Shown here: positions 1 to 64,000 of the stretch, one piece after another
How the letters are laid out: every line of letters starts with the position of its first letter
Position numbering within the stretch: the stretch's first letter is position 1
Assembly: GCA_003415625.1 (NCBI GenBank)
Contig: PYIU01000001.1
Location: 620,001 to 684,000, forward strand
Direction: 5' to 3'
Source of the DNA: Aquanectria penicillioides
Lineage: Eukaryota > Ascomycota > Sordariomycetes > Hypocreales > Nectriaceae
Length of the DNA stretch: 64,000 nucleotides
The notes under the pieces: model-generated
Databases searched by the model: none
What the model saw: only the letters and a program-made list of their open reading frames with translations
Told to the model about the DNA's origin: nothing
Position numbers and translations under genes: made by a program

Positions 1-58
1 AGAAGCGGTGAATTAGTACTCGGGTCGGTGACGACCGGGGAATCCTCGCTGTTGTATG
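1..58 (+). rRNA. 5S ribosomal RNA, 3' part (cut by window edge)
   Basis: The first 58 bases match the 3' half of a fungal 5S rRNA: the helix around GGGTCGGTGACGACC, then the closing TGTTGTATG end. A run of seven T follows, as at a pol III terminator. The 5' half lies outside the window. The same 3' segment recurs at 39337-39382, where the whole gene is visible. This copy differs from that one around positions 38-50 (CCGGGGAATCCTCGC), so it is either a variant 5S type or a pseudogene. Scattered single 5S genes are normal in Pezizomycotina. Confidence 0.75.
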
Positions 59-65
59 TTTTTTT
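59..65 (+). terminator. pol III T-run terminator of the 5S copy
   Basis: Seven consecutive T directly follow the TTGTATG end of the 5S sequence, which is the usual RNA polymerase III stop signal. Confidence 0.6.
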
Positions 66-241
66 GTTCCATTTACTTTTTGTCTTGAATCTTCTTCATT
101 TTTGCTCTTGTAAATAATTCCACTATGGTATGTGTGTGATATAAAAAGAGTAGGCATCCAGGCAACCGGACAGCACAGCAAAATGGGTCGCCACTACTAC
201 CTCTGTATCAGACCCTAACTAACTTGAGGAAGCACAGCCGA

Positions 242-272
<31 letters not shown>

Positions 273-768
273 GACTCATCATCAATTCTGCCATATTTCT
301 TTTTAACCTTCCTTCTATATTTTAATCCTCTTCTCATTGATTGATTTTGTTGTTATTTTTTCGACTCTGATCGCGGTAAACGGCTCTCTTTCCTACATGA
401 AAGTGCAAAAAATACAACGACCCCCCGCTCTCCCGCGAATTGAAGCTAACACTCCTTATACCAAATACCATAGAGACGATCAAAGGCATGAAAGGACCAA
501 AGATGGAAATGGCCTTTAGAATTAATAATATCGCAGATCAATCTCTGTGTATGTGTAGTGGTACGAAAGCGAGTCCATATCCCTTGCTCCACTGCAGGCT
601 TTAAAGATAGGTCTTATCGTTATCGATAATCGGATGAGATCCGGCCGGCCCAGGAAAACAGTTGACGAAGGTTATCATGTTGTATCATACATATATCACA
701 CGATGGTGTCGGGCCGCTTGGCAGTTTCTTATTCAGATGTCGGATAATGCACCCATTTCCTATCTTGT
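66..768. other. intergenic; no gene seen
   Basis: The region is AT-rich with no open frame showing a recognisable motif. It holds a 28-base A homopolymer at 245-272. The right end is probably the 3' UTR of the minus-strand regulator that ends at 769. Confidence 0.5.
245..272. repeat. A28 homopolymer
   Basis: Twenty-eight uninterrupted A residues. It could be a simple tract, or the tail of an old retroposed sequence; no LINE- or SINE-like body is visible upstream. Confidence 0.8.
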
Positions 769-3606
769 CTATATGTCGTCCCACGAGCCAAAGAGTCCGG
801 CGTCGGCAAACAACTCCCAGCCCGGGATCTCTGGCCAACTGGCTACGTTCTCATTCTCCAAAGCGCTCGCGCTCTCAAACTCAGTGAATGATCTCTTGGT
901 GCTATAGTGCAGATTTCCTATCACGGGTTCGGTCAAATCTGAGGGGCCTGATGTCGTAAACGTTTTGCGGTATTCGGCCAAGAGTTGCTCGATGATCGCC
1001 CTGCTGCGACCGGCACCAGACCAACGGAGCTCCAAGTCTTTGAGAAACGCAACGCATTTCTCCACATCTGTGATGATTTCGGTGTCCGGTTGTGGTGCGG
1101 GCATGCGCAGGCTATAATTGTCAATGCATGTTCAGAGGATGATCTGGGTTTCTTGCAACTCACAGTACAATTCCAGACAGTGTCAGGTAATGCAAGCACA
1201 TTGCCAGGTGATGTGAAGGAGGTACGAGGTCTCTCAAAAGCTCTGCAGCGTTAATGCAGCTTCTTGCTGCGCTGAGACATTGAGAAACAGCATCAACGGT
1301 ACCGGGTTCAGTGGACAGAATGGCAGATAGCTGGGGGTTACCCAGAAAACATCTGGTTTGTGATGTCAGCCTTCCGCGTTTCCACATACGAGGAGAAAGT
1401 TGCTTCCATATCGCAAAGCCATGGAGCCCACATACCGGTATAGATTTAATAGTGAGCCGGCATGTACGATGAAGATTACAACACACATGGCTAAATCTCT
1501 GTCTCCCTCCCGACCTCTCTCCAATGAGTTCGCTGAGAACCGGATGTCATCAGGCAGGCCTTCGAGCCAAGATCGTAATGCTCTGTCATGTGATGCTACG
1601 CGAGACATAAATCTTTGTCTCTTCGTTGGGTCATTGGACGCCAACTCTCGAATACGACGAGGCGAATTGAGTTGTTGAATGGAGCCCGCAATACGGCAGA
1701 GACGAACAAAGGCCAGAAATCCGGCTGTCTGTGGAGATTGCGCCTTATCCTAAGAGAGAGGCAGCCAGTGTCTCTCTGGCGGGAATATCTTTCCAAGTCA
1801 TCGTCGCTAAGGTTTAACGGCATTTCGCAAAAGCAATCGTCCTCATTTGCAGCCATTGGGCGGCCGAGGCAAATTGACGTGACACTAATTTCATCAGGAC
1901 ACGATTATCAAAGCCATCATGTCCAAGCGGCGATTACTTACCGGTCTAGACAATATAGGCTCCACCAAACTCGCCGCGAAATCTGCTGCCAGAGAAAATC
2001 ATCCAACTTGCCGCCTGGTCCGGGCAGTCGAGCCATCTATTTGCGATATTAGTGTATGCATCAATTGAGGTTACGTGTGCAAAGGAATCTTACCAGACGG
2101 CCACTCAAATGAAGCCCAATGTCCATGGCTGTTCTAACAGCTTGTCCTGCCAGCAACCAACTTTGGGTCAGAGTGTTCCATCCCGCAGAGCACATTGCCA
2201 ACAAGGCTAGACATTGCACCCTCTCTAGCGATGCTTCGCCGGCGGATGCGTAATACAACACTAGAGCCTTCTCATAGTACTCGATACCTGCAAATGTACC
2301 TTCAGAAGAGGTTGAGAGAACACTCGAGGCGCAGGCGCACACAGCAAAGAATACAAGCAGAAAACGCCTATCCTTTGACTCGGGGCTGATTCCACCGTTT
2401 TTGAACTTTTGTCGGTAGTTCTTCATGAAAATTGGTTTGTAAATGACTGGGAATGTGTAATGAAGCTGATCGAAATATACTCCGATGAGAAGGTCGGCAA
2501 TATATTGTGGAGGTAGGGGCAGCTGCTGCGGCTTTGGCAAAAAGGGTACCTCGGGCCATACGCGACCACGGACGAAGAGTGGGATCTCAAAATCTCCAGG
2601 CGTTGAGATGCTTTGCCCCTGAGGAACATCTGTTGGGGTTATCGAGGCACCCGATGGGGAAAGATTTTTGACAGCTTCAACCAGGATATTGTTGGTGGCA
2701 CCCCCGACGAATCTTTTACCATGTCAGCATGTTCGAACATATTGAAGAATTCATTGTGAACATTTAAATGCATCATACCTTAAACGACCATAGGAATCCC
2801 TTACCAGTGCACCAGCTCGGTTCTGCTCATCATCATCCACCGCACTGAGGTTCGCATCGTGGTCTTCCACTTCGAACTCTGAGCTTTCATCTCCAGATAT
2901 AGATAATGACTCTTCTGGTAACTGCTCCGGCCATGGTTGTAGATCCCTTTTGTTGGGCCTAAAGTGGCTTCGTACTATCTCTGTATTCTGAACTTCATTG
3001 GTTTTAGTGCCACTAATTGCATTTCTGGGATCTAGCATAGATCTAAGAACATTAGCTGCTTGTATTAAATCCTCGTGAGAGCTTGGCGGAAGATGTTGTG
3101 CTGAGCCGCTGTTCAAGCTGTTGATGGAGTGAGAAAGCTGGCTAGCGAGTTCTTCAAGCCTTTGGCACACAACGTCCATCTGCTGACACCGTAACTCGAA
3201 GGAAGTGGCATAGCTGGCCCCATATTAGTGCCTCAACTCTAGTAGCTACTCAAGTCACCTCCTCAGGATGGATCTTACTGGCGACTAGCAGATGCATTAT
3301 CCTTGCTTCCGGGGAATTCGCAAGTCTGGTCACGGGAGCTGCAGTTATGGCATGGCTGCTTGCCGTCGCATTTCACCTAACGGTACCATGGTCAGCAGGC
3401 TGGAACCCTCAGGTAAGACACGCGCAAATCCTCCTAGATCGCCTATCTCGCTCAAACTTCGGGATCATGCATACCTTTTTGCGACGGCAGGCCATACAAG
3501 CCTGCCACACCCTTGGTACCACCGGCTCGGAACTCACAGCGGATGCCGCAGCTGGAGCGGCATCTCCGCCCTGGTCCTCTGCACCGCCGGAGCTGGTTGA
3601 AGACAT
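769..3606 (-). CDS. Zn2Cys6 transcription factor with fungal_trans domain (one-base frameshift)
   Basis: Predicted nuclear regulator of about 786 residues if one missing base is allowed for. The zinc cluster has all six cysteines (CMAC, x6, C, x5, C, x2, C, x6, C) and is split by an intron right after RRKK. Exons read 3606-3475, 3376-3279, 3213-2779, 2712-2094, 2036-1942, 1884-1436, 1352-1164 and 1111-769, all with GT-AG borders in phase. The middle-homology region is recognisable from ISRRVWWSLYCLDR (about 2000-1945) and the later GFLAFVRLCRIAG. Between these motifs, near 1750-1760, the frame slips by one base inside a CTCTCTCTTAGG stretch. I found no GT-AG intron that repairs it. Exon 6 is one base short for the phase of its neighbours, so it is either a pseudogene or a consensus deletion. 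The target pathway is unknown; the aldolase at 4728 is the nearest gene. Confidence 0.75.
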
Positions 3607-4727
3607 GGCACATAAAAGGCCGACAATCGAAGGAAAGGTCCGATGCGGGTCGGCCTTTGGTTATTCTCTTTGCATCTCTCTTTGCCTCTGCTGGTAGATG
3701 TGCTCTTGGACAGCCGCGTTCTTCGACGATAAGGCCGAGTGGAGAAGATAAGGGTGGACGCTAACCGACAGCCGCCTATTGTTGAGGAGTTTACCCGACA
3801 TCCAAGCCAGGGGAGCCAGGAAGTGATTTACGCATGATGTGACGATTCAAAGGTCATTATGGGCTTCAATGATTTCATCTCAGAGCAGCAGGAATTATAT
3901 TTCATCGTTATCCTTTATTTATCCATCATCATATTCGTAGATTTAGCCTCTAGCAGAATTGTCTGGTACCTGAGCACTATCAGTAATGCTACCGCCTGAC
4001 TCAACGCCTCTCTATTCTGAACAAGTTCGACTCAAAAACACTGGACTTCAAACTCTGGTATTAGAAAATTCTGAGCTCTTTGGGGCTATCTAAAATGAAG
4101 TCTAGGAATAACTGTGATGGAGCGCCTCGGGTGAAAAGTGTTGTCCGCATACGTCGTGTCAAATCCGTGGAATAAGACTTCTAGACTTGCAACTCACAAC
4201 AACTACTACCACTGAATGTGTAAAATGAAGAACAAAGTACAAGTGCAACATTTTTTTTTTTTTTGATTTTTGATTTCAATGAGATTTCTGAGCCTATCTC
4301 TTGTCTCTGTATTCAATTCAAAGCTGGTCGCAGGAGTTGCAACTCGTACTGTGCGATATAGCTTTCGTGTAGGGTAAGTGGCTTTTCAGCACCAACGTCA
4401 CAGCGCTGCCGCCAAAATGTGGACCTAAGCCATTTCCGTCAACGTCACGACGATCATCATGATTCTAGCTAATGTGATATCTGACTTTCCAGGCTAATTG
4501 ATGGGTGTGGGGCAGCCGGCCCGGGACCCGACCGAAATGTGTCTCTATTGTTGAGGCAATGACGTGAAATGATACTCTTTGGAGAGTCAGATAGCAAATC
4601 AAACCCCTCATCCAGCCCAATATTTCATTCAGTTCAAAGGAAACCCGTCCATTTCGAATTGACAGGCATTGCATCATTCATTCCTTTAGTCTGTCTATAT
4701 CTCCTCAAGTGATCTGCACTGAACATC
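3607..4727. other. divergent intergenic region
   Basis: It lies between the start of the Zn2Cys6 gene (minus) and the aldolase gene (plus) and probably holds both promoters. A T12 tract sits near 4252-4264. No supported gene. Confidence 0.45.
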
Positions 4728-5887
4728 ATGTCCAACCAAATTGCCTCGCCCGTGGTTGATTCCACCGGGAAGACCCGACTTCGCGACTCTCTAGAACGTG
4801 CAAGAAGAGGCGAGGGACCGAGTATTGGCCAGTGGCTCGAATTTCCCGGCTATTCTTTGGCTAGGACCGTAGCGCCGCTTGGTGAAGATGTGAGCAAAGG
4901 CCTATGTTTTGTTGAATATTCTCTGCAGCAGGAGTGTCAGCTTGGGTAAACTAACTTTGGGTTCATTAGTGGGTTTTGATTGATACCGAACACGGAAACA
5001 TCGATGACCATGACATGTATCTCCAAGTCGGCGCAATCTCATCTTCCGGCGTTTCACCGATGGTCCGAATTCCAGGATCTGAGCACTGGATGATTAAAAG
5101 AGCTTTGGACTGCGGAGCACATGCAATCATGGTTCCTATGTGTGAAACCAAGGTATGAGTTTGGTCCCCTGCTGAAAATGAGAATGATTTCTGAGGCGAG
5201 AGGATACGCTGCCTCCAATTTGAACGCTGTTGAATTAATATAGCCCTCGTCATATCTCTAACAGAAAGGCAGGCCCAAGCTGAAGCTATTGTTCGAGCAT
5301 GCAAATACCCATCGCCTGGTTGGTCCAACGGTACCCGCGGCGCAGGCGCCATGTTTGCCCCGGCAGCCTTTAACCAGAACGGCCGAGAATACTTGCTTAG
5401 CGCAAACGATAATGTTATGATTTGCGTTCAAATAGAGAGCCGAACGGCTGTGGAAAATGTCGAGGAGATTGCTTCCGTTGAGGGTATTGACATGCTGTTC
5501 ATCGGACCCAATGATCTTGCTTCATCTATGGGATATGTGGCATTTGACCATGCTTCAATCCTTGAGGTTCAAGAAGCTTCAGCTCGTGTTCTAAAAGCAG
5601 GTATTGATGCAGGAAAGTATGTCGGGCATTTTGCGTTGAGTGCAGACGTCGCCGCCCAGCGATACAACCAAGGTTTCCACTTTGTCAACTGCGGCGCAGA
5701 TATCGTTGCCATCACAGCGTGGATGTCAGCCGAGATGGGAAAATTGAAGGGTCTCATCAATATAGAGCAAAAGACGAATGGAGTGACACATAAAAATGGA
5801 GTGAAGCAGCCGAATGGCGTCGGGCATACGACAAATTCAGAGCCCGGAAACAAACCAGAACGAACTGTAGATATTGGATACAAGTAA
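4728..5887 (+). CDS. HpcH/HpaI-family aldolase (2-dehydro-3-deoxy acid type)
   Basis: Class II, divalent-metal aldolase of about 319 residues, expected to cleave a 2-keto-3-deoxy or 4-hydroxy-2-oxo acid to pyruvate plus an aldehyde in the cytosol. Three exons: 4728-4889, 4970-5152 and 5273-5887, all phase 0. The last acceptor is the CAG at 5270-5272, chosen because it gives ETK-AQAEAIVRACKYPS in frame. Family residues are visible: the His of DTEHGN, the Arg of MVRIPG, the metal-binding Glu of QIES and Asp of GPNDLA. The C-terminal 40 residues (rich in N, G, K, T) are an extra hydrophilic tail. A permease and a polyol-type dehydrogenase follow within 5 kb, suggesting a shared catabolic route. 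The exact substrate cannot be read from sequence. Confidence 0.85.
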
Positions 5888-6167
5888 TAGAGAAGTAGGG
5901 ATTCGATTTTGCGGGAAAATTAATAGACATCACTCATAGATTGAGCTTTGAGCTTCGTAAAAAGAAATCGTTCATATCCCAATGACCCCAACTGACATGT
6001 AAATCAAATCCAGTCCCTACACCAACGACTTGCCTGAGTATCTGGCTAAACATGAATGGTCAAAAAGTTGAATGTGAAGCAGGGAATATGTGGATTTCAT
6101 AGTGTAGAATTTTTTTTGACTTATGTATGTCCCAAATTCTCTCAACTACCAACACCGCTGCAAGTCT

Positions 6168-6623
6168 ATGAAGCCAATTCCTGTAAGCGAAGCCCCAAGG
6201 AACTTTACAACGGCCCTACATCTTGCCCAGCTCAGCAAGGATGCCGAGACTAGCTCATGAGGGGAACTACGAAGAAAACGCGTGGCCAGCAGATCCGCAG
6301 CATTATCTCCAATCTCTGCGACAGGTTTTAGGAGAAGAAAAATTAAAGGCATCTCGCTTGACAACCAGAGTGTTGCAAGCCCAGAGGACAGAGAATCTTT
6401 CTGGTATTTGTGGGACGAAGTCTATCCACATTCTATCTTGCGGGAGGACGCAGTTTCTCTCGCTACGAGGGCGCGTGGGCAGCGAATGGGACGCAAGTGT
6501 AGTGATGTCATAGTCCGGTGTCTAAACTCTGACTTTGGTATTAAACTTGAATCTGACCAGTTCAAGTGGCTTCGGGGGTTCAACTGGCTTATTGTGAAGG
6601 AGTTAGATAAGTGTAGTGTATAA
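6168..6623 (+). pseudogene. possible remnant of a hypothetical gene
   Basis: One frame from ATG 6168 stays open to 6623 except for a single TGA at 6258-6260. The second half, with ESFWYLWDEVYPH and LRGFNWLIVKELD, has a protein-like composition, but I recognise no family. A GTAAGC donor at 6182 and several AG acceptors could also remove the stop by splicing. Treat it as unproven. Confidence 0.2.
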
Positions 6624-6825
6624 CATTCTGACACAAGGGTTGAACGGCAGTATGGGCTATCTTGAAGTGGATTGGATGATTAATGCTTTGGATCGAGCTC
6701 AAAGAATTAGAATGGCCTAATCTAAAGCTGATTAGTATTCTTGAAACATAGTTTTGACCGAACATGCCCCTGCTCTCACGATTCCCAGTATGCGACACGG
6801 ATCCTGCTAGGTTTGCGAAATGACT

Positions 6826-8451
6826 CTAGTACAGATACCTAAAGCCTTTGGGGACGGCAACGGGCCCTTCCTCAGCGCCCATCGTCTTACCCCTGGCATC
6901 CAACGAGGTTATAGCACCCTCCTCTCGATCGAGCTTCTTGTTCTGCGCGATTAGGTAGAACCGGAGACCCAGGGCACAAACGATGGAAAACCCAAGAATT
7001 CCAATCTCCGTGCCAAACGAGTTGATGTACAGGGGTCCCCAACGAGCAGGCCAGATGTAAGAACCGGGAATGCTGCCAATGTTACCCATGGCGTTGACCA
7101 TGGCAATTGCAGCGGCCTTCTTGGCGGGGGGACGCGCGATGGTGTTGGAAATCCAGGCCAGCATGACAAATCCAGAAGCATAACCAGCTATACGAATTAG
7201 TATTATCTCCATTGAGAAGGAGATTCGGAACAAAAAGAACATACTGGTCATCAAGAACATGGAAAAGTATCGAGGAGCCACTCCCTTGGTCGTGGCTGAG
7301 ATGATGTATCCAACGATGCAGGCCACTGCTGGCCCGGCAAAGTGAAGGAATCGCTCTCCTGTGCGGTCGGCATGCCATGCATTTGGCAGGGACACAAGGA
7401 TGGCCCAGATCCATGGAGGCGCAGTCAAGAGGAGGGTCTTGGTAGTACCGAAGCCTAAAGATTGCGTGATAGTAGGGAAGAAGAAGACGAACTGTGGCTG
7501 TTAGCTATTGAATCAGAGAGTTGTGTCGATGGAAGAGTTGACATACACTCAATCCCATGATGGTGGTGTGGTAGGTCAGGCCAAGCAACCACACCTTGGG
7601 ATCCTTAACCGCCATCATAAGTCCCCGCATAGCAGAAACTTCCTCGCCCTTGGCTTCCTCTACCGTCATGCCCATGTCGAGCGCGAGTCTACCTTCGGCG
7701 ATTCTCTTCTCCTCGTCCGACAACCACCGGGTAGTGCTAGGATAATCGGGCAAGATGAAGGCCGAGACTGCTGCAATAGCCACAGTGATGGCACCTTCAA
7801 TGATGAAGAGCCACTTCCAAGCGGCCAGACCGCCGGAACCTTGCATCTCTCCCAAGATGCCTGCCGCAATGAGACCCCAAACGCCTGTGCAGCGAGATTG
7901 CCAGCGTTGAGGACCGTCACGCGCAGCTGCATCTCTCTGCGGGTATACCATCGGGAAAGGAAGTAGAGACTACCAGGAAAGAAACTGGCCTCGATACATC
8001 CGAGAAAAAATCGACAGAGGATAGCGCCAGTGGCATTGTGGATGGCTCCGGTCACAGCGGAGATGACGCCCCAGGTAGCAACACAGGCGCAGAGGTACCA
8101 GCTGGGTCGAGTGACGGCATTGAGAATGAGATTGGATGGAATCTGCATGGAAACGTATCCTACCAACAGAATAGAGATACAGGTTTGGTATTGGACATCG
8201 GTAAGTTTGAGATCCTTCTCAAGACCGCGCAAGCGAGCGTTGGCAAAGTTGTTACGATCGATAAAGTTGAGGATAAAGAGGACCAGCATGACAGGGAAGA
8301 TTCGCAAGTCCATCTTGCGAACCAGTGCTTTCTCAGCAACTGGATCCCAGGTGGAGACTGTCAGGGCTGAGGAGTCACCAGCGACGATATCGACTGTTGA
8401 TACCCCTGCAGACTTCTCCGCGGAGCCGGACTGAGTCTTTTCAAGGCTCAT
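6826..8451 (-). CDS. MFS permease, allantoate/Dal5-like (anion:cation symporter family), with a one-base frameshift
   Basis: Plasma-membrane transporter of about 504 residues for small organic anions such as carboxylates, ureides or vitamins, judged from the Dal5-type signature. The start at 8451 (MSLEKTQSG) precedes a hydrophilic N-tail and then MDLRIFPVMLVLFILNFIDR, the typical first helix. The FLSRWYTRREMQLR segment and DEEKRIAEGRL loop are also family-like. Exons: 8451-7547, 7491-7245, 7187-6826. The frame breaks at the C4 run 7875-7878 (GGGG on the coding strand). One more G would give AQAFGGLIAAGILGEM in frame, and exon 1 is exactly one base short of the phase its splice needs. It is either a recent null or a homopolymer miscall. 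It is divergent from the dehydrogenase at 9247, so the two may be co-regulated. Confidence 0.85.
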
Positions 8452-9246
8452 GTCTGATGTTTCCAGATTCCAAGCGTAAAGACAAGATGACGCGTATTGG
8501 CAAATGCGATAGTGATGATTAGACTCTGTCTCGGTTTGAGGTCGAGAACTGCGAGGGATGTGGAGGACAAGCTGCAGACAAACCTTGACCAGAGTCCGAT
8601 GATGGCGATCCTTATGTAGCCCGTTACATTGAGACACTGCAAATCAAGACTGCAACTCAACCCTAGCCTCGGGTATGGCCAAGACCCAGGTTGAACAGCC
8701 TATGTCAGTTGCTAGGTCTATCTGGGTATCGGTGGCAGCTGACGAAGCAGCCTACAAGTCCAGCTCCCTCACGAGATCTGGGGTAACGGAGGTGGGGAGG
8801 CCCTGGATCTAGGTAAGATAAGCCAGCTAGTATCCAATGGGAGGCGGCGGAGAGGTTAGCTAGAGCCATCAGACAAGGAAATCGACTGCCGAGACCTTGC
8901 GCATGATACGTGTGTCGTTGAAAGTAAGCGCTCCTGGGAGCATGGCTGTCGTAGGCTAGTCGCGGATTGGTTTGCCGGTCGGAGTTGCGCCGGAACACGA
9001 TAAGAGCGCATGCGTTCGGTCCGGGATCCGAGCCGCAGATAATCGAACCCCACACAAGCTCGAGGGAGACAATATCAGGATCTCAACGTCCGCAGCCTAT
9101 CGATGAGATTTACAAGCATACTTGAACTGACCCTTGCAACTTTTGTTGGCATTGAAACTCCCTGGAGCCTTTAGAGAGGGGGTACACCAAACACACTGCC
9201 ATCTACGCTCACACATCCATCCACAAACACCGCAAGCGACGTCATC
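8452..9246. promoter_or_regulatory. shared divergent promoter region (permease / dehydrogenase)
   Basis: The 795 bp between two divergent starts hold no convincing coding sequence. This arrangement is common for co-regulated transporter and enzyme pairs in fungi. No specific binding site was identified. Confidence 0.4.
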
Positions 9247-10561
9247 ATGGCTACAGAGCTCCCCAGTTCCAACCGTGCCGTAGTTTGGGTTGGCCAGAAG
9301 AAACTCGAGGTTCAGCAGCGCCCCGTAGTTCCCCCTGGAGATGACGAGGTGCTGGTTGAGATCATCGCCACCGGCATTTGCGGTTCAGACTGTCACAATT
9401 GGGCGAGCGACAGGGTCTCGCGGCAGTTGGTTCTGGGCCATGAATCGTCTGGCGTCATTATCCAAGTCGGAAAGAAGGTCAAGGACAGAGTAGTAGGCCA
9501 GAGAGTTGCCGTTGAGCCAGGCTTTGCCTGCATGGAGTAAGTCCTCAGTGCCTACCGGATCTTTTACTGTGGCCGCCGTTGCTCCGAAATACTGACAAGC
9601 GCTTTTCTAGATGCGAGTTCTGCGCCCGAGGAAACCGAAATATTTGTGCCAATCTAAAGTACTGTGGCCTCGATCCTACTGATGGCACTCTGTGCCAATA
9701 TTTTACTTGCCGGGCCCCAATGACCGTCCCCATCCCTGAGGATGTGTCATGGGAGGAAGCTGGAGCTATACAGCCACTCGCAATCGCTGTGCAACTGGCA
9801 CGACAGGCAGCACTAAACCCAAGCCAGAGTCTAGCTATTTTGTGAGTGATTCCATTGCGTTAGCGTAGCTTTTCTCGCTAATAATTCCCCGCTTGCAACA
9901 GTGGCTGTGGTCCTCTTGGCCTGCTCATCCTCGCCGTGGCCCGCGCGTATGGTGTCAAGAAGATCGTCATGTTTGATATTGAACATTCTCGAACTGACTT
10001 TGCCAAGTCGTATGGTGCCGATGTTAGCATTGTGACACCCAAGAACGAGTGCAAGGACAGCTTGGAGTTTGCACAAGAATTTGCAAAAGATGTGATCAAA
10101 CAGCATGAATTGGGACATGGATTTGATGTCACAGTTGAGGCGAGCGGTGCTGAAGCCTGTGCGCAAATGGCTGTGTGCATGTTGAAGTCTGGTGGAACTT
10201 GTACGCCAACCCCATTGTCTTCACAGTATTTCCACGGCTTACAGATGAATGCAGGTATCCAAGCTGGCTTGGGTAAGAGCCTTACGTCAGTTCCCCTTTA
10301 CCTAGTCACAGCAAAGGAGCTCACTATCAAGGGTATGCCGACCTTCCATGTAACCGCATTCACAGCTGACATGAAAATACTGTAGGAACTGTACGATACA
10401 CTCCCGGCTGCTTTGCCGAAGCGATCAGCCTCCTGTCCCGGAAACTCGTAGACCTAAAGCCTTTAATTACGTCAACATACCCTTTGACTAACGCAGGGGA
10501 GGCTTTTGAGGCACAGAATGCAAGAAAGGACATTAAAATCGTGATTATGAACCAGAAATAG
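9247..10561 (+). CDS. zinc-dependent polyol (sorbitol/xylitol-type) dehydrogenase
   Basis: Medium-chain dehydrogenase of 357 residues, expected to oxidise a sugar alcohol with NAD(P)+ in the cytosol. Exons 9247-9536, 9611-9841, 9902-10200, 10255-10332 and 10386-10561 join in phase. Catalytic-zinc residues are in GICGSDCHNW and GHES. The structural-zinc cysteines are in ACMECEFCARGNRNIC, spanning the first splice. The Rossmann glycines are in FGCGPLGLL and an aspartate in MFDIEHS suggests NAD rather than NADP. The C-terminal ELTIKGTVRYTPGCFAEAI matches the xylitol/sorbitol subgroup. It is divergent from the MFS permease and near the aldolase, so uptake, oxidation and aldol cleavage could form one pathway; that link is inference. 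Confidence 0.88.
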
Positions 10562-10894
10562 ACATCGATCACGCAAATTGCTCCCATTTATCGCTTCCAA
10601 ACATCATTTTACCTACGCGACCCATCTCGAATGCTACGCGATATAGTAGACCGCTCGCCGTGTCCCTAGCACAGTCCATATTTTTGTTTGAACGTACTAA
10701 GTGGGCGAATGTTGATGTGCCTATTTCAAGCTTTAGCATTTTGTTAGATCCGTTAGAAAGACTCGTAGATACCAATGCTGGCTATCAGAAACGTACCAGC
10801 TAATAATAATTGGCTAGCTAGATGAAATATATAAGAATAGTAAGGCCAGAGAAATAGAGCCCTGACGATAGCCTTTGTATTGCAGGTGGATCTA
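10562..10894. other. convergent intergenic region
   Basis: It separates the 3' ends of the dehydrogenase and the membrane protein. I see only probable UTR sequence. Confidence 0.5.
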
Positions 10895-13257
10895 TCAAAC
10901 GAAGTTCCAATTTTCAATAGGGAGACCTATTACCTCCCACTCATCGGGCTTTTCTTCTAATTTTAGACGAATACCCTCCTTGTAAAGTAACTTTCTGTCC
11001 TCTTCGTTAAAGACGCCCTCAAATGGGTCGGAAATGAGAATCTTGTCACTCATGCGGCCCTCTCGCGTGTCGTGGAGGATAGTGCATGTTCTCATCTCCT
11101 TAGTGTGAACTTCAATAACAATGAACCCTGCTGCCAAAATCGTTGCATGTTCGACAGGGACGTCAATTGTGAATCCCTCTGACGCAGAAGCGGCACGTTT
11201 ATGGAATGGACCACTACAAGGGCCTCGAAACAGTAGTGGGTTGTGGAACTCTTGATGAAGCAAAAACAAGAGAACTGCTTGCTTCTTGACCCGCGAAGCA
11301 ACGGCAAGCTCTGAAACAGTTCGGCAGACAATCTGACCTCTGAGGAAATCGTGCCAGGGCCAATTTTCAACGTATCGGCTCTTGGCTCCCACTAAAAATG
11401 AACCTGCAAGGAGCCAGCCAAATGTGACAAATTGGAAAGGGTCTACACCGTCGATGCGTGAGCCAACAAGGAATGGTACACAAAGAGATCCCCCAATAAT
11501 GGCCATGGCGGTCGTGAGGACAATGCTGGAGTACTTCGTAGTATTGACTCGCACAGAATCTTCAGTTAGCTTCCAACTTTTGATTTCTGTTTTTCGAGTT
11601 TTATATGCCGTGAAGGTCTTAAACGCACTGCTCTTGAGGATATTCTCTGAAGAACTGTCATCGGCTTCGTCGTACTTTTCGAGTTCTTTCGTTAGGTCTG
11701 CATTGTGGAGGATTTGTTAGTCATACTGAGTCGCATCTGATTTTGCCCTGTGTTCTTACCTTCCATCGACACAATAAGCGGACTCATGGATGTTGGTAGC
11801 CTATTGCGTCTATTGCTTCGTAAATTTTCAGTGTCCTCATGTCTTGTGCTCAAGGAAAATTCAATCCTTGGACATTCTTCGGAAGGTAGCCCCGGCATAG
11901 CTGGAATATCATCTTCTTCCCCTCTAATTCCATCAAACCAACTAATCAGCGGTCTAAGTGTGTTTGACATCCCTATCATGCTCACGGGAACAAGTGCGGA
12001 AATAAGATGATCAATGCGGGCTGTAGTGACTGACCCACGGTCGGTATCAGACCTGTTTGTCGACTTCATGCGCCACACAATATGCGCAGCTTCCGGAGAA
12101 ATGGAATCTAAGTCTGCCTGAGGGATACTCTGAGCGTTGGATAATAGTAACTGTAGCGCGCGGTAGCTGTATTTTAGGTTTGTGGTGTCTGAGGATGTTA
12201 CAACATTCCCGTCTTGTTGGACAGTAAGGTGGCGAAGTGTCATATCAAGGTCATCCTTATAGAGAAGTGTCCGGACCTCGAATGCAGTAGAGTCCTTTTT
12301 ATTCCCAAAGTCTGCGACCAAATTACTCAGAATTCGGTTGATGATAACATGAAGGCTAGCTCTGGTTTCGGTCTTCGATATGTAGTAATAATAGTCAAAG
12401 TCCGTGTTCATGAATGGTTTCGCTGTCTTCAGCTCGCCGGTCTGGTGCGATCGTTGCTCAAGGGTGATTATTACTTCCTCTTTCTGTTCTTCACTAATTC
12501 GGCGCATAATGTTTTCGCCTCTGGCCAAGGATCGCTCAGCCCAGCGAACTGGATCGAGCGCGATGAGCTTAAGCTTGACGGACCATCGAGCCAGTACAGC
12601 GATAACGAGCAAGCTCCAAGACTTCCGCTCTGCAACTTGAAGCGCCCACCAAGAGACAGAGTAGAAAATATAGTCAATCAATGCATGATAAGCCTGCATA
12701 TTTCTCATCTCGTCATCTAGAATAATTGGATTGTGTCCCACTATCCCGCGGGGCTCACTCAGATAGCGATTCCTAAGTGACTTTCGAGCGTCATCGAGGA
12801 TATCGTAGAATCGCTCCCGGACGTAGTGTTCGAAAGCCAGACAGGCGTTGTCATGACGAATAATCTCAAGATTGCATTTGATCTGGTCAACAATGTTATA
12901 TAACTCCCTGTAGCCGGCAGCGTTTGTACCACTGAATACTCCGTAACTAGTGAAGAGTGGTGGTTTATCAGAATCAAGAAATTGGATAAACTTCTTGATT
13001 TCTGCGCGAATATGCACCTCCTCGTCAGCTGTCGTGACTCCAAATGCCACAGAGTCATCGAACGCCGGAAGACCCTCCAGAGTATATTTGTGGTATTTCC
13101 ACTCCTTGTAATCATTTGTTTCTGCAAAAATTCGGTCCTCATCTAACTGATGAGGGGTTTTTGGAAGATGGATGTGGTTGCTGCATACCGGAGAGTCAGC
13201 TGAAACCAAGCCAACTCCTATTTGCCTCTCCTCATCACTTGATTTCTTTGTTAGCAA
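10895..13257 (-). CDS. hypothetical membrane protein, head-to-head with an AAA ATPase
   Basis: Protein of 766 residues from two exons, 13257-11760 and 11697-10895; the 62-bp intron is in phase. I do not recognise a named domain. The N-terminal two thirds are mostly charged and helical. Around residues 560-620 there are two strong hydrophobic segments (IVLTTAMAIIGGSLCVPFLV and FVTFGWLLAGSFLVGA), followed by a soluble C-terminal domain of about 170 residues beginning WPWHDFLRGQ. The shape, a large cytosolic part, a hairpin in the membrane and a folded tail, suggests an organelle or plasma-membrane protein. It shares a 626-bp intergenic region with the AAA ATPase at 13884, so joint regulation or a joint complex is possible but unproven. 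Confidence 0.6.
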
Positions 13258-13883
13258 TTACAATATTAAAGCTTTATTTCAAACATGGAGAGGGGACGTT
13301 GGGCTACATGCCTCAAGCTTGAATGCTTGTCGTGCATTGCCTCTACTTTGCAATACAACAGACGGCTGAGTACGTCCCGATTGTGTGATGTAGCTGGAGG
13401 GTGGGCCCAATTCTTCCAGTCTTGATAGAATGATATCAAGAAGTTATTTTTCCTCTTAATTTCTCTTTTTGAAATGCAGTGTTGGAATTAGTTGAAGACT
13501 ATAGATTGGAGGTTCTGAATATGAGGCTTTGCGCAAGCTGACGACAGCCTGAGCTGCGGACAGATAAGGACTCCGCATTTTATTGCGCGAAAAAGTCCGA
13601 CCTACAAGCGAGTTTGGTTCGTTGCCTGGGCGCTTGGTTACATGGGCGCTTACTTGCAGGGAAGCAGTTTATCATCTGCCAATCATACCAGAACTCATGG
13701 CCATTGAGATTACTCAGCCTCGACTGCGCCTCAATTTAGGAATTCAAGAAGGCAGGGGGTGCCAAATATAGATGATACAATTTTATTTTTCTCACTTCAA
13801 CACCCTCGGGGTCTCACAAAGATCGAAGGTGTTTTACCCTGTATTCGACTTCTCATCTAGCTCTCAGCCCCGAGACATACACC
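13258..13883. promoter_or_regulatory. divergent promoter between membrane protein and AAA ATPase
   Basis: The 626 bp between two opposite starts have no plausible exon. The plus-strand gene starts in a good context, CACCATGG. Confidence 0.4.
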
Positions 13884-16122
13884 ATGGACTTCCAACGATA
13901 CATAGACTTCAGATCCAATATGGAAGAATCAAAAATCAAGAGGCCAGGTTAGAATAGAGTAAATATACACTTACCAACAATTGCTAATTTCTTCCAGGCA
14001 TTAGGTATCCTGTCACCGAGATTGTCGAGAAAGAGGGGAAAGGAGGAAACCCTCCTGTAATCATCCAGAAAGGGGCTGCATCTCTTGAGAACGAGAAAGA
14101 AAGGAAGTTTGGAGAATATGCAATTGTCACTCGAAAACGAGTCAATGCAGAGGGAGAGGATGAGTCTACAGAGGTTGAAATCCAGTCTGAAGCAATGCAG
14201 AAAGCCTTGCATGACATTATTGGAAAACGTTCTCAAGTTGGCATTTGCGCCGATCCAATTATTTTTCGGAAGCCGTATTATTCACTATTTCATTGTCGAC
14301 ATAAAATCAAAGATCTTGCAGCCAGAGAGTCCAATACCTTAGACCAAAAGCAACACCTTGAATGGCTGTCGGGTTTTATCTCAGATCGACTTAAAAATCT
14401 GGAAATAATTCAGGAAAGCCAGGTGGACAAGGGTCTCATCGAATTCAAGCACCTGCCAATCATCTTCGAAGCTGGAGGCATTGTAATTGGACAAGTCAAT
14501 AAAAGTACAGACAGGGTGGATAAGACAGAGAAATTGGAGCGAACGAAGAACCCAGAATGTTTCATGTTTCACGAAGTCTCTGAAGAACAAGAAGATCCAA
14601 GTCTAGGTGGCAAGTTCGTTAATATCGAAGTCTTTCGATGGGGATATAACGGATCTAAATTCGGTCTCGTAGCTGAGACACTTCGAATCGCAGAGTTTCC
14701 GGGTATTAGGAAAATCACGGAACTGGAATGCTTTCCCTGGGCTTACATGAAAGACGAGGAGAAGAATGACCTCTATCCAAAACTAGTTGCCCGAGGCGAA
14801 AAATGGTGCGATTATTTGAAAGCAAAAAGCTTCTGCTATGACGGTTTGTAACGAGGAGCCCTTAGAAAAAGGCAAATGGAGCTAATTTGAACTTAGGAAT
14901 TGCTCAGGTACCTAAGCGGGCTACGTGGACATGGCATGTGAAAGTTGTCACAAAAAGAGTAAGAACTTTGAATATTTGCTGCTAGACGTGCTGACAGCTC
15001 TCAGATGCCTGGCCGCGTTATTCTGGATTACCAGTCATTTATGGAGGCTTTCCCGGAACTCAACAATCCTCTTTGCAATACATTCGGTGACGTTGGCGAA
15101 GACGATCTCCGTGCAGATCAGGAGTCGATTCATTCTACCGATGCCTGGGAGATCTCATCTCAAGTAACATTACCAAAGGGAGACCTCTGGGGACATTCTG
15201 AAATGGACGGATCTTTTTGTCCAAGCCCGGCGCAGGCGCTACTTTGTCCTGCTACATCTCTTGGGTACAACCTAGAGCAGAAAGATTGGGGATACTTTGA
15301 TATTGATAGACTAACCGAAGTGAATTGGGTTCTCAACCCAATTAAAGAACTTCAAATCGATACTACGCAAAAGGAGACCCTCAGAGATCTCGTTATTGAT
15401 CATCATTCTAAGACCTGGGCTAAAAGCATTGTCCCGGGGAAAGGAGAAGGCTTAATATTTCTCCTGCATGGACCACCTGGGTGTGGGAAAACCCTTACTG
15501 CTGGTAAGGCACACCTCGCGCTAATACGATACGTATCTAATAACGTCAAACAGAGTTGTTGGCAGAAGAAGAGAAATGTCCACTCTTGCGAATCTCCTGT
15601 GGCGACCTCGGTGAGTTCCCCTATGAGGTGGACAGAAATCTTCAAGCCCTCCTGAACCTTGCATCACGGTGCTCTGCAATCGTGCTTATTGATGAAGCGG
15701 ATGCCTTCCTCGCCAAAAGAGTCATTGGAAGTAGAAGGGATTATCTCCAAAACGCCATGGTGTCCATCTTTTTGAAGCACCTGGAATACTTTTCAGGTGT
15801 CATCTTCTTAACGACAAACCAACAAACTGAATTTGATGAAGCAGTCAGCTCTAGGGTGGTCCGCTTGCACTACAGTGCCCTGGATTCTAAAAGCAGGGCA
15901 AGGATTTGGAATTCCCATTTATCCAAAGGAGCCAATGGTGCAGAGAAAGATGAGATCAAACTAATGTGCGAACAACTGGGGGCTGAATATAAATTGGATG
16001 GGCGAGAAATTAAAACTTTGGCACAAATCTCGCTAGCGTTGTGTCGGACGAGGAAGCAACGAATCTCAAAAGGACTTATTCAGAAGATGTATGAAATGAC
16101 CCACGACGAAATTTCGACATAA
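13884..16122 (+). CDS. fungal AAA+ ATPase (DUF7025-like N-domain)
   Basis: ATPase of 679 residues. Exons 13884-13947, 13998-14843, 14897-14958, 15005-15503 and 15554-16122 total 680 codons with every phase matching. The N-terminal 300 residues show the DUF7025-like pattern of fungal AAA proteins (KGLIEFKHLPIIFEAGGIVI; ECFMF). The ATPase core has Walker A GPPGCGKT at about 15471-15494, split by an intron right after KTLTA. It also has Walker B AIVLIDEAD, sensor-1 FLTTNQ and an arginine-finger region SSRVV. The ATPase looks competent. Such proteins are common in Pezizomycotina and mostly uncharacterised; related AAA cores remodel membrane or protein complexes. The divergent membrane protein upstream is the best partner candidate. 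Confidence 0.85.
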
Positions 16123-17492
16123 GTTTGGTGGGAGGCGGAGATGGGGATCTGCTTGTAGTATATACATACCTCCTCATAAGCAGTCTTTGAGATCGATTAG
16201 GCTAGTTCTGTGACGCAATTATTGTTGGTTCAGAGGTAAGTAGATCCAACTAAAATCCGAGTGTAGTTTAGATGATACGCACTCGGACTTCTGAATGGTA
16301 AACACGGCCATTTATTAAGGCAACTTTGAAAATTAGGTTCATCTCCAGGCAATTAATCTGCCATCATCGAGTAACTCATCTCACCTTGTCAATGTGCTAC
16401 CCAACGTGGGGACCAAGATTCTTACTCTCCAGTACGGAAAATTTAAATTGACTAGAATATAACGACAGTCTAAGAGTCAAGTTCTCAATGCTATACAAAG
16501 CAACATCAAATCGTATGTTCTAACTGTAGAATTCACACAATGCTGGAGAATCAAGACCAGATTTAGATTAGCGAAGAAACTATCATTCACATGTCTTCTG
16601 GCTTCAGTTACCGGCTTTTTACTCCAGAGCGTATTCTTTCAGACACCATCCCAACCCAATCTAGTCGCTATGCCACTCGTTTTGGGATTTCGGTGATTTT
16701 CGATGATTGCCGCTCTGGCTGCCAGTGCAAACACTGACAACAATGTGTTTGGTCATCGTCAGCCAAGTTTCGTGACCAGCAAAGATTGCAAAACGCAGGA
16801 AAATAACCCGAAGCCAGGGGAAATGAAAGAATTTCATCCATGTTCAGTATGATGTATGGATATTACCAGCGTCTCGGTCTCTTTTTTGCAGCGAATGTCT
16901 GAAGCTCTGATAACGACACTAAAGTCGGTTCTCTCGTTTTATAAACAAGGCCCGATTAGCAAACCACAAGAAAACACAACAAGACGTTGCACCTAAATTT
17001 TCCACAGCGTCCTTCGCTCGAAAGCTACTGCGTCGATTCGCAACTCCACCGACTAACTGCTCTACGCGAAACAAATCAAGTTCGTATTCTGAACATTGTC
17101 TTGGACGCTCAGATACCAGAAACGCAAAGGTCCAAAATCCGGGGCATCAGGCCTGTTTGGATATTTAGGCGGGGAACCATCGCCCCACCGTTGTCCGCGG
17201 AACCCGTAACATAACACATCAGTTCATCGCATCAATGACGATTGGTGAGCTTTCCATTTTCCCGCAGACTACCGATGCGCGTAGACATGGCGGGGTCCGC
17301 GGGGTCCCTAAATATCGAGCAGCACCTTGGTTGGGTCTGGCTTGACTTTGGCAATCAACTCAATTGGGAGGGAAGGATTATTCTGCTCGTAGATCGGACC
17401 ACAACGCCGTCTTTGGTCATGGGGAGAAGTGTTTTTACTTTTTCAATGGGTACCCCCAAATCAAATCTAAGGCATTTACAATTATTTTCATC
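16123..17492. other. long intergenic region
   Basis: These 1370 bp contain no ORF with recognisable features; short frames at 16987 and 17242 have no motif. TTTTATAAACAAGG near 16936 resembles a TATA element but lies about 550 bp from the cupin start. Confidence 0.4.
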
Positions 17493-18131
17493 ATGAATAT
17501 CTCCAACCCTGGCTCGATTGAGCCTTACGTTGTCACTGGTCAGCTTGCCAAGAGTTTGCCGCCAGCGACAGTATCATACACGACCCACGACGAAAAGTCT
17601 AAAAAAGCCGTCTTCCACAAAATCGCCTCTTCAGAGAGATATCTCCAGCAATGGCATGACTTCTCGCCAGCCGCTGATGCGGCAATGTTCACCCTCTTCC
17701 AGACTGCAGCGACGCCAGTAAACACGAAACACGATATGGTAGCCCACGTCCATGTGCTCAACATGACCAATGGCCATGCACCCCTCAACGCGAACAACGG
17801 CACCATCTGCAGAATGGTCGATTTTGCTCCTGGGTACACCTGCCCAGACCATCGCACCCATACAATCGATTTTGGTGTTGTCATTGAGGGTACTGTTGAG
17901 CTTCTGTTGGATTCAGGAGAGACCTCTACTATTCAACGCGGCGGAATGATTGTGCAGCGTGGAACTATGCATCAGTGGCGAAACCCAAGCTCGACCGACT
18001 GGGCCAGATTGTTTCTCGTCTCCGTCTCATCCACCCCTAGACGTATCGGGGATGTTGAGTTACCAAAGGACCTTGGTATTCTGGAGAATCTCAAGACTCT
18101 AGTGAGCAGCGGGCAGATTAAGAGATTATGA
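17493..18131 (+). CDS. cupin-domain protein
   Basis: Single-exon protein of 212 residues. The start at 17493 (MNISNPGS) is preferred over an in-frame upstream ATG at 17364 because homologous sequence begins near it. The cupin barrel is visible in the second half: RMVDFAPGYTCPDHRTHTID, the glycine turns EGTVELLLDSGE, and RGTMHQWRNPS as the second motif, with His residues able to hold a metal. It resembles the small fungal cupins often found beside oxidative secondary-metabolism or aromatic-degradation genes; the reaction is not known. A clear paralogue lies at 59308-59904. Confidence 0.8.
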   Translation: MNISNPGSIEPYVVTGQLAKSLPPATVSYTTHDEKSKKAVFHKIASSERYLQQWHDFSPAADAAMFTLFQTAATPVNTKHDMVAHVHVLNMTNGHAPLNANNGTICRMVDFAPGYTCPDHRTHTIDFGVVIEGTVELLLDSGETSTIQRGGMIVQRGTMHQWRNPSSTDWARLFLVSVSSTPRRIGDVELPKDLGILENLKTLVSSGQIKRL

Positions 18132-19071
18132 GGCCAGGCGGGCAGAGGTACCGAGTCGATAATGGATATGAATGGCATCCCTAAATTTTGCATTTGTAAC
18201 AAGCCAAGGTGAACTTTGAATAGTAGAGTGGTCCTACAATGGAAGATCATCAGGAGGACCAAAGTGCAACTTATCATTGCCATCATTTCGGTAGATGATT
18301 CACGTAGTCAAACTCGCCGAGTGTCAAGACGATCATATTACTGTCTATGTATCCATATAATCTCGAATACATATGGAGAGCTTCCAGAATCAAGTACCTA
18401 CTGCAATGATTTTGGTTCCCAATTGATAATGAATATCTATCTCCATCTGGAACAATGAAATATGAAACAGCATCCAGAGGATGATCTATGGAGGAGATGT
18501 TATTGTAAACTAGTCACTGGTGACCCAGTAAACCCAAAGTGTCTCATCAAAAGCTTTACATATACACCGAAGAGATCTAGTCAGCCATATTGAGCAGTTA
18601 GCCGTCGTTGGCCTTTCACAATCGCTTTTTCAGCAGGATTGAATCACAGGTTTGAGCCTTGGTGTCGGGAAATTACCATTTTCTCTTTTCTGACTAGAGA
18701 GGAGCTTCATATGTGAGGTCAAATCCGAAATTCGTCTCCAAAGATATTTTGCCAACGTGGAGGTTAGGAAGGGTAGTGGGAGGGCAAGTGATATGTCTAG
18801 ATGCGAGAATTATAGTCGGAGAAAGATGTAAGGAGTTGATTATTGTTGAAGTTAGAGCGATGAGCTTTTGGTATGTTATGATGGCTACTATCAGGTCTGG
18901 TAATTGCGAGAATTTCGATGATTGGCTGCACATATGGATCATTGGGTAGCCAACGCAGAAGAGAATGTGCACATCATTAACTATTAACTAATAAATTATA
19001 GAATAGTTAAATATGAATAACTACTTCATAAAATAATCACATTTAAACATGTTATTAATGTCCGATTACAC
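18132..19071. other. convergent intergenic region
   Basis: The 940 bp between the 3' ends of the cupin and SDR genes become AT-rich toward the right. No coding signal. Confidence 0.45.
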
Positions 19072-20123
19072 TCATGCGACCTTTCCAACCATGTCCCTAA
19101 GGAATTCCTGAACCCAATTTGGAAAGGCCCTGATCCCAGATGTCCACGAGAGACTAGAGGGAATGATTAGATGCCCTCCTCGACAGCTAATAATTTGCTT
19201 TACAACTGGCCCTGCAATCCCTTCCGGTCCCATCATACTCTTCATCATGCGCTCGCTCAGATTCACTTCCCTCATCAAAATAGCCGTCTTGACCCAGCCA
19301 GGATGAACCACTGTAGTCATGATGCCTGGGGCCTTGTAGACATGCTTAATCTCCGACACCAGGCCTTCATTAAATGCAAGAGCTCCAGCCTTGGTAGCTG
19401 AGTAAGCTATGGCCTTTGAAATGGTTGCGTAGGAAGCTACACTGGTGATGGTTACTACATGACCCTTGTTCTTAGCAACCATGGATGGGAGGAATTGTTT
19501 TGTTGTAAACCATAGAGCCATGAGGTTGACGCCACAAGTACGCTGCAAGACGTCGTCGGGAATTTCAAGGATCGGGAGCTTCCTCACGAAGCCTGCATTG
19601 TTGACCAAAATGGACGGATGCCCCAGCGTTCTTCTTATTTCATCAGCGGCTTGCGCGACGTCTGAGGAAGAGCTGACATCGCATTTCCAATATGAGACGG
19701 CGTCGATCTGTTCAAGGTCTGGAGGCAAGTCCGCGATGTCAAGTACTGCCACTCGCAGGCCGCGTTCCACGAGGCCAAGAGTGATGGCCTTGCCGATTCC
19801 ATTGCAGCCACCAGTAACAACGGCAATTTCCTTCGACCATACCCATCCCGAGTGCGGGAATAGATGCCAGTTGTTGAGCGCGTAACGATTCAAAAATCTG
19901 TTAACAAGCCTCCCAAGTCCTAGGCCAAGCAGAACACGCAGGACTGTTTTGAGGCCATCGAGACTAATGTGATTCTTGACCCAATCTTGGCTAAGTACAT
20001 TGGCGACGATGTCGGGGGCCCATAAGCAATAATCGCGAGCGCAGCGGCCGGAATTGCTGGTTGCAAGACGAATTCTCCCAGGGCGTAGGCTGTTTTGATC
20101 CCGAATCGAACGAGGCTGGCCAT
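19072..20123 (-). CDS. membrane-anchored short-chain dehydrogenase/reductase (one-base frameshift)
   Basis: SDR of about 350 residues once one missing base is allowed. The N-terminus from 20123 (MASLVRFGIK) has two hydrophobic stretches and reads to AYGPP. The frame then slips at the G5 run 20014-20018 (C5 in the coding sense), and a frame beginning DIVANVLSQDW carries on to the stop. One extra C would join them. The enzyme core is intact: TGGCNGIG cofactor loop, LVNNAG, SVASYATISK and the catalytic YSATK. It resembles the 17-beta-HSD11/retinol-dehydrogenase-like group that sits on ER or lipid droplets. Its neighbours, an HSL-type hydrolase and a BVMO, suggest it makes or removes the ketone or alcohol in the same route. 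Confidence 0.8.
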
Positions 20124-20838
20124 TGTCGCTGGATTGCAATGGGTAAATCACAAGCTGGCTACTGCAGCGATAGAAGTGGCTGATCCAGAAAGAGTTGACC
20201 CTATCAAGACAGCGAGGTGCTAGCGTATTTATGCTTATTATCTACCACGTCCGTGGGCTACCTGCTTCAGTTCAAATTCACGTCAGGATGTTCCGTGCCT
20301 TCTAATAGCTAGTGTGAGGGGGCGCTTAATTGCTGACACCTCGGTTCGCCTAAAATTCACTCTTGGCATGCTCCTTTTGACAATATACATTCAGATTCTG
20401 AACTTTTGTTTGGGTGGCTGGTTGGGTGATGTCGGGACCGGCGACATGTAACCCTGTTGGTGCTGGCGTGCGCCAGATGCTGCTGGATATAGAATAGCGT
20501 CTTTGAAGACGGACCAGGTTGCTGCAGGTTGTCGTATGTGCATCAACCGTCGGCCCGGCGGTGTTGAGATTATATCCGTGGCTCCGGACATACGATGGAG
20601 AGAGTGTTAGCCGAGTCCCAAAGCGGTAGTATGTTTCCGCTTGTGCCATATCAAACGGCGCGCCTCAATTGAAATAACTCGGGTCAACAATACAATTGGT
20701 GTTTTGGAATTATGCTAAGCATTAAGCGGCACATATTGCTAGCTAATCGCTACTCCAAACTTTCGGGAACGCTGATCACAGAGCAAGGGCTGATATCAGA
20801 GGTTTCTTTTAGAGGGAATGCCGTGAATGATGTATTTG
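20124..20838. other. intergenic region
   Basis: The 715 bp between the SDR start and the hydrolase stop, both on minus, hold the SDR promoter. A 99-codon minus frame at 20350-20649 has no motif. Confidence 0.45.
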
Positions 20839-22062
20839 TTAGAATGCGCTCACGACAATCGAGCCCATTGGCAGTCGTTGTCGGCTCCTAATGAATTCGC
20901 CAGCTTTGCGGGCCGCTTCAATGGCCTGCCTTTGAAAACCAAGTTTGTCACCCATCAATAATATGTCATGAGGGCAATCCTCGTCAACAAACCATTCTAT
21001 GTCCACATTGTGGCCACGAAACTGCTTTACCATCTGGCAATTATCTTCGTACAAAACTTCTCTGCTTCTTGTATGTATCCATATTGGTGCTCTGCTATGG
21101 AAGCATCCGTTTGTTGATATAGAAAGATACGGGTCCGAGCTTGATATGTGTCCATCCCCAGTAATGGCCGATGCTCCCCACTGAGCAAACAAGGAGTGAA
21201 GGAAATCAATGCGATAGTTGGGGTTTTGGTGAATAGTTTCAACATCCGTAGTAGCGGCCACATCTGTCCAAGGAGACCACAGAACAACAAACCCTGGCCG
21301 TGGAATACCAAGATCTTGGTTGAATGTTGCTATGTACTTCAACAAGGCGAGGGCTAAATTTCCACCGGCCGAGTCCCCACCAAGAACGATTGATCGCGGC
21401 GGGATGTGCAAGTCTTCAATGAGGTACAGGTAGGCCGATAAGGCATCCTGGAGTGCGGCAGGGAATCTACCACCAAGGTTACTCGCCAGCCGATACTGTG
21501 GCGTGAAGGTATGAGTTATGGGTGTTTGCTCAAGAAGTGTTGTTGCAAGGAATCCTGTATCGTGGTCTCTTCCGTCACCGACGACGTACGCTCCGCCATG
21601 GAAATGAAGCAGTACTAGCAAGTTTGGGTGATGTCTTGATGGAAATTTATCAACGGGTCTTGGTGTCCAAGTTCCTCCTGTCACCGTTGGTTTGATGTCT
21701 GGATCATCCATAGGGCCCCTGTAGAATTCGGCAGACCTAGGCAAAACAATTTGGAATCTGTCTTGCTCCTTTTGACTGTCCAGTGACAAATTGGTTGGAG
21801 GCTGAAGGTAAGAAAGATATCCCAAGGCTGACTTGAGCATTTGAGTCGTCAAAGCTTGCTTGAATGTCCACTTCGCATGAGGCCTCCCGCGCGGAAAGGC
21901 GCTCATGAAGACTGACCGCACAAATGTCCAGCCCAAGTGAGTTGGAGCAACGCAGATCACGTAAAGAAACCTTACTAAGTAAGTGAATGCCATGGCGAAG
22001 AAATGATCAACAAAGAATGCTGAAAGATACTCAGTGAACTGGAAATATTTGAACGACAGCAC
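20839..22062 (-). CDS. alpha/beta hydrolase, hormone-sensitive-lipase family
   Basis: Single-exon esterase of 407 residues. The HSL-type oxyanion motif is HFHGGAYVVG, the nucleophile elbow GDSAGG, and the acid/base residues are in the last 60 residues (FVDEDCPHDILLMG supplies the His). The first 60 residues contain a hydrophobic segment (FFAMAFTYLVRFLYVICVAP), suggesting a membrane anchor on ER or lipid droplets rather than secretion. It is divergent from the BVMO at 22542, which fits hydrolysis of the ester or lactone that a BVMO would make. The substrate is unknown. Confidence 0.87.
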   Translation of the reverse strand: MLSFKYFQFTEYLSAFFVDHFFAMAFTYLVRFLYVICVAPTHLGWTFVRSVFMSAFPRGRPHAKWTFKQALTTQMLKSALGYLSYLQPPTNLSLDSQKEQDRFQIVLPRSAEFYRGPMDDPDIKPTVTGGTWTPRPVDKFPSRHHPNLLVLLHFHGGAYVVGDGRDHDTGFLATTLLEQTPITHTFTPQYRLASNLGGRFPAALQDALSAYLYLIEDLHIPPRSIVLGGDSAGGNLALALLKYIATFNQDLGIPRPGFVVLWSPWTDVAATTDVETIHQNPNYRIDFLHSLFAQWGASAITGDGHISSSDPYLSISTNGCFHSRAPIWIHTRSREVLYEDNCQMVKQFRGHNVDIEWFVDEDCPHDILLMGDKLGFQRQAIEAARKAGEFIRSRQRLPMGSIVVSAF

Positions 22063-22541
22063 TCAGATGACTGGCGTACTCGAGTACATCAAGGAATATT
22101 TCAACTAGCCCCAAGTTCATCGCAATAGCCCGCCCTCCTTTACACTCCGAAGGTGCCGCGGTACCTCGGCTCAAGGACAAATAGTTGCATGGGCTACAAT
22201 ACCATCACCATCGGTAGAGTCCGGTGCATTGCGAAGTTGTGGGGTAATCGGTGTGTAATTCACCCCGCAGTTCCGATCGCTACCACTAGCCGGTGACTTT
22301 CTTCCAAATGTGGAAGTAAAGCTCCCTTCAAGATGTTTCAAATGAAATATGGGGCGATGGCGGAAGGCGGCGTTGGTTTCTTGATTCTTGCTACATCGGA
22401 ATCAATGGAGAAGAGTGGCTCTAGTTAGATTGGACAAAACTATAAAAGTGAGCTGTTGCGGAGCCGTGATGGTCATATATCTTTGCAATCCAGCCCAATT
22501 CTTTGTTCAAGTTTATCTATCTTGCAACTTTGCTTTTCGAA
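22063..22541. promoter_or_regulatory. divergent promoter, hydrolase / monooxygenase
   Basis: The 479-bp region lies between opposite starts. On the plus strand TATAAAAG at 22441-22448 lies about 100 bp before the monooxygenase ATG at 22542 and is a good TATA-box candidate. No regulator site could be named. Confidence 0.5.
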
Positions 22542-24026
22542 ATGAACTCTACCGCATCTAAACAGGACGGATCTCCCGTTGAACAATATTTCGACACCAT
22601 CATTGTGGGAGCAGGTGTGTCGGGGATTTGTGCAGCCCATGCAATCGCAACCAAAGCTCCACCAGAGACGTCCTATACAATACTGGAGGGCCGTGGTCGC
22701 CTTGGGGGCACTTGGGATCTCTTCCAATATCCCGGAATAAGATCCGATTCCGACATCTACACCTTTGGATATTCATGGAATCCATGGAAAGGAGAAAAGC
22801 CTCTCGCAAGTGGACAGGAAATAGTTACTTATCTCAGCGAGTCGGCAGCCATGTTTGGCATCGACAAACACATCAAGTTCAATCACAAAGTCGCATCCGC
22901 AAATTGGTCATCAAAGACTTCCATGTGGTCTATCAAGGTCACAGTTGACGGAAACGAGCCAAAGATCTTTCATGCTCGGTTCGTGGTTCTTGGCACTGGC
23001 TATTACAGCTATGACAAGGCAATGCATGCTGAGATTCCTGGCTTGGATCAATTCAAGGGCAAGGTCATCCAGCCACAATTCTGGCCCGCGGATATCGACT
23101 ACATTAATAAAGATGTGGTTGTCATCGGAAGCGGAGCAACAGCTGTCACGCTCGTCCCAAGCATAGCGGAGGATACCAAACACGTCACAATGCTGCAAAG
23201 GAGCCCAACCTATATAACTCCTATTCCCATGTCAAGAGATATTATGACGAGGTTCTTACAGTTGTTTCTTCCACTAAGCTTCGTAAGCTCCCTCAACAGA
23301 GTCAAATTTGTGCTCCGTGGATACTACGTCTACTTCTTTTGCATCTATTTCCCTCGCATCGCTCGCAAGAACTTAGCGAAAGTAGCGGCTGAGGAGCTTC
23401 CGCCGAACATTCCAGTTGACCCTCATTTCACTCCACGGTATAATCCTTGGGAACAGAGACTTTGTGTCTGTCCAGACGGAGACTTTTTTGCAGCATTGCG
23501 ATCTGGCAAGGCAAGTGTCGTGACTGACACTATTGAACAAGTGGGGACGGATCACATTAAATTGAGTTCTGGAAATACCCTGCACCCTGATATTATCGTG
23601 GCTGCAACCGGCTTGAAGCTCGAATTCGCTGGCGGCATTCAACTGACTGTTGATGATGTCCCAGTTGACCCCTCTCAGAAGTTTGCCTGGAAAGGGTGCA
23701 TGATTCAGGACATTCCGAATATGGCGTTCATTCTCGGCTATGTCAATGCATCGTGGACACTGAGCGCCGAGACCACGAGCGTGCTTCTTTCTCGGCTCTG
23801 GAGTCGCATGAGAGTTACCAAATCCACCATGGCCACACCACGACTCGATCCATCTCAGCAACTCAAGGACAAACCCACTTTTGTTCTTTCATCTACCTAC
23901 TTTCAAGGAGCAGCCAAGACATTTCCAAGGGGAGCCCACGGCCAGTGGGCGCAGAAACAGAATCATATGGTTGATTCGTGTAGGGCAAGGTGGGGCGATC
24001 TTTCTGGTGGAATGGAGTACCGGTAG
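22542..24026 (+). CDS. flavin monooxygenase of the Baeyer-Villiger / EthA-like class
   Basis: FAD and NADPH enzyme of 494 residues from ATG 22542; an in-frame ATG at 22503 would add 13 hydrophobic residues. The FAD site is IIVGAGVSGIC, followed by the characteristic GRLGGTWDLFQYPGIRSDSD. The NADPH site is VVVIGSGATAVTL. Between them the BVMO fingerprint reads FKGKVIQPQFWPAD, where the usual histidine is replaced by glutamine. The enzyme should insert oxygen into a ketone or oxidise a sulfur/nitrogen centre. The C-terminal YFQGAAKTFPRGAHG is also EthA-like. Together with the divergent esterase and nearby SDR, a ketone-to-ester-to-acid route is the simplest reading. Confidence 0.87.
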   Translation: MNSTASKQDGSPVEQYFDTIIVGAGVSGICAAHAIATKAPPETSYTILEGRGRLGGTWDLFQYPGIRSDSDIYTFGYSWNPWKGEKPLASGQEIVTYLSESAAMFGIDKHIKFNHKVASANWSSKTSMWSIKVTVDGNEPKIFHARFVVLGTGYYSYDKAMHAEIPGLDQFKGKVIQPQFWPADIDYINKDVVVIGSGATAVTLVPSIAEDTKHVTMLQRSPTYITPIPMSRDIMTRFLQLFLPLSFVSSLNRVKFVLRGYYVYFFCIYFPRIARKNLAKVAAEELPPNIPVDPHFTPRYNPWEQRLCVCPDGDFFAALRSGKASVVTDTIEQVGTDHIKLSSGNTLHPDIIVAATGLKLEFAGGIQLTVDDVPVDPSQKFAWKGCMIQDIPNMAFILGYVNASWTLSAETTSVLLSRLWSRMRVTKSTMATPRLDPSQQLKDKPTFVLSSTYFQGAAKTFPRGAHGQWAQKQNHMVDSCRARWGDLSGGMEYR

Positions 24027-24389
24027 CTTATCACACAAAATGAAACCCTGTAACCTCGTTGTTGATCTTCTGATTCTTTAGAGTAAAATGTGTTGGCTAA
24101 AATATGAGATTGGCGGATTCTTTTACTGCATCCATTCTATTGGTGCCCAACATGAAGACGCGGTGCTTTTTTCTCCTTTGCTATGCTGGCAATGGGGGAC
24201 CGTTTCATCAGGCTGTCGCAAATATCGCTTTGTCCTACAAACCAAGATGAGCGAGTTCACATTTCATGGCCCCATTGATTCCCATCAGGTTGTCCCAGGC
24301 GTTGGTCCGAGGGATGGCGGAACGATCAACTTTAATCTAACTACGCCAAACCGACCCAGAATCACTACCTACGTGACTAACGATTAACC
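24027..24389 (+). other. region ahead of the NLR remnant, with a possible N-terminal motif
   Basis: A 46-codon stretch, ATG 24247 to the stop at 24385, reads FHGPIDSHQVVPGVGPRDGG and continues into an NFNL segment. Its glycine-spaced pattern resembles the short prion-like or sigma-type motifs at the N-termini of some fungal NLRs. It is out of frame with the NACHT remnant that begins at 24390. Tentative. Confidence 0.25.
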
Positions 24390-26162
24390 GATCCATGGGA
24401 AGACAAAAAGTGCATCCAAGACACAAATGGCGGCCTTTCCAAGGAATGTTATCGCTGGGTTCTTGACCATGAAGATTTTATCCGCTTCCTCACCGACCCG
24501 CAGAGCCGGTTACTCTGGATCAAAGGCGAGCCGGGCAAGGGCAAGACCATGCTTCTATGCGGTATCAGAGACGAAATTGAGGAAGAGTCTACCGCAAAGT
24601 TATCATACTCTTTCTATCGATCCACAGAGCAGCAACTAAATCAAGCTCCCGCTGTGATACGCGGGCTCATATATCTTCTTGTCAGCCAACAGCCGTCGTT
24701 TCTCTCGCATGTTCAAACCAAGTAAGATGCAGGAGACTGAGGAGTATTCGACGGCATAAATGCATGGGTTTCCCTATCGCAGGTCCTTTCAGATATGCTG
24801 CATGATCCAAACTTGGAGATGCCATCATTGTGCCTTCAAACGTTGCAGAACCCTGCTGAAGCTGTACATTGGGTGACTTTCTCAGTTCATGCCCGACAGC
24901 TTGCCTCAATTGCTTCAAACTTGATCAATTATACAGTTAGGATCTGGGATGTCGCTAACGGCAATTGCACCTCAAACATTGCATTTGACGGGGTCGTCCT
25001 GTCTTTGAGTCTAGTCGTGGAGGACTGCCTGTGTCTTCCAACACTGACACCCGATCAAAATATTGAAATCTGTGATGTTAAATCAGCGACATGCTACAAA
25101 ACCTATTGCCTTGTAATTCTATGCCTCTTAGCGCAGTAATTTTTACTGACAATCGGGTACTCGCATCTGGCTTATTGGATCATGCAGTTGATCTCTGGGG
25201 GATTGCGACTGGGCTTTTCATTCGGACACTTCGAGGCCATGCTGGACCTGCCTATTTGGTGGCTTTTTCAAACAATAGCCAACAACTGCTACCCGTTTCG
25301 ACAGACGGTATGGGATCCGACAGGAGGATATTCACTTTCCAGGCCTGCTGGCCACACCGATGTTGTGAGCAAAGTTGTCCTCTCTGAGGACGAAACCCTA
25401 CTACTATCAGCCTCTGATGACAGCACGATGAAGCTATGGGATACAACCACAGGCGTTTGAATCCGTACCCTCTATGGCTACACAGGGGAAGCGTCGGTAG
25501 CGGCATTTTCCCCCACACCACGCAAATAATATCAAGCTCGACTGGTTTCACTTTGGGGATCTAAGATGTGAGTTCTTCTGCCTGTTTGAAAATAATTCGT
25601 GCTCATCACCAGGTAATATCTGCATTGGCCTTGTCCTTCAATGGCAAACAGATTGCGGCTAGCTCATAGACGGGCACAATGATCATTCTTGATCGAGATT
25701 CCAACACGATATTTGACCAATCATGCCAAATAATTTCAATGGCATTTTCACCTAATAGCAGGCAGCTTGCCTCTAGTTCGCAAGATAAAATAGTCAAGAT
25801 TTGGGACCTAGCCACAGGTATTTGCATGCAAAGACTGCAACTTGGGAAAGTCATGCATCGTCTCGCGTTCGACCCAATGTTACCCACTCAGCTTGCCACA
25901 AACATTGGATTGCTAGATCTAAAATCCCAACCCCTCCATGATATAACTCCCTACAAAACTGTGGCGGACAAGGTCCCTCAAAATCTGTGCAGTATAGAAG
26001 TAAGCATGGCGTGGATAGAGAAGAATGGCGCGAAGATTCATTTTCTCACTTGGGAATATCGACCGTTTACAAAATCGATTTGGTGAATTGAATGAAAGCA
26101 CGGTTGTTATCGGGTGCGAGTCGGGACGTGTTTCGAGATTGGAATTATTGGGAGATGCATGA
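24390..26162 (+). pseudogene. NACHT-WD40 (STAND/NLR-type, HNWD-like) pseudogene
   Basis: Decayed relative of fungal NLR genes that control heterokaryon incompatibility and immune-like cell death. The stretch 24390-24722 reads DPWEDKKCIQDTNGGLSKE and then RLLWIKGEPGKGKTMLLCG, the NACHT P-loop. The frame stops and resumes as VFDGINAWVSLSQVLSDM (about 24745-24800). Most of the NACHT/winged-helix part is then missing. WD40 fragments follow in different frames: RIWDVANG, LWGIATGLFIRTLRGHAG, SASDDSTMKLWDTTTG and LASSSQDKIVKIWDLATG. The tail VVIGCESGRVSRLELLGDA with TGA at 26160-26162 matches the usual end of this family. Several stops, frame changes and an internal deletion make a functional product impossible. 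Confidence 0.85.
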
Positions 26163-26724
26163 GAGCCAAAGGAAACCGGCACCTATGGCCCTAGTTAGAA
26201 TAAATAGATGTCAACTGAGATGGTTTCACTACTAGTTGAACAATCTATCATCAAACGCAACTGTTTGATACAAAGCGTACTGTACTATTATCCGCGTTTT
26301 GCCGTGCCATGATCTGCATCAACCAACCAAAGTCTACGCTAACAACAAACTACGGAGCCTACGATCGTCAAATCTCTAGACAAGGTTCGGGGTTTCCCGC
26401 TGCCAAATTCGAAATGGAGGGTTATCATTTGCTCTAACTGGTTCATTTCTACGCCAGTGACGAGCGGCATGTCAACGGCCGGGTAAGTCGGGAGATGACC
26501 CCATGCTTGTTACCCCGCGTTGTCACCCATTCCCATTGCCAGATTCGACGTAGCGTTCCAGAGAGCCTCGGAGCTTTGCGAGAGTATGCATACAATTCAT
26601 TTTCCTGCCGCCGCTGCCTTCTTTAATTTTTCTTTTTCTCATTCGTCCTCCTTTTCCCTCAGGCGCCAGGAACGAAATGCCAACCCGATATTCTCATTGA
26701 ATCATTGATCCTCTAAAGGCCGAT
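26163..26724. other. intergenic region
   Basis: These 562 bp upstream of the regulator at 26725 include pyrimidine-rich tracts at about 26600-26660 that would suit a fungal core promoter. No gene is supported. Confidence 0.4.
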
Positions 26725-28227
26725 ATGCCCCGAAAGGCCTGTGACAATTGCTATCAGAAGAAGGAAAGGTGTTTCTTCGACTCAAGTCAGCAAGGATGTA
26801 ACCATTGTATCCGCCTTCGGATGGCATGCTCATTCACTCGAACACGGGGTCGAATGGGCCGGCCACCCAAGAGAAAGTTCCTACCATATGGACATTTAGA
26901 CGTGATGTGCGTTGAGGCTCAAGGCCAACATCTCCAAACACCGACGGTCCATTGGCCGAGTGATGGCAAAAAAGGCAACCACTTAAGCTATTTCAATGCG
27001 TCACATCAAGCATTCGATATACCGATATCGGACTTTGTCGAGTCCCCTGGGCGAACTTCATCTTCCTCATCATTGACCAACTCACACAACGGGCTCCGAT
27101 CAGAACGATATCAGCAGGTCGAAGATATTTTCTCCAATCATGACATCTTCTTCAATTTTCATCGTCCATTTATGATTGGTCCCAGTTTCACCCAAGGATT
27201 TCGTGCAGCTATCCTAACGGCCATGTCTCATTGGCATGACGTGCTTGTCGAAGCCTACTTGGCAGCCCTAGCTCTATACGATGAAGATCGCGACCTCGCC
27301 AAGGCTCCAGATGAGCAGATCTTAGCCGAAGGCTCTCTTTGCCTCGAGCGACTACAAAAAGCCTCAATTGAAAGCTCGGGGGATGCTACAGCAGTCATTA
27401 TGCTCGGGCAAATCTTGTTTGTCTATCACCTCCTCGCCATGTGCACTTCCACCCACACGATCATACAGAATTGCCTCTTCCTAGCCAAGGACTGGTATCC
27501 AACGCTATTGCGCGATCCATCCTTACACCCCCTAATGATCACACCGATTCTCGCAGACACAGTCGAGTGTCTCGTCAAGAGAGAGATTCCGATCGTCAGA
27601 TTGACCCTCGAAACTACTGGTGCCGTCGATAGATGTGCCGGTCTGTCTATCAGCCTTCTTCCCATTCTCTATGAGCTATGTGAACTTAGCCATAGAGAAA
27701 AATTACTGTCGATCAACAGAAAACGTTCCCCGCCAAGTTTTGAACCCCGAGGCGATCCCTATGCACAGATCGAACAAAAGATTCGAGAGTGGGAGTCAAC
27801 GCCGCCTCCAAACATCCTGTTTGAATATTCAGTTTTTGAAATCTCAGTCATGATGCTGCAGGCAAGAGTCTATCGTCTTGCAGCACTATTGATCATCCAT
27901 CGACTCAAATACCCTCTCGGCGTGAGAGATGAAGAAGGGACAAAGTTAGCTATGGCTATTGCAACTGATGTAGTGTGTTTCGTGAGGAGAGCATCTGAAG
28001 ACTTGATGGGTCTCCCAATCGTATTACCTATCCTCTTAGCGATGTTAGAAATTGAGGGGCCAGGAGAGCAAATACTATTTGACCTCTCACCATATGCTTT
28101 TCAACCACAGTATCTGAAAAGGATTTATGCGTTCGTGGAAGTAGCGAGAGCGGCGCGTAGGAATGGATTTCCTGGCCTCTGGTTTGATTTGATGGAGCAA
28201 GATGATTGTTTGCTGATCACTGCTTGA
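26725..28227 (+). CDS. Zn2Cys6 transcription factor
   Basis: Single-exon nuclear regulator of 500 residues. The binuclear zinc cluster begins at residue 6: CDNC, x6, C, then a wider x8 spacing, CNHC, x6, C. The cluster is followed directly by a basic RGRMGRPPKRK stretch that resembles an AT-hook core (GRP) and could serve as a nuclear signal. The remainder is helical, ending at 28227, like the regulators often found in or beside secondary-metabolite or accessory loci. No target can be named; the nearest complete genes are the gasdermin-like gene (convergent, 277 bp apart) and the BVMO. Confidence 0.85.
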   Translation: MPRKACDNCYQKKERCFFDSSQQGCNHCIRLRMACSFTRTRGRMGRPPKRKFLPYGHLDVMCVEAQGQHLQTPTVHWPSDGKKGNHLSYFNASHQAFDIPISDFVESPGRTSSSSSLTNSHNGLRSERYQQVEDIFSNHDIFFNFHRPFMIGPSFTQGFRAAILTAMSHWHDVLVEAYLAALALYDEDRDLAKAPDEQILAEGSLCLERLQKASIESSGDATAVIMLGQILFVYHLLAMCTSTHTIIQNCLFLAKDWYPTLLRDPSLHPLMITPILADTVECLVKREIPIVRLTLETTGAVDRCAGLSISLLPILYELCELSHREKLLSINRKRSPPSFEPRGDPYAQIEQKIREWESTPPPNILFEYSVFEISVMMLQARVYRLAALLIIHRLKYPLGVRDEEGTKLAMAIATDVVCFVRRASEDLMGLPIVLPILLAMLEIEGPGEQILFDLSPYAFQPQYLKRIYAFVEVARAARRNGFPGLWFDLMEQDDCLLITA

Positions 28228-28504
28228 CGTGAGGGCAGAATTCTTCAATATTGCTTCTCGAAGAGCAATATCGACCACGACTAATTTCATTCCGGTAATA
28301 TCTTGGGCCATGTTCTAGTTATTGCAATGTGAGGAGCAGTTGGGATCTTACAGGAAGGTCGGAAGATATGAATGTTCTCTTTAGAAACACCATACAGAGA
28401 TCATCTAAGAATAGCCTAGCTTCGTCTCTCCAAGTTCAAATACATACTATTATTGCTTATTCTCTCAACATCAAATCTTCTCCTCTAAAACTTACGTTTT
28501 CCAA

Positions 28505-29317
28505 TCAATCCACGTCCTTGAAATACTCAAAATGTGGAATCGGTTTCAGATCTTCATCAATATCCTCATCATCAGAGTCACTGTCAAAATCATCGGGATC
28601 ATACCCCCCCGCAAACATTGCCCCCTTCGTGGAATGATCCTTGGCCCTGAGCTTCCCACTGCGCCTTGAGTATATGAACTCGCGGACCGTATAGGCAAAG
28701 TCACAATCCTCAACTACCTCAAATCCAAGGGCTGACGACTCCTTTTTATCATGAGACATTTTGCCTTCAACCTTGCTTCCAATACCCGGCAGTGAGGTAT
28801 TTAAGGACGTGGCCACCGCATTGCTATCTTCGCTCTTCTCTTTCACCGTCAGCTTGCTAGCAGTGGCGACCCCGGTGATTATGTAGAGAGATTTAGTGAA
28901 TAGACACCGTCGCACAAAGTCCTTCACACTTTGATTCTGTAGCGCAAGCTCCATGTAGTGGTCGCTTGGTCGGAACCACTTGGTGCGAACTTTCAGTGCC
29001 TCGATAGTGTTGTTTGTGCTTTTGGATTGCTTCCCATCTACTCCAGCTTTGAAGTCCGGGAGAAAGGCTGACGGAGCTAGAGATAATAAAAGATGGTTAC
29101 TCTTTGACAGCTCTTCTTCCAAAGTCCGACGATCCACCTCTGAGTCGGAATATATCTTGTCACTGGGAACTGGAATCAGGCCATCGTCGAGATTAAGTGA
29201 TGACTGGGGGTCTTCATGATCCGAGAGGATGCTGCCGAGGGCCAAAAGATTGCCTGGTACCTGGGGGTATCGATAAACATGCCATATCTTGGCGCCGGCG
29301 ACTTTTCCAGTCGGCAT
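28505..29317 (-). CDS. gasdermin-like pore-forming cell-death protein (putative)
   Basis: Intronless protein of 270 residues from ATG 29317 (MPTGKVAGAKIWHVYRYPQV); an in-frame ATG at 29434 would add 39 residues. The pattern matches fungal gasdermins of the RCD-1/HET-Q1 type. There is a short N-terminal strand block, a middle helix-strand unit (FVRRCLFTKSLYIITGVATA), then a polar hairpin rich in K and S. Next comes EDCDFAYTVREFIYS, which aligns by pattern with the conserved end of the gasdermin pore domain. After KGAMF comes a very acidic tail of about 30 residues (DDFDSDSDDEDIDED), the part removed by protease in HET-Q1. The assignment is from remembered family pattern, not a search. A TPR-subtilisin protease gene is divergent 1 kb away, the expected partner type. 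Expression of the cleaved form would be expected to kill the cell. Confidence 0.7.
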   Translation of the reverse strand: MPTGKVAGAKIWHVYRYPQVPGNLLALGSILSDHEDPQSSLNLDDGLIPVPSDKIYSDSEVDRRTLEEELSKSNHLLLSLAPSAFLPDFKAGVDGKQSKSTNNTIEALKVRTKWFRPSDHYMELALQNQSVKDFVRRCLFTKSLYIITGVATASKLTVKEKSEDSNAVATSLNTSLPGIGSKVEGKMSHDKKESSALGFEVVEDCDFAYTVREFIYSRRSGKLRAKDHSTKGAMFAGGYDPDDFDSDSDDEDIDEDLKPIPHFEYFKDVD

Positions 29318-30343
29318 GATGCGTAGTGAAATGCAGCAAAAGATCTTGTGCAGGGAATGGTTGTGTTTGGTTGTGAATTTGATCTTGGACAACCCAGGAT
29401 GGTAAGAGCGCGACGTGGGCTTAAAGAACAGCACTGGTTAGGCTAACACGAGCCGAGAGAGTCATGTGAAGGTGGACTAAATGTCGCATTTGGAATCAAT
29501 TCATGGGAGCCCACGCCGTGGCAGTCTACTAACGCAAACGCAGTCATTTGAGAGTGTCTCGGGGCTCACCGGATTGCGATTGTCCACCCAACACGCCGTT
29601 ACAAGGCTGTTGGCGAGGCGCAATCCGTAACTATTTGCCGAATGGCAAGGCAACTCGGGATTTGCCGGGGCCATGTCTGGGCCGCCAGTGGTTTTCCGCT
29701 AATGTTGCTCTGAGACATTCTCTCTCTCTCTCCGCCACAATTGATGCCTGGAGGGTCGGCGAGGCACTTTGGGTTAGAACCACGGCTTTTAGACTGATCA
29801 GATGACTAACGCAGACTAACGCACTGCTCCTCCTCAGCCTTATAATTTATTTCACGCGACAATCTGACTTCACTGGTTTCAGCTCGCTTCGTAGTCGTTG
29901 ATTTCAAATCGCCAAAAGCAAGTCACTTGACTTTCTCCAGTACATTATTCTATGTATCTCCCGTTGCGAATCGACTGTCCTCTACGACCACACTCTGGCT
30001 TGATCCTCCCATGCCGTGAACCAAGCGGCGGCAAATCCTCTAAGCAAGTTAACATCCAGCACCAGAGCTTCAGTTGGTAAGCAGATCAAGACAATCACAT
30101 TTACACTAGAATATTGATTTGTTAACTCCAGACCACACAGGTTCCGGTATGGTCGTCCGAGTTCAAACGCTCGGATGGTAATGCCCAGTAACCCTTTCAA
30201 TCCCATTCGAGACGCTGCCAGGCTAGTGGGCTTTTATCTTCACATTCTGATCCCATTCAGAACCACTCTTGGCGAGGTTGGTTGGTTGAACTCTCAATTC
30301 GTCCCGTCCTCAACTTTCCCCATCTGCCTTTAACACCACTTTA
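29318..30343. promoter_or_regulatory. divergent intergenic region, gasdermin-like / TPR-subtilase
   Basis: About 1 kb lies between the two starts. It has a CT-dinucleotide run near 29719-29732 and no plausible exon. It probably contains both promoters. If the pair works together, joint control from here is expected. Confidence 0.4.
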
Positions 30344-32841
30344 TTGACAATGTCACCTCTACTGGTGTTGCTTTCCAAAGCAATAAAAGCTTACGATGGA
30401 AAAGAGTACGAAGAGGCAGCAAGTCTGTACAGTGAATGTCTGCAATTATGCAATAAAGAATATGGAGAAGACCATGGCGACACGCTTGACGTGAAAACCA
30501 ACGTTGCTACCTGTGCCCTCAAGCTCAAACAATATCAAGAGGCTGAGACACTTTTTCGTGCAATACTCGAAGCAAAGGAAAAGTCCAAAGCACATAGCGA
30601 TACATCTATTTTCTCAACGAAGTTTCGACTCGCCAAGACCCTCCTCGCCAGAAAGTCATACAACGAGGCCGTGGAGCTCTTTAGAGAAACCTTAAACAAC
30701 CAGGTAGCAACCTTGGGTCATCAACACGAGGCTACTCGTCTAACAAAATTCCACTTGGCTGTCGCGTTGTATGAGCAACAAACATACAGCGTCGCTGAGA
30801 AGTTCTTTCTACAAATCTATGAGGATGAGAAGGAGGAGTTGGGAACCAATGACCCTGACACTCTTCTCACGCTTCGGTGGATAGGAAAATGCGCCTTTCA
30901 ACGAGAGGGATTTGAGGATGCAGAGAAAATATTTAGGCGACTCTTTGAAGCACACAGCACCCATATGCCGGCAAACAATGAAAGGGCTCTTGCAAACAAA
31001 TTCTGGTTGGGCAAGACGCTGTTCGAGTTGAAGAAATACAAGGATGCTGAAATTGTGCTCACCGAAACATCACAAAGTCGAAAACACGTCCCTGGCGTCC
31101 TGGACAAGGAAGAGCTATCAAACAAGTTCTGGCTCGCGAGAACTATGTACGAGCAAGGCTACCACTCCAAGGCTCTGGTTATAATCCAGGATATGCTGAA
31201 AGAAAAGGAAAATCGGGATTGGCCCAGCAAGAAAGATGCTGATTATTCCCAGTACGAAAAGCTTCTCACATCCCTAATACAGCAACGTAAGGGAAGGAAG
31301 GCGTCGTCTCCGAATCCAACACCAAAAAAGGATGTGCGCGAAAGACGCAGGGACAGCGACCCATCACCCAGTTCATCACCCAGCGCGAGCGAGAAAGTCT
31401 CTGCTCAAAATCATGGCGATGATCTACGCAAGCAGGTTTTGCAGAAAGGGGAACTGATAAAGAAATCCCCTAAGAGAGCTGGTCGACCAAGCTCCTCAGA
31501 GTCCACTAAACGGCGTTCAATGCCCCACGAGCTGGTAACGAGCCAAAGCCGCCACAGCAACTCAGTGTCAAAAAGGCAAAAGGGTCAAGGTGATGATAGC
31601 AGTAGTTGTGATGAAGCTGGTTGGTTCTATTCCGACGCCTCTTAGCTGAATGTCTAACGAGCTTGATAGACTCCAATGGCGGGACTTTTCACAGTCATAT
31701 TTCAACCCTTCGGCAACTTTGGTATGTCAAGCAGCAGATGCAGTGCGTATGCGAGTGTCTTATCCTCACTAGGATGAAACCTGCCGAAGAAGCCACATTC
31801 AAGGAGCTACACCAAACTGCACATTGTCGCCTGTCCTTTAAGGATAGCGACAAGCCAGTGAAAGTTGCTATCCTCGACACTGGCATCGATCTTGGGCACG
31901 ATGAATTCAAGGAGCCCAGGGCCAAATCCATGTGCATTGATGGGGACGTGTCACACCTCAAGATCAAACCAACTCGCAAGAAAGGGGAGGGCCCTCAAAA
32001 GAATCGTATCATAAGGTGCAGAAACTTTTGCGATGCCACGCAGCAAGACAATGTCGATGTTGACGATGTTGACGGGCATGGGACAATGGTTGCCGGAATT
32101 GTCTTGCGACTTGCTCCAAGGTCTGAATTGCTGATTGCCAAGGTCTGCGAGGGAGACGATAAACAAAGGGCAGGGTCTACGACAAGGTCTCATGCAACGC
32201 CGCAAGCTGTAGCGGCAGCGATCAATTGGGCCGTCGAAAAAGAAGCAGACATCATCAACATGTCGTTGGGCTTCGACGCGTTCCATCAAGTGATTGAAGA
32301 TGCCCTGGAGAAAGCAGCGGCAAAGGGCGTCTTGGTTTTTGCTGCGGCATCGAACCACGGCAGACATAAAAGGACTGCATACCCAGCGAGATCGTCACTG
32401 GCAACCGCAATCTACTCGAGCAACGACGCGGGCACCGGCTTTTCCGAGTACAACCCAGCGCCTGAAGCGGGCGCACACAACTTCATGGTCACAGGCGAGA
32501 ATGTCATTTCGCCGTGGCGGAGGGCCCAAGACGGCGGCTACGGGGTGGGCAGCGGAACTTCGTTTGCGGCTCCTGTCGCGGCGGCCATGGCAGCGTTGAT
32601 CTTGGCCTTTGTCAACCAGACGCTGGTTCCTAAGGGCCAGGAGGGGATTTTGAGCGCGGACAACATCAGCTACTTGCGACAAAAAGACGGCATGGCATCT
32701 GTTTTCGAGAAAATGAGCGCTAAAGTGGGCGGTTACTTGTGGATCGACCCAATGTTGATGTGGAGGGGGTTTGCCTCAGGTGATCGGACAGCAAGCGATG
32801 AGTACGCTCGGAGATGGCTGCAAGCCGCGCTCACCCGATGA
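30344..32841 (+). CDS. TPR-subtilisin (S8) protease fusion
   Basis: Predicted 796-residue protein. Exons 30344-31589, 31646-31721 and 31773-32841 all join in phase (introns of 56 and 51 bp). The N-terminal half has six to seven tetratricopeptide repeats of the kinesin-light-chain type (EYEEAASLYSECLQL; QYQEAETLFRAIL). A Ser/Lys-rich linker with RRRDSDPSPSSSPSAS follows. The C-terminal part is a subtilase with a complete triad: Asp476 in VAILDTGID, His543 in DGHGTMVAGI and Ser704 in GSGTSFAAP. No signal peptide is seen, so it is cytosolic. A sensor-type repeat domain on a protease resembles NLR-like guard architecture. Subtilisin HET-Q2 of Podospora cleaves the gasdermin-like HET-Q1, and here a gasdermin-like gene is divergent next door. 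If the first intron is not real, the locus would be two separate genes; the phase agreement argues for one. Confidence 0.8.
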
Positions 32842-33619
32842 AAGACGAAAAGGAGCACTTCTTCGCTTATTAAGAGTGCCAACCATCAAGCTTAAAAGAA
32901 AGGCTAAATTGGACCCGGCACCTTGTCGGTGTTCACTTTGGGGCAGCTGAACTGGCCACAGGCAACATCCCTGTTATTTCCGCACACGACCGAGTCTCAA
33001 AAGAGGCAACGAGCGTGGCTGTGGGACGCCATTGCGGCGGTGTTTTGAGCCCACCTCCACCGCAACACGCGCGCTCCCTCGCCCGTCTACTAAGGGCAGA
33101 CGGGGGGCTACAGCGGCTTCAGCTCTCACAAATGCAGGTCAGGGCTGTTGAATCGCTTCTCATCTGCTCACACGGCCTAGCCTAGTTCTAGCTGCAGGAC
33201 GATCCAGGCACAGAACTACCCACCTTCTCGAAGCATCCCGGGCAAGGCGAATTCCCAGCCCGAAAACAAGCCATAATTCCCTCTGTCCGTCTCTGTCTTG
33301 GGTGCTTGTCTAGGTGCCAGTATCCCAAGGCCATCGCGTGCACTGCCGTCTCCGTCACAGCCGCTCGCCCTCCGTGCCTTGTTTGGGCAGCCTTGACGCA
33401 GCACGTGTAGTCTCGACATGTCCCCCTTCACTGGGGGTTCACAGCTAACGTGTTGGTCCTCAAAACGGCGTGCGCCTTGCATCGGTGAAGGATGCGGGAG
33501 TCTCCATTCAGCTGGTTGAGGGCTCGGGCCGCCTCCACCATGCCTAGGTCACATACATATTAATTAGCCACGGCGCAAGCCTCAACTCTTTCCGACCCAT
33601 TTCTCCATCTTCTATTTGT
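32842..33619. other. intergenic region
   Basis: These 778 bp are GC-rich compared with other spacers. A minus frame at 33216-33482 has no motif. It probably holds the promoter of the gene at 33620. Confidence 0.4.
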
Positions 33620-34762
33620 TTGCGCTCTCCAAGTTCCATCATGCCGTCCAACGGCAGCGTCATTGCAATCGTTGTGGCAGTTGGTGTCGGAGTGGTGGCT
33701 CTAGCCTTGCTCGCGTGCTGTATGTCAGCCCGCAAAAGGCAAAACTTTGCAAACCAAAACATGCCGCTGAGGCGCACCTTCGACATCGGCGTCCAACGAG
33801 AAGCCCAGATGCGTCTTCAGGAGGAATCCTTCACCGACCGGGGCCAGCCTGTGTGGTTTTCCCACCACATAGAAAATGGCCAGCTAAAGCACTGGATTCT
33901 CATCACTCACAACTTCAAGTACGAAGTTCGCCGACCGGCCGGCGTTCACGCATTCGGTATGCAATCCCCTGGGCACCTTGAGAGGGGCCTGGTCTACAGC
34001 TACACAGCTGGCTGGATTGGGATAGGCGTCGGCGAAACGCGATATGAATATAGTATCCAGCCGTGTGTCGTCGACAACCATCGCGTCACTACTGCCACTA
34101 CCGACTTTACCAATTGTCAAAATGTGGAGGCCTTCAACACAAGCATCCTTGGCTGGACCCGAATGACAAAATACGAAATCGACACCATGTGGGTGTCAAT
34201 GCTGGACGGCTTCGGCACCTACAACGTGCTGTGGAACAACTGCCAACATTTTCTGCGAAATTTTGCAACCGTGATTTGCGAAACAAAAGCTCAAGACTGG
34301 AACATGTTCTATGCCAGCGCATCTTCAAGCCACCGAATTGCGAGGGCCGGTGGACCCTTGGCTCGCGTCGCGACTGTGGCGGCGACACTCGAGAGGTTGA
34401 AGGCAATGCGCCCACACGTCGATGGTTACCACAGACGGAATCTTGACAAGAACATCGAATACTTGGAACTGTCAGTCCGAAGGCAGGAAAATAGCTTGGT
34501 TGCATCACCGCCCATCGACTTGGCCGATGCTGCGAACGGCATCGAGTATCACATCAGGACCGTACAGGGCAAGGAACGCAGCGCCGAGGGTCCTGACATT
34601 ATATCAGGCTATAGCAACCAAGCCCGGTACACAGGTAGGAGAGATGGACGAGGCTCAGGCGGCGGAGGTAGTGGCGGAGGTGGTGGTGATGGAGGTGGCG
34701 ATTGTGGTGGTGGTGGTGGTGGAGGCGGTGATGGCGGCGGAGGTGGAGGTGGAGGAGACTGA
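33620..34762 (+). CDS. membrane-anchored papain-fold (LRAT/PPPDE-like) protein with polyglycine tail
   Basis: Single-exon protein of 380 residues (a second ATG at 33641 is also possible). One strong membrane helix lies at about residues 14-34 (VIAIVVAVGVGVVALALLAC), followed by a basic stop-transfer patch. The body has HWILITHNF (His91) and, 117 residues later, WNNCQHF (Cys208). This His-then-Cys order with NCxHF is typical of permuted papain-fold enzymes such as LRAT, H-REV107 and PPPDE peptidases, which cleave acyl or isopeptide bonds. The last 35 residues are almost pure Gly with a few Asp and Ser, encoded by a GGT/GGC/GGA repeat. It lies inside the cell-death island; a role there is only a guess. 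Confidence 0.65.
   Translation: MRSPSSIMPSNGSVIAIVVAVGVGVVALALLACCMSARKRQNFANQNMPLRRTFDIGVQREAQMRLQEESFTDRGQPVWFSHHIENGQLKHWILITHNFKYEVRRPAGVHAFGMQSPGHLERGLVYSYTAGWIGIGVGETRYEYSIQPCVVDNHRVTTATTDFTNCQNVEAFNTSILGWTRMTKYEIDTMWVSMLDGFGTYNVLWNNCQHFLRNFATVICETKAQDWNMFYASASSSHRIARAGGPLARVATVAATLERLKAMRPHVDGYHRRNLDKNIEYLELSVRRQENSLVASPPIDLADAANGIEYHIRTVQGKERSAEGPDIISGYSNQARYTGRRDGRGSGGGGSGGGGGDGGGDCGGGGGGGGDGGGGGGGGD
34650..34760 (+). repeat. GGN/GGT triplet repeat coding for polyglycine
   Basis: Imperfect GGC/GGT/GGA/GAT triplets give the Gly-rich tail of the preceding protein. It is likely length-polymorphic by slippage. The opposite strand gives a poly-Pro frame that is only a shadow. Confidence 0.85.
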
Positions 34763-35149
34763 GGTGATGTATGAGTGAGACTGGGCTGAATACTTTTGCA
34801 ACGATACCAATGACACGATAAGATGAGCATTTATAGGAGTTTCTTTGGGGAGGAGTTTCGGACCGATTTCCATCATAGATATAAATAATACCTGCCAAAC
34901 ATCTCACACATCTTGTGCTAAAGATGGTCAGATGATGACGACATCTGAAGGCCAACAATCTCGAACAGTCAATAAACCACCGTTACCAAGCGATGTCCCC
35001 AAGGCACTCAAGTCATCCCCTTCTTCAAAATTATACACAATCCCAATCCTCCGATATGTGGTGACAGGGAATGCGCAAAGAACGGGCTCTAAGACAAGAC
35101 AGCTCACATACGCACTTTCCCTTGAACTCGACTGAAGTACCAGAAGTGT
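34763..35149. other. convergent spacer
   Basis: The 387 bp between two 3' ends show nothing beyond likely UTRs. Confidence 0.5.
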
Positions 35150-36924
35150 TCAAATTTTGTGCTTTTCGAATTCTATACCCAAATGATCTCTCAGCATGAC
35201 GACGTCAATAACCCTTCCGTTATGTAGAACAATTTCCGAGGTTCTCTTTGATGTCGAATGGGAATAGATGGCGCGAGTTAGCAAGCCCCGCAAGCGCAAT
35301 TCCCCAAGTTCCAAACCATTATCTTGCAGCGAGACATGCGTGGAGTCCATTTCGTCAACAGGAGGCATCAGAATAGGCCCATCAAGGGATGCCCAAGACC
35401 AGGATGGCGCACGATACTCGGTCCTTTGTTTCACAACCGGCGTTTCCACAGAATAGCCCAACTGCTCTGTGAGACAAAACTTCCACATGCCGAAGAAGTA
35501 TTCATTTCCAAACAATGGCTTAAAATAATTCGCAACACCCTGAAAGGCATGAAGTCTGTCGCTTGCCCGCGTAAAGACACAATCCGAGTACTCTCGAACT
35601 AGAATATTCCATTGCTGCAGTATACGGAGACTAGCATGCTCCGATTGCCTCCCTACCACCACGCGAGACGGTAAAAGAGGCAGGTGTTTCTTCAAAGATT
35701 CATTGAATGGAATGCCATGTGGAAATGTTTCGCATTTATGCTCAAGGAAGCATTCCCAAAAGACTTGATCTTCTGCAAAGTAGACGACTCTCGCGGCGAG
35801 GAGTCGTTCTTGAAAGATCCATCCCCTCCTAAAAAGAGAAGTATGGCGCAATTGTCGTTCAGAGTAAAGGCCATCAATTAAATGATACGACTGGGTGCGT
35901 ATACCTGGCAGGGGTGCAGCTCGAACACAACCCAGGAATTCATTGTCGTCGGCGTGTCTCGAACGGAACAGTCCACCGTCAGGCCCATCGGATGCTGAGG
36001 CGGCAATGTTGCACAACGCATTGGTGTAAATAGATCCCATGGAGGCAGCCTCAATTTCCCAGTCTTCTTTCGAGTCCTGCATTATGCATAGCGCATCGAT
36101 CCAGAGATATCGAACCCCAAGACTATGCGCCACTACTATGGCATCACGGAAAGTTTTCGGCAATCCTTCAATCCGCAGGCCCTTGCAGAAGGTTTTCAAA
36201 TTTGCAGCTAGAAGTCGAAGTTGGTTTTCTGATCCCCATCGATAGCTCACAGTTATATAAGATGGAGACTTGTCGCCTTGGCCGGACCGCATGACAAGTC
36301 TACATGTCTTGTCGTTGCCTCGCCCTATGTCGAGGAGTCGAGTCGGTTGCCAGGGGGTCTTTTCTTTCGCCCGATTACAACCCTTATGAGAGCTCTGACA
36401 ATCCTTTATCCACTTTGAGACTAAACTAAGAGTGGAACGAGACGAGGTGCGGGGATCTAGTGATGGCCGTAGGACATATCTTGCCCAACAACTCTCTACC
36501 AAAATTGGTTACAAAATATAATAAATAGATGGTCGCACACGATGGTAGCGTATCACTAACCGTTTCGAGGCATAAGGTAGAACGGAATATAACAGCTGTA
36601 TCTTCCAGCCTCACCATAGGTAAACATAAGGAAAATAGCAGATGTATTTTCATCGTGTTTCGCAAAGCAACTCATGTTTTCCCAGTCGACGTCTGACCCA
36701 TGAAACCAGGAAGGACACTTGGCATCAGTACCGGATGAACGACCGACTTTCATTAGTTTCCATATGGCCAAGCAAATAAAACATCCATTTGAGACAGCCT
36801 CCAGGAATGCCTTTGAAGACGTGTGGTGCTGCCTAAAAGGCCATATTGGGCTCTTGCAATGTTCAGCTTCCCAGTCAGGATTCAGACAACGTTTGCATGC
36901 CAAACAAAGTGTGCTAGATTCCAT
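35150..36924 (-). CDS. HET-domain protein (heterokaryon incompatibility)
   Basis: Protein of 569 residues from exons 36924-36561 and 36495-35150; the 65-bp intron is in phase. The N-terminus has several cysteines (CLACKRCLNPDW, CFICLAIW) of a possible zinc-binding region. The HET core follows: YITVSYRWG, then RYLWIDALCIMQDSKEDW and IYTNALCNIAASAS. RGWIFQERLLAARVVYF and a later PSWSWASLDG close the family pattern. HET domains are toxic cell-death effectors related to TIR domains and act after non-self recognition or fusion of unlike hyphae. It sits 2.3 kb from the TPR-subtilase within a run of cell-death-type genes. Confidence 0.92.
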
Positions 36925-37636
36925 GATTCGTGAGTTATGACGATTAGTCTGCTTAATATCAGTAAATTATTGAATTTCGGAAGATGGGAGTTCTCTCCTT
37001 TCTTCAAATTTGGGGGGTGTTCTATATTGGTACCCAACCTTTGCCAGGCTGCGGGGCTGTGTTTCTCATTTTTTGCATGTGAATTTCTGAATGCCTTGTC
37101 GCATCACTAACTGCATGTCAGCGTTTGCCTCCTGGGATGCCTTGCTAGGCGCCTTGCTGCAACTCTTACTGGACCAGCGTGTGGCGTGTATGTCGAGATA
37201 CGGCTGCGTTGTCAGGCTCGCTGGTCTGGGGATAATGAATCAGCTGGAATACACATGACATACGAACAATGTATATAATTATTCGTTCTTCGTCTTCGGA
37301 GGCCCAGATGTTATGAAACAAACAAAGGCAAACTGGTGGAAGGCCCACAAACAAACTGATACTATAACATCAACTCATGGATGCACGCCAAGAAAGATGG
37401 CAGGAGGCGAGTTAATCCAGTGATTCCGCCACTCTTGACATTGGAATAGCTTATTGAATGGACCTCGACCTTGGTCTTGTTACTTTCTTGTTACATTTAC
37501 ATAGCTCTCGGGGCGGCATCGGCGTCAAGCCCCACCCTCAGCTTGCGCTTAGTGATGGTCTCGGTGCCTCATCTGGACCCTAAGGATATGTTGCACACTC
37601 TACTTCAAGCATCTGTTGAAATCCTACTTTTAGTTG
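36925..37636. other. intergenic region
   Basis: This is upstream of the HET gene and downstream of the bZIP gene. No coding signal. Confidence 0.45.
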
Positions 37637-38643
37637 TCACTGATTAAAATACAAGCGGTCTGTCCCCCGTCTCTTACGCCAATAGTTTGTTGCCTCCAAC
37701 ATCTCCTCACACCCTTCTAATAGCCAACTCCATTTCCGCAATAAAGCTGGCCCCACCTCCCAACCTCTTGGATCCCAAGGCTCACCCCACACGATGAGGA
37801 AAGCACTATCTGATCCGCCCAGGCTACCCAGTTCAACAAGATCCATACACAGCTGATCCTCGTCGAAATCTTCAACAGTCGCTATCGCTGACAAGATGTT
37901 TTCTCTAAACCTCGGAAGGGGGAACAGGTCGATCCAAGGGTGGTGTGAGACGGAAAGTTGCAACCTCGTAGGGCGCAGAGATTCGGGATATGAGACTGTC
38001 AACGACGGCTGGTTGGCCATCCACGCCCGACCCGTGCCTGGTCCGGTTTGACAAAACGGAGATACTGACTCATACTCCATCCATTCTCTCACCACATTTA
38101 ACGCGCCTGCATTGCGACACATTGCGTAATAGAGGTTGAACCCAAGCAGCGTTGGCAAGGTTTTCAGTTGCAGCACTCCATGCACATACTCTGTGTATGA
38201 TTGTTCAGCAAACCGACAGAGGTCAAGTTGCGAGTGATGATTTTTAAGCCTGCAGGAGTAGGTTGAGACTGAATCCACATATTGCAGCATTGGTAGTAAC
38301 TCTGACAACTCTGGCGGCATAGTCGGCTGTCTGGTAGGGCCGGCCGATTCTAGATCAGCCCGTTCAGCAGACCCGCCTTCTGCAGACCCCTGAGTGAGCA
38401 TGTCGGCTTTTCTCCTCCCTAGCATTCTTGTTAGCAAAGCCTACGTGTTTGGAGCATGTGTCCGCCCTTGCAGCTCAAAAGTGTCCACTTACGGCGAGCC
38501 CGTTGATTAAGGCGGTTTTGCAGTTTCCTTCTGTGGCTTGTACTGGTGACCCCGGTCCAATCATCTTGCTGGCCGCGAGCTTCGAGGCGCTGGGGCATTG
38601 GCTCCAGTGCAAAAAGATGACAGTGGTTATCTGGCAGGTCCAT
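37637..38643 (-). CDS. bZIP-like protein with DUF3425
   Basis: Protein of 310 residues, exons 38643-38493 and 38418-37637, with an in-phase 74-bp intron. The basic region RRKLQNRLNQRARR, continued across the splice as RRRKA, is the DNA-binding part of fungal bZIP factors. No clear heptad leucine zipper follows. The C-terminal 200 residues are DUF3425-like (LGFNLYYAMCRNAGAL; QLSVSHHPWIDLFPLPRFRE; DLVELGSLGGSDSAFLIWG-like end). Such proteins are abundant in Pezizomycotina, mostly uncharacterised, and may act as transcription regulators. Confidence 0.88.
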
Positions 38644-39264
38644 CGTGCTACACGGAGATCGAGTACGGTTCGTTATGAATGCACCTTTGGCTCTCATACT
38701 CGAGTCGGATTGTCCCCAGTATTTATTATGCAACCTGCTGATCGGGGTTAAGCCAGTGTCGGTTAGATACGAGCGGGCCTAAACTCGGCGGTACGTTTGA
38801 GCATTAACAGGATACCTTCTAAGTATCCATAGAAGCTAGTAACAATATGTAACTTGATAATGCCAGTACATGAGTTTTCTGTCCCACTTTTGTCAGCAGG
38901 TTGCATTAGCGCTCTTTAGACATCAGTCTAGACCTAAATAGGATATCGTTTCACTGCTATTATGTCCGCCGATGCCTACCCTACACACAAATACTTAACC
39001 AACAGTTCGATGCAATTCCTGTCCTATCCATAGTCTATAGACTCACTCATAGGAGGGTTAGATTTCCTTGAATACAAACCTGAAGTTTCACACTCATTAT
39101 TATCATAACTTGATGGAAATCTGGATGCTGGCAATCAAGATCATTCATGACTTAGATGGTTGGCGAGGGCAAATCACGTGTCTCATTCTGAGATTCAATG
39201 CTTTCTGGGGGAATCTCAACGACGGACACTTTCAATATAGATTGAAGCCACAACTCGGCCTTGC
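38644..39264. other. intergenic region
   Basis: This spans the upstream region of the bZIP gene and the 5' flank of the 5S gene. The frame at 39068-39316 overlaps the 5S gene and is not supported. Confidence 0.45.
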
Positions 39265-39382
39265 ACATACGACCACAGCCTTCAGAGAACTCGGGATCCC
39301 GTCTGCTCTCCCATAGATAAACTGAGGAGCGCTTGAGTAGTAGTTGGGTCGGTGACGACCAGCGAATGCCGAGTGTTGTATG
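39265..39382 (+). rRNA. 5S ribosomal RNA (dispersed copy)
   Basis: A 118-base segment starts ACATACGACC and ends TGTTGTATG, the paired ends of helix I of fungal 5S rRNA. The inner part has TCCCGTCTGCTCTCCC and GTAGTAGTTGGGTCGGTGAC in the right places. Compared with the common fungal sequence, the stem around GGTGA carries a paired G-to-C / C-to-G exchange that keeps the helix. Helix II and III bases also vary. Seven T follow at once. It may be a functional minor type or a drifting copy. The left edge of the window carries the 3' half of a second copy with the same paired exchange. Confidence 0.85.
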
Positions 39383-39389
39383 TTTTTTT
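39383..39389 (+). terminator. pol III T-run terminator of 5S
   Basis: Seven T immediately follow the end of the 5S sequence. Confidence 0.7.
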
Positions 39390-39646
39390 GCATGCCGCTC
39401 TTAGGATGCCCTCGTTCTTTTGATGGAAGATAAAGAATAGGAGAAACTGAGAAAGGGCACGTTATAGCAGTGTACGGAGGTCAGATAGCCCCAGTGTGAC
39501 CGGAAACTGTCAATTTAGTTGCGGCTTATGAAAGCTAGCATCCAGCTAACAAGGAGGTACATGATCAGCCCGGAATAATGCTATCCAGAATAGGGCAAAG
39601 GGTACCAATTCTAGCTAATATCCCTCAAACTACCTCGTTCCATTCC

Positions 39647-41920
39647 TCATTGAAAGTCATCAAATGTGTCCATGCCGAGGTCCCATGAATTTGCCACAAT
39701 TTCTGACAACCACGGCTCGTATGAAAGGCTCATGATAAGGTCCTCCGGCACAGCGGCGAAGTCAGAAAGAGTATGATCAGAATCACTTGCCCCAGGCGTT
39801 TGTTCAGGCACAGGGCTCAAATCTGGAGTCACACTCATCTCCATCATCATCAAGGTCTTGATGGTCTTGAACAGATGAAGTCCTTTGAAGAAGAGTCCCT
39901 TTCGCGGCCCTTCCGCATCCACCATATCTAGCTCTGTTATGAGTTCTTTGGATTTCTCACAGTATCCATCCAAAATGGCCAATACATCGGCCCGCCGTTT
40001 TACTTCCGACGTATCCCAACCAGGTTCATTGAGAGTGGTTAGTTTGAAAAGCACGACGAGGCAGTGCATAAATTTTGAAAAGCTGTCGACATTGACACCG
40101 AACCAATAACGAAATGGCATGTCAAAAAACACGGCTAGCATTCGTTCGACAGAATTCAACGTTGACTCTAATTCTTGAAGTCTTTGGAATCGAAATAGAC
40201 TTTGATCTTCGTACGTTTCGACATTGTTGAGTAAGGCATCTCTGATTCTCAGTTCAGTGCTGCCAAGGTAGACCTGTGAAGATTCTTATAAGTGTTAGTA
40301 TAAACTTCCACAGCGAGGAACCGTCATCCTGTTCTACTAGGTTGCTTACTGTCTGCATGTAGCTCGGATGGTAGGGTTTGCTTGAGATCATCGACTTGTC
40401 TTAGCAAAGCTGTGCATAAAACCCTCGACAGTGGCATTTTAGTTGCTGAGTAGGTTGGTTCTGGGCAGGTCATATGATTTGTAATAATGTGACACTTGAC
40501 CTGAGTTATGAGAACAAGATCCAGACTTGTTTCTGCCCCCTCAGCTAGAATGCGGGCACAATCGCTAAGATAAGGCGTCCAAGCGATTGGAGGTGTTTTT
40601 CGATTCGCGTCCCATGTTCTAACATTGATGGTCAACTTATACACTGCCCTGGGAGCCCCGCGTGTCGACGAAATGCTCAGAATTGAAAAGTGAACAGTTA
40701 TCTAGGAGCGAACAAAATACTTGAATAGGAAGTACTCACGATGATGTAACATGAAATAATGCAAGCATGGCCCGGCGCTCCTCTAAAGTTCTACTATGCT
40801 GGATGGGACGTTGTTGAGCTGACAGCTGTCCTGAGTTGGCACCTTGAGACAAGCTAGGAGCCTCTTGATGAAGGTCAAGTTCATGGGCGAGAGACACAGC
40901 CAATTGAGAGAGCATGTTCATGAATGGCTTTTCCCTCTTGAAGTGATGTGACCTGAATGCGATTAGCCTGGGATATATTCATGACGATCTGAGGCAGCAG
41001 AGATCTCACCATGAAGAAAAGCAAATGATACCCAGGAGAAGATCCAAACTTTCATGGTGTTCAACCACCACTCTCCAAGAAACAATTTTCCAAATTGTCT
41101 CTTCAATCTCAAACTGCCTTGAGGCCTTTGTCGACGTGATTGCCATGATGACAAGCCAGAGAAACGGCTTGTCTTGCCGCAGTTGCGAGGCCGATAATGT
41201 GACAGGAATATGAACAAACGGAAACAAAGAGAGAAATAACTGACGAAAGGAGTTCAACTGCTCTTCCGCCCCCGATTCTAAGATTATGTGCCGTGAGACA
41301 TCATCTGCAATTGGCGATGGTGGCTCAGGAGTTTGAAATGGGAAATTCGCCGAGGATTCTGCTGGGCGGAGGAGTTGAACAACACTATCAGTAGTATTTA
41401 TAACCACATTGGGATCACGTGGCTGAGTTGAGCCGCCGGAGAGTCCTGAATTGGGGCCTCTCCCTATATGTGATGGAAGAGCACCGCCTGGAATAGCCTG
41501 GCCTATTTGTGCCGAGACTTGCTTGCCAGAGTTCTGTGAGCGTAGAAGAGAGACAAGGTCGTCTAGTTTGTCTTCCAGGGCATTGCGTGATGGGGTAGAC
41601 GTTGCTGAAGCAGGGGCTCTTCGAGGCCTTCGCTTACGCGTGGAGTTTGATTGTTCGCATGCTTTGCCGAGCCGATGGCATCTGGATAACTCTCAGGTGG
41701 TCAGGTTACTTATCCCATACAGCTTTGAGTCATATTCAAGGCCAGCCAAGCTCGGGAACGGCAGGAAACTGTGGAAAAGATTATCTTACCGCTCACATCC
41801 GGATCCATCAGAACGATAGAAGCACTTGCACTTGGCCCGGACACACGCCACACACGCACGTCCATACGGTGCTGGAGTGCAGGACTCGGACGATGATTGG
41901 CGGAGGGTGTCGGACTGCAT
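39647..41920 (-). CDS. Zn2Cys6 transcription factor
   Basis: Nuclear regulator of about 659 residues in five exons: 41920-41790, 41681-41010, 40952-40740, 40675-40350 and 40284-39647. The ATG at 41920 gives MQSDTLRQ and soon CVAC, x6, C, x8, CERC, x6, C; the zinc cluster is split by a 108-bp intron after the fourth cysteine. A linker (LEDKLDDLVSLLR) looks like a short coiled coil for dimerisation. The fungal_trans-like body follows. For the last intron the acceptor AG at 40286-40285 was chosen, since it alone keeps the phase. No target can be inferred; the next gene upstream is an SDR. Confidence 0.82.
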
Positions 41921-42650
41921 TGCTCAAGCCCTGTTCGTGAACCGCGAAGGCTCTATATCAGCCTCGGCCTCAGTGCTTCAATTCCACAGGAGGGGAACCA
42001 GTGCAGCAAGCTCATCGTCATGCTGCCTGCGGATGGGCGAGGCAACGTAAACCCCGCGGGCGGGTTTGACTCCAAATCCGCGGATTCTCCGAACCCCACC
42101 ATCAAACCCGCGGGTTTGGTCGTGGACAGGGGTGATGATACGGCATTTTAGATTACATCGCAAATGCCGGTTTAGAACATGCATGCTACCTACGTCTGAG
42201 GGCGAAAAGTTGGCTGTACATCTCGGCCTAATCTCCATGCCGATCGGAATTAAGCATGTTAAACTTGTAAGACATGGCATGATATACGCAGAAAGGAAGG
42301 AGGCTGAGTATATGTCAAGCAACTCAATATTCTCGCTACGTTTATGGCATGAAGTAGACATAAAATCCCAACATGATTCAAGTACAAATATCTATTAAAA
42401 GCGTCACTGTAAGAATGTAAATAATTCAAGCCTTTAATTTTAGTAGAGACGGGGAATTTTCCTTGCTCTCAAAGTATTAGGTCTCATCTCAAGGCAGGGT
42501 TTGAAAGCGAAGGATAGATATCATTGCACCGTGACTAATTAAAATGCTAGCTTGCTAGTTTGAACAATCTGAACGTTACAAGGGAAATAGAGCAAAGAAA
42601 CAAGGTCTATAAGCAACAAATGAGAAAACCAATCCACCAGAGCTGGATTA
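41921..42650. other. intergenic region
   Basis: The 730 bp lie between the regulator start and the SDR stop, both on minus. A plus frame at 42066-42398 lacks any motif. Confidence 0.4.
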
Positions 42651-43747
42651 TCATCCGAGATAAGGCTTGACCTGGGCCTCAGACCAGTCCCAAAATTCCT
42701 GGCCGTATCCAGAGCCGCCCTCTGACTTTGGCTTGGCAGCCCGGGCAACCTCTGGAGCAATTTTCCACATTCTGCCCCATGGAGCGACTACACGAAGTTA
42801 GCTTAAGATCTAGACCATAGAAAGTGGGAATGGTGTCGATGACTTACTAAAAGCACCATTCTTTTCAGCCGTAATAAGAGGGGAGAATCCAGCAAAGAGC
42901 TGGGTGTAAGCCCCGCGGATAGGAGGGTGCAAGACAGTGTGCCGAAGGATAAAGCTGAAGATGGGCCCAAAGGTGCGCCAAAAGTCGGAATCGAGATTTC
43001 CTGGGTTCAAGGAAACGGAGATGACACCGTCGTTCTTGTGTCGTGCAGCAAATTCGGTAGAGTGGAAGTAGTTGCCCATCTTGCTTATGCAGTACTTGTG
43101 GAACGACGACTTGTCTTGGTGGTAGTCGAGATTATCCATGAATCCCTTGGGGCTGACTCCCTCCGCTGCTGAAGATGAGACCCAGACTATGCGGACGCTG
43201 TTCTTGGACGACTTCTTTGCCGTCGAGATGAGAGTTGGTGTAAGAAGCTTTGTGAACAGGAAAGGGCCGACACAGTTGACACCGAGCTGGAGCTCATAAC
43301 CCTGCGCGCTCTTGGAACCCTTTTCAGGATATCCGACTCCAGCATTGTTGAATAGTAGATGAAGCTCGCTTTCCTTGCTCAAGAATTCTTGCACAGGGGC
43401 GTTGATTGTTCTGAGATCGGCGAGGTCGAGGCGAAGATAAGTCAAAGAGCCGCTTGAACTGCTGGAAACAGTGCTCTTGATGTCCTCAATTGCATTTTGG
43501 GTCTTCTCTTCAGATCGTGCAGCCAGGTAAACCCTGGCATTCTTGGAGTACAGAATTTTAGCAACTTCCTTGCCAAGGCCAGTATTTGCACCAGTGACGA
43601 TGCAGACCTGATTTCCAAATGTTAGATAATGGTTATCCATGAGTTTTTATGGAGACATACTTTTCCACTCAAGTCTGGAACATCTTTCTCTGTAAATTTG
43701 GGGGCTGGGGGGAAGGTTTGGCTGATCAGACTCTTGAGGCTCTCCAT
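42651..43747 (-). CDS. short-chain dehydrogenase (retinol-dehydrogenase/WW-oxidoreductase-like)
   Basis: SDR of 327 residues from exons 43747-43661, 43607-42848 and 42787-42651; the introns (53 and 60 bp) are in phase. Features in order: VCIVTGANTGLGKEVA for NADP, YLAARS, LRLDLADL, LLFNNAGV, IVWVSSSAAEG and the catalytic HKYCISKMGN. The last exon adds IAPWGRMWKIAPEV, typical of the fungal group that ends with a conserved WGR segment. It oxidises or reduces a lipophilic alcohol/ketone; the exact substrate is unknown. Such genes often lie in accessory metabolic loci. Confidence 0.88.
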
Positions 43748-45199
43748 GGCGAATCTGTTATTTGGCAATGCTGAGAATGCTAGAAGATGTGGTGTTGGGT
43801 TTGAAGGCGAGTTTGAAAGAGGACGGTTGTTGAAATATGCTTCGTTGTGGATGCGGAATATCAATGTTGAGATAGACCTTTGGATCGCCTTTATATGCAG
43901 CTTCGGCAACTCTTGACGAGGTGGTGTGGAGCGGAGTTGCGAATCCCGCGGGGTTGAGTACCGCGGAGTGTGACGGTTGGGTTGCCACATACGTCACCAG
44001 AATTGTATAGTAGCATTGAAATCCGAGAATATCTTGATGCAACATGAGTAATACCAATATCGATCTATCCTATTGGTTCCTTTTGTATTGCATGCGTTGA
44101 CGGGGTTTGATCCGTCGTGGATTGGTCACCGCAGGCAGACCCAACTCTTTCTTGATCACCTCCATGATTGCAAAATCCTTTCTCTTAATCTGAATAACCT
44201 GGATTGCGGATGTCACTCACATTCGCCGCTATCGGGTACTGTTTTCGGGCAATCGCGAGATGCTCTGATACCATGGTGAACTAGAGATTATAGTTGAGTG
44301 CCACCTGATGGGTGGTAGAGCAGGGCAGTGATACTAACACCATACTTTTTGAATTGACAAACGTCATCGATATTTTCTCACAATTTCGACAAACTGTCAA
44401 TATCCCTGGCGCCGCTGGCGGCTTGATTTGACGGAGTGAGGCTGCTTCCTTCGCGATAGCCGCGATTGCCTCAGAACCTTGCTCCGTACCGTTGCAGTGC
44501 ATGGTTCACCGTTCTTCAAGGATGTCGGGGTGATTCTTGCACGTTTTCTTTTTTTGACTCAGCAGGCTGTTCATCTTGGAGCTGGAATACTCAGAGCACA
44601 GAAATCGTCGGAATATTCGGTTGCGAGTTAAACGGAACCTTCAAGATCAAACGTCCCTGAGCGTCGCCGTCTTGGCTATCCAATTGGGGAGAATGCCGCC
44701 TCCCCCGTCCAGGCCTACGCTACGTTATCCACTTCGGAAGCCATATTGGCTTACCCGTCAGCAGTGGATACTGGCCTGGTTGACCCACCGAACAGTAATG
44801 ATCTTGCGCCGATGGGCTTCAATGTTTCTTCCGACGTCCAATTTTGTCTTGATCCAGGATTTTATGCCATATTCGTCTTCAAGGCTCTCCAGGCTTTCAA
44901 ACGAGGTACGACGGGATGAACGATGCGATAGTTATACTGGCATAGTTGATCAAATTAGTACCAGAGCCATGTGCTTGAACCAACGGTTCATGGCTTAATA
45001 TATCGAATCATACCTAGATTCCCCATTATCGTGCAGTTAATGTCAATGTCCCATTGGCTCGCTTCCGAATTCATCGACATGGGGTGGTTGTTCATAAAAG
45101 TTGGCTCACCCTCTTGAATGAGGGGTAAAACCGCCTGTTTAAATAACGTTTGTCGTTTGAGGAACAAACAGAACTCAATAAACGAATCTGACCGCGAAA
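43748..45199. other. long divergent intergenic region
   Basis: The 1452 bp between the SDR and methyltransferase starts contain several short ORFs (44281-44502 minus, 44576-44998 plus) without motifs or codon signal. No gene is supported. Confidence 0.4.
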
Positions 45200-46675
45200 A
45201 TGGTAACCTCTGATGCTGATCCTGTTGTCGTTCCCGACCCCGAAGAAGATGTATGAGCTGCCCTCCCACTTGGCTTCAATTTCAGTCAGCTCACAATACC
45301 AACAGGTTGCTGACCAGGACTCTGCTATTGGTTCAGTAGGATGCTCCCACCTCTCGTCTCGGCACCTGTGCAGTTTTGACTTGTAATAGGAGGCGGGATC
45401 CTCAACTGAAAGTATTTCAAGTTCCATTATCGATTATCGACGGGAAAATGGCCGCACATATCACAGGTACAAGGATGGGAGTGAGTTACCCACTAACCAC
45501 TTTGGCAGGGAATCATACTGACAAAATACGACAGAGTACAATCTTCCCAATGACGAAATCGAAAATGAGAGGCTAGGTATACTCTTTCTCCCATTTTACT
45601 CTCAATAGTCTCTTATGCTTCAAATTCAGACTTGCAGCATCATTTATTCCTCGCAACCTATGACAACATGTTAGGACTAGCGCCACCAAACCAACCTACC
45701 TCAACTATCAAGCGGGTTCTTGATGTAGGGACAGGCACCGGAATTTGGGCGATCGACTATGCGGATGAGCACCCAGAAACAGAGGTAGAAATGGTGTTTC
45801 CTCGGTGTAGACTACAACTAATTAATTTAGGTGATTGGCGTTGACCTATCGCCAATTCAACCGGATTTGTATGATGTAATCACAACTGTTGGCTCTAAAC
45901 CTTGACTAATTGTGAATAGCGTTCCTCCAAATGTCCGTTTCATTGTTGATGATATTGACGAAACTTGGGACTATTCGGAGCCCTTCGACTATGTCCATAG
46001 CAGGATGATGAATTTCAGCATCAACGACTGGTCGGTTTACTTCGGCAAGATCTTTGAGTAAGTAGAATGATGCTGCCCATATAACACAGGATTGATGATG
46101 CTAAATGAACGAGAAATCTTGCACCGGGTGGTTTTGTTGAGGTGCAAGAGATCGACATCGTCTTCGGCTGCGATGACGGCACCCTCACAAAGGATCACAA
46201 GCTCTATAATTGGTGCAAGCTTTTGGAAGATGCCTCAGTAAAGGCTGGTAGAGCTTTTGAGTCATTTGACAACATGAGAAAGGCCATGGTTGGCGCAGGC
46301 TTCGTTGATATTGTTGACACCCGCTTCAAGTGGCCGATCAACCGCTGGCCAAAGGACAAGAAGCACAAGGAGCTCGGGGCGTGGAATAACGAGAACACCG
46401 GAGTTGCGCTGGAGTCGCTTACGATGGCGCCATTTACTAGAGTCCACGGGTGGAGTAAGGAGGAGGTTACGGTTTTCCTTGCAGAGGCGAGAAAGGAACT
46501 GAACAACCCGACAATTCACGCATACTCTCCCATGTATGTATTACCTGCTTTCATCCCTTTGCATCATTTACTAACAGCCGACGAGATGCTCGATATACGG
46601 AAGAAAGCCGGATGCTTAAAATATTGGGTGTCATCGGAGTTTGAAAATTGTAGCAAATACAAACAGCCCTTATGA
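45200..46675 (+). CDS. LaeA-like SAM-dependent methyltransferase
   Basis: Methyltransferase of about 368 residues in eight short exons: 45200-45250, 45306-45335, 45390-45480, 45535-45576, 45630-45784, 45831-45868, 45920-46057 and 46114-46675. All phases agree. Order of motifs: acidic start (VVVPDPEED), then DYRRENGRTYHRYKDG and LPNDEIENERLDLQHHLFL, the LaeA-family signature. The SAM motif I is VLDVGTGTGIWAID, followed by VIGVDLSPIQP and later NLAPGGFVEVQEID. LaeA itself is a nuclear regulator of secondary metabolism; the many paralogues are mostly uncharacterised. The last residues after HAYSPM diverge from the usual end, and a GTATGT there could be another donor. A transposon begins 136 bp beyond the stop. 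Confidence 0.87.
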
Positions 46676-46810
46676 AATCATCCATTTAAGAGCCTGGGTG
46701 AGCCCGAGGACGAAAAACAGGCTGAAACTGTAAATGTTGATAGGAGAGATGGGCTTGGCAGGGCGTGTTTCGCCACTGTCAGCAATGTCCGCGTCTTTTC
46801 CTCAAAACTA

Positions 46811-46934
46811 CCCGCTGGGTTATGTAAGCTAGCTTTCAACCCCACCTCTCCTGCCGGAGAGATAGTAACAAAACCCATAACCGCGTCACTAGCGTAACCA
46901 ACTTTTCCAACATAACTCATCAATAACTTCTTCA
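46811..46934 (+). repeat. left inverted repeat of the transposon
   Basis: The reverse complement of 46811-46934 aligns with 49501-49640, including a long identical stretch of GGAAAAGTTGGTTACGC and CTCTCCGGCAGGAGAGGTGG. The left copy is shorter because of a deletion near 46830. Confidence 0.85.
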
Positions 46935-49500
46935 TTTAAAGCCTAAAATCGACCAAATTTATTATTCTTGCATTTTCACTTCTAATTTTAATATAGCTTA
47001 AATTTCTTATAAGTCCTATACCGCTGCAGCAAATGCCGCCTATGCATACCTATTAGGTCAGAATGTTATACGGACGACTTAGGCAAATCCCTTACTGCCC
47101 TATACATTAACTGTAAATAAACTGGCTTATTTATACTACACTAAGGAGTCTCTTACTAAGAAATATATATTATTATTAAGAGTAGGAAAGCAGCTTCCTT
47201 TTAGTACTAATAAAGGAGGGTTACCTTAAGCTATAACTGTAGAAAAAGAGCAGGCAATTGTTATATATATATGTAATGTGGAGAAGAGTGCATTTGCTGT
47301 AATAGAAGCCTATATATACAATTATGCTAGCTTCTTGAGAAAACACTAAATTTAAGGTCTAAAGACAGCTATTTCCAAGGCTTAGGCTCGCCAGTTTAAA
47401 CAGCAGTATCTAGAGCTTTAATTTAAGACTCTAAAGATTAAGGAGATTATAAGAGCTTCTGCTAAATATAACCTTTCTGGTATAGAGGCTTAGTTTAAGG
47501 AATTTAAGGCTATTATCAAGAAGCTTTTACTTAATCCAGCCAATCTATAGAACTTCAATAAAATGCCCTTATAAATAGGCTAAATTAATAGCAGCCTAAA
47601 GATATATTTAACCTAAATAAAGAAAAACACCTAGCCTATAACCTTTTAGCTAGGCAATAAGGAGTCCCTTACCTCTATTAATGCTATTAGTGCTACTAGA
47701 ATATTAATTCCTTTTTTCTTTATCCTTTTAGTAAAGGTCTTTCTTAAGGAATACATTATGGCTGATATTAATAAGAATATTATTCTTATTAATATAGCAA
47801 TTAAATACACAAACAGCCACTAGGCTTAATAGTAGTTAAAGCACTTTAATGAACACTCTTTTGCCCTTAATAATACCTTTAATAGCTATTCAATTAAGGA
47901 ATGGTTTAGGTATAAGACTGATATTATAAAGGCCATTTAAACCTAAGCTCTTGCTGTTTGGCTAAAAAAGAAGAAAAATCTAGTATATTAAATGCTCTTA
48001 ATAGACGGGTTTTTAGCTTATAAAGACCCTAATTTTATATAGTATTATTATGCCTTTAATATTATCCTTTTTTGCCTTTCTGCTTATACTAATTATATCC
48101 TTTAGCCCCTTAATATTAGTGTTTACTAGTACCTTAAGAAGGTACAGCAGTTATCCCTTAGGAACTTTATCTAAGCTGGAGGTATATATATTACCTAATT
48201 GGACTTTCTTAACTAATAGAAGGCAATGTATTGGGCTGCATTTAAGGCCTATTACATATATATAGGCTTTGAAAAGGCAGGGCTAATGCCCCTTGCTCTT
48301 AAGGTTATTTTATAGCCCCTTTGCCAATTGGTTAAGGATTAGGAAGAGCCCTTGTTTTCTATGCGGCTTGAGAAGGAAGCTATTACCTTAAGGAAGACTA
48401 AAAGAGACCTTACCGCTATTTAAAGCGTACAGAAGCTAGACCTTTTAAGCAGCCTAACTAAATAGGTTATATTAAATGCTGCAGCCTGTCTTGATCTTAC
48501 AATTATTATTTAGTTAGCGCAAAAAGAGATAATTTAGCAATATTAAGAGCGAATTGCTTTATAGTCTTAGCGCATATACATATAGCGGCGTATTTAGGTT
48601 AATAATGGGGCTTTTACAATAGAGGAATTGCATAAGAAGGTTAGGGACTGGGCTTATAAGGACTAGAAGAAGGAAAATAAGAAGAATATTTAGTCCTAAA
48701 AGGAGCTCTTTAATTAATTGCAAAAGGATAAGGCTAAGAGAAGAAAAACAGCCCCTTTAGGTTCTATCCCTTATGGCTAAGCTATACTAAAGGCTATATA
48801 GAAACTCTAGGAAAATGCAATAATCCTAAAAGAGGTTAAAGCTATTAAAGCCTTAAGGGAGCTTTAGCTTTAGGCTAATAAGGCAAAAAAGCAGCTTTTA
48901 TTAAGTATAGCCTTACTAATCTACCTTAATTATATCCCTAAAGTAGTTAAATGGAAGGCATTATAGAGGTTATTCAGTTAAGCCAGTATAACTTAAGTAG
49001 GCATTGCTACTACTGCCCAAATTAAAGATTAAAGTAGCAACTAAGATTATAGCTTAAGGGACTTTATATTAATAATATTACATTTATTAATTAGGCTGCC
49101 TTCTTTGCCTTTAGATATAGGCTTTAATAATACTTTAATTAAGATTATTTAGACTACTTGAATTAAGGCTTTATATTAATCTCTTTTATGCATTTAAAAT
49201 GCCATAATAGATAAAGATATTAATGATTAAGCTTATAGCTAAATACCCAATATAAATTATAGTGGATTTAGCTTTAAACGAGCGCTAAATCGGTATTCTA
49301 GTGAGGAAGAACCTAACGCTATTATTTCTATGGGAGGCGTATAAATCACTATTCTAAAGTCGCAGCGGTATCAATAAGCTCAAGCTTTATATAGCTAGAA
49401 TTCAATAACCACACCACTAAAATAACTCATATTAATAGAACTGGTTATTTTAAAGTAGGTGATTCTAATAATATCTTTATCTTTGTATTTGGACTTTATT

Positions 49501-49640
49501 TGATGAAGTTGTGGATAAGCTACATTGGAAAAGTTGGTTACGCCAGTGATACGGTTACGGGTTTTATTACCACCTCTCCGGCAGGAGAGGTGGGGTTGTC
49601 TACAAGCCCAGCGTAGCGCGCTTCTATATGACCCACCGGG
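49501..49640 (-). repeat. right inverted repeat of the transposon
   Basis: Mate of the left repeat. Differences are mainly transitions, as RIP would give. It contains the internal palindrome CACCTCTCCGGCAGGAGAGGTG. Confidence 0.85.
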
Positions 49641-49642
49641 TA

Positions 49643-50175
49643 GCAAGGATGTGATCCTGATGCCTAGAGACCACCACGACCGACCTTGTAGCCCCTCAAA
49701 AGACCAATCACCCATGTCGAAATTGCGCTTGGAAAATGTGTATCGAGGTGGGACAGAAAGGGAAGAGGTGTGTACTAATGCTTAAAATATATAAGCTGGC
49801 TGATGGCCAGCGCTTCTCATAGGGCTTTGTCGTTGGACGAATGCCAATATATTCTGAATCCTTCGGGGGTTATAGCGAGGCCGTTGAGATCAGCAGAGAA
49901 GTAAGATGTAGACTAAGTTAGCGAGCAGGGCCGCGCTGACAGTGACGTGGTTGGTGCCTAGACCACGGACCATCGGCAACGCCACAATCTGCTTTTCCAG
50001 ATTCAAACTTCCGTTGCGTGCACATCGAGGAGCGTGCAATCCTGAATAATCCATAACTTTGGCTCATTTATACTGCTAAATAATTTCTTCGTCACCTTCC
50101 AGAAAGCTCCTTTTTCCCTCCTTTCTCCGAGCTTTCCCGGGCGGCCTCTGTCGGCTCGACGGTCCAATTGCTGAC
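49643..50175. other. intergenic region
   Basis: The 533 bp from the transposon to the beta-tubulin start return to normal base composition. No gene seen. Confidence 0.45.
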
Positions 50176-51805
50176 ATGCGCGAGATTGTGAGTTTGCCGT
50201 TCCATGTTGCTTCAAATACGACAATGCACCAAATCTATCGTGACCCTTTTGCTTACGCGATCCTTTCCCTCAGATCAGCCTTCAAGTCGGGCAATGCGTC
50301 AGTAGTCTCTCCGATCCCAAACGTCTTCACTGTGGCTCACAGGACATAGGGCAACCAAGTCGGCTCGGCGTTCTGGTAAGCTCACAAGACGTCCAAGCCT
50401 TGGATCCAAGTTCCTATTGCTCTTGAAGTTTACAAACCTCAGGGATGCCATTCACAATGAGCACGGGCTCGATGAGAAGGGCGTGTAAGTACTATGGACG
50501 CAATATACCGTCCTTGCTTACCTGTGCAAAGGTTCGTGGGATCATCTGAGGCCCTATTGGATGGCATGAAAGTCTATTTCAATGAGGTAAACTTACTACT
50601 TGCGCATCTTCGGACTCATAAAGGTGACATTTCTTAGGTTGCCAATCGTAAATATAGCCCACGGACGGTCCTGATTGATCTAGAGCCCGGCACGGTAGAC
50701 GACGTGCTGTCTAGTCGCATCGGACCACTGTATGCACGTGAAAATATAGTCCTCGGCAACGCTGGGCTCTTTTACGGCTGGAGTAAGTTCGTGCTGGAAG
50801 ACCCAGCGATTCTCGAGCATGTCATGAACGTAGTCCGTCGTGAAGCAGAGGGCTGCGACTGTCTTCAAGGCTTCCAAATGACGCATTCGCTGGCCGGTGG
50901 CACTGGTGCTGGATTGAGCACCGACATTTTGACCGGAATTCGCGACGAGTTTCCAGATCGGATTATTGCAACCACATCCGTCTTTCCGGAGACCACTTTC
51001 AGCCATGAATCTGTTGTGGCACCCTATTATGTAGGGTTAGGAATGGACCGGCTCAAAGAGTGTTCTGACGTGACATTCGCCATCAACAATGACGCTCTCT
51101 ATGACATCTGTATGCGGAGCCTCGAACTCTCCAACCCGTCATATTTGGATCTCAACGCTCTAGTCTCGACGGTAATGTCAAACCTGACGGCTTGCTTCAG
51201 ATTTCCGGGACAGCTAGACTCCGATCTGGGGAAACTAACTGCCAGTTTGGTTCAGTCTCCTCGGCTGCAGTTCTTGTCCCTTGGAATATCCCCCTTGGCT
51301 ACTCGTCACTCCCAGCGCTTGAGAACGGTTGACAGTGCCGGCTTGATCAAAACACTATTTGACCCGAAAGACAGTTTATCAGTCTCAGAATTTCAAAATG
51401 GACGACTCCTTAATTGTTTAGCAATCTTGTAAGTCCTCAATTAGCTCCGAACAAGAATCTCACTCACCGTTGGCTAGTCGCGGAGCGGTCGGAATGAACG
51501 AGGCCCTCAACAACATACGCAACATCCAAGACGTGAACTCACCCGACTTTTTGAAATGGATTCCTGGTAATGTGCAAACCACATTCTGTCCCGTTCCCCC
51601 TCCCAATGCAACTGCGTCATCTGCCATTGTGGGCAACTCGACGGCTATTTATACAGTTTTCCAGCGCATTCAGGAGGAATTCTCTGCGAGGTTTCGCCGC
51701 AAGGCGTTTGTTCATTGGTTGACGCATTCTGGCATGGATGAAGAAGAATTTGTGGAGGCCGAGGAAAACATGAAGAACCTTTCGCTCGAGTATCAACAGT
51801 GCTAA
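50176..51805 (+). CDS. divergent beta-tubulin paralogue
   Basis: Protein of 425 residues (typical beta-tubulin about 446) from seven exons: 50176-50187, 50274-50297, 50350-50375, 50453-50494, 50532-50586, 50638-51428 and 51478-51805; all phases fit. It keeps MREI, LQVGQCGNQVGSAFW, LIDLEPGTVD, VVRREAEGCDCLQGFQ, NDALYDICMRSLELSNPSY and FRRKAFVHWLTHSGMDE. The GTP loop is AGGTGAG instead of GGGTGAG. Many core positions differ and the acidic C-terminal tail is missing (it ends EYQQC). Equivalent positions 6, 167 and 198 are Ser, Thr and Val, where normal fungal beta-tubulin has His, Phe and Glu. It is probably an accessory tubulin, expressed or decaying; microtubule incorporation is uncertain. Confidence 0.9.
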
Positions 51806-52068
51806 TGGGGCTGGAATACTCAATGCACAATGTTGTGGACGCACAATTGAAGCATAGGTTGGATTGATTTCCCGAATAAAAGTATCCCGACTAAAAACCA
51901 CTGCCTCTTATCCAGATCCATCCAAACCTTTCACACTTGTATGGTTGCTCGTTTCTATTCCGCTAAAAGTGACATGAACAAAAGATATGAAAAGATGTGC
52001 TTACTCCCTGACAACAATGAGCCTGTCTCATCTATCTCTCCTCACCAGTGCGTGTACTCCATGGCTGC

Positions 52069-54541
52069 TCAGTGGAGAGATTTGTCTAATACATTGTCTC
52101 GCTTTGCATTATTTGAGCAAAAGCCCTGTTTGACACTAACACCGTTCGTGGAGGCTTCTAATGACTCGAGCATAGTCTTCAGCTCGTCCAATCTGTTTGC
52201 GACTGAGACAAACATGCCGCCTTGTCGAAGCTGTTAGTCCTCTGGGATAAAAGTGTCGGAATGAGTGAAACGAACCTTCGGCATGCCATAAGATGTGGCA
52301 ATGGAATGCCCAAACTCCTGGGTTATCCGCCAAAATGCGGATCACAAGGTGGGAGAAACCTGGAATCGTAATTGTGTCTCGTCTCATAGGGTTGTTGTGA
52401 TTCCAAGTCGTGGCGCCCTTGCCATACACATCATCGCCCCATCCAATAACCTGGAAATTTTGTCCTAGGAAAAGTGTTAGTTTATTTAGTTGCATCAAAG
52501 CAATTTCAACTCATCAAGAGCGTACCACTAAAAACATTCTGGTCAGTACGGAATAGGCATATCGCTATTCAGCAACAAAAACTCACTGCAAGTGCCACGG
52601 GTGAATCATCATTGTCTGTGAGTTTATAACAATCTGTGCGGCTTTGTCTGCATCTTGTGAAACGAGGACTTGTTGGTTCACCCCAAAGTCCCATTTGTTG
52701 GCCCTAGAGTCGGCATTCTTAGAAGCTGTCTCATTCTGGAGGACTTTCCAGATGGTCGCATCATCCTGCAAGGGAGCATAGATGGTCTGTGATGTGTCAG
52801 GACAGTGACAGGATTCAATGGTGGTCAAGTTACCTTGTTAACATAGGTGCGAATGGTGTCGTCGACCATGGCCTGGTAGAATTCAAAGTAATGGTGATTT
52901 CTTTCGCCGACATCGTACCACCCCTTCTCTCGCATCGGCCGAGGAAGATCAAACGGCAAATCCTCACAATAATCTGGCCAAGGTTCTTCCCCGATCAGTA
53001 TGTTGGTTTCGCTCTCCAAGTCCCAAGGCGAACCGATAGCCACGGCATTCATGTCGGTTTGGTCGTATGCCAAGATGCCTGTCGCTTCGAAGTTGACGCT
53101 TGCTAGTCCGCCGATGTGTGAGTGGGCAAGGTGAAAACATGAGGTAGCCGCAGCCGCGCGCATTTTGTAATTTCCAACCGTCTGGTTGGCGGTGATGAGC
53201 ACTGAGTAGCGTTGTCCTGGGTTCAGGAAAACCCGTGTTGTCCCAATCGGTTGTACTTCAACACCATCAATCTCCACAATTGACAATGTGTGGTTGTCAA
53301 TGGTGAACCAAATAGGGGTAGAAGTGCTGTGGCTGATCAATCGCAGGCGGGCTTGGTTCCCACTCTTGATGCGGGTCGAATAATGTGAACCACCTGTACA
53401 TTGAATCTCTTCATCATCATCATGTCGACGGGTTTCACCATGAGAGTGTCCAGAATCGTCACCCGCACCACTAAATATCGAACAGTTGACGATATTTTGG
53501 CCATTCATGAGCATGTTATCAGGCGGGGGCTCCAAGCCGGCCCCCCCTCCAGAGCTCCAAGAAGGGTTTGTACCCAGATATTCGTAAGCCAGCTGAGAGA
53601 TTTTTGGTTATTTTGTGCAAATATTTTATCGAAGAATGCTGCTTACCTGCTCTGAATGTTGGTGGAATAGCTCTCCAACCATGACAATCTTGTCATCATC
53701 TACGGGCGGAATCATCTCATCAGGATCATGGATTACCTAACACATAATTAGGAGAGCTCAAAGAAGGGATAACGTGGGAGAGAAATTAAATTCGTCTCAC
53801 AATTGGCCCATAGAGTCCGTCGGTGTACTGAACTGACACATGTGAATGGTACCAGAAGCTTCCGCGTTGGTCGGTGACGTTGAATTCATACGTGAAGCTT
53901 TGGCCTGGAGGGATTCCACATTGGGTCACGCCATAGACGCCATCCATCCAGACCGTATTTCTCTGGTCAATCCCATGCCAGTGAATAGTTGTGCTAGCAT
54001 TGGGCATGTTGTTGTGAACGAGGACGCGAATGACGTCGCCGGTGTTTGCCTCGATAAGCGGTCCCGGAGACTGTCCATTGACTAAGATCATGGACTTTTG
54101 GAATCCATCCGGGGCTGCAAGGTCACGAGTAACATTGAACACATACTTTCTTGTTTGCGGTGTACGTGAGACTACGAAGCCCGTGTTCAAGTCGAGCTGG
54201 TCAGACGGCGATGCCTCAGTTGGTGGGGGATTTTGCTCTTCGGGACTTGATGTCTGAGAGGGAGCAACAATGGATGTCACTTGAGTAACTGCATCGCTGC
54301 TCCCGGAATTGTCGGGTGTAGACAATTTAACTTGTTCATTGGAAAATTGTACCATGAGAAAGCCAACTAGGACCAAAGTAGACAAGCAGCAGGCGGCCAT
54401 GATGCATGAGAACATCAGGTGGCTCCTCTTGCGAGGTGAAGACCACCGTTGTCGAGGATCTCTTGCCGGCCCCGAGGCCACTCCGCCCAGCATCCTCTCT
54501 CTCTCATGCTCTCCGTCGCGAGATGCTCGATATGCGTCCAT
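52069..54541 (-). CDS. membrane-anchored laccase-like multicopper oxidase
   Basis: Oxidase of 710 residues: cytosolic tail, one membrane helix at residues 42-66 (LMFSCIMAACCLSTLVLVGF), then the extracytosolic enzyme. All four copper motifs are present: HWHG, WYHSH, HPWHLHG and HCHILWHAE. Exons 54541-53801, 53736-53647, 53592-52834, 52786-52587, 52527-52526, 52464-52276 and 52220-52069 total 711 codons. The third copper motif is completed only by the 2-nt exon TG at 52527-52526 between two good introns. The final acceptor AAG at 52221 gives WHAEGGMFV. The expected job is oxidation of phenols, pigment precursors or Fe(II) with O2. The GMC oxidoreductase at 55458 on the same strand is a plausible H2O2 or redox partner. 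Confidence 0.87.
52526..52527 (-). other. 2-nt microexon of the multicopper oxidase
   Basis: The upstream intron 52586-52528 has GTGAGT, a TACTGAC branch site and TTTTTAG. The downstream intron 52525-52465 has GTACGC, an ACTAAC branch site and CCTAG. Only inclusion of TG between them gives the copper-binding HLHG and restores the frame; joining the outer exons directly shifts it. Confidence 0.6.
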
Positions 54542-55457
54542 ATGCACGCGAAGAAGAAAGAGTCTAGCGTCTGGGACAGCGGGCCCAATTGGAAGGCGAC
54601 GTGATGGGGAGAATGCGACAGGAGAACGCGTCTGTGGTTGACGGCCGGGCCGGGGTGGACAGGGAGAACCGAGGGGCAGAAGAAGAATAAGATTATGCAA
54701 AGTTTACAAAGAAAACAAGGTCTAATGTGAAATGACGGCGCTCACGCGCTTTGGCTCTTACTTGTAGAAGGAAATGAACGAACGCGACAAAACCCAATTC
54801 ATGCAGCATGAAACCACTCCGGGACACTCTGTCTTGACAGAAGAAAAGCCCCAAAACTGTCAGCGACGGAAGGGAATATTTCCGGCCCAGCGGTCTCCAC
54901 TTTCACATTCCTGTCAAGCGAATTAGCGGCTCGTCTTCGGTCTGACGAGATTCCAATGTGCTGAGGGGTAATTTTTAGGTGCAAATGCAGGCCCCTGCAT
55001 CAGCCGAAGTCCGATTCCAGAACACACGAGCACTTCTAGAAGTAGGAATTTGGTAAGTTCCTGCAGATAATCTGAAAAGCCCTGTCAAATACCGCAGCCA
55101 ATTGTCTACGGAAATGCTAAATTATATGTCCGCAAATGACCAGGAAAGGCTGTAGGCGCATCTGCGGAGATAGACCTTGGTGGGAAATCTGATAATGTGA
55201 CAAATCAAGGGTGGTTTTCGAATAAACGCCTGATTCATGTATCAGTCTAAAACAAGGAGGAATGATATTCACGTAAAATAATTCAAGGACAATATTTGAA
55301 ACAAAAAATCGAACAGATGATCAAAAGATGCGTTTAGTCAAACGAGTCATTGCAATCTGATTCGTCTTCTGATCAGCGATCATCAATAAGTAAGAAACCA
55401 GGCACAATCAATATTCCTTCTTTATTCTGTCCAAACAATCAATCGGTTTCACATGAT
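54542..55457. other. intergenic region
   Basis: The 916 bp hold the promoter of the oxidase and the 3' flank of the GMC gene. No supported ORF. Confidence 0.4.
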
Positions 55458-59307
<3,850 letters not shown>

Positions 59308-59904
59308 ATGACATCTTTGACTGCAAATTCGCCTTCAGAGTCAGGACAAATCTCAAACCTGAGACCCATTACCACTTACCTAACTGGCCATGACTCGACG
59401 ACGGGAAAGGCGATTGTGCAAGAGAAACGTGACGGCAAATGGTCTTCGTACGACGACAAATTGATGGGTTTCAATGTCATATACACAACCTCGGAATTTC
59501 CTGCATCTCTTGACTCCAATGCCGATGTCAAACGCCACGACGAGGTGATGCGGTCTCAAAAGCTGGGCCTCGTAAACAAGAACGGAACCGTCTGCCGAGT
59601 CGTTGACTTCGCCCCCGGATTTGACTGCATGATGCATCGAACGAAGAGTCTCGATTATGGGGTAGTGCTGGAGGGATCCATCGAGCTCGTCCTTGATTCA
59701 GGGGAACGGCAATTGATGAAGCGCGGGGATGTTGCAGTCCAGCGCGCAACCATGCATGCGTGGCACAATCCTAGCAGGACAGAATGGGCCCGCATGCTGT
59801 TTGTGCTTCAAGATTGTCAAGAATTAAGCGTACTAGGGCAAGTGATGAAGGAAGATCTCGGTCGTGGGGCAGAGGGGCTTCCTCTTAGTGGAAATGATTG
59901 TTGA
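59308..59904 (+). CDS. cupin-domain protein (paralogue of the one at 17493)
   Basis: Single-exon protein of 198 residues. Cupin motifs: RVVDFAPGFDCMMHRTKSLD, EGSIELVLDSGERQLMKRGD and RATMHAWHNPSRTEWARML. Over this core it shares the pattern DFAPG-C-HRT-D-GVV-EG-EL-LDSGE-RG-VQR-TMH-W-NPS-WAR with the cupin at 17493-18131. The first metal motif keeps one His and has Met-Met in place of the Pro-Asp of the other copy, so metal use may differ. The function is unknown; it is flanked by a GMC oxidoreductase and a conserved hypothetical gene. Confidence 0.82.
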   Translation: MTSLTANSPSESGQISNLRPITTYLTGHDSTTGKAIVQEKRDGKWSSYDDKLMGFNVIYTTSEFPASLDSNADVKRHDEVMRSQKLGLVNKNGTVCRVVDFAPGFDCMMHRTKSLDYGVVLEGSIELVLDSGERQLMKRGDVAVQRATMHAWHNPSRTEWARMLFVLQDCQELSVLGQVMKEDLGRGAEGLPLSGNDC

Positions 59905-60144
59905 ATGAGAAATGCTTGTGTGACCTGGAGCAAAGGGTCAGTGTTAACTCATCTCTCATGCTGTCGCTGAGGCTGGAAGGCCCGAAACTCAATAGCTTAG
60001 ATACCAAAAGGTCCAAGTTGAGCACCGAATGGAAAATATGGCCATTCTCAAGCTTGAATGCGAAATATTTCTTGATGACAAAGCTAGCGACAATGCAGAT
60101 ACTTTCAAATGAGCCAGTGTTTACTTCAATTCTTAGATTCCGCC

Positions 60145-61804
60145 TTAGACTTTCTCCTCAATGATTTTACGGGTAATGGTTATGTATCCAGGGCCCTTGG
60201 GAGGCCCAGGCTCTGGCATACCCATCAATCCAGGCTCCTCATCCTCGACCGTCATAACTTCTATCTGCGTAGTTGTGATAGCAAGGTCATTCACATGCTT
60301 AACCCCAGCGATCTCAGTTTGCCGCGGGGCCAAGATTGGCTTAGGCTGCAGTGGCTCAGTGTAATTCAAGGCGGGTTGGAGCTTTCCAGGCCACTTGGAG
60401 CTGGCCTTGCCGGGCTTTGGTCCAACTACGCCCGACACACTCATCGTTACGTAGTCGGCAAACTGACTGCCATAGCGCACGTATTGGCCGCCGTTGTTGA
60501 GATCGAAAAGATCGCTTACATTGAGATCTCGACTGCCGTCTGTGGTTTTGGTGCCCTTGGGAATCGTCACCATCAGGTGAAGGCCCATGGCTTTCTCAAT
60601 ATTGCCCCGATCGCGCCAGTCGAAAACACCGTGTGGGACGGGGATCATCTCTTCAACATTCCCACGACGCTTCCCCGTAGGGTCCAGCATGAAAGATGAA
60701 AAGTCTGCGTCATGCATGTAAAGCGCCACAGGATCCATCACAGATACCGTGACAGGAAGGCGACACACTTCATTGACTGCTGCTCCAATCTAGTGATATA
60801 ATTAGTATTAGAAATAAAAAAAGTGCAAGGCAATTTACAGTGGGATCCGAATTTCGAGACGCGTTACCATATGCGGACCCATCGCCACAGAGAGTAATCA
60901 TGTTGGTGAGCCTCTCTCCATACACTAGGTCTTTGCGACCGATAGTAGCCTGGGCCGCGATATCAATTTCCGCACTCAGTGAATTGTTGTCTTGAATGAG
61001 GTGAGCGATTGTTCCAGTGTCTGTTGTACCGTTCCACCGGTTGAAGATGCTATAATCTCCATTCGCATCAACAAGATCGTCCCCTTTCATTTTATCAGCG
61101 AAGAGGGGATTAAGTTTCTTGTAGATGTTGAGGATTTTGTCGTTCCTGTCATACTCATCCGTTCCACTCCGCGAGCCCACTGGGAATTCTGACGTAGCGA
61201 CCGGGTTATACTTTGCCAATTCTTGCCAGTACTTAAAGAACGCTTAGTACAGACTTGCTCTTCCTGATTCCTCAATGGCATATTGGCAGCGAGGAAGAAG
61301 TGGTAATGTTAAAGGGACATACCTCTGGGCCTTCGCAGGTGAAGCTGGCAATAATCACATCGCCGTTGTCGTCCTTTTTAGTAGACCACTCAAGGTACTC
61401 ATCCATAACCCACCGATCAGGCCTACGATTGCCATATGGCCTGTTCTGGCTCCTGACATCTTCAGCTGCAGCCCATCGGGCATCGTCGGTGGGATGAATG
61501 ATTCTCATCTGCTGGGTGTCAGTTACAATATCGGGATTCATTAGACAAATGCACGTGCCTTGAGAGGAAACCCTGTCCAAGTGATGGGAACTGGAGGCAG
61601 GCTTTGGTCAAAAGCATATTTCAAAGGATTGAAGAACTGAGTCAACTTGGTTCGGTAATATTCTGTCCCTAGAACTCTCCCAGCGATTTCATCATTGAAC
61701 CAACCATCGACTGTTTCCGACCATTTTTCAAGTTGCTCGCCTTCAAAATCTTGCAAATACGCCGGCGGATGGAATCTATCCAGTGTTTTATTCTTGGTGG
61801 TCAT
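60145..61804 (-). CDS. conserved hypothetical protein
   Basis: Protein of 489 residues from exons 61804-61559, 61508-61323, 61231-60839 and 60789-60145. The first intron (61558-61509) is GC-AG, with AAG before GCACGT and a TAACTGAC branch; no GT donor gives the right phase. The second acceptor was placed at 61232 because it yields CEGPE-YWQELAKYNP. Recognisable blocks are MRIIHPTDDARWAAAE, NRRPDRWVMDEYLEW, NGTTDTGTIAHLIQ, SAEIDIAAQAT, GNASRNSDPTIGAAVNE and DPVALYMHDADF. They look like a conserved soluble enzyme family of fungi and bacteria that I cannot name. No signal peptide or membrane helix. Confidence 0.7.
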
Positions 61805-62726
61805 TGTGATCAACAGCTCAAATACTGGGAAAGAGGTGCGAAAAGCGTTTGCGATTATCGAGAATTGTGTCAAGCTGGAATTCAACTTGGGTTTGCGGGG
61901 ATCGACGTGATCAAGTACATGGAAGAGGAAGCATTAGTATAACTATCAAGTAATTGGTTCTACTTGACCGCCAGGCTGAGACATTCTGAGTAAGATGGAG
62001 GTTGAAGGTGGCGTCCTGTGCCGTCAATATCACATATCACATTGCTGGCGACGTAGTCAGAATCTGGAATGTATTACGGCGTGGGAGGTGTATTTTAAGT
62101 TTGCAAATGATACTCTATGACTGGTTGAGACGTCTGCAGAAGCTTCAAGGTTAACGGCGCTCAGACAATGCTGTTCTGATAATGTGAATGTTCCAGGTCT
62201 GGACCATGCACACAACTGAATGAGCCAGTCAGCATTACAAGCCCATCAAGCCCCTCATCAGCGCGGCGTGATATTCCAAAGCTGAAATCTATCCTAGGCT
62301 AGGATCGGCCCGCTAGCGCTCAGCTGGGGTCCCACATGAGGTATTCGTAACGCTGCATACTTGTGTCTGAATGACATCTCCCTGCTTACGAACTCCGCAC
62401 CGTTCTACCGCCGCTGCTCACCGACATGTCCTAATGCCATTTTCGTCTGAAAGCTGTCATATATTGTTGACAACCGTAAAGTCCTAGTGCTGCATGTAAG
62501 TTTGAACTGAGACAAACGCTCTTTGGCGTCAGCTGATCCTGCCTTGTGTAGGCGCATCCTTCATTTCGGCCAATGGGCTTTCCATCCCCCCATCCCAACC
62601 AATCCGGGGCATGTCTCTGAGAGCCTAGTTTCTCGGCGAGTGCCGGAAATATATGAGGGACTCTGTCCATCAGGTTCATCTACACCACACGATCAAAAAT
62701 TCAGATTCATCAAGAACATAGACATT
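61805..62726. other. divergent intergenic region
   Basis: The 922 bp lie between the starts of two hypothetical genes. No exon seen. Confidence 0.4.
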
Positions 62727-64000
62727 ATGAACATCTCGAAGCAGGGCCAGGCTGAAGATCTCAGTGCCGAGCTCTGGTACCGAGAGTTCAATCGTGGTCT
62801 TGATAGTCAGACGAGTGAGCCTCGACCAGATACCGATACTGTTGCTAGTCCAGGGCAGCTGCAGAATGACTTTGTCGATCACTGGGGTAGACGCCTCAAG
62901 GATGACAGGGCATTTCGTAAACTCAACACGTACAATGAGCTGATAGGCTCCTTCTGGGGTAAGTGGCATTTTACCGAAGCGGGCGGCATTGCATCTGACA
63001 ATTTGCAGAGCAGGATGATGTTATTGTGCAAACATACGTTGTCGCGGATGGGCAAACAGTTCCCAAGGAGAAACAACAACCGTGGTTCCGATCAGAACTA
63101 CGCTTCCTCTCCCTTGTTATTCCAACCGACGCAAATCACAAGAAGGGAGCCCCAGCTCCGATCACCAGTGTATCATGGGCCCCATGGTTCTTTCTTATCG
63201 CAGCGTAAGTAAAGCCACGGCAGGGATATCCTAGGCTAAGCTGCAAAGGTCTTCATACATTCATTCGGAACAAGATATTCTTCACATTATGAGTTGGTCG
63301 GTTGAAGACGGTCAATTCCGTTACTATGCAGTAAGCCGGCAACCGATTCAACGATTCTTAATTGCGTTTTGCATTGACTCTTCAATAGCGTGATCTTATT
63401 ATGAATGATAATGCAAAGAAGGGAGAACACGGTTGGGTTTATCTTTGTAGCTCCATGGATGCTTTCGCCGAAGATGGTAAGGCATACCTGGGTCCTTTGA
63501 ACGGACATGTCAATGGCGGCCTTGTTATGAAAGAGATTCACAAGTGAGCATGCTTTCGACTCGGATGAAAGGTATTTAGCTAACCATACTCTAGACCCTG
63601 GATGCACTGGCTTGTTGGAGGTCGAGGCGTCCTCGATTTACTGAATGATGAACTCACCAAGCAACTAAGCGCAGCCGAGTGGCTGACTTATCCCGGATTC
63701 CCACCGTTATACGGGGCAAGTGTTCAGTCTGGTGAGACTCTTGAAAAGGTCGTTCTCGACGCACTGAGGGTCTGGTTCACGAGTCGAAGAAAGAAAGATT
63801 TCAGGAACGCTGATGGGTCGACGAGTAACACACCTGACCACATTCAACGCTGGGCAGCCCATTTCTTCTTGTCAACAAACATCAACATCGCAGCCACGTC
63901 AAACAATTCAAACATTGTCCCAAGCGACTTCTTTTTCAACTATGAGATGCTGAGAGGATATAGTGATCTTCTGGTAAGTTTCTAATGTCCAATATCAACC
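62727..64000 (+). CDS. hypothetical protein, 5' part (runs off the window)
   Basis: Start ATG 62727 (MNISKQGQAEDLSAELWY); an in-frame ATG at 62523 is possible but its sequence looks non-coding. Exons 62727-62958, 63009-63204, 63249-63330, 63389-63543 and 63595-63973 join in phase. A GTAAGT donor at 63974 sends the next exon beyond 64000. The visible 348 residues contain LRFLSLVIPTDANHKKGAPA, SWSVEDGQFRYYARDLI, HGWVYLCSSMDAF and KPWMHWLVGGRGVLDLL. It looks soluble and possibly enzymatic; I do not recognise the family. The long DNA between the two unnamed genes suggests separate promoters. Confidence 0.6.

What the first reader, a model, noticed from the sequence alone, without database searches (positions are those of the whole stretch)
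28505..32841. Putative gasdermin plus TPR-subtilisin cell-death module
Seen: a 270-residue protein with a gasdermin-like fold pattern and acidic tail, divergent from a single gene joining about seven TPRs to a subtilase with intact Asp/His/Ser. Known: in Podospora the subtilisin-like HET-Q2 cleaves gasdermin-like HET-Q1 and triggers cell death, and RCD-1 of Neurospora is a gasdermin. Inferred: here the protease carries its own TPR sensor, so sensing, cleavage and pore formation could sit in two adjacent genes.
Basis: partly seen in the sequence, partly recalled or inferred. Interest (0 to 1): 0.92.

Follow-up and report, generated by a model that had tools for sequence, protein, structure and literature searches.

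The report
Fungal gasdermin with TPR–subtilisin activator
A fungal genome carries, side by side, a pore-forming "suicide" protein (a gasdermin) and a protein-cutting enzyme with its own sensor region that probably switches it on; the pair is real, but it belongs to a kind of two-gene cell-death module already described in fungi.

Summary
The minus-strand gene (28505–29317, 270 aa) is a fungal gasdermin: its closest solved relative is Podospora HET-Q1 (E 2e-27, residues 7–230), although no Pfam model matches. The plus-strand neighbour encodes seven 42-residue TPRs and an S8 subtilase with its Asp, His, Asn and Ser motifs. They form one gene only if a ~50-nt intron is spliced out over an in-frame TAG; acceptor and branch site look good, the donor weak. 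In this genome 8 of 11 gasdermin loci have an S8 or CHAT match within 5 kb (7 of 10 from genome-wide searches alone). The window's is the only TPR–S8 pair seen; five others use DUF7580–S8 with a third gene nearby. Verdict: new member of a known kind. Cleavage, stimulus and death are inferred. More surprising leads lie outside the window: a gasdermin continuing into a patatin domain without its serine motif, and the third gene.

The parts
28505..29317 (-). Fungal gasdermin (HET-Q1-like), 270 aa, one exon as read; pore-forming part about residues 7-230
   Evidence: phmmer to 9uv9 HET-Q1 pore E 2.2e-27 over residues 7-230; held-out genome profile E 2.7e-25
28505..28612 (-). C-terminal tail of the gasdermin after F235 (35 aa, 15 D/E) plus stop: candidate inhibitory peptide. 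KGAMF (231-235) is the candidate cleavage motif
   Evidence: composition; KGAMF / KGAQL / KGAML in window, L048 and L047, while L046, L049 and L050 lack the KGA (alignment A1); cleavage itself inferred from HET-Q1
29318..30349 (.). 1032-bp region between the two divergent start codons; probably holds both promoters
   Evidence: gene positions; promoter role inferred
30350..31619 (+). Exon 1 of the TPR-S8 gene: seven TPRs (residues ~8-299) then a basic, serine-rich linker (exon end 31619 or 31601)
   Evidence: Pfam TPR_12 E 8.7e-25; 42-residue period
31620..31669 (+). Predicted 50-nt intron GTTGGT...CTAAC...TGATAG that removes the in-frame TAG at 31643-31645 (alternative donor 31602)
   Evidence: enumeration of GT-AG introns that keep the frame; no transcript data
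31670..32841 (+). Exon 2: S8 subtilase domain, Asp/His/Ser and oxyanion Asn motifs present; no propeptide family matched
   Evidence: Peptidase_S8 E 2.8e-28; best solved relatives subtilisin BPN' and intracellular serine proteases; motifs
31722..31772 (+). Possible second, in-frame 51-nt intron (GTATGT...CACTAG); if spliced the protein is 796 aa instead of 813
   Evidence: canonical donor; the spacing to the Asp motif is then closer to that in L047 (my reading)

Best explanation
This is a two-gene regulated-cell-death module of the fungal gasdermin / HET-Q2-like (Q2L) kind. The TPR-S8 protein is an intracellular sensor-protease. Its TPR part recognises an unknown cue (foreign or altered self), and this brings the S8 domain into action. 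The protease then cuts the neighbouring gasdermin near residue 235, in KGAMF, and removes the ~35-residue acidic tail. The freed N-terminal part oligomerises in the plasma membrane and kills the cell or hyphal compartment. Shown here: gasdermin homology, TPRs, S8 with its catalytic motifs, adjacency, and recurrence of gasdermin-protease pairs in the genome. Inferred: splicing into one protein, activation by the TPRs, cleavage and its site, pore formation, death, and a role in defence or allorecognition.
For: Gasdermin: HET-Q1 match E 2.2e-27; held-out profile 2.7e-25. Protease: S8 and TPR in Pfam, catalytic motifs, intracellular serine proteases among the best solved relatives, no secretion signal evident by eye. 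Association: genome-wide protein searches gave 10 gasdermin loci, 7 with an S8 or CHAT match within 5 kb; an eleventh, L021, was found by looking only inside S8 loci. Leaving out the window and L021, 6 of 9, chance about 2e-11 under random placement. Relative orientation differs between pairs (divergent in the window and L053; convergent in L047, L054, L021, L052; same strand in L046, L048), so the link is not one shared promoter. Literature: Q2L proteases with TPRs beside gasdermins are a described class (passages).
Against: No Pfam gasdermin hit. The AlphaFold model failed without an alignment, so the fold rests on sequence homology. The weak splice donor leaves the TPR-S8 fusion unproven. 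HET-Q1 is cut at F238; carried over without gaps this would fall near residue 241 here, six residues after F235, and the solved HET-Q1 chain (232 residues) does not reach that part. Of five aligned paralogues, only L047 and L048 share the KGA motif. Three of 11 gasdermin loci have no protease match within 70 kb, and not every S8 of this type has a gasdermin: none was found in the 8 kb of L056 (DUF7580-S8) or in the short S8 loci L003, L007, L029, L038, L041.
Confidence: 0.86

Rival explanations
1. Three genes, not two: a TPR protein that ends at the TAG, a separate stand-alone S8 protease of HET-Q2 size, and the gasdermin. The TPR protein could then be an independent or partner sensor.
For: The TPR frame has an ordinary stop and the S8 is in another frame; the intron donor is weak; HET-Q2 is a 388-aa S8 protein, with no repeats mentioned (review passage), and the S8 exon alone encodes about 390 aa.
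Against: Only 92 bases between the TAG and the first in-frame ATG of the S8 part (31738; counted); a CTAAC branch site and TGATAG acceptor where needed; TPR joined to protease is a described Q2L architecture.
Confidence: 0.11
2. The gasdermin is not activated by this protease but by pairing with another allele, as RCD-1 of Neurospora, and the protease is a bystander.
For: RCD-1 works without cleavage (review passage); RCD-1 also appears as a marginal match (E 1.4).
Against: The match to cleavage-controlled HET-Q1 is far stronger than to RCD-1 (2.2e-27 against 1.4); an acidic tail is present; gasdermin-protease adjacency recurs.
Confidence: 0.06
3. The pair is inactive or in decay in this strain, as other death-related genes look to be.
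For: WD40 repeats at 24795-26086 lie in several frames and the gasdermin at L051 is fragmentary.
Against: Both window genes are open over their whole length apart from the predicted intron, with the catalytic motifs kept.
Confidence: 0.05

Closest known systems
HET-Q1 / HET-Q2 of Podospora anserina (fungal gasdermin and S8 subtilase, allorecognition)
   Same: Gasdermin of nearly the same length (270 vs 278 aa; 278), homologous over residues 7-230, short C-terminal tail, S8 protease partner
   Different: HET-Q2 is 388 aa with no repeats mentioned; here the S8 is joined to seven TPRs by a long linker (if spliced). Allorecognition role not tested
Q2L proteases with tandem repeats clustered with gasdermins (Clavé et al. 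2022, not held; seen through reviews PMC10989679, PMC10197012, PMC12881547, passages only)
   Same: S8 protease joined to TPRs beside a gasdermin gene: the described architecture
   Different: Whether published TPR-S8 proteins have the TPRs in front and the protease behind, as here, was not stated in the passages read
TPR-bearing CHAT protease with gasdermin in Podospora (review passage)
   Same: TPR sensor and protease in one protein activating an adjacent gasdermin
   Different: Caspase-like CHAT instead of S8
RCD-1 of Neurospora crassa
   Same: Fungal gasdermin
   Different: Activated by pairing of two alleles, not by cleavage; only a marginal match here (E 1.4)

Membership tests
Fungal gasdermin (fGSDM) | Sequence homology to a characterised fungal gasdermin over the pore-forming domain | tested here: met
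   9uv9 HET-Q1, E 2.2e-27, residues 7-230; held-out profile E 2.7e-25
Fungal gasdermin (fGSDM) | Pfam gasdermin profile (PF04598) match | tested here: not met
   0 families at E up to 1. None of the other gasdermin pieces given to Pfam matched it either (L047, L048, L049, L050; L052, L053; L021; L046, L054 and L051 were not given), so the model does not seem to reach this lineage; I do not count it as a defining feature
Fungal gasdermin (fGSDM) | Gasdermin fold by structure comparison | tested here: inconclusive
   Single-sequence AlphaFold model mean pLDDT 32.9, not searched
Fungal gasdermin (fGSDM) | Short C-terminal inhibitory tail removed by a protease | tested here: inconclusive
   Acidic 35-aa tail present after KGAMF; cleavage not testable with these tools
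Fungal gasdermin (fGSDM) | Pore formation and cell death | not testable with these tools
   needs experiment
HET-Q2-like (Q2L) protease | S8 or CHAT protease domain with catalytic residues | tested here: met
   PF00082 E 2.8e-28; Asp/His/Asn/Ser motifs
HET-Q2-like (Q2L) protease | Gene beside a gasdermin gene | tested here: met
   1032 bp between the two start codons
HET-Q2-like (Q2L) protease | Repeat sensor (TPR, ANK or WD40) in the same protein (frequent, not obligatory) | tested here: inconclusive
   TPRs met, but same-protein status depends on a predicted intron
HET-Q2-like (Q2L) protease | Cuts the neighbouring gasdermin | not testable with these tools
   needs experiment
NLR (NB-ARC/NACHT) protease sensor | Nucleotide-binding domain | tested here: not met
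   no NB-ARC or NACHT among the 19 families matched by the 813-aa protein

The most novel reading that the evidence does not exclude
Gasdermin control in this genome is built from exchangeable sensor front ends on S8 proteases. The window's TPR-S8 is a self-contained two-gene version. Five other loci use DUF7580-S8 together with a conserved third gene (weakly HeLo-like in one member) lying head-to-head or next in line; elsewhere that third gene stands beside a DUF7580-PNP_UDP phosphorylase (L055) or a DUF7580-S8 gene where no gasdermin was found (L056). The third gene would be a shared trigger or licence for the DUF7580 sensors, and the TPR-S8 pair a form that does without it.
Probability: 0.3. 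Interest if true: 0.55.

Novelty: new member of a known kind. Interest (0 to 1): 0.32.

Why it matters
It adds a well-preserved TPR–S8/gasdermin pair to the fungal pyroptosis-like modules, in a genome that holds at least 11 gasdermin loci (one of them fragments) with several kinds of activator. That makes the genome a convenient place to ask which sensor part answers which cue, which one review calls a major open question (PMC12881547, passage). The pair alone would not surprise a specialist.

Tried and rejected
Pfam for the gasdermin: no hit. AlphaFold of the gasdermin from a single sequence: pLDDT 33, not used, no fold search made. Organism: Colletotrichum lini #394-2 (53.7 Mb, 13 contigs; passages of PMC11432806) was considered and rejected: its two accessory chromosomes are 0.9 and 0.4 Mb, while here 11 contigs make up 53.71 Mb and the remaining two only 46 kb. 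Idea of fast-evolving near-identical repeats, as in HNWD receptors (recalled): not seen; any two TPR units share at most 35% (crude slicing with the first unit one residue out of register). Clavé et al. 2022 could not be read. Two weak matches (C12:3087586, C8:4834529) cover only the patatin end of the L049 query and were not counted as gasdermins.
Full report
What is there. The window is C1:620001–684000 of a 53.76-Mb genome in 13 contigs. On the minus strand, 28505–29317 encodes 270 aa. On the plus strand, 30350–32841 encodes TPRs and a subtilase, with 1032 bp between the two start codons.

The gasdermin. Pfam gives nothing at E up to 1, but of two matches among all solved structures the first is the HET-Q1 pore of Podospora (9uv9, E 2.2e-27, residues 7–230), the second RCD-1-1 at E 1.4. 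A profile built from six other gasdermin sequences of this genome, without the window's, finds it at E 2.7e-25 among 1123 six-frame open frames of the window and the loci then held (overlapping loci counted repeatedly). The last 35 residues hold 15 Asp/Glu and 2 Lys/Arg. Just before them stands KGAMF (231–235); of five aligned paralogues two have KGAQL and KGAML there (L048, L047) and three (L046, L049, L050) do not. HET-Q1 is cut at F238, losing 40 residues (review passage). I therefore place the likely cut at or near F235; this is inference, since the solved HET-Q1 chain (232 residues) stops short of its own site, and an ungapped carry-over would point about six residues further on.

The protease. 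Pfam gives Peptidase_S8 (residues 485–740, E 2.8e-28) and TPR_12 (E 8.7e-25, three stretches). The TPR part has a period of 42 residues and seven units. The catalytic motifs are there. The best solved relatives are subtilisin BPN' and intracellular serine proteases. The protein starts directly with TPRs; no signal peptide is evident by eye, and no propeptide family was reported. It is therefore likely to act inside the cell.

One gene or two. The TPR frame stops at a TAG (31643–31645) and the S8 frame is shifted. Listing GT–AG introns of about 40–130 bases that restore the frame leaves 15 possibilities; the acceptor at 31669, with a CTAAC branch site 16 bases before the end, goes best with donors GTAGTT at 31602 or GTTGGT at 31620, neither strong. 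A further in-frame intron, 31722–31772, has a canonical donor. A fusion is likely but not shown.

Recurrence in the genome. Protein searches with the window's gasdermin and three paralogues found 10 gasdermin loci, each with E 0.01 or better in at least one search. Adding L021, found only by looking inside S8 loci, gives 11. The nearest S8 or CHAT match is within 5 kb for 8 of 11: S8 at the window, L046, L047, L048, L054, L053 and L021; CHAT at L052. The three without one are L049, L050 and the fragments at L051, 71–202 kb from the nearest. For an unbiased count I leave out the window and L021: 6 of 9, chance about 2e-11 if 36 protease places lay at random; real gene placement is not random, so this is a guide only. 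Those 36 are 25 S8 places, from 30 matches with five exon pieces of the same genes dropped by hand, plus 11 CHAT. The reverse does not hold: the DUF7580–S8 locus L056 shows no gasdermin in its 8 kb, nor do the short S8 loci L003, L007, L029, L038 and L041, so many S8 genes have other partners or none.

Strength of the gasdermin calls. L047, L049, L050 and L048 also match solved gasdermins (best E 3e-8, 2e-4, 8e-4, 0.0024), L046 only weakly (0.037). L021 and L052 do not and rest on the paralogue profile (8.5e-14 and 7.4e-6). L053, L054 and L051 were not compared with solved structures and rest on the paralogue searches and profile.

What is different in the window. Of the seven S8-paired gasdermins, only the window's partner was seen to carry TPRs: Pfam found none in the partner pieces scanned, and none of the TPR matches lies near the other loci. 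Five partners (L046, L047, L048, L053, L054) carry DUF7580. L021's partner was not scanned. A small third gene family lies next to all five DUF7580–S8–gasdermin loci and gave no match in the window. A genome search with one member found 7 matches including itself; 6 lie by a DUF7580 gene and 1 by the decayed gasdermin L051. The reverse is looser: the 19 DUF7580 matches fall at about 15 places, and only 7 of these have the third gene. In six loci it stands head-to-head with the DUF7580 gene (L046, L047, L048, L054, L055, L056); in L053 the gasdermin lies between. In L055 the DUF7580 protein carries a PNP_UDP phosphorylase, so the third gene goes with DUF7580 rather than with gasdermins. Of six members scanned, one has a HeLo match, below Pfam's cut-off (21.5 against 23.2 bits). 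No paper in the library names DUF7580.

Compared with what is known. Passages of three reviews (PMC10989679; PMC12881547; PMC10197012) state that ~80% of fungal gasdermin genes are clustered with protease genes; ~60–63% of cases are S8 and 17–19% CHAT; many of these proteases carry TPR, ANK or WD40 repeats or kinase-like domains; and in Podospora a TPR-bearing CHAT protease activates its gasdermin. The original work (Clavé et al. 2022) was not held. The window pair fits this class. Its mechanism is inferred by membership; nothing here shows cleavage or death.

Verdict. Interest 0.32.

Noticed in passing
L049:2755-5462 (G000:C1 about 8146.8-8149.5 kb, minus strand): A gasdermin open frame runs on without a stop into a patatin-type start (DSGGVRG) and, after a likely GTAAGT...ATGTAG intron, into patatin-like sequence (Pfam PF01734 only E 0.052, below cut-off) where the usual GxSxG (recalled) reads GTGTGG, so the catalytic serine seems missing. 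A gasdermin-patatin fusion is not described in the passages read of four of the nine papers that hold gasdermin, patatin and fungi.
   Followed up: partly
L046:2-955, L047:8800-9372, L048:9310-9702, L053:7778-8557, L054:7353-8501, L055:2130-3200, L056:6751-7945: A small gene family, weakly HeLo-like in one of six members scanned, with Cys/His-rich stretches downstream by eye, found beside DUF7580 sensor genes (S8 or PNP_UDP) and mostly head-to-head with them.
   Followed up: partly
L052 (G000:C13 3443500-3453400): A CHAT protease gene and a diverged gasdermin side by side, the caspase-like version of the same module; the gasdermin has no match among solved structures.
   Followed up: partly
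window:24795-26086: WD40 repeats in several overlapping frames: a broken or many-exon WD40 gene, possibly the remains of a receptor.
   Followed up: no
window:35153-36502: HET-domain gene (PF06985, E 1.4e-29) 2.3 kb beyond the protease: another incompatibility-type gene in the neighbourhood.
   Followed up: no
window:33620-34759: Weak PPPDE/LRAT-like gene (below Pfam cut-offs) with a glycine-rich end.
   Followed up: no
L051 (G000:C8 about 4753-4754.5 kb): Gasdermin fragments with stops in one match, next to a remnant of the third gene: a decayed cluster.
   Followed up: no
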